64,000 nucleotides of DNA from an uncultured Candidatus Poseidoniales archaeon (lineage in GTDB: Archaea > Thermoplasmatota > Poseidoniia > Poseidoniales > Poseidoniaceae), in contig CACODE010000001.1 of assembly GCA_902625885.1 (NCBI GenBank), positions 131,770-195,769 of the forward strand, given 5' to 3'. Each line of letters opens with the position of its first letter. The stretch's first letter is position 1. The translations under genes were made by a program, and so were the position numbers. This document shows positions 1 through 64,000 of the stretch, in pieces. The notes under the pieces were generated by a model. The model worked only from the letters and a program-made list of their open reading frames with translations. It was not told the origin of the DNA and made no database searches.

Positions 1-2
1 AA

Positions 3-203
3 AGTCCTCGTTGGTTTATGGTCGACATTGAACCGGTCATGGAATTACCGATGGTGTCATTGCATGAAATGAAGGAAAACCCAAATCTGGAGGGGATGCC
101 ACTTCTCCAGCGTGGCCAGCGGCTTTCGATTCAGCCGGTGACGCCCCAGCACTTTCAGGAAGTTCTTCGTATGGCCGGTATGTCGCAGGCAGACCTCGAG
201 TAA
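3..203 (+). CDS. EVE-domain protein, C-terminal part (truncated by window edge)
   Basis: Open frame enters from the window start (SPRWFMVDIEPV...LQRGQRLSIQPVTPQHFQEVLRMAG); tail resembles EVE/thymocyte nuclear protein family. Confidence 0.7.
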   Translation, partial: SPRWFMVDIEPVMELPMVSLHEMKENPNLEGMPLLQRGQRLSIQPVTPQHFQEVLRMAGMSQADLE

Positions 204-212
204 GGTGATGGC

Positions 213-1424
213 ATGCCGGCACCCATACCTGTTTCCACCCGTGCTGCTAACATCGAGTACGCCATCCGGGATGTGGTCGTGCCGGCGACGGAACTTGAAG
301 CTCAAGGCCACAACATCATCAAGCTGAACATCGGCGATCCAATCGCCTACCCCGGACTTCCAACGCCGCAACACATGGTTGACGCCTACGTTCGGGCGCT
401 GAACGACGGGCACAACGGCTACTCGCCTTCCTATGGCCTACCGGCGCTGCGAGCAGCCATCGCCTCGGATGAGCGGCGTAAAGGCTGGGAAGCAACATCG
501 GACGATGTCTATGTTTGCCACGGCGTCACGGAGGCGTTGCAGATCCTTTTTGCCGCCGTGCTTGAAGAAGGCACCAAAGTTCTCGCTCCAGGGCCGCACT
601 ACCCTCCATACATGGCCTACCCCCAAATGTACGGTGCGCAAACCGTGGAGTACCAACTTCACAACCACGATGATTGGAAACCTGATTTTGATGACATCCG
701 TGCAAAAATGGACGACAATGTGCGTCTCTTGGTGCTCATCAACCCGAACAATCCTTGCGGCTCGGTCTGCGGTCCAGAAGAGGTGGATGCCCTGCTCGAC
801 ATCGCTCGGGATTACCCCAACTGCATCGTTGTAGCCGACGAAATTTACGACGGTTTGGACTTCACTGGACGGCATGTGTCCATCGCCAGCCGCAGCGAGG
901 ACGTGCCCGTCGTGGCATTAAACGGCGTCTCCAAGGTCTTCTACGCTCCGGGATGGCGAATTGGCTACATGGCGCTTCACGACCCGCTAGGAAGATTGGT
1001 CCATGTTCGGGACGGCATCGAGCGATTGCTGAGATCCCGCTTGTGCGCATCAACACCGGCCCAACTTGGCTACCTTGCCGGTCTGGAGGGCGATCGTGGT
1101 TGGATGGAAGTTTACGCTAAGAAAGTGCTCAAGCAGAGAGATCATTGTCTGAAGCGCATATCGAGCATTGATGGTCTTGAAGTTGAGCGTCCCGGAGGTG
1201 CGTTTTACATGTTCATCCGCTTGACCGACGAGCAATGGGCGAAGGACGACAAGGCCTTTGTTCTGAACTTGCTCCATGAGGAGCATGTCCTTCTCGTTCA
1301 TGGGAGCGGATTTTCTCCAGACCTCGGTCAGGGTCACGTTCGTTTGGTCTTCTTGGCCGATACCGAGGTCTTGGACGAAGTGTTTGACAGAATTGACCGC
1401 TTCCTGCAAAAGCATCGTCAATGA
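213..1424 (+). CDS. PLP-dependent aminotransferase class I/II (alanine/aspartate aminotransferase-like)
   Basis: NIGDP, INPNNPCGSV, ADEIYDGL, SKVFYAPGWRIGY motifs. Confidence 0.9.
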   Translation: MPAPIPVSTRAANIEYAIRDVVVPATELEAQGHNIIKLNIGDPIAYPGLPTPQHMVDAYVRALNDGHNGYSPSYGLPALRAAIASDERRKGWEATSDDVYVCHGVTEALQILFAAVLEEGTKVLAPGPHYPPYMAYPQMYGAQTVEYQLHNHDDWKPDFDDIRAKMDDNVRLLVLINPNNPCGSVCGPEEVDALLDIARDYPNCIVVADEIYDGLDFTGRHVSIASRSEDVPVVALNGVSKVFYAPGWRIGYMALHDPLGRLVHVRDGIERLLRSRLCASTPAQLGYLAGLEGDRGWMEVYAKKVLKQRDHCLKRISSIDGLEVERPGGAFYMFIRLTDEQWAKDDKAFVLNLLHEEHVLLVHGSGFSPDLGQGHVRLVFLADTEVLDEVFDRIDRFLQKHRQ

Positions 1425-1447
1425 CGATTTGTGTCGCAGGAGAATTG

Positions 1448-4400
1448 ATGAATCAAAAGCGGAGAGACCGCTCTATGGGCCGAAGGTTCACCCTCACATT
1501 GGTGTTAATTCTCGGCCTCCTTATGTCACCGTTAGCCTCCGCAGCGACCGTCTCAACCAACAGCCAACTGTCCTTGGAATCCGTCGCTCCTCTGCTCGCC
1601 GCTTTGGTAGTGGCGTATTTCGTTCGTCGTTGGTTCATACCGCAGCAACTGAAGAACCTCCAAGTCGCCTTTGAAATTGAAGACGACTTGTACGAAGTTC
1701 ACCGAATCACGCGAACGCTTCGTGATTCCCGTCGTCTCTTGACAGCGCACAGAGTGGGCTTTGGTGTACTGTTGTACATGATGGGCCTGACCGGTGTGCT
1801 GATTCTTATCGCTGAGTTGTTCTTTAATGCAGCCGTGTTCGCTCAATTCAACCTCTATATCATCGCCACGTTGATTCTCATACCGGTGTTGATATCCCCT
1901 TGGGAATCCCTCAACAGCCAACTTGCCTCCCGGCGTCGAGACATCCGAAGTTCGGTGAGCGCCGACCTTATCCGTCGGGTTGTCACTTTGGCTTTCCTTG
2001 TCATCACAACGCTTCTTGTGTTGGCCTATGGCTACCAGTTGGAGGGGCAGTTGACACCGACATGGCTGGCTTTTGCCATGCTCACCTTCATGGCGCCGAC
2101 CATTTTGGCCTACGGTCGAATCATGGGCGCATCATGGAACATGCTTCTCATCAACAAATGGCGAACGACTCGAGGGCGAAAGAACCCGATCGACCCTGAC
2201 AAAAACGGATTTGTTGGTCGCCTTTTCTCCTTTTTGTTGGTTCTGTTTCTGCTAACCATGCCAATCACGGCCCTGAACGGTATATCCACCGTCATCTACG
2301 TGATGGTTAACAACCCCGACAACATGGGTGAAGTGCTCAACTACGGCGGCATCATCGGCTATTCGATATACGTCCGCATTGACCTCATTTCAGAAATCCT
2401 GTTCCAGTGGGAGTTCATCAAATCCCTCCCGCAATTTCTTTCCCTGTACCTCACGTTGAACATCGCTATCGTGGGCCTTGCCTTCATCTTTGAATTAACA
2501 AGAAACCTGATTCTTGGTGGACAGTCGTTTGGTGGTATGTTTGGTGTTATTCTGGACACGCCTCGAGAAATCAGGGCCGAGAAAGCCGCTCAAGCGCGCC
2601 AACTGACGTTCGCTTTCGCAGGTTTTTCAGGGTACACCGTTTTGCTACTGATCTTGGTTTGCTACAAGGAATTCGGCTCGTTGATGCCGTTTACAGCGAC
2701 GCTGGAGTCCAACGGCTTTGACGAAACCCTTCGGCTGCTGACCGTGTGGCTCTTTATTGCCGTTGGCCAATTGATTTTCCTCCTTACTTGGTTGCTTTCC
2801 ATCAGCAAATTCGGACACCTGCGCAACCTTCGGTTTGACCTCAACCCGGACGAGCGACGCGAAGGTGCTGTACGATTGGAAGGCGGCGATAAGCTCCAAC
2901 ATTTGGTCGAGAACGCTGCGTACAACGAGGATATTGACTTGCTGATACGTATTCAAACCCACGATTTCCCCGGCGATCAGGCACTCATACGGCAGGAACA
3001 ATCTCGTGCCTCCATGTGGGAAAAAGCACTCAGAGGGCTCTGGCCTGAAGCGATTGAGGCCAGCCGACGTCTCCTTGCACAATCCGGCGGTGACAACGAC
3101 GAAGCCCGCATGCTGATCGCCACCGGCTACATGGCCTTGCGTCGTCTTGATGCTGCTAGGGAGGCATTGCACGGTCTGCAGCAACCCGAAGGCTACGATG
3201 AACCAGAGATTCTCTCCTTCATTTGTGAGTGGCTCGATCCTTGGAACGGCACGGTCACCGAAGACGATTTGTGGGATTGGGAGAACAACTCCACCATCGA
3301 TTACTTGCAAACCTTGCTCAAGATGATGCAATCATGGAAGCCACAACCTTCTGAAATGATGCTGCACAACGACAAGCTCTCCCAGACAGGTCAACTTTCG
3401 ATGGTGGCCCTCCTCAGAGCTCAGCGAAGGTATGAGGAAGCCTTGGATTTGTCCCTCGCCCTCGTCCGTGCCGACCCCACAGGGGTGCGTCCAAGATTAG
3501 CGGTGGCCTTGTGTTTGGTTGATACAGGCCAATGGCACGACGCAAAGTCCGTGTTGGACGAGCTCATCAAAAGCGACAGCAAAGACCCCAGAGTGCAAGC
3601 CCTCGCCGTCATCTTTGGATACGGTACCAAAGGCCGGGAACACATGGAGGTCTCTTTGTTGCTCGACGAGCCTAAAGAAACGAAAAAATGGATGGATGCC
3701 GCCCCGGTTAACGCCTATGCTGCTCTTTTGCAGAAAGGTGGCTTGGATGAAGCCGTGAACGCGAACGTGCTGATTGCCGCACATGAGGCAACACGGCGCA
3801 CCGTTGCCCCGAGATTCACGCCAGGTATCCTCTCAACCGTGTTCCAATACCTTGTTTTGCTGCCGATGTGGTTTGTGGCCGGTATTCTTGTTTACCAAGA
3901 AGTTGGCCAAACAGAAGGCCTCTCTGTGCTCGGCGGCCTGCTCTTCCTGAATTATTCCTACCGGCGTGTGACTCGGCAACAGGAGCACCAGATACGCCAT
4001 CGCGATCAGCGTGGCATGGTCAAGTACGCCAAGCGGTTGAAGCGTTTGAAAGCCACGCCTCAGGCCAGCAACATACCGATTGGCAACCATCTTTTGCTCA
4101 GTGGTATTTTGGTCACTGTTAACGGTGTGGTGCTGGACATTGGGTTCCCCGCATGGTTGTTTGAACGGTTGCCAAAAGAGCCTGAAAAGAAGGTCAGAAC
4201 TCGATTGAGAAAGCGAAGCATTGCGCTTGAAAAGGGAAAAACTCCACGCACCTCCCTCCTCGGGAAAGCATGGTGGCTCAAGCGCCCAAAGGAACACACC
4301 GAGGCGGGCCCTATGCTTGAGAGGAGCATCGGCCCTGTGGCGTACCGTGGGCGAACCAATTACGTCCGCAAAAAAGAACCAAGGGCGCTCAACGATGCGG

Positions 4401-4471
4401 CCCAGGGCAAGGAGTCCCCCGTACAGAAACGGTTCATTCCTCGAAACACAATACGAAGCGAGCGCGCTTAA
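1448..4471 (+). CDS. Large multi-pass membrane protein with TPR-like region
   Basis: Several hydrophobic segments at N-terminus, TPR-like middle, C-terminal hydrophobic segments; start chosen at MNQKRRD behind a purine-rich AGGAGA. Confidence 0.7.
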   Translation: MNQKRRDRSMGRRFTLTLVLILGLLMSPLASAATVSTNSQLSLESVAPLLAALVVAYFVRRWFIPQQLKNLQVAFEIEDDLYEVHRITRTLRDSRRLLTAHRVGFGVLLYMMGLTGVLILIAELFFNAAVFAQFNLYIIATLILIPVLISPWESLNSQLASRRRDIRSSVSADLIRRVVTLAFLVITTLLVLAYGYQLEGQLTPTWLAFAMLTFMAPTILAYGRIMGASWNMLLINKWRTTRGRKNPIDPDKNGFVGRLFSFLLVLFLLTMPITALNGISTVIYVMVNNPDNMGEVLNYGGIIGYSIYVRIDLISEILFQWEFIKSLPQFLSLYLTLNIAIVGLAFIFELTRNLILGGQSFGGMFGVILDTPREIRAEKAAQARQLTFAFAGFSGYTVLLLILVCYKEFGSLMPFTATLESNGFDETLRLLTVWLFIAVGQLIFLLTWLLSISKFGHLRNLRFDLNPDERREGAVRLEGGDKLQHLVENAAYNEDIDLLIRIQTHDFPGDQALIRQEQSRASMWEKALRGLWPEAIEASRRLLAQSGGDNDEARMLIATGYMALRRLDAAREALHGLQQPEGYDEPEILSFICEWLDPWNGTVTEDDLWDWENNSTIDYLQTLLKMMQSWKPQPSEMMLHNDKLSQTGQLSMVALLRAQRRYEEALDLSLALVRADPTGVRPRLAVALCLVDTGQWHDAKSVLDELIKSDSKDPRVQALAVIFGYGTKGREHMEVSLLLDEPKETKKWMDAAPVNAYAALLQKGGLDEAVNANVLIAAHEATRRTVAPRFTPGILSTVFQYLVLLPMWFVAGILVYQEVGQTEGLSVLGGLLFLNYSYRRVTRQQEHQIRHRDQRGMVKYAKRLKRLKATPQASNIPIGNHLLLSGILVTVNGVVLDIGFPAWLFERLPKEPEKKVRTRLRKRSIALEKGKTPRTSLLGKAWWLKRPKEHTEAGPMLERSIGPVAYRGRTNYVRKKEPRALNDAAQGKESPVQKRFIPRNTIRSERA

Positions 4472-4531
4472 ATTTACCATCCATCCGGCCTTTGAAGAGG
4501 GTTCAAAGACCGTCCGTCTCCGCCAATCCCC

Positions 4532-5845
4532 ATGAAAGGGAAATCCGGTGCATGGGCGGCTTCAAAAGAAAACCTTCGATATGCCGAAATCGTGGAATCT
4601 TCGGTTAAATCAAGCGGTGAACTTTACCGTGATGGGCTTGGAATGATCGCTTCGGAGAACATTGTCTCACCAGCGGTTCGTGACATTGTCGTGAGCGACT
4701 TGCACGGACGCTACGCCGAAGGATTGCCGGGCAAACGTTACTACCAAGGATGCGAAGATTTTGACACCATCGAGGCGCTCGGCATCGAACTCGCCCGTGA
4801 GGTGTTTGGTGCTTCGTTTGCCAACATCCAGTCAATATCAGGTACGGTTTCGAACATCGGCGCCCTCAAGGCGCTAGCCAAGCCCGGTGACAACATTACG
4901 GCGGTTTCAACCGCCGATGGTGGCCACATCTCGCACGCAAGGATGGGAGCTGTTGGTTTGCGCGACTTGACCCTCACGACCTACCCATGGGACGAGGAAC
5001 GCATGGAACCTGACGTTGACGCTGCCTGCAAAACCATACGTGAAGTTGAACCAAAAGTGGCGTTGTTTGGCCAGTCCGTGTTCTTGTTTCCCACGCCGAT
5101 GAAGGAGATGGCAGCAGCAGCAAAAGAGGTAGGTGCATCGGTCATGTACGACGGGGCTCACGTGCTTGGCCTCATCGCGGGCGGACAATTTCAGGACCCC
5201 TTGCGAGAGGGCGCAGACGTCATGACGGGTTCCAGTCACAAAACCTTCCCCGGGCCTCAAGGCGGTTTCCTGCTCTCGTCATCCGAAGATCCAGCATTTC
5301 ATCGAAAACTAAACAACGCCATGTTCCCGGGTGTATGTTCATCCTACCACCTGCACCACGTCGCCGGCAAAGTGATGGCGCTGGCCGAGTTCAAGGAATA
5401 CGGTGCAGCTTATGCGAAAGACATCGTCGCCAACGCCCAGGCATTTGCAGCAGCGCTTGCAGGTGAGGGCTTTGACGTCCTCGCCGAAAGCCGTGGCTAC
5501 ACGGCCTCCCACCAAGTCTTGACACGGCATGGGGAGCTTGATTCAGGCGCAGGAGCCAAGGCCGCTCAAAAACTCGAGCAAGCCGGCATCATCACCAACA
5601 TGAACATGCTCCCTGGCGATACCAAAGCCCTGGCTCCTTCAGGGCTTCGTCTCGGTGTGCAAGAGTTGACGCGTGTCGGTTTCACCACGGATGACATGCA
5701 GGACGTCGCCAAATTCTACGCCCGTGTTTTGCTTCATGACGAGGACCCCGCCAGAGTCAAAACCGATGTCAATCAGCTCAAGTCTGAACACCAAATCATT
5801 CGTTATTGTTTCAACGAAAACGAGCGTTCTGGCTACCCGGAGTGA
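4532..5845 (+). CDS. glyA: Serine hydroxymethyltransferase
   Basis: GMIASENIVSPAVR, GLPGKRYYQGCE, MTGSSHKTFPGPQGG PLP-lysine motif. Confidence 0.95.
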   Translation: MKGKSGAWAASKENLRYAEIVESSVKSSGELYRDGLGMIASENIVSPAVRDIVVSDLHGRYAEGLPGKRYYQGCEDFDTIEALGIELAREVFGASFANIQSISGTVSNIGALKALAKPGDNITAVSTADGGHISHARMGAVGLRDLTLTTYPWDEERMEPDVDAACKTIREVEPKVALFGQSVFLFPTPMKEMAAAAKEVGASVMYDGAHVLGLIAGGQFQDPLREGADVMTGSSHKTFPGPQGGFLLSSSEDPAFHRKLNNAMFPGVCSSYHLHHVAGKVMALAEFKEYGAAYAKDIVANAQAFAAALAGEGFDVLAESRGYTASHQVLTRHGELDSGAGAKAAQKLEQAGIITNMNMLPGDTKALAPSGLRLGVQELTRVGFTTDDMQDVAKFYARVLLHDEDPARVKTDVNQLKSEHQIIRYCFNENERSGYPE

Positions 5846-5858
5846 GGGGGGTCTCCGC

Positions 5859-6887
5859 TTGGGTGTACAACCCGGACCGAACCATGAGGGTTTTCGTTTT
5901 TGCCGGGACGGGTTTTTTTTTGATGACGATGGTTTGCCACTGGTTTTGATTGGTAGGGTTGAATTTCTGCACTTCTGGAACTGTTTGGATTCGTGTTTCT
6001 CCTCCCCGTTGGGCAGGAAACTCATCTATGCTGCGACAGATGCGGAGGAACGCATCTTGGCCAGTAATGAACGCTACAAATTGGGCCGTTTTTTTGGCCA
6101 AAAACGCGTACGAAACGTCTTGCGCCAACGCGCCCTCAACATGGGATGGGGTGTGTTTGGTGATCAACAAATCACGGCGCCAGTTCATGATGCCCTTTCA
6201 GTGGGCTTTGCCCTGGCTCACGAAGAACACGTTCGCCAATTGAGGTTTGATATGGAATGGAAACAACCGTCTCAGGATTTAATTTTGATCGATTACGCCC
6301 AGAAGCAAGGAAACCTTTCTGCTGCACCAAACCCTATTCCGTTTGAATGGATGGCGTCCGGGAAAAACGATGCAGGCGAGGCATCGCTTGAACTCGATCT
6401 CGATTTACGAGAGCATCGGTTTTTTTCGGGAGACGAGCAGTCGTTTTTCCTTCATGTGTCCGTGCTCAAACATCTTTTTTCGGCTCTTGTGGGTCGAGAT
6501 TCGGTCGTTCATTCATGCATGAAGGACGCTATTGTTGACGACGACGTTCAGCATGCTGAGGTCGCAAAGGTTGTAGCGCACGCATCGTTGGAAGCGTTTA
6601 ATCGCAGTGAGGACGCCATTTATGTTCAAAATGCGAAAGATTGGTACGGCCACCTGATGAACAAGTTCACGGGAAGGGGGTTGGGTGTTGTGCAGGTGAT
6701 GCAAAGCATCCTGAACGGTGATAACCACAGTGTTTTCCACATCAATTCACCCGTCGGTCCGCTTGTGGCGGGAACGCTCATCGGTATGTGGCAAAGGGCG
6801 CACGGGATGCGTGCTTCCGTGCGTTTGTCCCAGACGCAAAACGCGCTGGTTTTGCAGCTTTCAGAACCTACCGTGGATTATGCGTGA
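5859..6887 (+). CDS. Hypothetical protein (start uncertain; T9 tract near N-terminus)
   Basis: Long ORF in frame with 5673..6887; portion before about 5845 overlaps glyA so the start is downstream; no ATG in frame near the start. Confidence 0.55.
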   Translation: MGVQPGPNHEGFRFCRDGFFFDDDGLPLVLIGRVEFLHFWNCLDSCFSSPLGRKLIYAATDAEERILASNERYKLGRFFGQKRVRNVLRQRALNMGWGVFGDQQITAPVHDALSVGFALAHEEHVRQLRFDMEWKQPSQDLILIDYAQKQGNLSAAPNPIPFEWMASGKNDAGEASLELDLDLREHRFFSGDEQSFFLHVSVLKHLFSALVGRDSVVHSCMKDAIVDDDVQHAEVAKVVAHASLEAFNRSEDAIYVQNAKDWYGHLMNKFTGRGLGVVQVMQSILNGDNHSVFHINSPVGPLVAGTLIGMWQRAHGMRASVRLSQTQNALVLQLSEPTVDYA

Positions 6888-6998
6888 ATCAGTGCGATAC
6901 ATCGCCTTTTGAGTGAATTTCGTGCGCCCATCTGTGGTCAAGGTTCATAACCGAATCAACGCCTCGTGTATAACGCACAATGTTGCCGGGTGCTTACC

Positions 6999-9900
6999 AT
7001 GAGTCTCAATCATAACCAAATGGCCTATGTTGCCATCGTTTCAACCCTCATCTTTGGCTCCCTTTTCGTGGGTGTATCCGGTTTCTTCCAAACAAGCGAA
7101 GAAGTCGGTGGATTTGACAGCGCTGTTGAGGAGGACATCCGTGGGCAAAGCGAACTCATGGAACTGGCCGTTGACACTGACGGCGACGAATTGTCCGACA
7201 AACTGGAACTCACGCAGTACGGCACGGACCCCGAAAAATGGGACACCGACAACGACGGCATGAGCGACGGATGGGAGGTCCAGAACGGTCTCAATCCTCT
7301 TGATAATGGTGAATCAGAAGACATAGATTTTGACGCCACCAACCTTGATGACGATAGGGATGAGGCTCAGGTAGAAAACGAAACAGAATCGTGGCCTGAC
7401 CCGAATCAAGGCCCCAACGGCGACCCCGACAGGGATGGCCTCACCAATCAAGCCGAACAGGAACTCGGCACCGACCCACAGCGGTCGGATTCCGATAACG
7501 ACGGGTTGAACGATCGCTGGGAATCCTTGTACACGACGACGGTTCAAACACCCGGTGGAGATGTTGTGCTGTTTGACCCTATGGATGCCAACTACGGTTG
7601 CCTCCTCCTCGACAGCGCCATGGAGAACATCTTGGAAGAGCGATTCAACGGTGAAAACGGGATGCCTGAGTGGGATGAGCTCGAAGTTAACGGGAAGCAT
7701 TCTTGCGACATGGTCTTGGATACTGACGACGACGGTCTTGCCAACTTTGAGGAAGAAGCGTTTGGTACAAATCCCACCGCACGAGATTCCGACATGGACT
7801 TGATAGACGACATTGTCGAAGTCGCCAACGGCAGCATGGCGCTAACCACAGGCGTTGGCGAACAATGCAACGAACCGCTATTGCAACCTCTTCCTCACCT
7901 CGGTCCTTTCTCCGGCGTTGACCGAAGTTGGTTCAGAATGGACATGGACGGCGACGGTTTGTTGAACGGCCCATCCGATTGGGACACGGACGGTGACGGT
8001 ATGCCAGACGGCTTTGAGTTCTGTTATTCCAACCCCGACCTTGCTCCCAACGCAGGGTATGTACTCAGTCCATCAAACGCCTCTGACGGCTATGGCGATT
8101 GGGACGAAGACGGGTTGAACAACCTTGAGGAGTACCAGGTGGCCCAAATTTTTGGTGAGGGCAACTTTACTTCGCCTTGGTTGGCCGATACCGACCAAGA
8201 TGAAATGCCTGACCAGTGGGAGGCATCCAACGGCTTGCACCCGCGCTCCGCTCTCAACCGGGACCAAGACCCTGACATGGACGGTTACGACCTTGACCAG
8301 GACGGCGATGTCATGTACGACGATCTTGAAAACACGGCTTTCGTTAATTCAGTGGAAGTCGTGCTCGGTCAGCAGGTGTCGGAAAACCAACAGGTTGCCT
8401 CAGCCCGAATCACCCTGGCAGGCGGTAACCAGCAAGTGGTCGCCATGCGGGCACCCGTAGACGGCTATGTTTACGAGCTCAACGTTGCAGTAGGCCAAAC
8501 CATCGATTCAAGAATATTCAGCTGGATGAACATCGTTGAGGAAGAGGAACGGTTCACCAACGTCATGGAATACAAAGCAAACGACCGCGACCGAGACGGC
8601 ATCCTCGACGGTCGCAGCACCGACCCACTGAACGCCGATACAGACTCCGATGGCCTCATTGATGGCATTGAAGTGATGGGCTGGGAAATCCTTGTCGTCA
8701 ATCGAGGTGTTCAGCCGACTTGGGTTACTTCCGACCCCGGGCTCTACGACACGGATGCTGACGGCCTGTCCGACTTTGACGAATACAGTTCGGCATGCAA
8801 CCTTGCTGGTTCCAACGCTTCCAACCCCGACACCGATTCTGATGGTCTTTCAGACCTCGAGGAGGCCGGTGACAACTTCATGTGGGAAGGCGAGTCCTAC
8901 TCGACGAGTCCGTGCATGTTTGACACGGACAACGATGGTCTCGAGGACGGCGAAGAGGTTGTAGCGGGTGCTGACAACTTCCTTACGCACGCCAACAAAT
9001 CCGACACCGATGACGACGGGTTGATTGACGGTCAGGAAGTGCTCTTTGTACCCAGGCCGTTCCAAAATCCAACCAACCCTCTACTCAACGATACCGATGG
9101 CGACGGCATGCTGGACGGATGGGAAATGCAAGTCAAATCGGCTGAGGACAACACCAACTCACACAGCCTGTGGGTGGCTGTTTCCACATGGGAACGACCC
9201 GGTTGTGAGACGACCCAGACCAATTCCTGCACGATGCAGCCGGGCGGTTATGTTTGGCAGAATTGGCTTGGTGGTTTCGCTCTGGAGCCGAAATTCCAGG
9301 TCAGTGAAATGAACCTGACAGGGTTTCAAATGCCAACGAATTCACTGTGCGACGGTTGTAATGGTCGTTGGGCGCTTGATCCCTCACTCAGTTCGCTAAA
9401 GGACGACACGTTCGATGTCGACAACGACACGCTGGCCAACGGCATGGAAGCCCCGGACCGATGGGACACCAATCCTGTTGACGACGACACGGACGGCGAT
9501 TTGCTACCGGACGGTTGGGAAGTGTATTACTCCCAGCTGGCCTTTGAAAACGGCTTGGCCGATAACGAGACCGTCGGAGTTTACGGCGCTCGCGGCGTCA
9601 TGGACCCGTCCATGCCGGACAGCGACCTTGACGGCATCGACGATGGGTTTGAGGACCCAGACAACGATGGTCTCAACCGCACGGGTCTCGTGAAGCGATA
9701 CTGCCCGGGTTACAACGATACCACCAATTCCGAATGCAACATTGATCCCGACACGCCCGACGGTCAACGGTTTTACGACAACCTCGAAAACTACACCAAC
9801 TATGAAGAAATGCAAAACGGAACGAACCCCATCACGAACGACACCGACGGTGACGAGTGGAACGACGGTCCGGAAGTGTACTACCAAGACCACGATGACG

Positions 9901-10082
9901 ACGGTATGGCCACCGGTTGGGAATATCACTTCCAGTTTGATCCCTTTGACGGGGCGGACCGCATGGTGGACACGGACGGTGACGGGCACGTGAACTTCTG
10001 CGAATACAAGTGGGACACCAATCCCAGGAACCCAGTTTCCTATCCAGGCCAAGGTGAATTGTGCGACCCCTTTAGCGATTGA
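6999..10082 (+). CDS. Large secreted/surface protein with many thrombospondin type 3-like Ca-binding repeats
   Basis: N-terminal hydrophobic segment followed by repeated DTDGDELSD / DTDNDGMSDGWE / DTDSDGLSDLEE motifs. Confidence 0.85.
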   Translation: MSLNHNQMAYVAIVSTLIFGSLFVGVSGFFQTSEEVGGFDSAVEEDIRGQSELMELAVDTDGDELSDKLELTQYGTDPEKWDTDNDGMSDGWEVQNGLNPLDNGESEDIDFDATNLDDDRDEAQVENETESWPDPNQGPNGDPDRDGLTNQAEQELGTDPQRSDSDNDGLNDRWESLYTTTVQTPGGDVVLFDPMDANYGCLLLDSAMENILEERFNGENGMPEWDELEVNGKHSCDMVLDTDDDGLANFEEEAFGTNPTARDSDMDLIDDIVEVANGSMALTTGVGEQCNEPLLQPLPHLGPFSGVDRSWFRMDMDGDGLLNGPSDWDTDGDGMPDGFEFCYSNPDLAPNAGYVLSPSNASDGYGDWDEDGLNNLEEYQVAQIFGEGNFTSPWLADTDQDEMPDQWEASNGLHPRSALNRDQDPDMDGYDLDQDGDVMYDDLENTAFVNSVEVVLGQQVSENQQVASARITLAGGNQQVVAMRAPVDGYVYELNVAVGQTIDSRIFSWMNIVEEEERFTNVMEYKANDRDRDGILDGRSTDPLNADTDSDGLIDGIEVMGWEILVVNRGVQPTWVTSDPGLYDTDADGLSDFDEYSSACNLAGSNASNPDTDSDGLSDLEEAGDNFMWEGESYSTSPCMFDTDNDGLEDGEEVVAGADNFLTHANKSDTDDDGLIDGQEVLFVPRPFQNPTNPLLNDTDGDGMLDGWEMQVKSAEDNTNSHSLWVAVSTWERPGCETTQTNSCTMQPGGYVWQNWLGGFALEPKFQVSEMNLTGFQMPTNSLCDGCNGRWALDPSLSSLKDDTFDVDNDTLANGMEAPDRWDTNPVDDDTDGDLLPDGWEVYYSQLAFENGLADNETVGVYGARGVMDPSMPDSDLDGIDDGFEDPDNDGLNRTGLVKRYCPGYNDTTNSECNIDPDTPDGQRFYDNLENYTNYEEMQNGTNPITNDTDGDEWNDGPEVYYQDHDDDGMATGWEYHFQFDPFDGADRMVDTDGDGHVNFCEYKWDTNPRNPVSYPGQGELCDPFSD

Positions 10083-10125
10083 TGAGACCAGGTGATGAGG
10101 GCTGAAACGGATTCGTGGCTCGCAT

Positions 10126-11658
10126 TTGTTGGCGTCCACGATTTTGCTCATCAGTGTCTTTGCATCTCCTGGCCTTGTTGCGGCAGAAAACCACGAAGGG
10201 GAAGTTGAACCACTGGATATCTCCTTTTATCAGGCAGATGGGGCTCATTTTGCAGAGTTGTTGGATGTGAATGGGTCCGCCACAGGGCCTCTTCGCAACG
10301 CAACGTGGAGTCTGCAGGACATCGATACCAACAGTACTTTGCTGTCTGGGATGTACCTGACAAATGTCAACCCCGTATCTGCCGATGTTTTCCTCTGGAA
10401 CCTCACCACAGACATCTCGGGAATGAATTGCACCTGCGTTCTCCATATCAAAGACGACGGGCAGGGGAATTACCGCTCCTGGGCGTTGTTGCTCTACATT
10501 GGCGACCAGAACCATCGTCCGGTCCTCGATGATGAATTGTCGCCTTACCGGCATGCTACGATGAACACGCCGATGCGGCAGTCCCATCCTGCCGTTCTCT
10601 CATCGGCATTTACGCTGTCGGAGGGCCTCATTCTGCCTCCCATGTCCAACGCGTTGACCAAAGTGTCCGCAAAGGTGTGCGAAGCACCGAACGGTGTCTG
10701 TGTGGCTTCGCAAACAACCCATAACCTCCCCTTCAACTTTTCATCCGATGCGGTTAACATCATCGTGAACCCTGCAGATCTCGAGTTGTCTCAAGGTCTA
10801 TGGCAGTTTGAAATATCGGCGACAGATGACCTTCTCCGAAGCACAGGGGACGTGATCAAGCATTTCCTCTACGATGTTCAACCACCCCATGTGACGTTAT
10901 CCCTTCATGGTTCAGTGAATGAGAGCGAACCTTTGATTGTTTATGCCACTGCTCAGGACGGTTATGTCGGTTCGGTGTACAACTACACATGGTCCATCGT
11001 TGACGAGAACGGCACCAAGGTTGAATTGGTTGCGGACAATACGATACAAAGCGGCCAAATTGTCCTCAACATCACGCAACAAGGCACGTACGTTGTCGAA
11101 GTCGTTGTGCGCGATAGAGCAGGTTTTACGAACACCACGTCAGCCGAATTTGTTGTGCTTAACATCCGTCCAACCGCCCGTGTGAGCGTTGACGGTTTCA
11201 CGGTTTCAAAGGACACAAAAGTGGTCTTACCGGAAGGTGTTGATTGGCTCATTAACGGTTCACAGAGTTATGACAACGAACCGATAGATTACCTGTGGGT
11301 GATCAATGAGGAGCGATCGTTGCGAGGCATTTCTTCGCTGGACCAGCAGCATTTTGACGGTCCCGGAACTTACAGGGTTGAGCTTATTGTTTTCGACGAC
11401 GACGGTTTTACGCACTCAAATGCGGTGATGGTGGAAATTCTTGGCGCAGAAGGTCCAGACAAAACAACATCGCCGGGGTGGATATTGGCTGGTTTGGCGG
11501 TTTTGGTCGTCGTTGTGTTGGCCATCAAACGGTTCGGTTCACGTCAGACAACAGAACTGCCGAAGTGGGCATCATTGGCGACTGCGAATGACGGAAAAGA
11601 TACAACAACGACACCAGATGTTGATGCAACGATTCAAGAAGACGAACATGCAGGATGA
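10126..11658 (+). CDS. Secreted membrane-anchored protein with PKD/Ig-like repeats and C-terminal TM
   Basis: Signal-like N-terminus (TTG start), beta-repeat region (WSIVDENGT..., RPTARVSVDG...DYLWVINEE), TM PGWILAGLAVLVVVVLAIKRFG. Confidence 0.65.
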   Translation: MLASTILLISVFASPGLVAAENHEGEVEPLDISFYQADGAHFAELLDVNGSATGPLRNATWSLQDIDTNSTLLSGMYLTNVNPVSADVFLWNLTTDISGMNCTCVLHIKDDGQGNYRSWALLLYIGDQNHRPVLDDELSPYRHATMNTPMRQSHPAVLSSAFTLSEGLILPPMSNALTKVSAKVCEAPNGVCVASQTTHNLPFNFSSDAVNIIVNPADLELSQGLWQFEISATDDLLRSTGDVIKHFLYDVQPPHVTLSLHGSVNESEPLIVYATAQDGYVGSVYNYTWSIVDENGTKVELVADNTIQSGQIVLNITQQGTYVVEVVVRDRAGFTNTTSAEFVVLNIRPTARVSVDGFTVSKDTKVVLPEGVDWLINGSQSYDNEPIDYLWVINEERSLRGISSLDQQHFDGPGTYRVELIVFDDDGFTHSNAVMVEILGAEGPDKTTSPGWILAGLAVLVVVVLAIKRFGSRQTTELPKWASLATANDGKDTTTTPDVDATIQEDEHAG

Positions 11659-11661
11659 ATC

Positions 11662-13032
11662 ATGTTCGCTGAGGCCCTGTCCCGTCTCCCGCCTCAGCCA
11701 GCCGAGACACAGGTTGGCGAATACCGTCAGCGACAATCCCTCCTGACCGACCAATTAAGGGAAAACGATGTCCTCGTTCTGGCATCACCGCGTCATGCCG
11801 TTCGCTCCAACGATGTTGGCTATCCGTACAGAACCTCGAGCGATCTGATTTACCTCACCGGGTGGCTTGAATCCGAAACCACCTACGTTCTGCGCCACAC
11901 GTCTGACGGTTGGAAGTCGTGTCTTTTCGTTCAAGCAAAAGACACCCTCAAGGAAATTTGGGAGGGCCGACGCCCGGGTGTGGAGGGAGCGCTTTCAGCC
12001 TACGCCATCGACGAGGCGTACAGTAACGAGGAGCTGGAAGAACGGTTGCTCGTTTGGATGAACGATGCGAAGCGGGTGTTTCATCGAGGCGGAACAAACA
12101 CTGCATTGGATTCTCTGGTGGAGTCCGCTGTGCGCCGACGCGATCGTGCTCGCCAACAATTTGGCACGGGGCCCGTGGCTGTCGAAGACCCCTCTGGTCT
12201 TTTGGCAGAACTTCGGTTGAGGAAATCAACCTCCGAGATAGACCAACTTGTATACGCCAGCAAGGTTGCAAGTCTCGCTCATGAACTGGCGATGAGGCAC
12301 AGTCGCAAAGGCATAACCGAGTACCAACTTCAAGGCGTCATTGAGGGATTCTTTGCTTATGCGGGCACCGCAGGCTGGTCCTATCCATCCATCGTAGGCT
12401 GCGGTGAAAACGCCACCATCTTGCACTACAAGACCAACAGCGATGTGTGCGGTGATGACGAAGTAATTTTGATTGACGCAGGAGCAGAATACAGAGGCTA
12501 CGCAAGCGACATCACGCGCTCATGGCCCATTTCCGGCACCTTCACCGAAGCCCAGAAGGAGATCTACGAGGTTGTCCTCGATGCTCAGCTGGCTGGCATT
12601 GAAGCATGCCAGGTCGGCAACCCATACACGGCACCGCATGAGGCGGCACGGCGCGTGATGGCGGAGGGATTGATTCGGCTAGGCGTAATCTCTCAAACGG
12701 TTGAAGAAGCGCTGGATTTGGAAACCGGCGAACTCAAGCGATGGTACATGCACAACACAAGCCACTGGATCGGTCTGGACGTTCATGATGTGGGCGTCTA
12801 CAAACCCGGGGGTGAACCTCGGTTGCTCGAGCCCGGGATGTGCTTAACGGTTGAACCCGGGTTGTATTTTGGTGCATGGCGACCTGATGTGAAATGCCCA
12901 AAACGCTACGCAAACATCGGCATCAGAATAGAGGACGACATCCTGATCACAGACGACGGGCCGGTAATCTTGACGGACGATTGTCCAAAAACCATCGAGG
13001 AAATAGAAGCGATTGTTGGGAACGGTCCGTGA
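11662..13032 (+). CDS. pepP: Xaa-Pro aminopeptidase, M24B family
   Basis: GYPYRTSSDLIYLTG N-domain; ILIDAGAEYRGYASDITRSWP, HNTSHWIGLDVHDVG, CLTVEPGLYF metal-site motifs. Confidence 0.92.
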   Translation: MFAEALSRLPPQPAETQVGEYRQRQSLLTDQLRENDVLVLASPRHAVRSNDVGYPYRTSSDLIYLTGWLESETTYVLRHTSDGWKSCLFVQAKDTLKEIWEGRRPGVEGALSAYAIDEAYSNEELEERLLVWMNDAKRVFHRGGTNTALDSLVESAVRRRDRARQQFGTGPVAVEDPSGLLAELRLRKSTSEIDQLVYASKVASLAHELAMRHSRKGITEYQLQGVIEGFFAYAGTAGWSYPSIVGCGENATILHYKTNSDVCGDDEVILIDAGAEYRGYASDITRSWPISGTFTEAQKEIYEVVLDAQLAGIEACQVGNPYTAPHEAARRVMAEGLIRLGVISQTVEEALDLETGELKRWYMHNTSHWIGLDVHDVGVYKPGGEPRLLEPGMCLTVEPGLYFGAWRPDVKCPKRYANIGIRIEDDILITDDGPVILTDDCPKTIEEIEAIVGNGP

Positions 13033-13044
13033 TTGGGTGATTCT

Positions 13045-14232
13045 ATGAAGTGGCAACGCATTCTCAAAGAGCAACTCAAATGGACTCGGTCCTGTTCAGA
13101 TGACTTGCGACTTTCTTCCTCTGACGCGGTGGAACTGTACAACAATGCACCACTGCACGCTCTCATGCGAGCAGCACACGCTCGGCGTCTTGCCATGCAT
13201 CCGCATGGTGAGGTAACCTACCTCGTTGATCGAAACATCAACTACACCAATGTCTGCACCATCAATTGCCAATTTTGCTCCTTTTATCGCGCACCCGGTC
13301 ATGAAGAGAATTACACGCAAACCTACGAAGAAATATCAGAACGCATACGGGAGTTGGAAGCGATAGGTGGTTCGAGGATCCTCATGCAGGGAGGTGTGAA
13401 CCCGGCGCTGTCCATGGATTGGTACGTTGGACTTCTTCAGCATCTTCGCAAAAACCACCCAACCATCGATATTGACTGTTTCAGTCCCATTGAAATTCAG
13501 GGCATGGCGGCCGTCTGTGAGATGTCGACGCTGGAAGTCCTTCAACAACTCAAGAAAGCGGGGATGCACGGTCTTCCTGGTGGAGGTGCTGAAATGCTCG
13601 TGGACGATGTGCGAAAGAACGTCTCGCCCAAAAAAGGAGCACCGGCCAATTGGTTGCGGGTCATGGGTGAGGCCCAATCATTGGGATTGACAACCAGTGC
13701 CACAAACGTCATTGGATTCGGTGAAGATTTTGCCGCACGTGTAGAGCACATGAGAAAAATCAGAAACTTGCAAGCGCACTCCCTCAAGCATTACGGCACT
13801 GGCTTCACATCCTTCATCGCATGGCCGGTTCAACTGGAGACCAACACGTTCGGTCGTCGAAATCGAGGTCAAAACAAGCACGTCCTCGGCGCTGGTTCAT
13901 CGGAATACCTTCGCCACTTGGCCATATCTCGCCTGTTCCTTGACAACATTGAGCACATTCAGGCCTCATGGCCCACCATGGGCATCGCCGTTGCCCAAAT
14001 GGCCCTTCTCGCCGGGGCAGACGACGCTGGTTCGACCATGATGGAAGAGAACGTTGTCTCGGCTTCTGGAACGACGAAATTGGACGCCACGGAAACCGAA
14101 TTGCAATCGTCAATCATCCGAGCTGGATTCAAACCCCGTCGAAGAAACAGCGATTACGACCGTCTGGACACCACCTTGCTGGTGCCGGAATTGGATGAAT
14201 TGGTCGCACCGCCGCCGGTCATCATGTTGTAG
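13045..14232 (+). CDS. mqnC: MqnC-like radical SAM protein (cyclic dehypoxanthinyl futalosine synthase family)
   Basis: RNINYTNVCTINCQFCSFYRAPG (CX3CX2C), LMQGGVNPAL, GMHGLPGGGAEMLVDDVR. Confidence 0.85.
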   Translation: MKWQRILKEQLKWTRSCSDDLRLSSSDAVELYNNAPLHALMRAAHARRLAMHPHGEVTYLVDRNINYTNVCTINCQFCSFYRAPGHEENYTQTYEEISERIRELEAIGGSRILMQGGVNPALSMDWYVGLLQHLRKNHPTIDIDCFSPIEIQGMAAVCEMSTLEVLQQLKKAGMHGLPGGGAEMLVDDVRKNVSPKKGAPANWLRVMGEAQSLGLTTSATNVIGFGEDFAARVEHMRKIRNLQAHSLKHYGTGFTSFIAWPVQLETNTFGRRNRGQNKHVLGAGSSEYLRHLAISRLFLDNIEHIQASWPTMGIAVAQMALLAGADDAGSTMMEENVVSASGTTKLDATETELQSSIIRAGFKPRRRNSDYDRLDTTLLVPELDELVAPPPVIML

Positions 14233-17200
14233 GTCCATAGAAGACGATCCATACCTCGCCACGAATGTTCCTGCCGCCGTTGCCGATACCGTCTGATGGA
14301 ACGTATTCAGCCCCGTTGAAGAGGCCTCTGTAAATCAGATGGTTGGTGTTGTTCGTTGCGTTATCGACCCAATCCGTGATGTTGTAAATCCACTGTTCGA
14401 CATTTTGACCAGCGCACCATCCTGCTCTACCAAACGGCCACGAGCCGTATTGGTTGGCCACAACCCCGTTTCTGACTTCGTTTTCACAGCCCTCTCTATC
14501 GTGAACGATGGGGTGCCACTCATAGGCGTGGTGCTGGCCCATGGTGTAGTGGTGTTCATGATCGCAGAACTCGGCGCAATTCTCTGCGTCCTGCCCAAAC
14601 CCATGCCCGGTAATTGTTGCGACGATTTTAACGCTTGTAGCTTCAGGAGGCACCGTAAAATTGAGTTGACGTACATACCTCGTCTCGTCGTTGTATGTCC
14701 CGTCAAATTGCCCGCCGCTAAAGGCGTAAGTGGCGTTCACTGAGCGTGTGCCGCTTCCCCAATCGCTGAACAAAAATTTGACCGTCATGTCGCCTTTTTC
14801 AGCTCCAGCATACCTGAAACGGCGGTCTTCTCCATCGTTGAGCATAAAGAGGTACGGCGATATATCCGTGAGCCACATGCCCTCCCGACCGTAAGTGGTT
14901 ATCCATCGGACTGCCTCGGTGTTGCAGACGGAGCTGTTTGTTCGGTCGCAAATGAACAGGTAAGCCAAGCGATCCCACTCGTGACAACCGCCAAACGAAC
15001 CGTCTTGTTTCTGGTATCGGTTGCTCCGCTCAAAACATGCATGCTCATGGTAGACTTCGAGCGTGTCGTAAGAGGACATGTTGTTTGGCAGATTGAACGT
15101 TGCGTTGGTGTAGGAATTGTAGCCTCCACCCCAACCTCCTGAATGCCGCTGGAAGTCCATGATGTCCACAACGTGAACGGCGGGGTCGGTTTCTCTGATC
15201 TTTGTTGGGAATTCCGCATTCCATTGATTTGGTTCGTGCGACAGATGGTATGGGTCACTGCCTTGGCTTGTCCAAGATGTCAAGGAACCCGTTTCACGAG
15301 CAAGTTGGAATCGGTCAATGCCAACAAAGAAGGGGTTGTTGAAGGCGTTGATGATGGCTCCAATACCGCCGCCGAGGTTGTTCGCATCGATGTCAATGTA
15401 GTGTATTCTGCTGTCCCAGTGGGCTTCTTCACTGTTGGTCAGTCCAGCACGAACTGCGTTGCGTTGCTGAATGACATCGTTGTGGTAGCCGGTGTCAAAT
15501 GAGCCGTAGAACAGGTGCGTGTTCAACGGTAAATTCCGGATGAATTTACCTGGGTTTTGGGCCCAAGTAGCGCTGTTGCTGGTTCCCTGACTGTTGGTGT
15601 ACTTGAACATGAACAGGTACACATCATCGCCGGTCCATTCGTTTTTGAAATTGAACGTACCGCTCAGGGTTGGGAAAGAAAACTGTGGGACAACTTGCAT
15701 CGGTCCGTTGAGGGTTGAGGCGTCAGTCCAGTCGACCGGCTGCTGCACCACGGCACACCCCGTCTGGTCGATGGTCCACCGTACGGGCGATTGCGGGCAT
15801 TCGTCCACGTTAGCAAACACACCATCACCGTCCAAATCGGCGCAACCAACGGGGTTCACGGACAAACCGTCTGGCGTTCCTTCGCACTCATCGATAAGGT
15901 CGTTGATTCCATCACCGTCCGTGTCACGTTCCACAGCGGCGCAACCCCTATCGTCAACGTCTGTTGCGTTGATGGGTGTTTTTGGACACATGTCCAGCAT
16001 AGCGCCTGTGGCGTTGACATCGTTCACGCCGTCGTTATCATCGTCTTCGTCTTCGGTTTGGTCTTGACAGCCATCGTTGTCCCAATCACTTGAGGCGTTG
16101 GATGCCCAATTAGCGGCGCCTTTGCTGCACGCATCGTTGTCGTCTTCGTGGTCGTCGTTGTCGTCGTTGTCGTCCTCGTCAACGTCAGAGCATCCATCCT
16201 TGTCCCAATCGGTGTAGAGGTTGGATGACCAGCCTTTTCGCCCGACAGGGCAGAGGTCTTCCATGTCTTCCACACCGTCGTTATCGTCGTCAGTGTCTTC
16301 ATCGGCGTCATGACAACCGTCGTAATCGTAATCGGCCCATGGCGTGCTCACCCACCCGTAGGATGACGGGCACAGGTCGTAAGTGTCGATGATACCGTCG
16401 TTGTCATCGTCTTCATCCTCGTCGTTGTCCCTGCAACCGTCTTGGTCGCCGTCGGTTTGAGCCGTGGATTGCCAACCATCGTTTGCACCGATGCCCTCGG
16501 GACATCGGTCGTTAACATCTTGCACGCCATCGCCGTCTTTGTCGTCACCAGCGCCCTCGATGATCACTTCTGTTGTCGCCATGTCCGTGAGTTTGTGGTA
16601 TCGGCCGCAGTTGGCCTGCGTGGTGATGGTGTGAGAATCCGTTGCTTCTGTAAAATCAAGCATGATGTTCCATTTACCTTCGTCCGAAAGACTCACCGTT
16701 CCTTCGCTACCGTCGGAGATGCTGTACGCAATCGTGCACGAGTCGAGGTACAAGTGCTCAACCGAACCCTGGAACCAAACAACGCTAGGTTCGTCTAGGA
16801 TAATACGAGGCGATGTGGAAAGAATAGGGGCAGGTTCTTGGGGTGCCGTCACGGTTAACGCTAGGACAATCGGTTCCAGCGGCGGCACCAGCGAGGTTTC
16901 ACCTGTGTTTGTTACGGTCAAGGATACGATGTGCTGTTCCACGACCGTCGGCGTGAACTTCAGAGTGTAGCCGATATCGGTCTTTTCCCCAACCAAGTCC
17001 TCGACGGGTGTAAAGTCGGCCATCAAAACCGCCGGTTCTACCGACCAGGTACCAAGGCCTTCTTGTTGTACACCGAGGACATAAACGGCTTGATTTCCGA
17101 CCTCTATGGTTTCGGGATGACTGATGAGGCTGGTTTGAAGCGTGAAGGTTTGGGTAGCCTCCTCTGCAGGTTCAGGTGCTGTTTCGGTGGCGCCTAAACA

Positions 17201-17257
17201 ACCTCCGAGCAACATAAGGGCGACGAGGGAGAAAGCCGACAACTGTTTCGTTCCCAT
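14222..17257 (-). CDS. Lipoprotein with TSP3-type repeats and C-terminal PNGase F-like domain
   Basis: Lipobox LMLLGGCLG; four ~40-aa D-rich repeats; GGCHEWDRLAYLFIC, WITTYGREGMWLTDIS, ITGHGFG..NCAEFCDHEH, YGSWPFGRAGWCAGQ motifs resembling PNGase F. Confidence 0.8.
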   Translation of the reverse strand: MGTKQLSAFSLVALMLLGGCLGATETAPEPAEEATQTFTLQTSLISHPETIEVGNQAVYVLGVQQEGLGTWSVEPAVLMADFTPVEDLVGEKTDIGYTLKFTPTVVEQHIVSLTVTNTGETSLVPPLEPIVLALTVTAPQEPAPILSTSPRIILDEPSVVWFQGSVEHLYLDSCTIAYSISDGSEGTVSLSDEGKWNIMLDFTEATDSHTITTQANCGRYHKLTDMATTEVIIEGAGDDKDGDGVQDVNDRCPEGIGANDGWQSTAQTDGDQDGCRDNDEDEDDDNDGIIDTYDLCPSSYGWVSTPWADYDYDGCHDADEDTDDDNDGVEDMEDLCPVGRKGWSSNLYTDWDKDGCSDVDEDDNDDNDDHEDDNDACSKGAANWASNASSDWDNDGCQDQTEDEDDDNDGVNDVNATGAMLDMCPKTPINATDVDDRGCAAVERDTDGDGINDLIDECEGTPDGLSVNPVGCADLDGDGVFANVDECPQSPVRWTIDQTGCAVVQQPVDWTDASTLNGPMQVVPQFSFPTLSGTFNFKNEWTGDDVYLFMFKYTNSQGTSNSATWAQNPGKFIRNLPLNTHLFYGSFDTGYHNDVIQQRNAVRAGLTNSEEAHWDSRIHYIDIDANNLGGGIGAIINAFNNPFFVGIDRFQLARETGSLTSWTSQGSDPYHLSHEPNQWNAEFPTKIRETDPAVHVVDIMDFQRHSGGWGGGYNSYTNATFNLPNNMSSYDTLEVYHEHACFERSNRYQKQDGSFGGCHEWDRLAYLFICDRTNSSVCNTEAVRWITTYGREGMWLTDISPYLFMLNDGEDRRFRYAGAEKGDMTVKFLFSDWGSGTRSVNATYAFSGGQFDGTYNDETRYVRQLNFTVPPEATSVKIVATITGHGFGQDAENCAEFCDHEHHYTMGQHHAYEWHPIVHDREGCENEVRNGVVANQYGSWPFGRAGWCAGQNVEQWIYNITDWVDNATNNTNHLIYRGLFNGAEYVPSDGIGNGGRNIRGEVWIVFYGPTT
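16018..16548 (-). repeat. Tandem ~40-aa Asp-rich TSP3-like repeats inside the PNGase F-like lipoprotein gene
   Basis: Four repeats of pattern W.S....D.D.DGC.D.DED.DDDNDG..D..D.C. Confidence 0.8.
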
Positions 17258-17294
17258 GCGCTATGGTTGCCTACGCTGTCTTTGAATGTGTTGT

Positions 17295-18437
17295 TTAGGT
17301 GATGTCCAACTCGCTTCTCCCGTCATGCAAGGGGAGGGCCGTGAGCGTTCCGGCCTCAGCAGCATGGGCGACTTTCAAGGGTTGCACCCACAACAGGGCA
17401 CCACCCCGTTGCCTGTCAATACGAAGAACAAGTTCCCAGTGGATTCGCAGCAAGTCGGTGTGAACGGAACCCGGCCATGCTGGCTCGGGTGGTGCGATGC
17501 TCAGGACCTCTCCCTCGTGCCATCGCTGAGCTTCACCCTGTTGCATCACTCGCATCGGGCGGAGGTAGAGGCCGCCCCTGACCTCTTTCAGTTCCATGGG
17601 AGCGTCTTCACCACCTGCTGTCCCATCGTCCAAACCCACCTCCCAGTGGTGAGGCAACTCCGTAGATAGCCCGGGTGGTGGTTGGCTACCAGATTCTCTT
17701 CCCAGCGTTTGAAAAAGCGTTTCCCTGGAGGGTGGAAGAACCCCAACGCGAAGAAAAGCGTCCACGTGATTCCAGGAATCCACCCATTCGGGAAAGGACA
17801 CGGCTATCTTGAGGGATTCGTTGGCCGTGCTGTCCTTCTCAAATTGTATGACGGGTGTTTGCAAGTTCCTTTTGAGAAAGCGGTTTTGCCTTCTCAATTC
17901 AAGCAGGTTGGCCATGATGCGGATCACCAGGGGTGCGAAGATGAGGGGGACCACGACCACGGCCAATTGCGGGTAGTCAAGCAAGCCCCATCGCACGGTG
18001 TCCAAGCCGTACACAGGAAGGTTGAGAAAAAGCAGAACTGGGGAGATGAACAGGTAAAACAGACAGACGAGAAGGACCACGACGACACCGTTGATGAACT
18101 GTCGGAGTATGTTGTGTATGGGGTTGGGAATCAGGTACCATCCCCTTCGCTGACGTTCCACCAAACGGACATATGGGCCATCTTCGAGATGAGGTGTGTC
18201 TCTTTGTACCTCAATGGTTTCTTCACCGTAAACATAGGAGCGTTCTATGAACCAGCCGTCTTCCTTCCCGAGTGTAAAAGCCGGAGGTCTTTCAGAAGCG
18301 GCCATCATGGCTTCCTTTACCGTGGGATAATCGCCGATTTTATGCTGTTGTTTGGCTATGGGCAGTGCCTCAGGGTACCAACGTGCCGCCTCAAAAGGTG
18401 GGTAGCGAACACGATGCTGCTCGTAGAGAGGTTTCAC
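17295..18437 (-). CDS. Hypothetical membrane protein
   Basis: 380-aa ORF with two strong hydrophobic segments (FINGVVVVLLVCLFYLFISPVLLFLNL; LAVVVVPLIFAPLVIRIMANLL). Confidence 0.7.
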   Translation of the reverse strand: MKPLYEQHRVRYPPFEAARWYPEALPIAKQQHKIGDYPTVKEAMMAASERPPAFTLGKEDGWFIERSYVYGEETIEVQRDTPHLEDGPYVRLVERQRRGWYLIPNPIHNILRQFINGVVVVLLVCLFYLFISPVLLFLNLPVYGLDTVRWGLLDYPQLAVVVVPLIFAPLVIRIMANLLELRRQNRFLKRNLQTPVIQFEKDSTANESLKIAVSFPEWVDSWNHVDAFLRVGVLPPSRETLFQTLGRESGSQPPPGLSTELPHHWEVGLDDGTAGGEDAPMELKEVRGGLYLRPMRVMQQGEAQRWHEGEVLSIAPPEPAWPGSVHTDLLRIHWELVLRIDRQRGGALLWVQPLKVAHAAEAGTLTALPLHDGRSELDIT

Positions 18438-18446
18438 CTTGCCACC

Positions 18447-19661
18447 TCATGAAAGCAACAAACGCACGCCAGCTTTGAGGGCAAGCGGTCGGAAGGCGGG
18501 TACTTGCTTGAGGAGGGCCATGCCGAGTGGGACAGGCTTCTCGATATCACCGATGGCGTTGATGAGCGAGAGCGTGTCGGGGTGTGCAAAGTTGTTGAAA
18601 TGTTTGTCCAAGACTTCATCGGAGCAATCGCTGACCAACAGGTTGCGAAGCGTGCGTGCCCTTTCCTGTTCTTTTTTCATCGCATTCCAGGGCTGTTTTG
18701 TGATGGCCTTCAGGTGCTTCTCCGTTAGTTTGTTTTCACGAACGGCCTCAGAAAGGGCCTGATGCACGCATTGGATTTGATGAAAGCCCGGCCCAATGCC
18801 ACCACCGGTCGTTGGTTTTGCCATACCGGCGGCATCGCCGAGCAAGATGACACGATCTTTCACGGTGTTTCGTACCATGCCCGAAGGAACGGGACCGCAA
18901 TAACGAGCGATTTCTGAAACGTTTTCAAAACGGTCTTTCCAGAGCGGGTGGTCGAGGAGATCTTGGTAGCAGGATTCAATGCTTCTGCCATTCAATCGCT
19001 TGGCGGTTGACCAGAGACCGATGCGATGCGTGCCAAAGCCGGACGGGATGACCCATGCGAAGAAACCAGGGGCAATCGCCGTTCCGCTGTACATTTCCAG
19101 CCATCGATCTCGGCCTTCATAGCCGACCACTTCGGTCTGAAATCCAATCATCAGTTCCTTCGGTCTGCCCATTTTGAACGTTCTTCTGGTCCAACTGTGG
19201 GCTCCGTCAGCGCCTACCAAGAGTTTGCAGGATACCTCAACAACCTCTCCGTCTTTTCGCAGAACGAGGCGCATGCTGTCCTCAAGTTGCGTGGCTTCGA
19301 GTGGAACGGTGTTCAACCACAACTCAGCGCCTGCTTCCATGCCTTGTTGGACCACGTACTGGTCGAACCTTTTCCGGCAGACAACATAGGTGCGCAAGGT
19401 GCCCTCTGTTCCGACGGGAACCAACGTACCACTCGGACCGTGAATCAACGCACCGTCGACTTCCTCAAGGACGGTGTGATGGCCGCCTACGATGTTCATA
19501 GCAGAGGGCGTGACCAAGCCTGCGCATTGAAATGGCCTGCCGATTTCTGCATGCTCTTCAAGCACAAGGACCCGCAGGCCGTCTTCGCTGAACAAGGTCG
19601 CAGCCCTCCCTCCAACAGGACCGGCGCCGACGATAACCACGTCGTAATCCCACTGGCTCAT
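18447..19661 (-). CDS. FAD-dependent geranylgeranyl reductase family protein
   Basis: DVVIVGAGPVGGRAATLFSEDGLRVLVLEEH; GADGAHSWTRR; VILLGDAAGMAKPTTGGGIGPG. Confidence 0.9.
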   Translation of the reverse strand: MSQWDYDVVIVGAGPVGGRAATLFSEDGLRVLVLEEHAEIGRPFQCAGLVTPSAMNIVGGHHTVLEEVDGALIHGPSGTLVPVGTEGTLRTYVVCRKRFDQYVVQQGMEAGAELWLNTVPLEATQLEDSMRLVLRKDGEVVEVSCKLLVGADGAHSWTRRTFKMGRPKELMIGFQTEVVGYEGRDRWLEMYSGTAIAPGFFAWVIPSGFGTHRIGLWSTAKRLNGRSIESCYQDLLDHPLWKDRFENVSEIARYCGPVPSGMVRNTVKDRVILLGDAAGMAKPTTGGGIGPGFHQIQCVHQALSEAVRENKLTEKHLKAITKQPWNAMKKEQERARTLRNLLVSDCSDEVLDKHFNNFAHPDTLSLINAIGDIEKPVPLGMALLKQVPAFRPLALKAGVRLLLS

Positions 19662-19713
19662 GGCGAGAACTCATGTTGGGTATGGTTTCAACCTTCCTTT
19701 GCAAAACTGGTCA

Positions 19714-22458
19714 TCAAGACCGTTTGGCAAATTTGTAACCAATGGATTGGTTTTTCTTCAGGTAGAGGGAAGCGCTGAACGGGTTGTTGGTTTTCTTTGA
19801 AACAAAATCATCAAATGGTCCAATCGTCCCTGTTTCTATCAGGGTTTTTGCTTCTTCTCTTGTGATGTCGCGTTTTGAGATGCACCGCTCAATATGGATT
19901 TTACACGATGTGGAGTTGTCTTCCGTCGTGTAGTGTGTTTCCGTTTCGATGATGTTGGCTTTTGTCTTGGGACAAACGGCAACGGTCCCCGGCACTACAG
20001 GGAATTTCTTAGCGTTGGCAGCCGGTGCTCTGGGCGGAAAATCATACGTTACCTTGTTCTTTTCAAACTTCAAAAAAGCGTTGAAAGGTTTGTTCCTACG
20101 GGAGGTGAAATCTTCCAAGAGTATCGACTTGCCTTCCGTGAAAATCGGTTTGGCTTCCTCGGGGGTGATCACCCGCTTGCACATCACGTTCTGCATGCCT
20201 CTGAACGAGCAGTCGGCGCTGTCGCACTGATAGGCGTTTTTGCCGATCCGAATGGAACCTTGATCGCATGCCGGACAGGGGCAGAGGACCTCGTCGTCTT
20301 CTGAAACGCCACCGCCACCGGACCCTTTGCTGACGACTTTCCCGTCTTTTGTTAACTCAACAGAGGATTCGTAACCTTCACCTGCCTGCGAAAAGAAACC
20401 GTGCAGGTTCTCAATGGACGTCGAATTCAGCAATCGAGTAGCCGTTGTACGGTCAAACCAGCGACCCGATGTGTCTTTCCAAAACACAAAGGAACACCCT
20501 TTGTTCTTTCCTTCGTTTTTCTCGCACTGATAGGCCAGTGTATTTTCAAACACTTGGCCATCACAACTTGGGCAGGATCCGAGGCTTGTCTCTTTGTCGT
20601 AAAGGGTGCTTCTGTCATGGTCGCGTATCCGTTCGACCATGGTTTCTGTTTGCTGAATGATTTTTTCCATGTAGGAAGCCATGGGCTCCTCGCCGCGTTG
20701 TACTGCGGCCAAAGATGCCTCCATGTCTCCGGTCAATTCTGGTGATGTTATCCACTCAACAGGTATTCTTCTCAGAACGTCAATCATACGTATCCCGTGC
20801 GCCGCAGCGCTGATTGTCCCGTTCCTAGAACGGCGGATGTAGTTGCGGTTCAGCAATTTCTCAATCGTGTCCGCACGTGTAGCAGGCGTTCCCAGCCCCT
20901 TTTCTTTCATGGCGTTAGCGAGTTCATCGTCGTCGACTTGCTTGCCGGCATGTTCCATGAGTTGAAGGAGGCTGGCTTCTTTGAGGCGATTTTTGGGTTT
21001 GCTGAGTTCTTCGGAAAACTCGTGAGACACCATGGTGGCATCGCAAGGATTTCCGGGCAGTTTGCCCCAACCATCGGGCACATTGTTTTTCTTGGGCACC
21101 ACTTCACGCCAGCCCGGTGTTGAGATTTCCTCGACAGACTTTACGAATTGGTGTCCACCTTTCATGGCTGTTCTTCTGGTGACGGTCCATTCCGATTGCG
21201 GGTACCAAGAAGCAAGAAAGTTTCTCGTGATGAGGTCAAAAAGTTTGGCGTGGTCCCCGCCAAAATTCTTTGGCGGTAGTTGACCCGTTGGTACGATAGC
21301 GTAGTGGTCTGAAACTTTGGCGTTGTTGAAGTTTCTTTTTTGATTGCTTAGACCCCGTTTCTTAAGTGTTTCAACATAGGTTTGGTAGTCCGATTGTTGA
21401 CCCAAGTTCGAGAGTGTTTTGTCAACCGTATCATGCATGTCTTCTGGTAGGTGTCTTGAATCGGTTCTTGGATAGGTGGTGAGCTTGAATTTGTCGTAAA
21501 GGTCCTGAGCCACACCGAGCGTTCGCTTAGCAGACCACGACCAAAGGCTGTTGGCCCGCTTTTGGAGGGCAGTAAGGTCGAAATTAAGCGGGGGCTGTTC
21601 TTTCTTTATCCTCGTTTTTTCCTCGGCTTGAAAAGAGTCATCGGACGCAAGCGTCTTTTCAATATCGTCTTTTTCGCTTTGTTCGGTAATTCGGTGCGCC
21701 TTGTGTTCTGGGCGTTCTGCGTCGTCCTTGTGGCCAACTCTTTCCCAACGACCTGTCCATGTTGCATCGCCAGCTGTGAACGTGGCGTTGAGTTGCCAGT
21801 ACGGCACCGGCACGTGAGAGAGAACTTCCAGCTCGTGATCGACAACCATCGCTAAAGTGGCGGTTTGTACGCGGCCGAGGGAATTGGCCGACCTGTCCCT
21901 GTTCTGAGGAAGTCGCATGGCGATTCTTGAACCGTTCATGCCGATGATCCAATCCGCTCTTGAGCGTGAATAGGCCGCATCGCTCAGGTCTCGATAAGCA
22001 TCACCGGTTTCCCTGTTCTCAAAAGCGTTCAACATCGCTTCATGGGTCATGGATTGCATCCACATTCGTGTTGTTGGTGTCTTAACCTTGGAATGTTCAA
22101 CAATCGTTCGAAAAATAAGTTCTCCTTCTCTGGCAGCGTCGCAAGCATTGACGATTTCGGTTACCGATTTGTCCTTGATCAGTTTTAATATGGCCGAGAG
22201 TTGTTTTTTTGCACGGCCCCCTTTGGGTTTGTACTGGAAAGACTCCGGGATGAACGGCAAACGGTCAACGGTACCTCGCCAATTTTTGAACGAATCATCG
22301 TAATCGTCCATGTACTTGAGCTCGAGCAGATGGCCGATGGCCCAAGTGATGACAATATCAGCACTGTGCCAGTGCGTTTCCGTTTTTTTGTTAACACCAA
22401 GAACGTTGGCAAGGTCTTCGGCAACACTCGGTTTCTCCGCAATGATGACGATAGACAT
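19714..22458 (-). CDS. Type IA DNA topoisomerase with C-terminal zinc-ribbon/topo C-terminal repeats
   Basis: MSIVIIAEKPSVAEDLA Toprim start; TTYPRTDSRHLPEDM active-site Tyr; CPSCDGQVFENT and CPCPACDQGSIRIGKNAYQC. Confidence 0.92.
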   Translation of the reverse strand: MSIVIIAEKPSVAEDLANVLGVNKKTETHWHSADIVITWAIGHLLELKYMDDYDDSFKNWRGTVDRLPFIPESFQYKPKGGRAKKQLSAILKLIKDKSVTEIVNACDAAREGELIFRTIVEHSKVKTPTTRMWMQSMTHEAMLNAFENRETGDAYRDLSDAAYSRSRADWIIGMNGSRIAMRLPQNRDRSANSLGRVQTATLAMVVDHELEVLSHVPVPYWQLNATFTAGDATWTGRWERVGHKDDAERPEHKAHRITEQSEKDDIEKTLASDDSFQAEEKTRIKKEQPPLNFDLTALQKRANSLWSWSAKRTLGVAQDLYDKFKLTTYPRTDSRHLPEDMHDTVDKTLSNLGQQSDYQTYVETLKKRGLSNQKRNFNNAKVSDHYAIVPTGQLPPKNFGGDHAKLFDLITRNFLASWYPQSEWTVTRRTAMKGGHQFVKSVEEISTPGWREVVPKKNNVPDGWGKLPGNPCDATMVSHEFSEELSKPKNRLKEASLLQLMEHAGKQVDDDELANAMKEKGLGTPATRADTIEKLLNRNYIRRSRNGTISAAAHGIRMIDVLRRIPVEWITSPELTGDMEASLAAVQRGEEPMASYMEKIIQQTETMVERIRDHDRSTLYDKETSLGSCPSCDGQVFENTLAYQCEKNEGKNKGCSFVFWKDTSGRWFDRTTATRLLNSTSIENLHGFFSQAGEGYESSVELTKDGKVVSKGSGGGGVSEDDEVLCPCPACDQGSIRIGKNAYQCDSADCSFRGMQNVMCKRVITPEEAKPIFTEGKSILLEDFTSRRNKPFNAFLKFEKNKVTYDFPPRAPAANAKKFPVVPGTVAVCPKTKANIIETETHYTTEDNSTSCKIHIERCISKRDITREEAKTLIETGTIGPFDDFVSKKTNNPFSASLYLKKNQSIGYKFAKRS

Positions 22459-22525
22459 GTGGTTTGGCGGCACCCACGACTATACTTGAACCCTCCTTTG
22501 TCGCCTCAATGAGGTCCGGGGTTTT

Positions 22526-22546
22526 CATGAAATGTGACATTTCATG
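22526..22546. repeat. Perfect inverted repeat CATGAAATG-TGA-CATTTCATG
   Basis: 9-bp arms, 3-nt loop, read directly from sequence between topoisomerase gene and upstream gene. Confidence 0.9.
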
Positions 22547-22979
22547 CATCACGCGGGGCCGAATTTTTCATGGCCAGTCGGTTTTCTTTCTCGTTCCATT
22601 CCAATTCTGTGTTTGGACCACCGCACCCCAAGCATCCCGGGTACCCGGCCTGCAGAAGGTCTTCAGCAACCGTCATGATTGCCTGCCAACCGAAGTGGAC
22701 GGTTGCGGGTAGCCACACGGCGTTGAGGGGTGGTTCGTTCAAGCCGCACAGCGCTACGATGCTCTCATCACTTGTTGAGTACACCGTTATGCGGGAATCG
22801 TCTTCATCAAGTTCATGGGAAGGAAACGACGTGCGGCTTGGTTGCATTTCGGCAAGGTCCAGGGCTAGTTTGTGAACGGTTTCTGCCAACCAACCCGGTC
22901 CACGAATGACGACATGCTCGCTTCGAAGAATGTACCGAGCGATTTCGCGAACCGCCGGCCACCTAACGTCCGTGATTCG
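22542..22979 (-). CDS. Hypothetical protein with C-terminal CXXC
   Basis: ORF, start at MRITDVRWPAVREIARYIL; GYPGCLGCGGPNTELEW. Confidence 0.6.
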   Translation of the reverse strand, partial: RITDVRWPAVREIARYILRSEHVVIRGPGWLAETVHKLALDLAEMQPSRTSFPSHELDEDDSRITVYSTSDESIVALCGLNEPPLNAVWLPATVHFGWQAIMTVAEDLLQAGYPGCLGCGGPNTELEWNEKENRLAMKNSAPRDA

Positions 22980-23037
22980 CATCAATTGACCGAGGTTAAG
23001 GCAAGTCTTGAAGGATGTCGTGCAGGACCCATCAACC

Positions 23038-24150
23038 ATGGGCATCGGCTACAGGTGGTTCGGACGTCCATTTCTTCGATTTCAAGACTCTGAAAAAGCG
23101 CACAAACGCTCGTTGTCGTTGCTCCGATTGTTTTCCTCAAACCCGATAACCCGAACGGTTCTCAAAGTTCTCTACACGCCCAAACCCCTTCCCATCGAGG
23201 TTTTTGGTCAGGCATACAATCACCCGTTCGGACTTGCCGCTGGCATGGATAAAAACGCTAAGGCGTTGCGTGGTTGGGAAGCAACCGGGCTTTCGTTCGT
23301 TGAAATTGGCGGTGTGACCATGTTTGAGCAATCGGGCAATCCGAAGCCCCGAATGTTCCGTGCTTCAGGAGCCAAAGCCCTCATCAATCGCATGGGGTTC
23401 AACAACGATGGTTCTGAGCAAATCGCACAAACGCTCGCACGGCATTACGAACGTTTCGGCCGACCGGACATACCCATCTGGGTCAATCTAGGAAAATCAA
23501 AGGTGACGTCTCTTGAAGAAGCGCACCTGGATTACGCTACGACGCTCGAGCGCCTTCATCCCTATGCAGATGTTTTCGTGATTAACGTCTCTTCACCCAA
23601 CACGCCAAACCTGCGTGAACTCCAAAATGACGAGGGCCTTCTTCGCATCCTCAAGGCATGCCAAAAAACGAACGAAGCTTGCGCGAAAAACGACGATGGT
23701 GCGCTGCGACCTATTTTGGTCAAAGTGGCTCCCGATATGACGTCAGAACAATTGGTTCACATCGCAAGGATGGCCCAAGCCAACGGGGCTAGCGGCATTG
23801 TGGTCTGCAACACCACGACAACACGTCCCGAATCGACCGACCGCAGTGATTTACGTGTGTTTTCTGAGACAGGCGGTCTGAGCGGTGAACCGCTTCGTGA
23901 TCGCTCAACTGAAATGATTCGAATTGTGCGTGCAGCTGTTGGCCCCGACTGGCCAATCGTGGGTGTTGGCGGCATCGCTTCCGCAAGTGATGCATGGGAA
24001 AAGATAACGGCTGGCGCGACCCTCCTCCAGGCTTACAGCGCCTTCGTGTTTGAGGGCCCCGCATTAACAAAGCAAGTTGTTCATGGATTAAAGCGACACC
24101 TCAACGCTTCGCCGTACGAGGACATCGTTGATGCCGTCGGTTCCTCATAA
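23038..24150 (+). CDS. pyrD: Dihydroorotate dehydrogenase, class 2 (quinone-linked type)
   Basis: HPFGLAAGMDKNAKALRGWEATGLSFVEIGGVT, NRMGFNNDGSE, VNVSSPNTPNLRELQ, GVGGIASASDAWEKITAGATLLQAYSAF. Confidence 0.92.
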   Translation: MGIGYRWFGRPFLRFQDSEKAHKRSLSLLRLFSSNPITRTVLKVLYTPKPLPIEVFGQAYNHPFGLAAGMDKNAKALRGWEATGLSFVEIGGVTMFEQSGNPKPRMFRASGAKALINRMGFNNDGSEQIAQTLARHYERFGRPDIPIWVNLGKSKVTSLEEAHLDYATTLERLHPYADVFVINVSSPNTPNLRELQNDEGLLRILKACQKTNEACAKNDDGALRPILVKVAPDMTSEQLVHIARMAQANGASGIVVCNTTTTRPESTDRSDLRVFSETGGLSGEPLRDRSTEMIRIVRAAVGPDWPIVGVGGIASASDAWEKITAGATLLQAYSAFVFEGPALTKQVVHGLKRHLNASPYEDIVDAVGSS

Positions 24151-24192
24151 AATCAAAACAGCATTGTTAAGGGTGCATGGTTTAGCAACACC

Positions 24193-24588
24193 ATGTGGGC
24201 GAGGCGGACCCGTATCCTTGTCCTGGGTGCTGTCTTGACGGTGGGCCTTCTCGCCACGGTTCTTCTTCAATCCCCCGTGCCAACACAAACGGTCGATGAA
24301 CTGATGACTTCTCCATCCGAACATCTCAATCAGGAGGTCGCTATTCGAGGCGAGGTTCAAGATGGAACCATTGACAACGACACCATGACCTTCATCCTTG
24401 AAGGCACCGATTCAACCCTTAAGATTCGCTTTACGGACGCGATGGTCTCCAACGGTTTGGACGACAATCGGACGGTTTATGCTGAGGGTGTCCTGCTGTT
24501 CGAGGACGGGGTCTATGTCTTGGAGGCTGACGTCATCAAAACCTCTTGCCCCTCCAAGTACGAAGAAGCAGCAGAAGCCGAAGTCTAA
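24193..24588 (+). CDS. ccmE: Cytochrome c maturation protein CcmE-like heme chaperone (CXXXY type)
   Basis: N-terminal TM, OB-fold-like VAIRGEVQDGTI...LKIRFTD...VYAEGVLLFEDGVYVLEADVIKTSCPSKYEE. Confidence 0.8.
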   Translation: MWARRTRILVLGAVLTVGLLATVLLQSPVPTQTVDELMTSPSEHLNQEVAIRGEVQDGTIDNDTMTFILEGTDSTLKIRFTDAMVSNGLDDNRTVYAEGVLLFEDGVYVLEADVIKTSCPSKYEEAAEAEV

Positions 24589-24601
24589 CGGTTGCGTTGG
24601 C

Positions 24602-24611
24602 TTCATATAGG
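24602..24611 (+). promoter_or_regulatory. Candidate archaeal TATA box (TTCATATAGG) of SRP RNA
   Basis: Located ~35 nt upstream of the SRP RNA 5' stem; identical to element upstream of rps19e. Confidence 0.45.
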
Positions 24612-24636
24612 CTAACTTTTGACCTCCGAACGGGAT

Positions 24637-24934
24637 AGGTGGGGAGCTCGGCGTACCCTGTACTGCAAATCGTCGTTATGGTGGACTGAACGCCTTGGGG
24701 CGGCGAAAGCGGTCGCATGGTTCCCGTGAGCGGACGTTGATGTCTCGCCCCCACATGACTCGGGTGTCATGAACCGTTTCCGGAAGGAAACGGTAAATGG
24801 ATAACCGGGGGACTAGGTCAGGCCGGGAACGGAGCAGCCCTACCTGGGGCCATGGGTGCTGTGGGGATCCGGGATGGAGGAAGCTCGCGGATTTGGCCTT
24901 GCGAAGCGCACGTCCACCCTTGGCCCTCCCACCT
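24637..24934 (+). ncRNA. ffs: Archaeal SRP (7S) RNA
   Basis: Domain IV core GGTCAGGCCGGGAACGGAGCAGCCC at ~24816-24840; terminal complementarity aggtgggga.. (24637) with ..cctcccacct (24934); ~300 nt, no ORF. Ends approximate. Confidence 0.88.
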
Positions 24935-25428
24935 CAGATGTCAAAGACAACATCAGCGTACCAGCCAGGACCTTCAAAATCCGGAACATCTGGCCACTTG
25001 CTGGCGACGAATTCTCCTGCTGGAACTTCCTTGACAACCAGTTCGTGCGTCGTAACGGCCTTGATTTCAATCTCCCTCTCCACATCGGCATCGTCAACCC
25101 ACGACACCTGAGCAACGGCGAACCATCCATTTTCATCCACGTCAACCATGACGGAACCGTCCACATACCATTGCCCGTGCACTTCAGCGCGGTACAGTAT
25201 TTCTTCAATCCAAGCGACAAATAAAAACGAGCGTTCCATTGAATTGTGCTCTGAACGCACCCGCCATTCGCCGGTGTTCCGAACGTGTTTGTTGATGTGG
25301 CGGGCGCTTTGCTCACTCATCAAGTAGGCTTGAACACCTTGGGCAACCTCGCCGAGAAGCGAGGAGAAGTTGTTGGCAAACACCCGCATGCCAATGTCGG
25401 CGGTGGTTGGCCAAATCCACGCACTCAT
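24934..25428 (-). CDS. Archease family protein
   Basis: TADIGMRVFANNFSSLLGEVAQGVQAYL...FLFVAWIEEILYRAEVHG...IKAVTTHELVVKEV...PGWYADVVFDI. Confidence 0.88.
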   Translation of the reverse strand: MSAWIWPTTADIGMRVFANNFSSLLGEVAQGVQAYLMSEQSARHINKHVRNTGEWRVRSEHNSMERSFLFVAWIEEILYRAEVHGQWYVDGSVMVDVDENGWFAVAQVSWVDDADVEREIEIKAVTTHELVVKEVPAGEFVASKWPDVPDFEGPGWYADVVFDI

Positions 25429-25437
25429 GGACTTACC

Positions 25438-26499
25438 TCAGCGTTTTGAGACTTGCAAATTCCAAACGTGCTCGCCAACCCGATGAATGAGGTCGTCTTT
25501 GCTGAGAACGAAAGCGTCGGTTCGTTCCGCCCCCAATATGCACTCGCAAGCAGCGTTGGCCAGCAAGGCTGTAGAGTACACATCAAGTCCTCTGGAAAGC
25601 GAAAAGGCGATGGCGACAGCTGCGGCGTCGATGAGTCCAATCATTTGCCGCAGGTCTATGAGTCCGCACGGTGCGTGAACCGTTTCCTCATCTGCCGAAT
25701 AAATCGTCACGCCCGCTTCTCCTGAAAGAACAACGAGGTGATTCCAGTTGTATTGTTGAATGAGCTTCTCTGCCGCCTCTGCACCGGTTGACGCACCGAT
25801 TCTTCTGCGCATGAGTTCGAGACCTTGGGATTGAAACAGGATCCAATCCACGTTTTCCGTCCGATGCAATCCAGTCAATTTTGGGTCCGCTATCACGGGG
25901 ACGTTTCCTTTTTTTGCGGCTGAGAAGAGCTTTTCTGCACCCTGGTCCGTGATCACGCCTTGGCCGTAGTCAGAGGCGATGAGAGCCGATGCACCCTGCA
26001 AGTCATCGATGGCTTGTTCGTACAGTGCAACGGAGGCCTCTTCAGGGACAGGGTCGTCTTCCTCAATATCCCATCTGAGCAGCAACTGCTCGTCCCGGAT
26101 AAGGCTCTCTCTGGAGGCGAGCATGCGGGTTTTTACGGTTGTCGTGCGGTCCTCAACAATGGCGATGCCGTGGGTAGTGACGCCTTCTGCCTCGAGAGAT
26201 TCGATGATGCTCAGTCCCGCCGTGTCATCGCCCACCACACCGAACAGGTGGCTGGACAACCCCATCGACCGTAGACCCCTGGCAACATGGGCGGCGGCGC
26301 CCACGTCCTCTTCTCGACTGGTTTCACGCAAAACCGGCACGGGTGCACGTGAGTTCAGGTTGTTAGCATAGCCATGTATGTAGCAATCCATCATGACATC
26401 GCCAATCAACACAATTTTAGCCGAATCGTTTGACCTCAATTGGCGCTTTAATTCCGACAGTGTGTCGTGCAACATGGCTTCTTCGTCCGTCATACCCAT
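25438..26499 (-). CDS. PfkB-family sugar kinase, RfaE/HldE kinase-like
   Basis: LIGDVMMDCYIHGYANNLNSRAPVPVLRE, GAAAHVARGLRSMG, KTRMLASRESLIRDE; GAGD region divergent. Confidence 0.8.
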   Translation of the reverse strand: MGMTDEEAMLHDTLSELKRQLRSNDSAKIVLIGDVMMDCYIHGYANNLNSRAPVPVLRETSREEDVGAAAHVARGLRSMGLSSHLFGVVGDDTAGLSIIESLEAEGVTTHGIAIVEDRTTTVKTRMLASRESLIRDEQLLLRWDIEEDDPVPEEASVALYEQAIDDLQGASALIASDYGQGVITDQGAEKLFSAAKKGNVPVIADPKLTGLHRTENVDWILFQSQGLELMRRRIGASTGAEAAEKLIQQYNWNHLVVLSGEAGVTIYSADEETVHAPCGLIDLRQMIGLIDAAAVAIAFSLSRGLDVYSTALLANAACECILGAERTDAFVLSKDDLIHRVGEHVWNLQVSKR

Positions 26500-26503
26500 T
26501 CCA

Positions 26504-27466
26504 TCACCTCGGTTCGCCTTCCATCATATCGCTCATGATGCGGTCGTGCTCATCATCGGAAATTTCCAATTGCGCCTTCAGGGTCATGAGAATGGCGTGT
26601 TCATCTGCGGTTATGATGTTGTCTTTCATAGCGGTTCTGACTGCGGCAGCGTAGGCATCGTAGTGTTCAGAGAGCATCGGACTGGCTCTTGCTCGTTCCA
26701 AGAGCCTGTTGTGTGTTACCTGATCAATACCGAAATGCACTCTAAATGTATCGAGCAGGTCAACTTCATCTTGAAGAATTTCACCATCATCAAGTGCCTG
26801 CATGATCATGTCGTAGTACACCTCTTCCGGTGGAGGAATTTTCAACGATTGACGGGCCTCGTTTGACAGGCGGCGGACTCGCTCTGGGTGCATGCCCAAA
26901 AATTCCACAACTTCGTTGAGAAGCGATTGTTCGTCACGAGTGATTTTTCCATCTTCCCATGCCCTTGCAAACATCCTTTTCACCAACGCTTCTCCGTACT
27001 GGGCATCGATTGAAGCCATGCCTTCTGGGTTTGAAACAGGAGAAACAAGCGGGTTTTCATGGTACACCATGCCTTCATCCACATGCGATAGCAATTCCAG
27101 CAGTGGTGTCGAACGGGACCACAAGGATTCGAGAACAGCATCGGCGTTGTTTTTACGGACGGTTTGTGAGAGAATCCGCTTTGACAATTCATCCGCATGC
27201 TGTTGACCCACTTCTGAAAGTGTGTAAACCCGTTTTCGTTGCTTACCCCCCGGTATATGCCGTTGAGCGATGTTGAGCATACCGTTTTTTTCCATGCGTT
27301 TGAGCGTGCGAGGAATGTGTTTGCGTTGGACATGGACGGCCGCTGATATACCGGCTTGCGTCATGGTGGCGGGGGCCTCCCAACCGCCGCTCGGCAATTG
27401 CTGGTTGATGAGATGCAGGAGGGTTCGCTCCTCGGTTGTGAGTGTCCCAAGGTAGCCCTCAACCAT
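26504..27466 (-). CDS. N-terminal winged-helix (MarR-like) domain plus C-terminal helical (TerB-like) repeats
   Basis: TQAGISAAVHVQRKHIPRTLKRMEKNGMLNIAQRHIPGGKQRKRVYTLSEVGQQ, then repeated ~40-aa segments (DGKITRDEQSLL / DGEILQDEVDLL / DNIITADEHAIL). Confidence 0.65.
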   Translation of the reverse strand: MVEGYLGTLTTEERTLLHLINQQLPSGGWEAPATMTQAGISAAVHVQRKHIPRTLKRMEKNGMLNIAQRHIPGGKQRKRVYTLSEVGQQHADELSKRILSQTVRKNNADAVLESLWSRSTPLLELLSHVDEGMVYHENPLVSPVSNPEGMASIDAQYGEALVKRMFARAWEDGKITRDEQSLLNEVVEFLGMHPERVRRLSNEARQSLKIPPPEEVYYDMIMQALDDGEILQDEVDLLDTFRVHFGIDQVTHNRLLERARASPMLSEHYDAYAAAVRTAMKDNIITADEHAILMTLKAQLEISDDEHDRIMSDMMEGEPR

Positions 27467-27551
27467 GCTATCGCCCTGGTAAACGGTTGAACCGGTAGCA
27501 CATAGGACAATCGGTACGAAGCGACGGTATCAAAAACACCTCGCCGATGGT

Positions 27552-28634
27552 GTGTTCATGGGTGGCGGCGAGCGGACCTATCGTCCTCGTGCAAGAACCA
27601 CCCGTTCACTTGACGAACCGCGTTCGTCGAATTCACCTCCTGCCCAACCAATACCAACGCCTGTTGAACGGGACGGTTTCTGGTTTCTCCCTGATCCCGT
27701 TGCCCAACGCCTGCATCAGAAAAGTGCGCTTGGTCTGCGTGTTTCCGACGGCATATTGTTGACCGCAGAAGAGGTCATGTTCTGCCACTGGTATCGACAT
27801 GTTCCTCTTCCGAGCGGTAAGCAGTGGTTTTCGATGCAGCTCCAAAAAGACGCCATGTTGCTACGAAAAACCATCGCTATGGACGTGATGAGAAACGGTG
27901 GTGAGCGGGTGGTACCGGCAAGCCACCTCTCGAAACGACTCGCTTCGATTCCCGACCAAACATGGGCCATCCGGTGGGAGCGCCATGAAACATGGACACA
28001 GCACCGAGGCTTCAGTCAGATACGGTTGCAACAAACGCACGATCCGTTGGATTGGGACGAACTGCTCGCTTGGGTGAGCAAAGTCGACTCGGACGGTCAT
28101 GTGGCCGAGCTATGCGTCATTGACGATGAGTTTGACTGCACCATTTACCATTTGAGCGAATGCCGACCTGTTGGTAACCATCTCAGCGTTGAACTTCTGG
28201 ATTCAGGCACCAGAAAGAGGCTTGAGGAAGCCTGTCAACAATCGGTGCGCATTGGCGATGGATATTTCCTGAGCGAAACAGGGGAGTGGCCGCTTCCATC
28301 CATTGGCATACCGCACTTTTCGGGCAGGTACCTCCGTCGTGAAGAACACCAATTCCTTACGGCACCAAACAACAACAACCTCTACGCCACCCTTGCTGGC
28401 CAGGGTTTGTTGCTTCGTCCCGGGTTCAAGTACGGGTGCAAGTGGCGGGCGTACGAGATGGACATTGACCAAGCTCATGCACCATGGTTGATTCAACCAA
28501 TGAACGATGCACCGACAAATTGGGAGGAGGTCTGCTTGGCCGTCCGTCTCGCAGAGGGTGTTAACAAACGTTGGCTCTGCGCTTTTGAGAGGGATGAGGA
28601 TTTCTCATTCTTGAACATCAAACGCATCGGCTGA
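27552..28634 (+). CDS. endA: tRNA-splicing endonuclease (EndA family)
   Basis: C-terminal GFKYGCKWRAYEMDIDQAHAPWLIQP...VRLAEGVNKRWLCAF with Tyr/His/Lys triad candidates. Confidence 0.85.
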   Translation: MFMGGGERTYRPRARTTRSLDEPRSSNSPPAQPIPTPVERDGFWFLPDPVAQRLHQKSALGLRVSDGILLTAEEVMFCHWYRHVPLPSGKQWFSMQLQKDAMLLRKTIAMDVMRNGGERVVPASHLSKRLASIPDQTWAIRWERHETWTQHRGFSQIRLQQTHDPLDWDELLAWVSKVDSDGHVAELCVIDDEFDCTIYHLSECRPVGNHLSVELLDSGTRKRLEEACQQSVRIGDGYFLSETGEWPLPSIGIPHFSGRYLRREEHQFLTAPNNNNLYATLAGQGLLLRPGFKYGCKWRAYEMDIDQAHAPWLIQPMNDAPTNWEEVCLAVRLAEGVNKRWLCAFERDEDFSFLNIKRIG

Positions 28635-30710
28635 AGAAATCTCGTCGACCGGCCGTCCCCAGGCATCAAGCGCCTTCGGCCCGCTTTCATCACCAGATTC
28701 CTGCAGAACTTCCTGTGTTTTGTTCTTCAGGGACGGCACAGAGAAAACAGCGCTTGCCGAGGAGAGAAACAAGATGCAGAAGATGATACCGATGACGCGA
28801 CCGGGGGCCGTCCATGTTTCAAGGACCGAGTTGCTGTTGGCTGTGGCATGAAGTTCCAACGATATCTGCCAGGACTGACCCGTGTCCGTTGACAAGACAA
28901 TGGTGCCGTACACCCACATATTTTCGGATAGAAGGTCGCGTGGCTCGATGGTGAGTTTGTAACTTGTATCATCGTCAAGTTCGACAAAGGCCTGTCCAGT
29001 TGCTACCCTTTCCAAAGGGCCGTCGAAGGCGATGGAGACCCGCTGTTTGTTATCACCAAGCGATTCAATCGGGACTTCAAGAACCGTGTTTCGTTCTGGA
29101 TGAATTGTCGCTTTGTACACGGTGCTTACCGGAACCCTGTTGAGAATCTGTACAGGATAACGCACATCCACGATGTCTGAACCGCACGAGATATTTCCTT
29201 CGATGTACAGCATCGAATTCGGCGTTCCTTCACGTTCGAAGACGATGCGATATCGGTCGGCTTCATTGACAACCGAAACCCCGCGGCCATCAGAAGCCTC
29301 CAAATTCCCTGTGCAGACACCTTCCTCGCCCGAGATTGCCAAGTCAATACTCTCGTTTGGTAGCAAAACGGAACCGTGGTCGGGAAGGTCAAAACTGAAC
29401 GAAGGATTGCAATGGTCGGCCGTGAACGAAACCGTTGGTTCCGCCTCACCCGAAACGGTCGCCACCCACGGCACAAGCAGGCCGTCATGCGTCCGAATTT
29501 TGACACCTTCAGCACCAAATTTCGAATCGTTCAGGAAGAGGTCACTCGCCTCACCTTGGTTGGAACCCTTGACCAAGTCATCGCCTTCATCGGCTTCAAC
29601 AACCTTGAGCCAAGGCTGGTTTGGATTGGTGTTGACTTCATTTCGTTCAAAGTCCCCCACACTTCTGTCTTGGTACGAAACAAGCAGACCATGACCTGGC
29701 AACCGGCTGTCGTACCCAGAATCGGAACGGTATTCAATGAACACCGATTCATGCTCAGCAATTGGAATCTTAAGCACGTCACCGCCTTCAGTGACCCCAT
29801 CCAAAACGATGGACTGGCCGATGCACGGCCGTTCTGCTGTTTGAGGCCATTCCAGTTCAAGGGTTTTGATTCGCTCCGGTCGAACCAACTCAAGGTTGGC
29901 ACCCGTCGGCATCGCTGGCCAACGGCCACCACCGTTCCAATTTCCGCTGGCCATGATGTCCCAATCCCCTGGACCTTTCCACGATTGGTGATTGACATCG
30001 TCGTGAACAGGGTAAAGATCGACCGCACCCATTTGATGAAGCATCTCATGGATAATCGTGCCCACACCGCTTGATCCGGTCTGGAGGCTCGCCATCGTGT
30101 AGTGCTCAATGCTCAAGCCGCCAGGGAGAACGATGGGATTGTTGAATTGTGTGTAATGGCTCCATATTCGATTGGTGATGCTCGGACTTTCCTCTTGGCC
30201 TTTGGTCGTATGAAGGACGAGGAATCTGTCAATTTCTCCGTCTTCGTTGAGGTCGTACATGGACCAATTGACATCGTCTTTTACCGAAAAAACGGCCTCT
30301 TCCGCCAAGGCTGCTGGCAAAAACGTACCGTCTCCGGCGGTGTCTTTACCCCCGACGTCCTGACCGTAGTCTTCCAAGTTCATTGACGCCCTCACCACCT
30401 GCGGATGCACGACGTGCCGAAGGGTGCCTTCTCGTCCAGAAAGCTGGTCGATGTAGGGAGCAACAGCTTGGTCGATCAGGTTCTCAGCTTCATCTGGGCC
30501 CCATCCGTTTTCTGCGGGATGTGCATCGAAATCAACCACAACAACGAGCCATCGTTCCTCATTTTGCAACGTGACCAGTGCAGGGATGTCGTTGGGTTGA
30601 TCTGGCCCTGGGCCAAGCAACCAATCTTCTACCAACGCTTCGTTAGCAAAGGTCCACCCTGCTGACACCAGAAACAACATGGCGAGTACAGCTGCCAACG
30701 CCCGTCGCAT
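28605..30710 (-). CDS. Secreted M6-like metalloprotease with C-terminal TM anchor
   Basis: Signal peptide, GTIIHEMLHQMGAVDLYP zinc motif, GPGDWDIMASGNWNGGG, C-terminal VIGIIFCILFLSSASAVF. Confidence 0.85.
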   Translation of the reverse strand: MRRALAAVLAMLFLVSAGWTFANEALVEDWLLGPGPDQPNDIPALVTLQNEERWLVVVVDFDAHPAENGWGPDEAENLIDQAVAPYIDQLSGREGTLRHVVHPQVVRASMNLEDYGQDVGGKDTAGDGTFLPAALAEEAVFSVKDDVNWSMYDLNEDGEIDRFLVLHTTKGQEESPSITNRIWSHYTQFNNPIVLPGGLSIEHYTMASLQTGSSGVGTIIHEMLHQMGAVDLYPVHDDVNHQSWKGPGDWDIMASGNWNGGGRWPAMPTGANLELVRPERIKTLELEWPQTAERPCIGQSIVLDGVTEGGDVLKIPIAEHESVFIEYRSDSGYDSRLPGHGLLVSYQDRSVGDFERNEVNTNPNQPWLKVVEADEGDDLVKGSNQGEASDLFLNDSKFGAEGVKIRTHDGLLVPWVATVSGEAEPTVSFTADHCNPSFSFDLPDHGSVLLPNESIDLAISGEEGVCTGNLEASDGRGVSVVNEADRYRIVFEREGTPNSMLYIEGNISCGSDIVDVRYPVQILNRVPVSTVYKATIHPERNTVLEVPIESLGDNKQRVSIAFDGPLERVATGQAFVELDDDTSYKLTIEPRDLLSENMWVYGTIVLSTDTGQSWQISLELHATANSNSVLETWTAPGRVIGIIFCILFLSSASAVFSVPSLKNKTQEVLQESGDESGPKALDAWGRPVDEISSADAFDVQE

Positions 30711-30782
30711 GGGCTGGTGTCGTGGTTGCTGTGTTTGAACCTTCGTTGAGTTCGTGAAGAGAACCGTTTCACTCGGCGGTGT

Positions 30783-31871
30783 TTAGCGAGATGCGTTGTC
30801 ACCAAGGAGAGTGATAAACGGGTGCTCCAAGGCAACACTGGCATCGCGACCTTCCTGGTGGAGCGTGATGCCCATTCTTCGGAAATTTTCAGACAAGGAT
30901 TCGTGGATGTTGGGTTCCACCCCGCAAACGATGAGGTCCGTTATGCGTGCATGATTGAGAAAGAGCAACACGCGCTCACGGTCTTCCTGATTGTGCTGAA
31001 GGCTGTTTACGGTTAGAATGGCGACGCCGATGTCCGCTGCTTGTTCCGGTGTATAGGCCGAATGTGCGCCGTCGGTTTCAACAATCACCAACTTGCGCCG
31101 CCGCCCATCATCATCAAACCATTCGGAAAGTCGTCCCTTTACGATACCTGATTGCGTGAGCCAAGGCCGCGCGACGACCTCGCTGCCAGCGACGAGGAAC
31201 ACAACCATGGGTATCGACAGGGCTTGAGCCTGCGCTGGGACGGTTAGCAGCATCAACAGGCCCGCTATGCCGTACGTGCGAATCCGCCACCAGTCAGCGG
31301 TGGCTTTCGTGAGAATGTTCATTCGACCCGCCATAATGAGAATAAACCACGTTCCAAACACCAAGGCAAACATCCAGGTTAGGTAAGTTGCGACGGTTAA
31401 CATCTCCAAGGCGTTGTATTCAGGTGTTAGACCGCTTGATATGTTGGCGTTGTGGCCAAATGTAAACAGGATAGGAAGAAGTTTCGTCGTCAGGAGGAAG
31501 AACCCTCCAACAAACATCAGGCAGCCCAGAGTTGCGATCCTCGTCAGCGCGCGCTGTTCATCCTTGGTGAGCCCTGTTTTGGCAAAGGCGTGGAACTGAT
31601 GAAACATCACCGGCATGGTTGAAAAAAAGCCTAGGAAGAGGGAGGAAAGCCAACGCACTTCCGTCCAGTGGGCCGGCCCGTAAACGTTGAGGCAGTCGTC
31701 TTGGCAGGGTTGAAGGGATTGCAGGAACGTTTTCAGCACGTCGTCAATAAAAAACGACCAAATCACGGTCAGGACGGCCACCAGAACAAAGACAAAACCC
31801 GCTCGCTTTGAAAAGTCGTTCAGGTGACTCTGGACGGCTTTTTCAGCATCCGATTCAAGAAGAATCGCCAT
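30783..31871 (-). CDS. tatC: Sec-independent translocase TatC with C-terminal extension
   Basis: SHLNDFSKRAGFVFVLVAVLTVIWSFF, multiple TM segments, ~120-aa soluble extension after the last TM. Confidence 0.8.
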   Translation of the reverse strand: MAILLESDAEKAVQSHLNDFSKRAGFVFVLVAVLTVIWSFFIDDVLKTFLQSLQPCQDDCLNVYGPAHWTEVRWLSSLFLGFFSTMPVMFHQFHAFAKTGLTKDEQRALTRIATLGCLMFVGGFFLLTTKLLPILFTFGHNANISSGLTPEYNALEMLTVATYLTWMFALVFGTWFILIMAGRMNILTKATADWWRIRTYGIAGLLMLLTVPAQAQALSIPMVVFLVAGSEVVARPWLTQSGIVKGRLSEWFDDDGRRRKLVIVETDGAHSAYTPEQAADIGVAILTVNSLQHNQEDRERVLLFLNHARITDLIVCGVEPNIHESLSENFRRMGITLHQEGRDASVALEHPFITLLGDNASR

Positions 31872-31881
31872 GGTTGCCCAC

Positions 31882-32841
31882 TCAAACCAAATCGGTGTAT
31901 ATCTTCGGTGCTCTTGCTTGCACAATGGTTCTGTAGACACCGAAGATAGCCCATAACGTCAGCATGCCCGTGACGAGGACAACGCCCCAGGGCTGTCCGC
32001 TGTCAACCGTGTAAGCGAAGAGTATCGCCAAACCCGCAGACAAGACACCTCGCCTGAGGCCTTGAGGTACAGCCAAACTTTTGTCGAGATGCACAGGGCC
32101 GCCGCCAAACCGCCGTTCGTAGAATTCTCCTTGTATGACCGCAGCGACGATGATCAACGAGAGTGTGGTCCAGTAGTACAAGTTGCCGTTGTCGAAGAAT
32201 TGTGCTGCTATGCCTTCTTGACGCTCGGCTTCAATGGCTTCGGGATCCTCCTCAGCCACGAAAAGAGATTCGTAATCGCCGACGCTAATGGTCCGCAGGG
32301 CGATGTCTTCATCGGTAGCGATAACGGTATCACCGGGTTCACTGATGGTAAACGTGAGGATGTTCCACTTGTCATCCTCGTTTGGGTTTCCGTCCCCGTT
32401 CACGGCGTTCCCAACCAGTTTGAAATTCGCAGGACCAACATCTTCTGCGGGAGCGGTCCATTGAACAACCCAGTCGTTACCCGGTTCGGATTGCGAGAGC
32501 GCGCTCGGTTCGTCTGGAACGGCTTGACTTCCCTCGCCGGGTATCAGCGTACCGATGCCTTCGTCCCAGAACAGGAATCCTCCGCCGTCGTTGGACGCAT
32601 GTTGGAGCGAGATGGTGAAGGTGTAGGTTTCGCTAACGTTGTAGGCGCGAGGCACGCCAGAGACAGAGACGACCACTTCGATGGAAGGCGCCCCTCCACC
32701 GTGACATGTGCAACCTTGGTCGATCACAAGGTTCCCCCCACCGGCGTCCCAGGGAGGACCGTTTGGGTTTCCTAGAACGGGGGCGACGAGGATGATTGAG
32801 AGAACAACCATCAGCGAAAAGTTACGGAAGTTCCGTTTCAC
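31882..32841 (-). CDS. Secreted/membrane protein with CTCHG motif and reeler-like beta domain
   Basis: Signal peptide, DQGCTCHGGGAPSIEVVVS, beta-domain, C-terminal TMs. Confidence 0.6.
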   Translation of the reverse strand: MKRNFRNFSLMVVLSIILVAPVLGNPNGPPWDAGGGNLVIDQGCTCHGGGAPSIEVVVSVSGVPRAYNVSETYTFTISLQHASNDGGGFLFWDEGIGTLIPGEGSQAVPDEPSALSQSEPGNDWVVQWTAPAEDVGPANFKLVGNAVNGDGNPNEDDKWNILTFTISEPGDTVIATDEDIALRTISVGDYESLFVAEEDPEAIEAERQEGIAAQFFDNGNLYYWTTLSLIIVAAVIQGEFYERRFGGGPVHLDKSLAVPQGLRRGVLSAGLAILFAYTVDSGQPWGVVLVTGMLTLWAIFGVYRTIVQARAPKIYTDLV

Positions 32842-32913
32842 CAGCCCACCCTGCTTTTTCCACTCGTCTCGGCTCTTTGAATCTTACTTCAAAATGCCGT
32901 GAAAGCCACCGTT

Positions 32914-34335
32914 TCATATCTCTTTGATGGCGTTGTTGAGCCCAGTCATCATGGCTTTGCCATCGCCAAACAGCATCATGGTTTTGTCCATGTAAAACAG
33001 GTCGTTGTCAACACCGGCATAACCCACCGATAGTGAGCGCTTGATGATGACCACGGTCCGGGCCTGGTCGGCATCGATGATGGGCATGCCTGCAAGAGGA
33101 CCCTCACCGGTGCGCGCGGCAGGGTTGCACGTGTCGTTAGCGCCAATGATTACCGCAACATCGCATTCAGGGAATTCAGGGTTGATCTCGTCCATCTCAA
33201 TGAGTTGCTCGTAAGGGACGTTGGCTTCGGCCAGCAAGACGTTCATGTGTCCCGGCATACGGCCCGCCACTGGGTGGATGGCGTACTTGACTTCCGTGCC
33301 AAATTTCTCTTCGATGAGATCGCCAAATTCCTTGACTTGATGTTGGCATTGCGACACGGCCATACCGTATCCTGGGACGATGATCACCTTTTGTGCACCG
33401 TCGACCATCATGGCGACTTCGTCTGGGTCGGAACCGACCTTGGTGCGGGTTACCGTTTCTTTGGTGCTACCACCAAAGGACTTGAACAGCACATCTGGCA
33501 AGGTTCTGTTCATCGCTTTGCACATGATGAACGTGAGGATGAGGCCTGAAGCCCCAACAAGAGATCCTGCCACAATGAGGACCGGATTGCTGATGATGAA
33601 GCCGGTGAAAGCCGCAGCGATTCCCGATAGCGAGTTCAGGAGCGAGACGACCACCGGCATGTCGGCACCGCCGATGGGCAGGACCAACACAATACCGAGC
33701 AAACAGGAAATGCCGATAATCGCCCACAAATAATCCGTGTTGGTAGGTTCTTGTATTGACATCACGATGAGTGCAAGAACGCTCACAGTAAGCAAAACCT
33801 TGACCGGGTTGAGCCATGCAGGGCCCCATGTCGGTGTGCTGAACCACTTTCCAAAGATTTGAACGCCACCCTTGAGTTTGAACATGGCCAAAATGGAGCC
33901 GGTGAGGGTCATCCATCCAACGAGGGCCGACAATCCTGCAGCGACCATGACCACCTGCAGCGTCAACCCGGTTGGAAGGGCCAACGAAGTGTCTTCAATG
34001 TACTTCCATGTCTCTGAGAGGGCCACGAGGGCAGAGGCGGCCCCGCCGAATCCGTTGAACAAAGCCACGAGTTCTGGCATGCCGGTCATCTCAACCTTGA
34101 CGGCCATGATCGCACCGATGACGGAACCCAAGACCAAACCCGCCACGATGAGTTCCCAATTCAAGCCTCCAGCCGAGAGCTGCATGTCCACAACGGTGGT
34201 GATGACGGCGACGAGCATGCCCATAGCGCCGTATTGATTGCCACGCGGTGCCGTGCGGGGATGCCCGAGTTTCTTCAATCCGAAGATGAACAAAGCGGCC
34301 GAGAGCAGATAGCCAAGCGGAATCCATGCTTCCAT
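32914..34335 (-). CDS. pntB: NAD(P) transhydrogenase subunit beta
   Basis: FNGFGGAASALVALSE, VIIVPGYGMAVSQCQHQVKEFGD, HPVAGRMPGHMNVLLAEANVPY, VIIGANDTCNPAA. Confidence 0.95.
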   Translation of the reverse strand: MEAWIPLGYLLSAALFIFGLKKLGHPRTAPRGNQYGAMGMLVAVITTVVDMQLSAGGLNWELIVAGLVLGSVIGAIMAVKVEMTGMPELVALFNGFGGAASALVALSETWKYIEDTSLALPTGLTLQVVMVAAGLSALVGWMTLTGSILAMFKLKGGVQIFGKWFSTPTWGPAWLNPVKVLLTVSVLALIVMSIQEPTNTDYLWAIIGISCLLGIVLVLPIGGADMPVVVSLLNSLSGIAAAFTGFIISNPVLIVAGSLVGASGLILTFIMCKAMNRTLPDVLFKSFGGSTKETVTRTKVGSDPDEVAMMVDGAQKVIIVPGYGMAVSQCQHQVKEFGDLIEEKFGTEVKYAIHPVAGRMPGHMNVLLAEANVPYEQLIEMDEINPEFPECDVAVIIGANDTCNPAARTGEGPLAGMPIIDADQARTVVIIKRSLSVGYAGVDNDLFYMDKTMMLFGDGKAMMTGLNNAIKEI

Positions 34336-34336
34336 T

Positions 34337-34648
34337 TCAGGCCCTCCTGTTCTTTCCTGCAATCATGTTCAGCATGCGATTGGTCACGGCAAAACCCCCG
34401 ACCACGTTGATCATGGCCAACACCAAGGCGACGAAGGCCAAGAGCCCCGAAACCAACGTTTCACCGCCCTGGTAAGCCACGTTAGCCCCCAGAAGTGCGC
34501 CGACCACGCTGATGCCAGAAATGGCGTTAGCGCCGCTCATGAGCGGAGTATGGAGTGTGGCTGGAACTTTTGTGATCAGTTCAAAACCGAGGAAAATAGC
34601 GAGCATAAAGAGGGTCAGATTGGCTATCAGTGAGGCTTCAGTTATCAT
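34337..34648 (-). CDS. pntAB: NAD(P) transhydrogenase subunit alpha part 2 (TM)
   Basis: LHTPLMSGANAISGISVVGALL...VVGGFAVTNRMLNMI. Confidence 0.95.
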   Translation of the reverse strand: MITEASLIANLTLFMLAIFLGFELITKVPATLHTPLMSGANAISGISVVGALLGANVAYQGGETLVSGLLAFVALVLAMINVVGGFAVTNRMLNMIAGKNRRA

Positions 34649-35814
34649 TCAACCACCCCCGCTAAGCGAGATTGCTTGGGATGGATGGTGCCGTCTTTGC
34701 AGATGAGCACACCACCCATGCCGTTGACGTAGAAATCAGAACCCTCAGGTGCGCCGACCAGAATATCGTCTTCGTCGGAGATGACGACGGCACCCGTTTC
34801 TTTGTCCACAAGTGAGGTGAAGAACGTTGTCAAGTTGTTGGAGTACAACATGGAGGCCGTGTTGGCAAGCGTGCCCGGGAGGTTTGAGGTGCCAACGATG
34901 ATGACACCGTTATCGGTCGTGATGACTTCGCCTTGGACGGTGTCTTCGCAATTTCCTCCAACATCGGCGTTCATGTCAACGACAACGGCGCCTGACTTGA
35001 AATTGGCAACGGCCGTTGATGGAACGGTGATGGGTGCGGGTCTTCCGAAAATTCGGGCCGTGGTGACGATGATGTCGGCGTCTGCTGCTACACCGCAGAC
35101 GGTGTCGTTCACCTTTTGGATAAATTCGGGCGTGAGCGGTTTGGCGTAGCCGGATTCGTCTTCGAAATCGTCCATACCGTCCACTTCAATGAAGCGCCCA
35201 CCTACCGACTCAATTTGCTCTGCGGCCGACTTTCGAACGTCCGAAGCGAACACGATAGCACCGAGTCGCTTTGCGGTAGCGATGGCTTGCAGTCCCGCCA
35301 CACCGCTGCCCATGATGACGACCTTGGCCGGCCGTATGGTCCCTGCTGAGGTGGTCATCATCGGTATGCCCTTGGGCACTTGTGCGGCACCGAGCAGGAC
35401 GGCTTTGTAGCCCGCTAGGTTGTCTTGACTGGAATTGACGTCCATGGATTGGGCTCTTGACAGGCGGCGAGGGATCATGTCCATGGATAGCAAGGTGATG
35501 TTGGCATCCATGCAGGCCTTCACGTATTCTGGATGTCGGAATGGATCCGAGACACAGGCAAGGTTGGCACCTGCGGCAATGCCATCAACGCCTGGAAAGC
35601 GAATGCATACGAGGTTCTCGCACGCTAGCGCTTCAGCCCGAGACACAATTTTCGCACCGGCATCGACATAATCGCTGTCGTGGTAGTTGGCGGCCATTCC
35701 GGCACCCTCCTCCACGAACACCTCAAATCCAGCCCGGGTCAACTTCTTCATGCTCGAAGGAACAATGCCGACTCGTGTCTCGCCCTCTGGTTCTTTTGGA
35801 ACACCGATTTTCAT
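34645..35814 (-). CDS. pntAA: NAD(P) transhydrogenase subunit alpha part 1
   Basis: MKIGVPKEPEGETRVGIVPSSMKKLTRAGFEVFVEEGAG, VVIMGSGVAGLQAIATAKRLGAIV. Confidence 0.95.
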   Translation of the reverse strand: MKIGVPKEPEGETRVGIVPSSMKKLTRAGFEVFVEEGAGMAANYHDSDYVDAGAKIVSRAEALACENLVCIRFPGVDGIAAGANLACVSDPFRHPEYVKACMDANITLLSMDMIPRRLSRAQSMDVNSSQDNLAGYKAVLLGAAQVPKGIPMMTTSAGTIRPAKVVIMGSGVAGLQAIATAKRLGAIVFASDVRKSAAEQIESVGGRFIEVDGMDDFEDESGYAKPLTPEFIQKVNDTVCGVAADADIIVTTARIFGRPAPITVPSTAVANFKSGAVVVDMNADVGGNCEDTVQGEVITTDNGVIIVGTSNLPGTLANTASMLYSNNLTTFFTSLVDKETGAVVISDEDDILVGAPEGSDFYVNGMGGVLICKDGTIHPKQSRLAGVVE

Positions 35815-35903
35815 GGTTTCACCATCTCCGTATCAACCCGAACTGTTGTACAAAATCGTCCACATGAAGGAGGTTATTAGATGCCACGCTCGCAATTATT
35901 GTA

Positions 35904-35970
35904 CCCTCACATCGTCATGTGCGTCACCGCCACCAAAACTGGCCACCATCTGACTTATGGACTGTGAGGG
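35904..35970. repeat. Spaced inverted repeat CCCTCACA...TGTGAGGG in pnt/mdh divergent intergenic region
   Basis: 8-bp perfect arms at 35904-35911 and 35963-35970. Confidence 0.6.
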
Positions 35971-35996
35971 AACAGTCGTGATCAGAAGTGAAACCT

Positions 35997-36935
35997 ATGG
36001 GGAGCGGTCGACGAAAAATTGCGGTCATTGGAGCGGGAAACGTTGGGGCAACGTGCGCCTTTGTGTTGGCGCAAATGAAAATTGCTGACATCGTATTGTT
36101 GGACATCTACGAAGGTTTCGCCAAGGGCAAAGCGCTTGATATGTCCCAGAACGCCAACGTGCTGAACTACGACGGCACGATCACAGGCACGGCCGACTAC
36201 AACGATATTTCTGGCGCTGAGGTCGTGGTCGTGACCTCTGGCTTTCCTCGACAACCTGGTATGACTCGAGAAGATTTGATCGGCAAAAATGCAGACATCG
36301 TTTCTCAGGTTGGTGCGGGCATCAAGGAACATGCACCCGAGGCTGTTGTTATCGTGGTGACCAATCCGCTGGACCTCATGACCTACCACATGCAGAAAGT
36401 CACGGGCTTCCCACCCGAGCGGGTTATCGGACAGGCCGGTATCCTCGACAGCGCAAGAATGGCGCATTTCATCGCTCTTGAGCTGAACTGTGCCGAGGAA
36501 GATGTTTCGCCAATGGTCCTCGGTGGCCACGGCGATACCATGGTGCCGCTTCCACGATACACCACGGTTGGTGGAATACCTATTACCCAACTCATGAGCG
36601 AAGAACGCATCCAAGCCATTAGCGCTCGAACGGCCGGTGGGGGCGGCGAAATTGTGAAGTTGCTTGAACGCGGTTCTGCCTTCTATGCACCCGGCTCGGC
36701 GGCGGCCATCATGGCCGAGTCCGTGCTTAACGACCGTCGTCGCCTCATCCCAGCGTCGTGCCTGCTTACCGGCCAGTACGGCCTTTCGGATGTCTACATT
36801 GGCGTCCCCTGCATTTTGGGAGCCAACGGCGTGGAGCGCATCTTTGAATTGGAATTGACCGATGAGGAACTCGCATCACTGCAAGGGTCTGGTGAGTTCT
36901 ACAAAGGCCAACTCAGCGATGTCCTTGGCTATTGA
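35997..36935 (+). CDS. mdh: Malate dehydrogenase (LDH-like family)
   Basis: KIAVIGAGNVGATCAFVLAQ, SGFPRQPGMTREDLIGKNADI, VVTNPLDLMTY, VLGGHGDTMVPL. Confidence 0.95.
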   Translation: MGSGRRKIAVIGAGNVGATCAFVLAQMKIADIVLLDIYEGFAKGKALDMSQNANVLNYDGTITGTADYNDISGAEVVVVTSGFPRQPGMTREDLIGKNADIVSQVGAGIKEHAPEAVVIVVTNPLDLMTYHMQKVTGFPPERVIGQAGILDSARMAHFIALELNCAEEDVSPMVLGGHGDTMVPLPRYTTVGGIPITQLMSEERIQAISARTAGGGGEIVKLLERGSAFYAPGSAAAIMAESVLNDRRRLIPASCLLTGQYGLSDVYIGVPCILGANGVERIFELELTDEELASLQGSGEFYKGQLSDVLGY

Positions 36936-37582
36936 ACCCGCTCAACAACGAGGCTGCTGTGTTGACCGATTGTGGTCGCTTTTTCAACGGGATTTGATTT
37001 CTTTCGAATCACGTAATCAATGCTGTTTCTGGTGCGCATTCTCGTGAGCACCTCTTGACCTATGTAGCAGCCCTTTTGAGGATGAACAAGGTCGCCGAGC
37101 CCGCCTTTCAAGGGATTGACTTTCTGGGTGATTTCGTGGGCGTAGAACGGTATTTGATGCTCAATCCGATGTTCAGTCCACGCTTCTTGGTCCCATGACG
37201 CCTGCCATTCGTGACGTACTGGGACAATGGCCATGCTGCCAAACCTGCTGTTGTGGTGGGTTGTGCCCTCAGGAAACTCACCCTCCCCGGTGCCGATGAA
37301 GACATCGTTGAGGTGGCTGATGTCGGTGATGGACACCTCTTGACCGAGGATTCTTTCCGTGAGGTGTGCAACCAGCGATTGTTTGTGAGGTGCGTACCCA
37401 ATCAGCGCAATTTGCTCGCCGACCGGGACCACTTCGCAAACGTCGACGATTTTCGCTGAACGGTTTGTAAAAACGGTTGTGCACGCCCCTTCAACCCGGT
37501 TGGTGGACAGCCCGTTGATGAAAGTCAGGACGTCGTTTCCCTGCAGGAGAAGGGCGTAGGCGTCGTGCCTCACCATGCCCAT
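36929..37582 (-). CDS. ygfZ: YgfZ/GcvT-like folate-binding protein
   Basis: LTFINGLSTNRVE ... LVHPQKGCYIGQEVLTRMRTR (KGCYxGQE motif). Confidence 0.85.
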   Translation of the reverse strand: MGMVRHDAYALLLQGNDVLTFINGLSTNRVEGACTTVFTNRSAKIVDVCEVVPVGEQIALIGYAPHKQSLVAHLTERILGQEVSITDISHLNDVFIGTGEGEFPEGTTHHNSRFGSMAIVPVRHEWQASWDQEAWTEHRIEHQIPFYAHEITQKVNPLKGGLGDLVHPQKGCYIGQEVLTRMRTRNSIDYVIRKKSNPVEKATTIGQHSSLVVERVQ

Positions 37583-37591
37583 GGCTGTGCC

Positions 37592-37972
37592 TCACGCGAA
37601 GGATTCACCGCATCCACAGGATGAACTGGCATTGGGGTTGTTGATCTTGAAGCCCCCGCCCATCAAGCGGTCGACATAGTCGATTTCAATGCCGTTCAAC
37701 AAATGGCTTGACGCCATCGGGACCAGCACTCGAAATCCGTTGATGTTGAGCTCTTGGCAAGGCGTATCGGTGCCTTCCACAATTTGCAAATCGTACATGT
37801 AGCCCGAACACCCTCCGCTCAAGACGCCGACGAGCAAGGCATGGCTCCTGTCGTCTCCGAAAGCGTCCTCAAGCATGGCCGTGGCTTTCTCCGTCAGTGT
37901 CAAATTGACGTCGACGACCTCCGGAGCGTGCAATTCCAACGCCGGCCCGGATTCACATGTACCGCAGTCCAT
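37592..37972 (-). CDS. HesB/IscA/ErpA-type Fe-S assembly accessory protein
   Basis: LLVGVLSGGCSGYMYDLQIV ... FKINNPNASSSCGCGESFA (three conserved Cys). Confidence 0.93.
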   Translation of the reverse strand: MDCGTCESGPALELHAPEVVDVNLTLTEKATAMLEDAFGDDRSHALLVGVLSGGCSGYMYDLQIVEGTDTPCQELNINGFRVLVPMASSHLLNGIEIDYVDRLMGGGFKINNPNASSSCGCGESFA

Positions 37973-38024
37973 GGTGTACCCAATCTGCCAGTGTTTTTGA
38001 AGTTGACTTCAAAAGGAGGATTGT

Positions 38025-40415
38025 TCAGCGCTTCTTCCGCTTTTTGTCCATGGCTTTTTGCAGGATGTTGCACCGGCGTATCTGGTCCTTTGCTCGACGC
38101 TTGGCTTCGTCGGACAAGCCTCTTGGCATGGCTTGCTCAAAACATTTGATGGCGTCTCTGTACCGCTCCATTTCGGCGTAAGCGGTTCCCATGTTGTACA
38201 GTGTTTCGCCGCGAACCTCGGTTGGCCGAATCATCATCGCTTGGTGATAGGATTCCACGCACTTTGGATACTCCTCCAGGAAGTAAAAGGCGTTACCACG
38301 GTTGTTGAGGATGCGAATGATCATGGCGTCGTCGCCGGCAAAGGCGGGCAGGGCTCTATCAAAGCACGACAGCGCTTCGCGATACTTTTTGTCTTCGATG
38401 AGCTGAACCCCTTGATTGAACCATGCCACATCTTGGTTTGAAATGGCGTTTGAGGAGGTGGACTGGTACGTTGGATTAACGGTTTTCGCGGCAGCATCAA
38501 GGGCGACTTTGGCCAAATCAACCTCGGGTTGAGGGCTTGGCTCAACGGCCTTCGTTTGGGGTTCCACAGGCACCAACAGCAGTTCGGCTGACGCTGTCTC
38601 TTGGGCGGCAACGGGGGCCGATTCTTGGGTTGTCATCATCGGTGTTTCTGGATTGACCATCTCTTCTGGTGTCGGCAAGGGAGCCGGTGTGGCAGGTGGA
38701 GGCGTCGAGACATATCCCGCCATTTCTTCGGGCGTCGGTAGCGGAGCGGGTGTGGTAGGGGGCGGTGCTGCTGCGATGGCGGCCATGGCGGCGGAAGGTG
38801 TTGCGGCTGATTCTGTTGTTTCGGGAGCGGGATTGGTCGACGACCCCATCGAAGCCGCTTTGGCATGGCATTTCTCCGCAGTAGCGTAGTCGCCGGCTTG
38901 CTCGAGTGAACGGGCCAGTCCTGTCCAGTGATTTGGTTCGTCGGGGTCATCCTGAATCATTTTCTTCCACATCAAGACGGCGTCGCTGTGTTGGAGGCTG
39001 AGGGATAGCGCTCTTGCTCGCTCTGGAGATGGAGTGTCTGCGATCAAACTAAGCGCTTCTTTGGCCATTTCAGGTCCGGCCGGTAGGGTTGGTGGCAACC
39101 CGGATATTTGGTCTAGAACATCGCTCTCACCTTGGGCCATTTGGAGGAGCGTATCGATGAACTCTTGACGCACGGGATGGCCAGAATCAATCCCAATCAC
39201 CACCCTCGCTGCCTCCATGTAGGTCTCAATGAGGCCTTTTTCCATGGCGAGCGCTGCCATTTTCTCAGCCGGCTTAAGGTAGGTTGGGTCGGTATCGACG
39301 GCTCGCTTGTAACTTTGCAGGGCTTCTGTAACCAACTCGGAACGCTGTTGGACGGATCCCAGGTTGAACCAACCCGAGGCATGATTGGGGTCAAGGTTTT
39401 GTGCGTGTGTCATGGCGGCTATGGCGTGGTTGTCAAGGTCGAGTCGTGCCATGGCTCCCCCGGCGATACGCCAAGCACCCGCGTGCTGAGCACCTACGGT
39501 TTTGAGGTGCGGTTTTAACAACGCCAGAGCTTCTTTGGCCTGTCCGTTTTTGATGGCGGCTGTCGCTTCTTCAACCAACGCATCAAGGTCGACAGTTGGT
39601 TCGGGTTCTGGTTCAGGAATGTCAGGAATTTCAGGAGCTGTCTCGCGTATGATTTCTTGTTGCGCCACAACGACTTCTGCAGCACTTTTGAGTTCTTCAA
39701 CGCTCAGTTCAGCGTTTTCATCGTGGTCGTGGTGAATGGCTTCTTGAAGTAGAATCGCTGGGTCCTCTATGCCGGCTTCTTCCGCTACTTCTTCAACGGT
39801 TTCCATGTCGACCGTTTGGGTAACTTCCAAAGATGGCTGCATGGCTTCCATGGCCACCGATATGCCGCTGTCTTTGCACCGTTCTTTGAGTTGGACCAAC
39901 GCAGGATGGGCTGGGAAAAACCCGAGGGCTTTTTCCGCCATCTTGTAGGCGCCCTCCAAATCACCTATCCTTTCCAGCAAAATGGAGAGGTTGGCCGTAG
40001 CAGGTGCATGATTTTCATTCAAATCAAGGCATATTTGAAACGACTGTCGAGCACCGCGTGCATCCTGCTGAGCTTCAAGAAGCACGCCACGATTGAACCA
40101 CGCCATGTCCGAAGACGGGTCAAGGGCAATGGCTTTGTTGAAGGCAGCCAAGGCCCCTTTTACATCGTTTTTCCGACTTCGCTCCTCACCGACATTGAGC
40201 AGCACATCAACCATTTCTTGCGGATCCTCAACATCCTCGAGTTCGGGAATAACGTCCCTTGGTGTTTCCACAGGTTCGTCTTCTTGTTTAACAGGGGTTT
40301 CCATGGGCTGGTTTTCGACGGCGGCAATGGCCTCGCTGACCGATGCAATGTCGGCCTGAGCGGCTTCGTCTTGGTCCATGTCAGGAACCTCATCGATGCC
40401 ATCGTTCACAACCAT
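38025..40415 (-). CDS. TPR-repeat protein with Pro-rich linker
   Basis: Repeated TPR motifs (AWFNRGVLLEAQQDARGARQSFQICLDL; ASGWFNLGSVQQRSELVTEALQSYKRAV); duplicated PPxTPAPLPTPEEM linker. Confidence 0.85.
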   Translation of the reverse strand: MVVNDGIDEVPDMDQDEAAQADIASVSEAIAAVENQPMETPVKQEDEPVETPRDVIPELEDVEDPQEMVDVLLNVGEERSRKNDVKGALAAFNKAIALDPSSDMAWFNRGVLLEAQQDARGARQSFQICLDLNENHAPATANLSILLERIGDLEGAYKMAEKALGFFPAHPALVQLKERCKDSGISVAMEAMQPSLEVTQTVDMETVEEVAEEAGIEDPAILLQEAIHHDHDENAELSVEELKSAAEVVVAQQEIIRETAPEIPDIPEPEPEPTVDLDALVEEATAAIKNGQAKEALALLKPHLKTVGAQHAGAWRIAGGAMARLDLDNHAIAAMTHAQNLDPNHASGWFNLGSVQQRSELVTEALQSYKRAVDTDPTYLKPAEKMAALAMEKGLIETYMEAARVVIGIDSGHPVRQEFIDTLLQMAQGESDVLDQISGLPPTLPAGPEMAKEALSLIADTPSPERARALSLSLQHSDAVLMWKKMIQDDPDEPNHWTGLARSLEQAGDYATAEKCHAKAASMGSSTNPAPETTESAATPSAAMAAIAAAPPPTTPAPLPTPEEMAGYVSTPPPATPAPLPTPEEMVNPETPMMTTQESAPVAAQETASAELLLVPVEPQTKAVEPSPQPEVDLAKVALDAAAKTVNPTYQSTSSNAISNQDVAWFNQGVQLIEDKKYREALSCFDRALPAFAGDDAMIIRILNNRGNAFYFLEEYPKCVESYHQAMMIRPTEVRGETLYNMGTAYAEMERYRDAIKCFEQAMPRGLSDEAKRRAKDQIRRCNILQKAMDKKRKKR

Positions 40416-40523
40416 TGAACATCACCGCATCAAAAACGACTGGCGAGCAACGAATAAGCCTTGCTTCTTGTTGTCCTTCCGAATCATCCTTACATTCAAG
40501 TTCAGAGACCCGTTAGACGCTTC

Positions 40524-41072
40524 ATGGCAAACCGCTCACTGAAGATTCTTGGCCTGGCTGGTGAATACCGAGCCACATCAAAATCAGGCTTGCTGGTCAA
40601 CGCCGCACTCGCTGCAGCGGAGGATGCAGGAGCGGAAGTTGTGTTTTGGGATTTGGCCGCCAAGCCGCTTCCACTTGTAGGGGAGGAGGGCTGTTGGGCA
40701 CACCCCAATGTCAAGGAATTTCAGGATCTTCTCACCGAATGCGATGCGTATTTCCTCGCCTCGCCCGAGTACCACGGCACCATGTCAGGCGTCATGAAAA
40801 ACACGATCGACTGGATGTACGACAAGCATGTGGGCGGCAAAGTGTTTGGGCTGATGTCGACCCTTGGCGGCGTGACAAATGCCAACACGCTCAATCACAT
40901 GCGAATCGCTGTTCGATGGTTGCATGGATGGCCTGTGCCAGAGCAACTCGCAGTGGGTCACGTGAAAGAGGCCTTTGACGAAGACGGTTCGCTCAGAGAT
41001 GACAACCTGCAACAACGCCTCAACCGTCTGGTTGAATCGGTGTTGTCTGCCACCAACAAATTGAGTGCATAA
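40524..41072 (+). CDS. NADPH-dependent FMN reductase family protein
   Basis: KILGLAGEYRATSKSGLLVNAAL; SPEYHGTMSGVMKNTIDWM. Confidence 0.88.
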   Translation: MANRSLKILGLAGEYRATSKSGLLVNAALAAAEDAGAEVVFWDLAAKPLPLVGEEGCWAHPNVKEFQDLLTECDAYFLASPEYHGTMSGVMKNTIDWMYDKHVGGKVFGLMSTLGGVTNANTLNHMRIAVRWLHGWPVPEQLAVGHVKEAFDEDGSLRDDNLQQRLNRLVESVLSATNKLSA

Positions 41073-41074
41073 TC

Positions 41075-41881
41075 ATGGTCGTTCAACCACCTGGAACGCC
41101 CACTTTTGGCGATGTTTACGGCGCCACTTACCGGCTGGTGGAACCTGGAGAATTTGTTCTTGGCGATTCAAACACCTCCGGTCACCCAAGCGAGCAACCG
41201 TCTTGCACCGTTATCATTACAGAACCCTTTTTCCTCGGTGAGCGGCACGTCACTCAGGCACAATGGGCGGACGTGATGGGCGATAACCCCTCAAAATTTC
41301 AGGAAGGTTGGAGCGCCGGCTTGCGACCCGTTGAAAACGTCAACTACGACGATGTACAACTGTTCCTCAACCGTTTGAACGATCGGGATAAAGACGCCCT
41401 CTACCTCGGTCTTTATGGCGTTTGGAGGTTGCCATCGGAAGCGGAGTGGGAATACGCCGCAAAGGCAGGAAGCAACACGCGGTGGTGGTTTGGCAACAAG
41501 GATGTGGAACTCGATGAATACGGTTGGCATGCTGGGAATTCTGGAGGCACAACGCGTGAGGTAGGCTTGAAAAAGCCAAATTCTTGGGGCTTTTTTGACA
41601 TGAACGGCTTGGTGAATGAATGGTGCGATGACCATTGGGAACGCACCTATGTCGGCGGGCGAACACAACGTCCCCACCGGATTGATGGATGCGATTCGTT
41701 TGTTGTTCGTGGCGGATCGTGGTTCACAGAAAGCGATTCAACACGCAGCGGCTCAAGGTCTCATGCCTACCGAGACAAACGCAGCGATGGATTGGGCTTC
41801 CGGTTGGTCTGGTCACCCCTTGATGTACAGCCTGACGAAGCGGTTCAAGGCGCCTCGTCCGACAGCGGTGCCGTGTCGTAA
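41075..41881 (+). CDS. Formylglycine-generating enzyme (FGE)-sulfatase domain protein
   Basis: PFFLGERHVTQAQWADVMGDNPSKF, WRLPSEAEWEYAAKAG, NGLVNEWCDDHW, VVRGGSWFTESDSTRSGSR, GFRLV. Confidence 0.9.
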   Translation: MVVQPPGTPTFGDVYGATYRLVEPGEFVLGDSNTSGHPSEQPSCTVIITEPFFLGERHVTQAQWADVMGDNPSKFQEGWSAGLRPVENVNYDDVQLFLNRLNDRDKDALYLGLYGVWRLPSEAEWEYAAKAGSNTRWWFGNKDVELDEYGWHAGNSGGTTREVGLKKPNSWGFFDMNGLVNEWCDDHWERTYVGGRTQRPHRIDGCDSFVVRGGSWFTESDSTRSGSRSHAYRDKRSDGLGFRLVWSPLDVQPDEAVQGASSDSGAVS

Positions 41882-42342
41882 TCGCTGTTTTCTTCCAGTA
41901 TCTGGTGCTCGGGCACTTTACCGGGTCCGACAAACCAACGGTTGTTGAGCGGTTCCTCCAAGAGAAGCATGAGGTTGTTTCTCTGAAACAAGCCCACAGC
42001 CGTTGCGGTTCTTTGAATGACTGGAGCGATTTCTTCGTGGTAAAGATCGTCCATAATTTGACAGATTTCGCCGAAGGTTCGGCTCCCATCGGCGAGTTCC
42101 CACAGCATGCTGTTCATCTCATCAAGGGGACGACGCAACTCGCGAGGTGCCCGAAGCAATGTAGCCACCCAACCTTCGATACGTCCGAATGTTTTGGCGA
42201 TTCTGATCACGATTTTTCGACCGCTCACACCGCGTAGACCAGGGTCCTTGCCAACGGTTGACGTGCGGGCCCACCATACGGGGGTTCGACAGGGGTAGTG
42301 ACCGTGCAGCGGGTGATCTTCGATACCAGCAAGTTCGCTCAC
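41845..42342 (-). CDS. PqqD-like (RRE-type) domain protein
   Basis: LDEMNSMLWELADGSRTFGEICQIMDDLYHEE resembles PqqD fold consensus. Confidence 0.55.
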   Translation of the reverse strand: MSELAGIEDHPLHGHYPCRTPVWWARTSTVGKDPGLRGVSGRKIVIRIAKTFGRIEGWVATLLRAPRELRRPLDEMNSMLWELADGSRTFGEICQIMDDLYHEEIAPVIQRTATAVGLFQRNNLMLLLEEPLNNRWFVGPGKVPEHQILEENSDYDTAPLSDEAP

Positions 42343-42351
42343 GACATCACC

Positions 42352-42525
42352 TCAAAATTCCATCCATGTCCAAATCAACAGGCTGAGCATGGCCACTGTG
42401 CCCAGAAGGGCCGTGGTCCTGGTTGCTTGCAAACGTTGGGTGAAATTTCGTAAGTACCAGGTGCCAACGCCGCAGATGGCAACAACGAACCACAGGGCGT
42501 ACCACAGTGCTGGATAATCCGCCAC
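42352..42525 (-). CDS. Small single-pass or two-pass membrane protein (57 aa, GTG start), not in ORF track
   Basis: VADYPALWYALWFVVAICGVGTWYLRNFTQRLQATRTTALLGTVAMLSLLIWTWMEF*; tightly packed between two genes on the same strand. Confidence 0.6.
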   Translation of the reverse strand: MADYPALWYALWFVVAICGVGTWYLRNFTQRLQATRTTALLGTVAMLSLLIWTWMEF

Positions 42526-42537
42526 ACTCCGAGGGCA

Positions 42538-45500
42538 TCAAAGTGTCCCATCAAGGTATTGCTGGCCGTAGTACGCCCATTGCTCTTCGGTCCAGCCCGG
42601 TGGCAAACCTCCCTCTGGAAGTGGAGGTCCTGCAGAACCGCTTGCAGAGGTTTGGTCATCAGCATCAATTTTGGTAGTCGTTTCTGTTGCCTGTACCAAC
42701 GGGCGCTCCTGAGAAACCATCGAAACCGGAGGACCAGCCATCGCTTCCTCCATTTCCTCATCGGCTGGTCGCCGTGATTTCATGAAAAACAGCAAGCCTC
42801 CCAGAACCATCATGCCGGTTATGCCTGTGGCCAGCATGGTTGTTCCAGATAGGGTTGAATCGGTTGGTGGGGTTGCAAACAGCAATGCAATTTCCGACGT
42901 TGAGGCAATCGTTCCATCTTCTGAATTTGTGGCGATCGTCAAAGTACCGCTTATTGGTCCCGAAAGGCGGAGAATTTCACATCGCTGCTGGTGGAAGGTT
43001 GGCGCTGTTTGGCCGGGAAGAAATTCAACGACGAAACCACTTTCATTCACGAGCAACTTGTTGCAGCTGATTTGCCAACCGTCTTCCCCGGCGACAGCGA
43101 TGTTCATCGCCTCGCGCACGGTCGAGGTCGATGTTTGGTTGATGAGGACCACGGCAGCGGTTCCGTGAGGCGTGGGACCGGAGCCCAGCAGTCCAAATTC
43201 CGAATCAACTTGGCGTTGTTGATCGAGCAATACCAGAGCCTGCAAGATGATTTCGCGGGGCAGATCTTGGTCGTCAAGAACGCCAAGGAACTCAAATTGC
43301 AGAACAAATCTGGTGTTCAGAGGGGCATCGTCTGGAACGATGACCTCCAATTTAAGCGATTGAAATTCTCCAGCGGGTATCATCAGGGGAACTTCAGAAG
43401 CCATCGGTTGGTCAGCACCCTCTATCGAAAAGAAGGCGAGCAGACCGGGGACCGGGGGCGTCGAAGAAACGGTGGCCATCACAGCGAGACTGTCCTCTAC
43501 AGCGTTGCCGTCGTTTCGCACATGGGCTTCCGCCATCATCGTTCCGCCGGCCATCGTTGAAGTGGTTTGGGAAACCAACGATGCTGAGGGCAGCCTTATG
43601 GCTTCGGTTCTTGTAATGAATTCAATACGATTGTCATCTGGATTGGCGTCCACGTCAGCGCCCTGGTTTTGAACTTCTACGGCTATGGTGTGCCGTTCGC
43701 CAGCGGCTTCCATCGACGGCAACAGAACCCAAACGCTCACGTTCATTTGATGCTGCAAATCGTACGACACGCTCAGGTCAACGCCACCGGATACGTTTTG
43801 TCCCTCAATCGTCATCCACCACGACCATGTGCTTGGGATGTCGGGGACATCCAGCAGGGCGGTGACATCGCCATTGCCGTTGTTGGTGAGCCGCAATTGC
43901 ACCTCGTTTGCAACACCAGGCGTCAACGTGGCCGGGGCGTTTACAAGATCGACCCGCAAGTCGTTCGTCGTCTTGACCCGTAGCCCGTCAAACGGTTCAC
44001 CTTCAATGCTCATCATGCTACGCTTCGACTCAATCACGGGCGTTAACGTTGGCCCTCTGTCGTCTGATTGCGCATTCTCCGGGACATCAATGTTGATCTC
44101 AAACGTGGTGGTTGAACCAGGATTCAGCACAGCATCTGGCCTCGTAGGTTGGTGAACGTGCCAGGTTTCGGCACCTTCCACAAGCACTCGCATGGTGAAG
44201 ATGTCTTGACGACTGGCGTTGTTGACAATGGTGTATGAAACGGTTATCTGGCTGCCTGCATCAACCATGAGTTTGTCATCGTTCGCTAGATTGTTGAGGT
44301 AAACCGACGCATTGCTTACCATGGACGCAGAGATTGGTACGGTCTGTATCGCCACCCGAGATGTGTCGTTTTGAGCGCGCATCACGAGATCGAATTCAAC
44401 CACCGTGTCCGGCGGTTCATTGGCCGGCACCGACATGATGAATGAGGCCTGAACGGTTTCGCTTGGTCGTATCAGCACAGAGGTTGCTTGGGACCAAGCC
44501 AAGCTGACCGACCAATCATTTGGCAGTGCGGTGGTATCCACAGATAGGTCAAACACGTCCGTCGCTTGTCCTTGGTTTTCAAGCTCGATTTCGAACGTGC
44601 AAACAAACGATGGTGGGCAACTTGGCCGTACAGAGGGCGGGTGTATAACCGGCACTCTGTCTGCTTTAACGAGGTACTGCACCGGCAATTCCGTGGAAAT
44701 TTCGTTGTATTGCTGCGACGTGATGTTAACGACCATTGGTTGGAAACCGGTGCTCGCATTTACATCCGGTTGTACTTGGATGCTGAACTGGACTGGGGAC
44801 CCAGGTTGCACGACCAACCCCTGAGCAGGGTCAAAACTCGTGCCTGACGGACGCAGGTAATACACATCCCATGATTCAGGTGCGCCGTCCAATCGAGGGA
44901 AAAACGTCTCGGTGATGTTACCCGTGTTCACGATTTTTAGCGTGACCGTCCCCCACTCACCGGGTGTGGAGCCAGTGGTTGACACGCCTTGTGCACTCAC
45001 GCTGTATTCGCTTTTCCGTACTTTCTGGTCGTACACAAAGACGATTTCGTCGAGGTAGTAACCAATGTCTGAGCCGCTGGCGTCTGAGCTGAACTCAAAT
45101 TTGAATTGGGATGTTGAATGAAACATATCGGAGGTTATCGGCAAAAGTGGGGAAGCGTGGCCTTTGTCTGCAAAACTGAACGTTTGCCAGGACGCACCGT
45201 CGTTGAAATCGTTGTCGATAACGCCGGTGATGGCGTGATACTGGACCCACTGTCCTGCCGTGTTCCTTCCAGAGATCGTCAGTTGGTCGTTCGCCTCGGC
45301 TCCCCCGGTGTAGAACATTGAAAGGCCATTGGTTCTCAAAGGATTCAGAATCGCATCGGACATGTCCATGACGGGCGTGGTCATTGCGGCCACGATGTTG
45401 TTGTTGTAGGACGAGAGCATACCGTTTCCTGCGTGGCAGCTCTGGCTCGGCGTGATCGACGTGTCGGTTGAGAATTGCCATCCGTTACCGAGGTAGTACG

Positions 45501-46077
45501 ACGCCGTTCCGTCGCAGTTCGAATAACGGTAGCCTACGGTAAACGATTGCGTTCGTGCATCGTTGTTCGGGTTGTCGTCAGCAACGCTGGCGGTGGCTCT
45601 TGCCACCATCGTGTGGTTACCAGCATAGGACGGTACGATGTCTACCGAGGCCGTATCGGTTGCGCCACCACTGATGGCCGCCATCTGGACCGTGGTGTTG
45701 ACGAATTCAAAGTAGGCGTACTCGTTATGCAGCAGGAGAATGTTCACATCAACAACACCCGATGGATTGGTTCCGAGGTTCTCCACCGTGATCGTCAGGG
45801 TTGTTGAGGTGTTGAGCATGCCGTCAATGACGTAAAGTTCCTGTGGACGGTTGAATTGAAACGGCGGGATATTGGATGAGAACATCTGGTATTTGGATTG
45901 GTCAGCGGTGTTGGTGTACTCCATGGAAACCGAAACCACGCGAAGGTCCACCCCGGTTTGGTTGGTCGGGCTTTCGTGGACCACGGTTTCCAACAAGATA
46001 TCTTGGGCGGCGAGGCTAACGCTGCAAATCGACATGAGCAACGCCATGAAAATCGCGAGACAGCGCATTTCCCTCAC
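42538..46077 (-). CDS. Large secreted protein with CARDB/NEW3-like Ig repeats, C-terminal TM and GWxEEQW tail
   Basis: Signal peptide, many beta-repeat segments (VTLKIVNTGNITETFFPRL, IELENQGQATDVFDLSV), TM GITGMMVLGGLLFFMKS, tail LPPGWTEEQWAYYGQQYLDGTL. Confidence 0.8.
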   Translation of the reverse strand: MREMRCLAIFMALLMSICSVSLAAQDILLETVVHESPTNQTGVDLRVVSVSMEYTNTADQSKYQMFSSNIPPFQFNRPQELYVIDGMLNTSTTLTITVENLGTNPSGVVDVNILLLHNEYAYFEFVNTTVQMAAISGGATDTASVDIVPSYAGNHTMVARATASVADDNPNNDARTQSFTVGYRYSNCDGTASYYLGNGWQFSTDTSITPSQSCHAGNGMLSSYNNNIVAAMTTPVMDMSDAILNPLRTNGLSMFYTGGAEANDQLTISGRNTAGQWVQYHAITGVIDNDFNDGASWQTFSFADKGHASPLLPITSDMFHSTSQFKFEFSSDASGSDIGYYLDEIVFVYDQKVRKSEYSVSAQGVSTTGSTPGEWGTVTLKIVNTGNITETFFPRLDGAPESWDVYYLRPSGTSFDPAQGLVVQPGSPVQFSIQVQPDVNASTGFQPMVVNITSQQYNEISTELPVQYLVKADRVPVIHPPSVRPSCPPSFVCTFEIELENQGQATDVFDLSVDTTALPNDWSVSLAWSQATSVLIRPSETVQASFIMSVPANEPPDTVVEFDLVMRAQNDTSRVAIQTVPISASMVSNASVYLNNLANDDKLMVDAGSQITVSYTIVNNASRQDIFTMRVLVEGAETWHVHQPTRPDAVLNPGSTTTFEINIDVPENAQSDDRGPTLTPVIESKRSMMSIEGEPFDGLRVKTTNDLRVDLVNAPATLTPGVANEVQLRLTNNGNGDVTALLDVPDIPSTWSWWMTIEGQNVSGGVDLSVSYDLQHQMNVSVWVLLPSMEAAGERHTIAVEVQNQGADVDANPDDNRIEFITRTEAIRLPSASLVSQTTSTMAGGTMMAEAHVRNDGNAVEDSLAVMATVSSTPPVPGLLAFFSIEGADQPMASEVPLMIPAGEFQSLKLEVIVPDDAPLNTRFVLQFEFLGVLDDQDLPREIILQALVLLDQQRQVDSEFGLLGSGPTPHGTAAVVLINQTSTSTVREAMNIAVAGEDGWQISCNKLLVNESGFVVEFLPGQTAPTFHQQRCEILRLSGPISGTLTIATNSEDGTIASTSEIALLFATPPTDSTLSGTTMLATGITGMMVLGGLLFFMKSRRPADEEMEEAMAGPPVSMVSQERPLVQATETTTKIDADDQTSASGSAGPPLPEGGLPPGWTEEQWAYYGQQYLDGTL

Positions 46078-46097
46078 AGAGGGCTACCACCGTCTAT

Positions 46098-46979
46098 CTA
46101 TTTAGTGGCAGTGTCGGCAGATGTTTGCTCGTTGGATTCGGCCAGATAATCTTCAACTTCTGCCTTTGATTGTTCCAACTTCGCTTCACGGCGTTTCTCT
46201 TTCGCCCTCGCCGCAAAGTACACGGTGAACGAGGGTATGAGGACCATCGAAAAGCACCCAATGACAGCGGCGAGCGCCCACAAGAATTCCGTCCCTGCAT
46301 CAACCGAAAACACGGCTACGCTTGCGTAGGCTTCGTTGATCGTCTCCGCAGATATGCTAGGCTCTGTTGTTCTGTTGCCTTGTTCTACTATTTCGATGCG
46401 AACAATGGACGGTGAGTGTTCATACTCGATGGCGTTCCTCGCTTTCGCCTCAGCCTCTGCCAGGTCGGCGGCAAAAACGGAACCGTTGGAACGCCGGGCA
46501 GGGTCTACAGATGTCAAGGCGTGAAATTCAATGGTGCCACCTTCCTCGGTGGTCCGCTCATGGACTTTAGCGTGCCTGCACAGGTCCGCACACGAGAATT
46601 CCTCCTCGAGCGGGTTTTGCAGGTCATAGGTCGTTCCCAACAATTCGTGACTGTAGAGCATGGCTTCGTTGATGACCCTTAGCACGGCTCCTGAGGACAA
46701 TTCTGTTGCGGTGACATTGACCCAAGTGAGGTTGTCGTCATCAGCGATGACTTGCCAGGCCCAAGTGGTGGTGTTGTCATCGGCATCGTACGTTCGCAAC
46801 ACGTCCTGATCGGCCTCTGAGGCGTTGTAAACATCCACTGATGGCTGGGTTTTGTAAATGTACACAGAGGGCGAAACGGTTGCACCGTAAACGGCGTAAG
46901 ACAGCATGAAGATCAGCGTCAGGGACAGGCCTATCAGCGTCCGCAGAAGGTTTGGATTTTGGGCCAAGGCCTTCTTCAT
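46098..46979 (-). CDS. Hypothetical membrane protein with two TMs flanking an extracytoplasmic domain
   Basis: LLRTLIGLSLTLIFMLSYAVYG at N-term and FLWALAAVIGCFSMVLIPSFTVYFAA near C-term. Confidence 0.7.
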   Translation of the reverse strand: MKKALAQNPNLLRTLIGLSLTLIFMLSYAVYGATVSPSVYIYKTQPSVDVYNASEADQDVLRTYDADDNTTTWAWQVIADDDNLTWVNVTATELSSGAVLRVINEAMLYSHELLGTTYDLQNPLEEEFSCADLCRHAKVHERTTEEGGTIEFHALTSVDPARRSNGSVFAADLAEAEAKARNAIEYEHSPSIVRIEIVEQGNRTTEPSISAETINEAYASVAVFSVDAGTEFLWALAAVIGCFSMVLIPSFTVYFAARAKEKRREAKLEQSKAEVEDYLAESNEQTSADTATK

Positions 46980-47053
46980 TGGTCTTACTAGGAAACGGGT
47001 GCTTTAGAAGGCTTGTATGCTGTGGCCCTGAAACGCCATGTTCCCAGATGCTG

Positions 47054-47072
47054 AACGGGTGCTTGACCCGTT
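47054..47072. repeat. Perfect inverted repeat AACGGGT-GCTTG-ACCCGTT upstream of rps19e
   Basis: 7-bp arms, 5-nt loop; AACGGGTGCTT also occurs at 46994-47004. Confidence 0.75.
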
Positions 47073-47075
47073 GTT

Positions 47076-47085
47076 TTCATATAGG
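47076..47085 (+). promoter_or_regulatory. Candidate TATA box TTCATATAGG of rps19e operon
   Basis: Same 10-mer as upstream of SRP RNA; ~35 nt before start codon. Confidence 0.45.
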
Positions 47086-47119
47086 GGCGGACGGTCGCAA
47101 AGGTGCTTGGTGCATCACG

Positions 47120-47611
47120 ATGACGACCGTTTACGACATCCCCGCAGACATTTTCAATCCAGCCTTGGCGGCTGCAATGGCTGACCAAGAGGCCGTCTCC
47201 ATGCCCGATTGGGGGCAATACGTCAAGACGGCCGTTGACCGCGAGCGCCCCCCAACGCAAACGGACTGGTGGTACTTGCGCACCGCTGCCATTTTGAGGA
47301 AAGTCGCCCGCAACGGACCGGTTGGCGTGACCCACTTGGCCCAGGCTTTTGGCGGAAAGAAAGACAACGGCGTCATGCCCAACACGCCCGGTGTGGCCTC
47401 TCGGCACATCATTCGTACGGCACTTCAACAACTCGAGGAAGCAGGCTTGGTGGAAAAAGTCCCCACCCGTGAGGTCGAAACCGATGAAGGAAAAGTTCAG
47501 CTCTACGCCGGTCGACGCATCACACCTGATGGGCAGAAACTCGTCGACAACGTCGCCCATTCCGTTAGGGGTGTCGCCGAAGAACAATACCCTGGACTTA
47601 GCAAGTACTGA
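47120..47611 (+). CDS. rps19e: 30S ribosomal protein S19e
   Basis: DWWYLRTAAILRKVARNGPVGVTHLAQAFGGKKDNGVMPN...GRRITPDGQKLVD. Confidence 0.95.
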   Translation: MTTVYDIPADIFNPALAAAMADQEAVSMPDWGQYVKTAVDRERPPTQTDWWYLRTAAILRKVARNGPVGVTHLAQAFGGKKDNGVMPNTPGVASRHIIRTALQQLEEAGLVEKVPTREVETDEGKVQLYAGRRITPDGQKLVDNVAHSVRGVAEEQYPGLSKY

Positions 47612-47635
47612 TTTGGAAGTGAAAGGGTGAGTGCG

Positions 47636-47995
47636 ATGGTGGCCGGTCGAGACAATGAACTCGATGCCCTACGTGCTCAGCGAATGAAAGAACTCCAAGA
47701 ACAACTGCAGCAACAAGCGGCGCAACAACTCAAGGCCGAAGAGCAGGCCCAAGAACAAGCTGTACAATCTGCCAACATCGATGCTGTCCTTCGTCGCCAT
47801 TTGGCCCCAGATGCCCGAGCACGGCTTGCCCGCATCGCCCTTGTTGAACCCGAGCGAGCCCAAACGATCAGAGCCAACCTCGCTTCCATGTACACTCAAG
47901 GTGAATTGACCTCACCACTCACCGATGCGTCTTTGAAAAAGATGCTAGCCACACAGTCCAAGAGCCGCAGCAATGCGTCCGTTAGGAGAATCTGA
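47636..47995 (+). CDS. PDCD5-related DNA-binding protein
   Basis: [20 protein letters not shown]...[28 protein letters not shown]. Confidence 0.92.
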
Positions 47996-48008
47996 GAAGG
48001 TGCTCGAA

Positions 48009-48164
48009 ATGTCAAAAAATAAACCAGCAGCAAAGAAAATCCGTCTTCTAAAGGCGGGCAAACAGAACCGGCGTGTCCCCGTGTGGGTCATGCTAAAGAC
48101 CGACCGAAACACGGTGTCTCACCCTAAAAGGCACCAATGGCGACGCAGCAAGTTGCAACGATGA
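48009..48164 (+). CDS. rpl39e: 50S ribosomal protein L39e
   Basis: [51 protein letters not shown]. Confidence 0.96.
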
Positions 48165-48174
48165 GGTGATTTGA

Positions 48175-48450
48175 ATGGCCCGCCCAAATGAATCAGAACT
48201 TGTTGTGCCACTGCGCCACGCATGGAACATTACACGATACAAGCGCGCACCTCGCGCCATGCAAATCATCCGAGAGCAGGTGATTCGCCACCTGAAGGTC
48301 AGGGAAGACGAGGAACTTTACATCGACCCAGAAGTCAACGAACACATCTGGAAGCGTGGCATAGAAAACCCACCCCGAAAGGTTCGTCTTCTGTGCATTC
48401 GCCACGACGAACCTGATTTCCCGGTTGAAGTCAAACTAATGAAGGAGTGA
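48175..48450 (+). CDS. rpl31e: 50S ribosomal protein L31e
   Basis: VVPLRHAWNITRYKRAPRAMQIIREQVIRHL...IDPEVNEHIWKRGIENPPRKVRL. Confidence 0.95.
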   Translation: MARPNESELVVPLRHAWNITRYKRAPRAMQIIREQVIRHLKVREDEELYIDPEVNEHIWKRGIENPPRKVRLLCIRHDEPDFPVEVKLMKE

Positions 48451-48455
48451 TGCAC

Positions 48456-48647
48456 ATGGGAAACATACGTCCAAGTTTTATCAAAATACGCGCCATCAGG
48501 CTTTGCGAAGAGCACGGTGAGAAATTTACCGATGATTTCGATCACAACAAGCACATGGTTTCTGAGCTCACCGACGTCGAATCCAAGAAATTGCGAAATT
48601 GGATCGCAGGCTACGTCACTCGCTACCGACAGCGTCGCACCGATTGA
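48456..48647 (+). CDS. rps17e: 30S ribosomal protein S17e
   Basis: MGNIRPSFIKIRAIRLCEEHGEKFTDDFDHNKHMVSELTDVESKKLRNWIAGYVTRYR. Confidence 0.93.
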   Translation: MGNIRPSFIKIRAIRLCEEHGEKFTDDFDHNKHMVSELTDVESKKLRNWIAGYVTRYRQRRTD

Positions 48648-48657
48648 TGGTGTTCAC

Positions 48658-48870
48658 GTGGCGATCTGGGTTGACTGGGACCGTCAACCGGTATGCGTGC
48701 ACGGCGACACGGAACACGAGTTGAACGAACTCGTGGCTTTCCTCCGGCAACAACACAACTTGAGGAAGCGCTCATTGGTCATGCCAAATCGTGAAGAAGG
48801 GGGTTACCTGTTTTTCTTGTACCAGTCGTGCGATCCTCGATGGATTGCTTCGTTTGTGGAACAACAGTGA
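48658..48870 (+). CDS. Hypothetical small protein (GTG start proposed)
   Basis: Frame between S17e and TrmJ-like gene: VAIWVDWDRQPVCVHGDTEHELNELVAFLRQQHNLRKRSLVMPNREEGGYLFFLYQSCDPRWIASFVEQQ. Confidence 0.5.
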   Translation: MAIWVDWDRQPVCVHGDTEHELNELVAFLRQQHNLRKRSLVMPNREEGGYLFFLYQSCDPRWIASFVEQQ

Positions 48871-48879
48871 TGTGAGCGC

Positions 48880-49704
48880 ATGGGCGAGCGACTTGACATA
48901 CCACTGCCATCCGGAACGTTTGACCTCGCCGTTGTGCTGGTCGGTGTGTCCCATCCCGGAAATCTCGGGGCGATTTGCCGTTCAATGTTGAATTACGGAT
49001 TTGATGATCTACGGCTCGTAGCACCAAAGTGCACCACCAGCGACGACGAAACCAGAGCGAGAGCAAAACACGCCAGTCGCGTGTTGGAAAACACCCGAGA
49101 ATTCCCCGATATTGAACAAGCAACGAAAGATTGCTCTGCCGTCATCGGAACGTCTGGAAAGCGTGAACTGGGCAGAAAAACATTGAATCGACATTTTTTG
49201 TACCCTTGGGACATGGTCAAACGAATCTCAAACTCCGGAGGAACCGTTGCCCTGGTTTTCGGTGAAGAAGGCAAAGGACTCTCAGGTGATGACTTAGCAA
49301 AATGCGATTACTACGTGACCTTACCTACATGGGAGGGGTACCCGATTGCCAACTTGAGCCACGCGGTCACAGCCATTCTGTACGAAATACAGCGCTTAAG
49401 GGTCATTAACCACCAAGGTGATGAGCCAGGATTGCCCGATATCGTCCCGTTACTCTCAACATTGCAACCGTCGGTACGCGAATCGCTTATCAAAGCCATT
49501 GAGCAATTGAGCAGCCAAACAGGTAAATCTCCTGAGCACCGCTTGTCTGTTGAACAGACCATCAAAAGAACACTGCTCAAGGGGACGCCAAGCGATGAGG
49601 AGGCCACGAGAATCATCGGTGCCTTTGTGGAGGCGACGAGTGCGTTGGAATATGCAAAAAACGATCCGAGATGGCAAAAGGAACATCGCAGGAAATTACG
49701 CTGA
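48880..49704 (+). CDS. SPOUT (TrmH/TrmJ family) RNA methyltransferase
   Basis: VVLVGVSHPGNLGAICRSMLNYGFDDLRLVAP; VALVFGEEGKGLSGDDLAKCDYYVTLPT; YPIANLSHAVTAILYEI. Confidence 0.93.
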   Translation: MGERLDIPLPSGTFDLAVVLVGVSHPGNLGAICRSMLNYGFDDLRLVAPKCTTSDDETRARAKHASRVLENTREFPDIEQATKDCSAVIGTSGKRELGRKTLNRHFLYPWDMVKRISNSGGTVALVFGEEGKGLSGDDLAKCDYYVTLPTWEGYPIANLSHAVTAILYEIQRLRVINHQGDEPGLPDIVPLLSTLQPSVRESLIKAIEQLSSQTGKSPEHRLSVEQTIKRTLLKGTPSDEEATRIIGAFVEATSALEYAKNDPRWQKEHRRKLR

Positions 49705-50154
49705 TTTTGGGCGCCATGTTGCCACAGATTTTGGTGTTTCACGGCAGTGCATCGCAACGAGACGCAGTCGGTTTCCGTAAGTTGAAGAGATGTGGGGGGC
49801 CACGGCATCAAAAGCCCATTTGGCCAGATTTTCCGCTGTTGGTATAAACGGCACGACGACGGTTCGATGTTCATCACCCATCAATTCGCATGCTTTTCGA
49901 GCCTCTTCATCCCCCTCATAGACCACGAAGGCATGATCGATGACATCGTGGACATGTTCCATCAACACCTTGCTGATATCGGAGAAGTCCATCACCATCC
50001 CCTCGTCTGACACACCTGAAACGGTTACGACATCGCCCTCGATCTCTGCCTCAAAGCGGTACCGATGGCCGTGCAAATGCCTGCACTTGGATTTGTGATT
50101 CGGTACCCTGTGACCCGTGTCTGTTTCTACGTACCTTCGTATGGTTGTCGTCAT
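49696..50154 (-). CDS. queD: 6-carboxytetrahydropterin synthase / QueD-like
   Basis: [53 protein letters not shown]. Confidence 0.9.
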
Positions 50155-51308
50155 CTTTCTTCCTCCTGAGTTTCAAAAATAAGCGATGCTGAATTGATGC
50201 AATAACGTTCCCCACCGTAGGCAGCAGGACCATCGTTGAACACGTGGCCGAGATGAGCATCGCATACGCTACAACGAACTTCAACCCGGTGCATTCCATG
50301 GGAATAATCGTCCACCCGTTCAATATTAGCTTCTTTGTGTTCCGTATGGAAAGACGGCCAGCCGCACCCAGAATCAAACTTCATTGTGGACGTAAACAAC
50401 AGAACGGAACAACACACACAACGGTATTTCCCCGGGCGTTTTTCGTTCCAGTATTTGCCAGTAAAGGCACGCTCTGTACCCGCTTCTCTTGTCACGTGGT
50501 ATTGGAGGTCCGTAAGTTGCTCCCGGTACTTCTTGTCGAGGTATTCCCTCTCTGTTTGGAGGGCGTTGTCAAGCACTTCCTCCCACGGCTCAACGTAGGT
50601 AATGGGATCGCGACGCCCAATGGCATTGAAAGCGAGGATCCGTTCAATATCGGAACCTGTCCGACCGTCCGATCGTCCTTCGTCGTCTGGCTGATACGAC
50701 GTGATGGTGCGTGAAAAAATCTCATCAAAATCCACCTTCAGTTTCTCAGTTGACTCTTCTGCATCGCGAAGAATTCCCGCCTTGTCCAACTCAAGATAAG
50801 GCAGGGTAAACGAAATTCGCTCGCTTTCCCAGTTTCCTAGGGCAAAAGCGTGTTCAAGGGCTCGGTAAAATTCTGGTCGACAATCGGGGTAGATGGCATG
50901 GTCTCCGCTGTGAACGCCTAGAGCGATTTCAACGTCTACACTGTGTTTTTGGGACAACGACAAGGCCGTTCCGTAAAGTATGGAGGCAAACAAGGCGTTT
51001 CGATTGGGAACCACGGTGGCTTTCATGTTCTCCTCCTCGTAATGACCCTTTGGAACATCGTCTCCAGTGTTGAGAAGATCGCTCTCAAAAAGAGCGGTGG
51101 CCGATGTTAAATCCGCCACATGATGGGCGACTGCAATGTCTCTTGACCCAAGATAATCGATCAACGATGCTGCGCGTTCCAGCTCTATGAGATGCTTCTG
51201 ACCGTAGTTGAATGAGATCGCTGTGACCGTGTAACCTTTTCGCAAGAGGTGAAGCAAAAGCGAGGAGGAATCCATGCCTCCACTGAGGGCCATCACTGCA
51301 TGTTTCAT
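50151..51308 (-). CDS. QueC-like PP-loop ATPase fused to methionine-R-sulfoxide reductase (MsrB)
   Basis: N-term [34 protein letters not shown]-term [75 protein letters not shown]. Confidence 0.92.
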
Positions 51309-51320
51309 GGCGCCACCGCT

Positions 51321-51980
51321 CTACAAAATCCCCATCCATTTGTGCGTTTGCAACGACAGGCGCCAATCTGGGTTTGCCTTTACCACCTCTTCCGTCATGG
51401 CGAACGAGCGGCCGTTGGCCTCAACGCTCTGCTGATCATCGTAGCACGGTTGCAGAAACAGGTGCGTGAACCCTTGCTTGAGGTCCTGATACATCTCGAG
51501 CGGTTGCCCCACATAAACACACTTCAACTCGTCCCCCGTTCGCTGCTTAATCGGCACCTTGCTGTACATCTGATCTTTTGGTGAAATGCATATCCAATCG
51601 ATGAGCCCTTCTGGTATCGGAACGGTCCCGTTTGATTCAATGGACAGGTGATACCCTCTCTGGCGCAGAATCTTTGCAATCGGCCAAAGGTCGTTTAGCA
51701 TGGGTTCACCTCCGGTGAACACGATGTTTTTGCAGGGGTATGCTTGGACATCATCGAGAATGGCTCGCACGGACATTTTGTCGTACGTATTGAAGTCCGT
51801 GTCGCACCACTCGCATCGGAGGTTGCAACCGCCAAAACGGATGAAGACGTGGGGTATGCCGCTCCTGTATCCTTCCCCTTGAACGGAATGAAAGATCTCA
51901 ACAATGTTGTAGATTTTATCAAAGTCGCCAGCGTTGTCGCTCCCTGCAGTGGTGCGCATTTCGCTGGCTACCCCGCTCAT
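51321..51980 (-). CDS. queE: 7-carboxy-7-deazaguanine synthase (radical SAM)
   Basis: IFHSVQGEGYRSGIPHVFIRFGGCNLRCEWCDTDF; VFTGGEPML. Confidence 0.95.
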   Translation of the reverse strand: MSGVASEMRTTAGSDNAGDFDKIYNIVEIFHSVQGEGYRSGIPHVFIRFGGCNLRCEWCDTDFNTYDKMSVRAILDDVQAYPCKNIVFTGGEPMLNDLWPIAKILRQRGYHLSIESNGTVPIPEGLIDWICISPKDQMYSKVPIKQRTGDELKCVYVGQPLEMYQDLKQGFTHLFLQPCYDDQQSVEANGRSFAMTEEVVKANPDWRLSLQTHKWMGIL

Positions 51981-51989
51981 GATTTCACC

Positions 51990-52565
51990 TCAGAGATTGG
52001 GTTGTTGAATGAGTTGCATGAGTTCAGCTCTTGCTTCAGGTTTGTCAAAAAAGACACCGCGCATCGCTGATGTTGTCATAATGGCGTGCTGTTTGGCGAC
52101 ACCCCTGCACTGCATGCAACCGTGAGATGCTTCAATGATGACCGCTGCGCCGAGCGGTTCAAGTTCCTTTTCCAAATCGTCCGCAATCCCCTTTGTGATG
52201 CGCTCTTGGTTTTGCAAACGGCGGGCGTGGAGCTCAAGCAATCGTGCAAGTTTGCTGATGCCGACAATTCTTTTGATCGGTATGTAGCCAATGTGGGCTC
52301 GTCCTCGGAACGGTTGGAGGTGATGTTCGCACATCGAGGTAAATTCAATGTTTCTCAGCAACACGATGCCGTCGTATCCTTCTGCGTTGAATGTCGAATC
52401 CAACAGTTCCGTTGCAATCATACCGTAGCCAGCGAAAATCTCGCTCCATGAATCAATGACACGCTTCGGCGTATCGACAAGCCCTTCACGATCGACAGCG
52501 TCAATACCTTCAATGTAGCCAAGCAGGGTTCGAACGGCGTCGTGCGCTTCTTCTCGTGACGTCAT
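51990..52565 (-). CDS. folE: GTP cyclohydrolase I (FolE type)
   Basis: SMCEHHLQPFRGRAHIGYIPIKRIVGISKLARLLELHARRLQNQERIT; ASHGCMQCRGV. Confidence 0.96.
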   Translation of the reverse strand: MTSREEAHDAVRTLLGYIEGIDAVDREGLVDTPKRVIDSWSEIFAGYGMIATELLDSTFNAEGYDGIVLLRNIEFTSMCEHHLQPFRGRAHIGYIPIKRIVGISKLARLLELHARRLQNQERITKGIADDLEKELEPLGAAVIIEASHGCMQCRGVAKQHAIMTTSAMRGVFFDKPEARAELMQLIQQPNL

Positions 52566-52735
52566 GAGCTTTCCCTCCTGCCATGACGCAAGTCTATGGA
52601 ATCCAATTGGTCGAGCATTTTCCTGCAGGCGGTTCGTATGGCATCGGCTAGGCTCACGAATTTTTTGTCGTCCCCTACGTGAAGTTTGATGTCATCAAAC
52701 AGTTCCTTGGGTATGTCCAAAGAGACTTTTGGCAT
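52562..52735 (-). CDS. Ribbon-helix-helix (CopG/Arc-like) putative regulator
   Basis: MPKVSLDIPKELFDDIKLHVGDDKKFVSLADAIRTACRKMLDQLDSIDLRHGRRESS; stop overlaps folE start. Confidence 0.65.
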   Translation of the reverse strand: MPKVSLDIPKELFDDIKLHVGDDKKFVSLADAIRTACRKMLDQLDSIDLRHGRRESS

Positions 52736-52865
52736 GCACAGGCGTCCTGTCTTTGCCGTATAAGTATTCGTATATCCATACTGAGATAATATATGGGCGC
52801 AAATCATGTGGATTTGTTGGCGAATCGTGCCAATGTTCAAAGGATACCTCCAAGGATTCCAATAC
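52736..52865. promoter_or_regulatory. AT-rich divergent intergenic region, candidate promoters of RHH/preQ0 operon and aminotransferase
   Basis: gtataagtattcgtatatccatactgagataatatatggg, several TATA-like elements and TATC...GATA half-sites. Confidence 0.45.
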
Positions 52866-54365
52866 ATGCAGACCAGTGCGAGCCAAGAACCTCTGATGCT
52901 TCTTCGTGAGATACGGTCGAACGTGGGGGCCATTGACACACCCGGATTGAAGGACGCTGAAATCCTCTCGTTCTTGGATGTTGATGACAGTCTTTCATCG
53001 GCCATCAGTGAGGCCTATGCGAGGTTCCAGTCCATGGCCAACGAGTTTCCCGAACTTTACCTTGATGCTGACGAAGCCACGCTCATCACCGAACTTCAGG
53101 ACGGTTTCGTGAATTTTTACAATCCAGCTACGGTCAACCCTTATGTCGCCCTCGCCGCCAGAGGTCCATGGATTGTAACCTCCCACGGAGCCGTTATTCA
53201 CGACAACGGTGGGTACGGTATGCTTGGATCTGGGCACGGCCCAGAGCACGTGATACAGTCGATGTCGGACAACTGGGTTATGGCGAACGTCATGACGGCC
53301 TCCTTTTCGCAAAAACGCCTCGATGAACGGCTCCGCAAGGAGCTCGGCCACACCCGCGGTTGGTGCCCGTTTGAAAAGTTCATTTGCATGAACAGCGGGT
53401 CGGAATCGGTCACTGTTAGCCTGCGGATAGCTGACGTGAACGCCAAAATCATGACCCAAAAAGGCGGCAAACACGAAGGCAAGACCATCAAGATGATGGC
53501 GGTTGAACAAGGGTTTCACGGTCGAACAGACCGACCGGCCCAGATGTCGCACTCCTGCAAAGGAAAGTACGACAAGCACCTTGCCAGTTTCCAAAACAGG
53601 GACAACCTCATTCTCGTTCCGGCCAATGATGTCCCTTCCCTGGAAAAGGCGTTCAAGGAGGCAGCAGCCAACAACGTGTTCATTGAATTGTTTGCGATTG
53701 AACCTGTGCAGGGTGAGGGCAACCCCGGTCAGTGCGTTTCTCGTGAATTTTACGACGCCGCTCGTCGCTTAACACTCGAGCATGACAGCATGCTGCTGGT
53801 GGACTCCATTCAAGCGGGGATTCGTGGCCAAGGCACGCTTTCTGTCGTTGACTACCAAGGATTTGAGGACTGTGAGGCACCCGACTTGGAAACATGGTCA
53901 AAGGCGATGAACGCCGGCCAGTTCCCACTTTCGGTGCTCGGGATGAATCAACGTGCTTCGAACCTCTACGTAACCGGTATCTACGGCAACACGATGACGA
54001 CCAACCCCCGTGCACTGGAAACTGCTGTGGCCGTGTTGGACGGTATAACGCCCGAACTCCGAAAAAACATTCGAGAGCGCGGCGTTGAGTTTGTCGAAAA
54101 ATTCTCTTTGCTGCAAAAAGAATTCCCCCACGTCATTACCAAAGTTCAGGGTACAGGCTTGCTGTGCAGCGCAGAACTTGACCCAGAGAAGTTCCCAGTC
54201 GTGGGCCATGAAGCGGTTGAACCGTGGTGCAGGCGTCGCGGTCTGGGCGTTATTCATGGCGGTGAAAACGCTCTTCGGTTCACGCCTCACTTCAACATCA
54301 CATCTAAAGAAATTGACCTGATCGTCTCCATCGTTCGAGAGTCGCTCTTGGCTTTTGGTGCCTAA
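52866..54365 (+). CDS. Class-III PLP-dependent aminotransferase
   Basis: KFICMNSGSESVTVSLRIAD, FAIEPVQGEGNPGQCVSREF, LLVDSIQAGIRGQGTL, TWSKAMNAGQFPLSVLG, YGNTMTTNPRA. Confidence 0.85.
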   Translation: MQTSASQEPLMLLREIRSNVGAIDTPGLKDAEILSFLDVDDSLSSAISEAYARFQSMANEFPELYLDADEATLITELQDGFVNFYNPATVNPYVALAARGPWIVTSHGAVIHDNGGYGMLGSGHGPEHVIQSMSDNWVMANVMTASFSQKRLDERLRKELGHTRGWCPFEKFICMNSGSESVTVSLRIADVNAKIMTQKGGKHEGKTIKMMAVEQGFHGRTDRPAQMSHSCKGKYDKHLASFQNRDNLILVPANDVPSLEKAFKEAAANNVFIELFAIEPVQGEGNPGQCVSREFYDAARRLTLEHDSMLLVDSIQAGIRGQGTLSVVDYQGFEDCEAPDLETWSKAMNAGQFPLSVLGMNQRASNLYVTGIYGNTMTTNPRALETAVAVLDGITPELRKNIRERGVEFVEKFSLLQKEFPHVITKVQGTGLLCSAELDPEKFPVVGHEAVEPWCRRRGLGVIHGGENALRFTPHFNITSKEIDLIVSIVRESLLAFGA

Positions 54366-55582
54366 GACAGACTGGTGACTATGTCCTCTCGCTTGAATTG
54401 ACGAGCGGCGTAATAAGCGGCTCCTAGGGCGTAGACGGTGGACGAAACAACCCAAACAATCACGTGGGAGTACACAATTCGATTCATCAACAATTCTCGC
54501 AGGGCCAAGAGTACATTCACCACGGGTATGGCAAACCAGTAGATTTCTACCCCGTCAAGGTTGATGACTTGCGTGAACAGCGCAGGAAAGAGGATAATCA
54601 ATACCGCCGGGCCGAGTATGGAACCTGCTTCTTTCACGCTGTGAGACCTCATCGCGAGCGCCAATTCAAAGGCCACGACCATGATGGCGAAAAGCAGGAT
54701 GGCAAGGACAAGGAACAGCACGGCGGTCAGCGAAACGCTTGGTGCCGAAATGACGTCCGAGGTGGCCAAATAACCGATAGCGAACAACAGACCGGCGACT
54801 TGGAGCAGGACCCCTGCTCCGGTGATCGTAGCAACAGCCAACCATTTGCCCATCAGCAACTCCAACCTGGAACATGGTAGCCCAAGGAGCGCCTCGAGAG
54901 TCCCTCGCTCTCGCTCCCCAGCCGTCATGTCAATGGACGGTTGAATGGCTGAGGAAAATGTCCAAACCGCCAGAACCAGTGGAATGAACAACGACAATGC
55001 CATACCGGCTTGCTCACCTTGGGTGGCAACATCACTGTCGGTGACTTCACCGTTCCATCGTAAAGGGTTCAGGGTTTCTTCCGCGTCCAGACCAGCGGCG
55101 TCAATACGTCGCGTCGTCTCGTTTTGTTCCCACGTTGCCAACGTGTCAAAAAGGCGGCTTCTGGCTTCGTTGCTTTGTTCTGATGTGGAGAGGTACAACA
55201 CGGCATATTCCAGCACGGTATCGTTCATCCGCAGGCGCAACACGGCGTCAATAGACCCGTTACGAATTCGCGATTCGTCCTCGCCCGGTTCAGCAAGCGT
55301 TTCCATCGTCGTAAGGGGTTCGTAAGTGATGTTCAAGCTGGCATTTTCCAGCATGATTCCCAAATCCTCGGGCACCCCGCTTCCCTGGACGATGACTTCA
55401 ACCTCAATGGCGTCAAGTTCAGCCGCTTCTGATGCGAGCAACAAGGGAAAGAGAATAAACAACAGCGGAAACATCAGCAGCGGAATCACGAGGATGGCCA
55501 TGATCGTACGCCAGTCTCTTACAAATTCGACCAGTTCCTTCTTGGCAATGGTCTGAATCCTGGCTACACTACTCTTCATCAT
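54362..55582 (-). CDS. ABC-2 type transporter permease (NatB-like)
   Basis: RIQTIAKKELVEFVRDWRTIMAILVIPLLMFPLLFILFP; MTAGERERGTLEALLGLPCSRLELLMGKWLAV. Confidence 0.9.
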   Translation of the reverse strand: MMKSSVARIQTIAKKELVEFVRDWRTIMAILVIPLLMFPLLFILFPLLLASEAAELDAIEVEVIVQGSGVPEDLGIMLENASLNITYEPLTTMETLAEPGEDESRIRNGSIDAVLRLRMNDTVLEYAVLYLSTSEQSNEARSRLFDTLATWEQNETTRRIDAAGLDAEETLNPLRWNGEVTDSDVATQGEQAGMALSLFIPLVLAVWTFSSAIQPSIDMTAGERERGTLEALLGLPCSRLELLMGKWLAVATITGAGVLLQVAGLLFAIGYLATSDVISAPSVSLTAVLFLVLAILLFAIMVVAFELALAMRSHSVKEAGSILGPAVLIILFPALFTQVINLDGVEIYWFAIPVVNVLLALRELLMNRIVYSHVIVWVVSSTVYALGAAYYAARQFKREDIVTSLS

Positions 55583-56393
55583 CACCACCCCCTGGTGTCT
55601 TCGGCGTGAACAATCCGCGCCACCACGACGACCACCTCGATAGCGGCTTGCTGTCTTCATCTCGGGCTCTGGCTACGTCTTTGGTGAGGGAAACATACGC
55701 CTCTTCGAGATGGGTTGTTCCTGTTTGCTCGAGAAGCGATTCTGGCGTTCCGTCAGCCCTGACCTCCCCGTTGTGGATGATAATTATTCGATTGCACACT
55801 CGCTGCGCTTCAGCCAATTGATGCGTTGAGTAAATCACGGTACCGCCCTCATCTCCTAGTTGCCGAACAAGTTCTCGCACGGTCCTTGCGCTGGTGACAT
55901 CAAGGCCAGCCGTAGGCTCGTCAAGCAGCAGAACATTTGGTGCATGAACCAGCGCTCGAAGCAGCGCAGTTTTCTGCCTCATGCCTCTTGAAAATCCCTT
56001 TGTGTGCCTCCCTAGGGCCTCGGTCATGCCAAGGTGGTTAGCAAAATACGAGGTTCGAAGCCACGCAACTTGGTCGTCTATGCCGTGCATTCTGGCATGA
56101 TAACGAATGTTTTCCCACGCCGTGAGGCGAGCGTAGAGGCCCGTGTTTTCAGGCACCACACCCAACTGTTCTCTCGCTCTGTCAACGCTCTCCCCGTTTG
56201 AAAGAACAACCTCTCCAGTGGTTGGTCTGTACACGCCGGAAAGAAGCCGGAGGAGGGTTGTTTTGCCGGCCCCGTTTGAACCGACCAGCCCTACAATTTC
56301 TCCTTCGTGGATGTCTAAATTAATGGAAGTGAGCGCAACAACATCGCCGAATCGTTTAGAGGCGTTGTGGACCGATAGCAATGGCGGGGCCAT
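55569..56393 (-). CDS. ABC transporter ATP-binding protein
   Basis: GLVGSNGAGKTTLLRLLSGVYRPTTGEV; KGFSRGMRQKTALLRALVHAPNVLLLDEPTAGLD. Confidence 0.95.
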   Translation of the reverse strand: MAPPLLSVHNASKRFGDVVALTSINLDIHEGEIVGLVGSNGAGKTTLLRLLSGVYRPTTGEVVLSNGESVDRAREQLGVVPENTGLYARLTAWENIRYHARMHGIDDQVAWLRTSYFANHLGMTEALGRHTKGFSRGMRQKTALLRALVHAPNVLLLDEPTAGLDVTSARTVRELVRQLGDEGGTVIYSTHQLAEAQRVCNRIIIIHNGEVRADGTPESLLEQTGTTHLEEAYVSLTKDVARARDEDSKPLSRWSSWWRGLFTPKTPGGGDDEE

Positions 56394-56400
56394 GGAGGCC

Positions 56401-56706
56401 TCAACTCGCACGGCCGGATTCAACGGCCCAATTCAGGCCAGGGTGTTTCGTTTCGATTCTGTTCGCCCTTTGCAGGGTGGATCTGAGGTGTTCCTGAATT
56501 TCCCTTTGGGGAACGCCCATGTCAATCATGTTGGCCACCAATTCAATGGCCCCTTGAATCGCTCCCGCATCCAGGTAGGCTTCGTTTGATATGGTCCGTT
56601 GCATTCGAAGTTGCTCCAACCTTCCTGCGAGGTAGTTCACCTCACCTTTGAGACTTGGTGCATCGATGTGCGGCAGCGCTAGCAATTGGTCAATACAGGT
56701 CCTCAT
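56401..56706 (-). CDS. Hypothetical protein (101 aa)
   Basis: ORF between ABC ATPase and methylmalonyl-CoA epimerase genes, same strand. Confidence 0.55.
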   Translation of the reverse strand: MRTCIDQLLALPHIDAPSLKGEVNYLAGRLEQLRMQRTISNEAYLDAGAIQGAIELVANMIDMGVPQREIQEHLRSTLQRANRIETKHPGLNWAVESGRAS

Positions 56707-56745
56707 CGTCGTGAAGACGTTCGAGACCGATTATAGGTATTCGCA

Positions 56746-57186
56746 TCACTGGGCATCTTGAATTTGGCTCAGTTCCACCAGCACTCCACCGGTTGAGGCA
56801 GGGTGCACAAAAGCGATCATTTTGTCGCCAGCACCTTTTCTTGGTTCTTTATCGATGAGTCGTATGCCGTTTTCAGTGAGATGATTGAGAAGGCCCTTCA
56901 AATCACCCACAGAAAAGCAAACCTGTTGCACGCCCGGTCCGCGCTTGGAAAGGAATTTCCCTATCGGTGTGTCTTGGCCTGTGGGCTCCAGCAGTTCAAT
57001 TTTGGAGGGTTCCATCTTCAGTTTAGGCGAACTGGTTGAAAAAAACCGGGTGGTCACCCCTTGCTCTTCTACGATTTCATCATGTTCGCCCTGATGCAGT
57101 CCTAACAGGTTCCAAAACGATGTGTGATCATCGAGGTCGTGGGCGGCAATGCCGATATGGTCAATGTGTATTGGTCCGAATTTCAT
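56746..57186 (-). CDS. mce: Methylmalonyl-CoA epimerase
   Basis: IDHIGIAAHDLDDHTSFWNLLGL; GPGVQQVCFSVGDLKGLLNHL; FVHPASTGGVLVEL. Confidence 0.93.
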   Translation of the reverse strand: MKFGPIHIDHIGIAAHDLDDHTSFWNLLGLHQGEHDEIVEEQGVTTRFFSTSSPKLKMEPSKIELLEPTGQDTPIGKFLSKRGPGVQQVCFSVGDLKGLLNHLTENGIRLIDKEPRKGAGDKMIAFVHPASTGGVLVELSQIQDAQ

Positions 57187-57195
57187 AACGACACC

Positions 57196-58788
57196 TCAAA
57201 ATCCACTTGGAGCCATGTACGTGCCAAATCGTGCTTTCAGAACGTTGATGATTTCGCCCAATGTTGCCCGAGCTCGGACGGCCTCAATGACGTAGGGGAA
57301 AAGATTGGAACCGTTTTCGGCACTCAACGCTACCGCCTCAAGTGCCTCGGCGACGGCCTGGTCGTCGCGCTGTGCACGAATCTCAGCGAGCCGTTCGGTT
57401 TGTCGCTCGCCAAGCGAAGCATCGGTTTTCATGACCGGGATGCCCTCTATTTCGTCCATCGTACCGTGGTTAACACCAACAATTCTCCTCGTACCGTTCT
57501 CAATTTCGTTGAGGTGTTGATAGGCTGCAAGGTGTATTTCTTGCTGTTGCCAACCTTCCTCAATAGCAGCCATGGCACCGCCTTTTTCCTCTATTTGTTC
57601 GATAATGTTGCGAGCTTGTTCATAGATTTCTTTCGTCAACCGTTCCACGTGCCATGAACCTGCGATGGGGTCAACTGTATCAGCAACACCTGATTCCTCT
57701 GCGATGATTTGTTGCGTTCTCAAGGCCACCGTTGCTGAGGCTTCGGTCGGCAAACCAAGCGCCTCATCGTAGGAATTTGTGTGAAGGCTTTGCGTGCCGC
57801 CGATGACAGCAGCCAAGGCCTGGATTGTCACCCTCGCCACGTTGTTCAGTGGTTGTTGCGCTGTGAGACTGACGCCGGCCACCTGTGTGTGGAACCTGAG
57901 CATCTTTGATTTTGGGTTCTTGGGTTGGTACCGTTGTTCAATCAGGTCATGCCACAACGTTCTCGCAGCCCGGAATTTGGCAATTTCCTCAAAGAAATCG
58001 TTGTGGCAATTGAAGAAGAAGGAAAGCCGCGGGGCGAAAACATCGATGTCCATGCCTTTGGTGATTGCGGCATCAACGTAAGCCAGAGCGTTGGCCAACG
58101 TGAAGGCCAGTTCTTGGACCGCTGTCGAACCGGCTTCACGGATGTGGTATCCTGAAATGGAGATCGTGTTCCACATCGGGATGTTGTTTGAGCAAAATTC
58201 GAAGATGTCGGTGATCAAACGCATGCTTTCGTCAGGTGGAAAGACATAGGTGCCTCTGGCAATGTATTCCTTCAGGATATCGTTCTGAATTGTCCCTCTT
58301 AGGTTCGCCATTGATGCCCCTTGTTCTTCTGCTGTTACGATGTACATGGCTAGCAACACCATGGCGGGGGCGTTGATCGTCATCGACGTGCTGACGGTAT
58401 CAAGCGGTATGCCATCAAAAAGCAATTTCATGTCCTCAACCGACGATATTGAAACGCCAACCTTGCCGACCTCCCCAAACGAAAGTTCGTCATCGGCATC
58501 AAGGCCGAGCTGCGTAGGCAAGTCAAACGCCACTGAAAGGCCCATTTGGCCGCGTTCCAGCAAAAGTTTGAACCGTTTGTTGGTGGCTTCTGCACTTGAG
58601 AATCCCGCATACTGACGCATGGTCCACAATCTGGAACGGTACATGGTGGAATGAATGCCTCGCGTGTAGGGAGGTTGGCCGGCTGGTGGCAAGGATTCTG
58701 GTACGTCCTCCGCCGATGAGCTGGCTGGTATTGGGAGCCCGCTCAACGTTCGCCAGTCCGGCTTACGCTCATTGCCCATAATGGCCAC
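57196..58788 (-). CDS. Methylmalonyl-CoA mutase, large/catalytic subunit
   Basis: PYTRGIHSTMYRSRLWTMRQYAGFSSAEATN, SMTINAPAMVLLAMY, FNCHNDFFEEIAKFRAARTLW, GGTQSLHTNSYDEALGLPTE. Confidence 0.95.
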   Translation of the reverse strand: MAIMGNERKPDWRTLSGLPIPASSSAEDVPESLPPAGQPPYTRGIHSTMYRSRLWTMRQYAGFSSAEATNKRFKLLLERGQMGLSVAFDLPTQLGLDADDELSFGEVGKVGVSISSVEDMKLLFDGIPLDTVSTSMTINAPAMVLLAMYIVTAEEQGASMANLRGTIQNDILKEYIARGTYVFPPDESMRLITDIFEFCSNNIPMWNTISISGYHIREAGSTAVQELAFTLANALAYVDAAITKGMDIDVFAPRLSFFFNCHNDFFEEIAKFRAARTLWHDLIEQRYQPKNPKSKMLRFHTQVAGVSLTAQQPLNNVARVTIQALAAVIGGTQSLHTNSYDEALGLPTEASATVALRTQQIIAEESGVADTVDPIAGSWHVERLTKEIYEQARNIIEQIEEKGGAMAAIEEGWQQQEIHLAAYQHLNEIENGTRRIVGVNHGTMDEIEGIPVMKTDASLGERQTERLAEIRAQRDDQAVAEALEAVALSAENGSNLFPYVIEAVRARATLGEIINVLKARFGTYMAPSGF

Positions 58789-58821
58789 ACATCAAGGCAC
58801 TTCATCAAGACTCGCCTTCTT

Positions 58822-59328
58822 TCAGTGATTTACACCGCCGGCGCCATGCACGTGCCCGTGGCTCAATTCCTCAGGCTCAGCCTGCCGAACTTCAACCACC
58901 TCCACTGAAAATTTGAGGGATTTACCGGCCAACACGTGATTGAAATCTGCGACAATGGTTTCTTCTTTGACCTCGGCGACAATAAACGGTGCTGGACCTT
59001 GGAATGTCTGAGCCACAAGTTGCATCCCGACGCTTATTTCAACGCCGCTGTCAAACAATTGCGAGAAATCTTCCTTCGGAAACTCATGAACCAATTCATC
59101 GGTGGGCATACCGTATGCCTTGTCCGGTTCAAGCGTGAATTCCCGCCTTTCGCCTACCACAGCCCCCATCATCTCCTCTTCAAAACCTGGGATCATTTTT
59201 CCATGACCCACGAGGTAAGCGAGAGGATCTCGTCCTTCACTCGTGTCAAAGACTTCGCCGGTGTCTGGGAGTGTCCCGGTGTAATGAACTCTAGCAACGT
59301 GGTCTTTTGCAATGGGGGTCTTTGTCAT
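58822..59328 (-). CDS. FKBP-type peptidyl-prolyl isomerase (SlyD-like) with His-rich tail
   Basis: VHYTGTLPDTGEVFDTSEGRDPLAYLVGHGKMIPGFEEEMMGAVVGE; tail HGHVHGAGGVNH. Confidence 0.9.
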   Translation of the reverse strand: MTKTPIAKDHVARVHYTGTLPDTGEVFDTSEGRDPLAYLVGHGKMIPGFEEEMMGAVVGERREFTLEPDKAYGMPTDELVHEFPKEDFSQLFDSGVEISVGMQLVAQTFQGPAPFIVAEVKEETIVADFNHVLAGKSLKFSVEVVEVRQAEPEELSHGHVHGAGGVNH

Positions 59329-59335
59329 GGTGGCT

Positions 59336-60208
59336 TCACCTCTTTGTGGTCATTCCCTTAACCAAATCCCTCAAGGCCTGGGAGACTTCGGTTGGCAGGA
59401 TTAATTCAGCTTCTTTGGTTTCAATGAATTCAAGGCACTCGTCTATACCCTGTCGTTCACCTTTCGCCCAAATTTGCCCGAGCACATTGGACCGGTGCTC
59501 CTCGGGAACGTTGGGGTTATCGAGTATGTCCTTAGCGGCATACTTGTATTCCAAATACTTTTGACGGTTCAGTTTTTTTTCCTGTTTCTGACGTCCGCCG
59601 CCTTTTTTGTCCATTCGCCTGCGGCCCCGCCTGCGATCCTGCTTTGGCGATATTTTCGTTTCGATTCGTGCAAAGACGTTCTTCCCCGCTTTGTTCGCCA
59701 TACTGATATTGAGTGGCTCGGCGTCATCGGCCAGTGTTGTGGGGTTGTTTGCCAATTCGGTGGTGGGTTCAAGGGTGGTTGATGCGTCTGCCGTAATTTC
59801 TGGTGCTGCTTCGATTCGCTGGGCGCTTTTCTTGGTCTCCTCAGATTTACGACGTAGTTCAGCAAGGCGGTCTTCGTCCGAACGTACGACTGGCTCATCC
59901 TTGCTTTTCTTGACGGGTTCAATTGGAACAGGGGCTGGTGCCACGACAGGGGCGCTCACATCCCCTTTTTGTTCCAGTTTTTCAATGGCTTCTCGCTGTT
60001 TTCGTTCAAGCTCTGCTTTGATGTCTCTTTGTTGCGGAGCGCTAGGTTCAGGCGTGGGGGTTGGTCGTCGCCCGTGTTGGCGCTCGCGCTCGTCTCGTCG
60101 TCGGCGGTGCTGTTGTGAGGCATCCTTCGCAAAGGGGTTGAACTCCTCCTTTCTTCCACCGCGACGATTGTTGATTGGTAAGACCCCCAGTTCTAGGCGT
60201 ACGCCCAC
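59336..60208 (-). CDS. Highly charged hypothetical protein
   Basis: ORF with low-complexity charged middle and helical C-terminus (RQKYLEYKYAAKDILDNPNVPEEHRSNVLGQIWAKGE). Confidence 0.6.
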   Translation of the reverse strand: MGVRLELGVLPINNRRGGRKEEFNPFAKDASQQHRRRRDERERQHGRRPTPTPEPSAPQQRDIKAELERKQREAIEKLEQKGDVSAPVVAPAPVPIEPVKKSKDEPVVRSDEDRLAELRRKSEETKKSAQRIEAAPEITADASTTLEPTTELANNPTTLADDAEPLNISMANKAGKNVFARIETKISPKQDRRRGRRRMDKKGGGRQKQEKKLNRQKYLEYKYAAKDILDNPNVPEEHRSNVLGQIWAKGERQGIDECLEFIETKEAELILPTEVSQALRDLVKGMTTKR

Positions 60209-60236
60209 CCGTTAAAACCGTATGCCTCTGTACCGT

Positions 60237-61244
60237 CTAGGACCAGACGATTGGTGTTTGGTCCGTTCTGAGATACTGATCGATAGCGCTCTGCTCTAGA
60301 GATGTGTTTCGTTTTTTCAATTCCAGCCATCCAAGAAGCCCAATCATTGTCCCGTTATCGATGCAGTACATCTTTGGTGGTGCAAACGAGCGTCCTTCTC
60401 GGTCCTCTGCCATCTCTTCGCACATTGTTCTTATCCGTTGATTGCAAGCCACACCACCGCCAAGAAGCAATTCGCTTTTGCCAGTGTGCGCCATGGCCCG
60501 TTCGGCCACCTCGACACACGACGCAAAAGCATGCTCCTGCAAGGACCAGCACACCGCGTCGAGCGGTGCACCGTTGTCAATCAGCCGTTGGGCAGCCGTG
60601 AGCAGGCCTGAGAAGGTCAAGTCCATGCCGCGTACAGCGTACGGTAACTGAAGGCCTTCCATGGTTGGGTGTGGCTCCCGCTCAAGATATTGTAGAGCCA
60701 ACTGTTCAATCTTTGGGCCGCCTGGAAAGGGGATTCCCTGATTTCTGGCAAACTTGTCGAGCATGTTTCCAATGCCAATGTCCAACGTTTCACCAAGCAC
60801 CCTGTACCGCCCGTTCAATCGTGCGATGACTTGCGTGTTCCCTCCCGAGACATAGAGGAGGACTGGATCGTCACATCCGCATTGTTGACGACCAATTTCA
60901 ATATGAGCCACACAGTGATTCACACCAATGAGAGGCACCTCCATGCGTGTAGCAAGGCCTCTAGCAACGGCGGCGCCTACCCTTAGGCAGGGCCCCAATC
61001 CGGGGCCTTGTGAGTACGCGATGGCGGAAATATCTGATGGCTTGAGATTTTGACTGTCGAGGGCTTTCGTGAACAGGCTGGCAGCGACGTCTTTGTGGTG
61101 GTCGGCGGCTTCCCTTGGATGGATGCCACCTTTGTCCGGCCGCAAAATGTCGCTGGCGGAGGGATAGGGTAAACCATCGGCATCAATCAGCCCAAATGAG
61201 AACGTGTGGGCGGTGGTTTCGATGCCCAAAGTCCAACCTGTCAT
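60237..61244 (-). CDS. kae1: Kae1/TsaD family tRNA threonylcarbamoyladenosine protein (no Bud32 fusion)
   Basis: LGIETTAHTFSFGL, YSQGPGLGPCLRVG, GVNHCVAHIEIG, LYVSGGNTQVIA, LGGGVACNQRIR. Confidence 0.95.
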   Translation of the reverse strand: MTGWTLGIETTAHTFSFGLIDADGLPYPSASDILRPDKGGIHPREAADHHKDVAASLFTKALDSQNLKPSDISAIAYSQGPGLGPCLRVGAAVARGLATRMEVPLIGVNHCVAHIEIGRQQCGCDDPVLLYVSGGNTQVIARLNGRYRVLGETLDIGIGNMLDKFARNQGIPFPGGPKIEQLALQYLEREPHPTMEGLQLPYAVRGMDLTFSGLLTAAQRLIDNGAPLDAVCWSLQEHAFASCVEVAERAMAHTGKSELLLGGGVACNQRIRTMCEEMAEDREGRSFAPPKMYCIDNGTMIGLLGWLELKKRNTSLEQSAIDQYLRTDQTPIVWS

Positions 61245-61292
61245 GATATGACGACCGACCTATTGTTCTTCAACCCTCTTCCTTACTCACAG

Positions 61293-62543
61293 CACATGCG
61301 AGCCATCTACCTGAACGCAGGGCCGATGGTTCATTTTGATCCTCAGCATGAAGAACCAATACATGCCAAAGGGAAAGCGATTATCACAAATGGACAAACC
61401 ATAGAAACAATTACAGATTCAGAAACAGTCATTGGCGAGTATGGCCTCCCCAAGCATTTGGATGATTATTGCAATAATGACGTGGTTGTCCATGATTTGC
61501 GTCATCAAGCGATTGTTCCTGGATTGATCGATGCCCACACCCATTTGCTTTGGTCGGGAGACCGGTCCCGAGAGGTCGCGTGGCGGCATGAGGGTAAATC
61601 CTATGCTGACATCGCCAATCTTGGTGGCGGCATTCAATACACTGTGTCGCAGACTTCCTATGCATCCAGTGAAGTTTTGCGCAAACTTGGATACCAACGC
61701 CTACGTGATGCCCTGCGCACGGGAACCACGCATCTTGAAGCGAAGAGCGGATACGGTTTGTCAACCGAATCTGAACTCTTGCTGCTGCAAACCATGGATG
61801 AACTCGGCCAAATCACCCATTTGCCGAGCATCGACCCAACGTGGATGGGTGCACACGATGTGCCGAAAGGAACATCCATGGATGATTATGTCGAATCCAT
61901 TCTCAGCGATCAACTCCCCGCCGTTGTCGAGCAGGGTATAGCGCGTTCTTCTGACGTGTTTTGTGAACCCGGTTGGTTCTCTATCGAGCACACTGAAGCG
62001 ATACTGAAGGCTTCTCGCTCCGCAGGTCTTTCGCTACGCATGCACATTGATGAATTTGCAGACGGCGGTGGTGGAGCGCTGGCAGCCGAACTTCGCGTCG
62101 ACACGGCCGACCACGCAGCTCATACACCGATGGAGGTGCGCCTTGATATGAAAGAACGAGGCGTCAACACCGGCTTCTTGCCAGGCACACCCTACGCGAT
62201 GGGCCATCAATGGCCGGACATGGCCAGCATCACAAAACACGAAATTCCATTCACGTTGGGCACGGACTTCAACCCAAACTGTCACACCCTCAGTCTCCCG
62301 TTCGTGTGCTCCCTCATGGTTCAACGGTGCGGGGTTCACCCCCTCGATGCACTCGCTGCCGTCACGGTACGCGCTGGAGGGATTTCACCGCATCCAACCG
62401 GAAAAAACCATGGCGTTCTCACAGCGGGCGCTGTTGCAAATTTCAACATCGTAGACGGCCCTCATTGGGAAGCCATTGCACTTCGACCCTCATCCACACC
62501 TTTCTCTGGAACGGTTTTGAATGGGAATTATCTGTCGCAATGA
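61293..62543 (+). CDS. hutI: Imidazolonepropionase
   Basis: VPGLIDAHTHLLWSGDRSREVAWRHEGKSYADIANLGGGIQYTV; MHIDEFADGGGGALAAEL; LGTDFNPNCHTLSLPFVCSLMVQRCG. Confidence 0.93.
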   Translation, partial: HMRAIYLNAGPMVHFDPQHEEPIHAKGKAIITNGQTIETITDSETVIGEYGLPKHLDDYCNNDVVVHDLRHQAIVPGLIDAHTHLLWSGDRSREVAWRHEGKSYADIANLGGGIQYTVSQTSYASSEVLRKLGYQRLRDALRTGTTHLEAKSGYGLSTESELLLLQTMDELGQITHLPSIDPTWMGAHDVPKGTSMDDYVESILSDQLPAVVEQGIARSSDVFCEPGWFSIEHTEAILKASRSAGLSLRMHIDEFADGGGGALAAELRVDTADHAAHTPMEVRLDMKERGVNTGFLPGTPYAMGHQWPDMASITKHEIPFTLGTDFNPNCHTLSLPFVCSLMVQRCGVHPLDALAAVTVRAGGISPHPTGKNHGVLTAGAVANFNIVDGPHWEAIALRPSSTPFSGTVLNGNYLSQ

Positions 62544-62603
62544 AGAATGATGAATCATAATCTGAATGATTATTATTAAAATTATATTTGATTGGAGGAA
62601 TAG

Positions 62604-62933
62604 GTGATTTTCATGGCTTGGGTTGAAACAATTGTGTGTTCCGCGAAAAAGGGCGTTGACGCTCGCTTGCGTCGCATGATGAAGGCCAGGCAAGAATTCA
62701 AGCGGAGACAAGCAGGATGCATTGGCGCTTGGTTGGGGTTAGCGCCTGAGGATTCATCGATGATGTTGATTCAATCTGTCTATGCATCAGAAGCTGATTG
62801 GAAGCGAATTTCCAAAATGGTTCAATCGAACCTTGACGTTGAGGACGGGGGCGTTGAAGGCTTGTTGTTGGGGCCACCGCTCGTCGGTATCTTCGAGATC
62901 TCCGATACTGAACTGATGGACATGTCCTTCTGA
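62604..62933 (+). CDS. Antibiotic biosynthesis monooxygenase (ABM)-like dimeric alpha-beta barrel protein
   Basis: VETIVCSAKKGVDARLRRMMKARQEFKRRQAGCIGAWLGLAPEDSSMMLIQSVYASEADWKR. Confidence 0.55.
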   Translation: MIFMAWVETIVCSAKKGVDARLRRMMKARQEFKRRQAGCIGAWLGLAPEDSSMMLIQSVYASEADWKRISKMVQSNLDVEDGGVEGLLLGPPLVGIFEISDTELMDMSF

Positions 62934-62965
62934 ATCAAATCGTCGGAATTACCGTAGTGCATTGC

Positions 62966-62989
62966 GTCGCATAATGTGAGTTATGCGAC
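62966..62989. repeat. Perfect inverted repeat GTCGCATAA-TGTGAG-TTATGCGAC
   Basis: 9-bp arms, 6-nt loop, intergenic. Confidence 0.9.
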
Positions 62990-63190
62990 AATGACGCCGA
63001 AGACAGGTGGGATGGAGAATATCTTATCATGCAAAATAGGGCGCAGTGCCTCGTTTTCTCTAATTTACGACCCATGTACTTCCGATTTTACACAAAAACA
63101 ACCCTTCGAACCCCTCCTTCGAGGGTAAAAAACATGAATTTTGATGGATGGCCTACAGAAGCGTTCAAATTGCATCGCTGGTAGTACAAG

Positions 63191-63352
63191 ATGAGCACCA
63201 TGGCAACTACCGAAGGATTCTGCTTGAAATGCAAAATGTACGGTCCCATCATGAACGGAGAAAAAATCACCATGGCCAACGGCCGTACGCGGTTAGCTGG
63301 ACGCTGCTCCCAGAAAGGGTGCACTGGCAAAATTTCCAAGATCATTGCATGA
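63191..63352 (+). CDS. 53-aa zinc-ribbon-like protein (DUF5679-like), not in ORF track
   Basis: MSTMATTEGFCLKCKMYGPIMNGEKITMANGRTRLAGRCSQKGCTGKISKIIA*; CxxC...NGR...C...C pattern. Confidence 0.75.
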   Translation: MSTMATTEGFCLKCKMYGPIMNGEKITMANGRTRLAGRCSQKGCTGKISKIIA

Positions 63353-63410
63353 TGACAATTCGTGCTGACCGAATCCGTTTAATAGAAACGGAAGGTGGGG
63401 AGATTACCTA

Positions 63411-63487
63411 GGGCTCGTGGTCTAGGGGTTTATGACGTTGCCTTGACATGGCAAAGATCGAGAGTTCGATTCTCTCCGAGCCCACCA
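63411..63487 (+). tRNA. tRNA-Val (anticodon GAC) with genome-encoded CCA
   Basis: Acceptor GGGCTCG/CGAGCCC-A-CCA; anticodon arm TTGCC-TTGACAT-GGCAA; T arm GAGAG-TTCGATT-CTCTC. Confidence 0.95.
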
Positions 63488-63493
63488 ATGAAA

Positions 63494-63541
63494 ATTCAAC
63501 ACTTCTGATGTGAAATATCAGGACACTAAATATTGTTGAAT
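63494..63541. repeat. Nested inverted repeats downstream of tRNA-Val
   Basis: Outer ATTCAACA/TGTTGAAT (63494-63501, 63534-63541), inner CTGAT/ATCAG (63505-63509, 63517-63521). Confidence 0.6.
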
Positions 63542-63551
63542 CAAGAAATAA

Positions 63552-63920
63552 TTAATCTTCATCACTGAGGATTTCTGGCTCAGGCAACTCCATCTTCGCC
63601 ACAGGCACTTCGTCTTCTTCGTCAAAGGAGAAATCCGTTGAACTGCCGTCCCAAGCAGTCACATCGTCGGATTCGTCAAACGACTCCTCGGGTATGACAG
63701 CGTTCGGTCCGACAGAATATACGGTCGGATCAAGAGGCGTGTTCGATGTTAACTGCTGCATCTGTTCTTCGGGTGGCGGTGCTTGCCGTTCTTCCATGAT
63801 GCCACCAGAGTGAAACGTTCCGCATTCGGAACATCTGTACATGCCTTTTCTGTCAAAAGAACCACAGACAGGGCAGACCGCCAGTCCGAGAAGAGCATTG
63901 AGAGGGTCTTCCTTTGTCAT
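63552..63920 (-). CDS. Zinc-ribbon protein with acidic C-terminal tail
   Basis: CPVCGSFDRKGMYRCSECGTFHSG followed by acidic low-complexity tail. Confidence 0.7.
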   Translation of the reverse strand: MTKEDPLNALLGLAVCPVCGSFDRKGMYRCSECGTFHSGGIMEERQAPPPEEQMQQLTSNTPLDPTVYSVGPNAVIPEESFDESDDVTAWDGSSTDFSFDEEDEVPVAKMELPEPEILSDED

Positions 63921-63924
63921 GCGC

Positions 63925-64000
63925 TCACTCTAGAAACATGTCTTCCTGATATCCAGTTATGATGTCACCGGTTTCGTCCTCTTCGATGGTAACCGTTTCT
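63925..64000 (-). CDS. C-terminus of an unidentified protein (truncated by window edge)
   Basis: ...ETVTIEEDETGDIITGYQEDMFLE* in frame to the window end. Confidence 0.4.
   Translation of the reverse strand, partial: ETVTIEEDETGDIITGYQEDMFLE

Follow-up and report, generated by a model that had tools for sequence, protein, structure and literature searches.

A QueC–MsrB fusion of Poseidoniales archaea lacks the QueC zinc cysteines, as does a large branch of mostly viral QueC proteins

The window, a 64,000-nt stretch of contig CACODE010000001.1 from a Poseidoniales (Marine Group II) archaeon, one of a group abundant in the surface ocean, carries a gene in which a QueC domain runs directly into an MsrB domain (Table 1). 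The gene order is folE–queE–queC::msrB–queD; 9 and 12 nt separate the first three genes, and the fusion gene shortly overlaps queD. Profile matches to queD, queE and folE confirm the placement between queD and queE given in the first-pass annotation, and the folE–queE–queC–queD operon is conserved among Poseidoniales loci. A small ORF upstream of folE (52562–53005, minus strand) heads the operon in nearly all of these loci. Its C-terminal part weakly matches the archaeal regulator CdrS (19.8 bits, below the cut-off), and it is possibly an operon regulator.

Table 1 Features of the queC::msrB locus, in window coordinates
Feature	Position	Strand	Basis or remark
QueC::MsrB fusion gene	50151..51308	−	Uninterrupted ORF, 385 aa, ATG start; 3′ end overlaps queD start by 4 nt
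QueC domain, residues 1–245	50574..51308	−	PF06508, AlphaFold2 pLDDT 89.8, PDB folds
ATP-binding P-loop SGGMDS, residues 9–14	51267..51284	−	Invariant in 30 diverse relatives
YGQKHLIE (canonical YxQxHxxE), residues 35–42	51183..51206	−	Motif as given in PMC13329287
VPNRN (canonical VPxRN), residues 100–104	50997..51011	−	Alignment
YPDC substrate motif, residues 140–143	50880..50891	−	Alignment
Zinc-site replacement segment, residues 200–229	50622..50711	−	Cys replaced by S204, D214, T217, D220; Tyr205 kept
Interdomain linker, residues 246–257	50538..50573	−	Inside continuous helix 242–264 of the AlphaFold2 model
MsrB domain, residues 258–383	50160..50537	−	CxxC 297/300 and 346/349, C315, catalytic C370
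queD, 6-carboxytetrahydropterin synthase	49696..50154	−	PF01242, E = 5.8e-27
queE, 7-carboxy-7-deazaguanine synthase, radical SAM	51321..51980	−	TIGR04508, E = 2.5e-43
folE, GTP cyclohydrolase I	51990..52565	−	TIGR00063, above cut-off

The protein contains two Pfam domains only. Residues 4–229 match QueC (PF06508, E = 1.7e-40; 139.2 bits against a gathering threshold of 22) and residues 265–379 match SelR/MsrB (PF01641, E = 2.6e-49), and the MsrB half also passes TIGR00357 (172.3 bits, cut-off 113.05). This HMM scan bears out the earlier description of one frame encoding a QueC domain and a complete MsrB. The best PDB matches to the AlphaFold2 model of the QueC half are the QueC structures 3bl5 and 2pg3; QueC occupies ranks 1–3, Cap9 is fourth and ThiI is at rank 43. 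Both MsrB zinc pairs and the catalytic cysteine are intact, as first reported, and together with C315 they are invariant across 12 aligned fusions. The MsrB half is 50–57% identical to E. coli MsrB (6SYM) and MsrB3 (6Q9V), with zinc and catalytic cysteines kept, but differs from them in being carried as the C-terminal half of a QueC.

The QueC half shares its fold, ATP loop, three substrate motifs, the tyrosine that follows the first cysteine and its operon partners with canonical QueC (PF06508/TIGR00364; B. subtilis 3BL5, Pectobacterium 2PG3 and E. coli). The canonical signature, as set out in PMC13329287, comprises SGGxDS, YxQxHxxE, VPxRN, YPDC and, as a hallmark, a C(x)8CxxCxxC zinc motif. 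The first four are kept across the aligned Poseidoniales rows, in which a few residues are unread, and in diverse relatives, whereas the zinc motif is missing from the window protein. Alignment places C188, C197, C200 and C203 of E. coli QueC (NC_000913) at S204, D214, T217 and D220, which upholds the initial call that all four zinc cysteines are replaced. Among 71 aligned Poseidoniales rows, counting both the window sequence and its own locus, sites 1 and 3 are Ser or Thr in every row and site 4 is always Asp, while site 2 varies. The tyrosine after the first site (E. coli Y189), reported as essential in E. coli QueC (PMC13329287), is likewise retained in 71/71.

A zinc cysteine set elsewhere in the domain is ruled out, as C143 of the YPDC motif is the sole cysteine of the QueC half and the remaining cysteines all lie within the MsrB half. 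Both halves are under strong purifying selection in five close pairs, and for residues 200–228 dN is 0.000–0.015 against a dS of 0.22–1.47, a rough estimate from a short segment. This near-zero dN points to a maintained replacement and rules out a pseudogene or a decaying zinc site. Zinc economy across the whole pathway is an unconvincing cause, since the FolE and QueD of the window belong to zinc-enzyme families and MsrB retains its CxxC pairs.

Loss of the motif is accompanied by low scores against the curated NCBI equivalog model for QueC, TIGR00364. The window protein reaches 133.2 bits, under the cut-off of 150.3, and its match stops at model position 186 of 201; six further zinc-free members score 117 to 132 bits, with matches stopping at 185–188. 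L110, a cysteine-bearing viral sister, passes with 152.1 bits and a match through position 201. Pathway reconstructions based on this cut-off may therefore miss zinc-free QueC in marine archaea and phages.

Beyond Poseidoniales, QueC retains all four cysteines in 11 other Thermoplasmatota genomes. A scan of viral contigs with a Poseidoniales-led alignment found 78 of 80 loci to be without the cysteine set. When a second viral scan was seeded with L110, only L110 itself, among 80 loci, had the set. Genome contigs gave no four-Cys site in 80 loci, one Marine Group III (MGIII) protein retaining the first cysteine only. Pooled, 237/239 viral and genomic loci lack the site, a total that leaves out the re-found L110 but still counts the overlap between the viral scans and a few truncated genes; because the samples are similarity-ranked, these fractions apply to the close surroundings of the query and not to QueC overall. 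The cysteine loss thus extends to related genomes, both within the order and outside it. A DNA pattern search for the phage-type motif matched at least 120 stretches.

Zinc-free members include the isolated Flavobacterium phage immuto, cultured Cysteiniphilum, Facilibium, Pirellulaceae (Planctomycetes), Verrucomicrobiota and MGIII. Their replacements fall into two types: S-[SNDH]-[ST]-D in archaea, Planctomycetes, Verrucomicrobia and some viruses, and S-D-S-S in most phages and Fastidiosibacteraceae. The QueC proteins of immuto and related aquatic viruses are 44–50% identical to the window protein and, like it, have replaced zinc cysteines and folE, queD and queE alongside; that of immuto differs in its motif (SDYKSASSVER; S, D, S, S), in the absence of MsrB and in having DpdA as a partner for DNA. 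QueC without zinc cysteines forms a large branch, mostly from aquatic viruses, that is apparently undescribed: no earlier description was found in the open-access literature, which lacks most subscription journals, and the main text of PMC13329287, in the part available, mentions no zinc-free QueC with the other motifs kept. A 2026 family survey used the four-Cys zinc motif within the canonical QueC signature, from which this large branch departs.

In a tree built without the zinc columns, a clade that includes the cysteine-bearing L109 and L110 splits from other zinc-type QueC with 100/99 support. These two viral proteins (L109:4965-5783 and L110:4956-5780) keep all four cysteines inside the zinc-free clade and are useful for placing the loss. 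Their position, together with the two replacement motifs, suggests that the cysteines were lost more than once, and a single loss is not rejected by the topology test (p-AU 0.22). QueC from Fastidiosibacteraceae and Thiotrichales (L199–L207) is nested in the phage-type branch, a placement suggesting transfer between phage and bacterium. L193–L198, contigs that carry zinc-free queC and were assigned to bins of Pelagibacter, Flavobacteriaceae or Flavobacteriales, look like phage contigs inside genome bins.

The gene context of this branch is that of synthesis and use of preQ0 (7-cyano-7-deazaguanine), a precursor of modified bases. The own genome of the window (a 1.66-Mb assembly, 70% complete) gave no match to a second QueC or MsrB, and 15 other genomes with zinc-free QueC hold no second QueC, their further matches being short, partial and within longer proteins; a canonical QueC elsewhere was accordingly rejected for these genomes. 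QueF scores above its cut-off in 12 of 13 bacterial genomes with zinc-free QueC, adjoining queC in Verrucomicrobia, and TGT is present in 10 of the 13. The genome without QueF is an assembly labelled Deltaproteobacteria (L215); it carries a Poseidoniales-like folE–queE–queC–queD operon and is probably misassigned or contaminated. Phage immuto encodes FolE, QueD, QueE, zinc-free QueC, DpdA and QueF. On the archaeal side, 55 of 59 Poseidoniales genomes have a TGT match, and the ArcTGT of the window's own genome scores 425.9 bits against a cut-off of 350. Three Poseidoniales genomes (G069, G070 and G073; 86–89% complete) have a TGT match without a QueC match, reflecting either incomplete assembly or preQ0 import. 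QueF and ArcTGT are established to act on preQ0 (PMC6884629), so preQ0 is the product expected of zinc-free QueC from its gene context.

We therefore consider it likely that the N-terminal half is a preQ0 synthase of the zinc-free branch that works by canonical chemistry, and that the C-terminal half is an ordinary MsrB joined to it through gene adjacency. FolE, QueD and QueE of the operon would supply 7-carboxy-7-deazaguanine (CDG), which the QueC half would adenylate and aminate to preQ0 in two ATP-dependent steps, like canonical QueC. The conserved Ser/Thr-Tyr ... Ser/Thr-x-x-Asp segment would stand in for the four-Cys zinc knuckle, probably, by our conjecture, holding the same loop and helix through hydrogen bonds and helix capping. 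ArcTGT and an ArcS-like protein would then use the preQ0 to make archaeosine. The MsrB half would act as a normal zinc-binding, thiol-dependent MsrB. We infer enzymatic activity, the absence of metal, the working of the segment and the dispensability of the covalent link. The first-pass annotation had left two options, zinc-free preQ0 synthesis or altered chemistry; the motifs, the operon, the sole QueC and the QueF context favour the former, and nothing points to the latter.

Several observations weigh against a preQ0 synthase. The window protein falls under the QueC cut-off, the ArcS-like protein, seen in a congener, scores below the cut-off of its own model (235 against 440 bits), and the presence of QueF may be compatible with imported preQ0. 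The zinc motif is moreover described as a hallmark of QueC, and a zinc site or its cysteines persist even in QatC and Cap9, which have been repurposed (PMC13329287; PMC13279940). All other catalytic motifs and the pathway context are nevertheless kept without it, which suggests that the structural zinc of QueC is replaceable, a proposition directly testable since zinc-free QueC occurs in cultured Cysteiniphilum and in the isolated phage immuto.

QueC proceeds in two steps via 7-amido-7-deazaguanine (ADG), and dADG occurs in the DNA of some phages (PMC6884629). The two steps could become uncoupled once a structural element beside the active site is lost, and a zinc-free QueC could then halt halfway and release ADG. 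We judge this very unlikely: QueF, known to act on preQ0, accompanies zinc-free QueC in 12 of the 13 bacterial genomes and in phage immuto, the ArcTGT and ArcS-like genes of Poseidoniales point to enzymes with known action on preQ0 or its tRNA product, and the QueC of Campylobacter phage CP220, which belongs to a group of phages with reported dADG, has all four cysteines.

Repurposing of the domain for protein deazaguanylation, as in Cap9 or QatC, appears extremely improbable. The window QueC shares scaffold and ATP loop with these anti-phage proteins, Cap9 is its fourth-ranked fold match, and at least two repurposings of the scaffold are on record (PMC13329287). Both repurposed families, however, keep the zinc cysteines and sit in defence operons, whereas the window gene, the only QueC of its genome, lies in a complete preQ0 operon that lacks CD-NTase as well as QatA, QatB and QatD.

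The fusion to MsrB has a different distribution from the cysteine loss. Fusion is seen at 39 of 70 Poseidoniales loci (including L053, which has an N-run across the junction); 19 have a separate msrB directly downstream, and 12 have no msrB there, one of these being too near a contig end to judge. These 39 loci rule out that the fusion is an artefact of a sequencing error or of a frameshift where the two halves meet, and the fusion and its adjacency in related genomes stand. The tree requires at least six changes between fused and unfused states, four of them forced by well-supported branches. L054 and L055 have queC and msrB in frame with one stop codon between them, as an intermediate of fusion or fission would. 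None of the bacterial or viral loci examined has an msrB next to its zinc-free queC.

The fusion thus exists and has recurred, but it is not found at every locus and is independent of the cysteine loss. The two had been paired in the earlier note, but each Poseidoniales QueC examined shows the loss, whether it is fused or stands alone, and the same loss in viruses and in bacteria without a linked msrB marks it as unrelated to the fusion. The proposed link between deazaguanine synthesis and redox damage reduces to a genomic association confined to Poseidoniales, in which the msrB linkage is conserved yet optional and fusion and separation recur. The recurrent joining of frames that already lie side by side, msrB directly downstream of queC, is a sufficient explanation of the fusion, and a functional benefit is possible.

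Such a benefit might come from MsrB repairing QueC methionines, for example that of the P-loop SGGMDS, or from redox coupling of preQ0 synthesis, with the cysteine-free QueC as an adaptation to oxidation. The invariant P-loop methionine, the adjacency over most of the order and the recurrent fusion and fission are in keeping with this proposal. We regard it as unlikely, given that the methionine is equally invariant in relatives without MsrB, that the loci without linked msrB and the zinc-free relatives outside Poseidoniales lack the partner while the former have the same QueC motif, and that two other enzymes of the pathway, FolE and QueD, come from families of zinc enzymes. Unlikely, too, is a broader scenario in which the branch spread by aquatic viruses comprises zinc-less preQ0 synthases that provide several archaeal and bacterial lineages with their only QueC, and in which the covalent MsrB partner of Poseidoniales preserves the activity of the enzyme under photo-oxidative stress, tying tRNA archaeosine synthesis to methionine repair.

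The fusion also brings seven cysteines to the protein, and with the Asp conserved at the fourth site it raises the idea that zinc is still bound, by MsrB cysteines or by Ser/Thr/Asp at the former site. This is highly improbable: Ser and Thr are poor zinc ligands, and MsrB needs its own cysteines for zinc and catalysis. Supply of zinc by MsrB cysteines is ruled out, as orthologues without a linked MsrB show the same replacement.

The archaeosine pathway has another QueC fusion of archaea, Gat-QueC, whose partner is a glutamine amidotransferase, a domain absent from the window protein. The fusion of QueC to MsrB itself is already in print, as the archaea-only ‘AANH-MSRB’ (UniProt A0A2D6JNB0) of a 2018 review (PMC6211008). 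That report named Cys162, CysR334 and CysA389 and left the adenylation substrate open. The three residues are spaced exactly as C143, C315 and C370 here, with a constant offset of 19, so the two are almost certainly the same protein. The review modelled the AANH domain on ThiI, an assignment that fails for the window protein, whose closest folds are QueC, and its presumed AANH nucleophile is the cysteine of the QueC YPDC motif. The QueC assignment, the operon and the pathway together give ‘AANH-MSRB’ a probable substrate, CDG.
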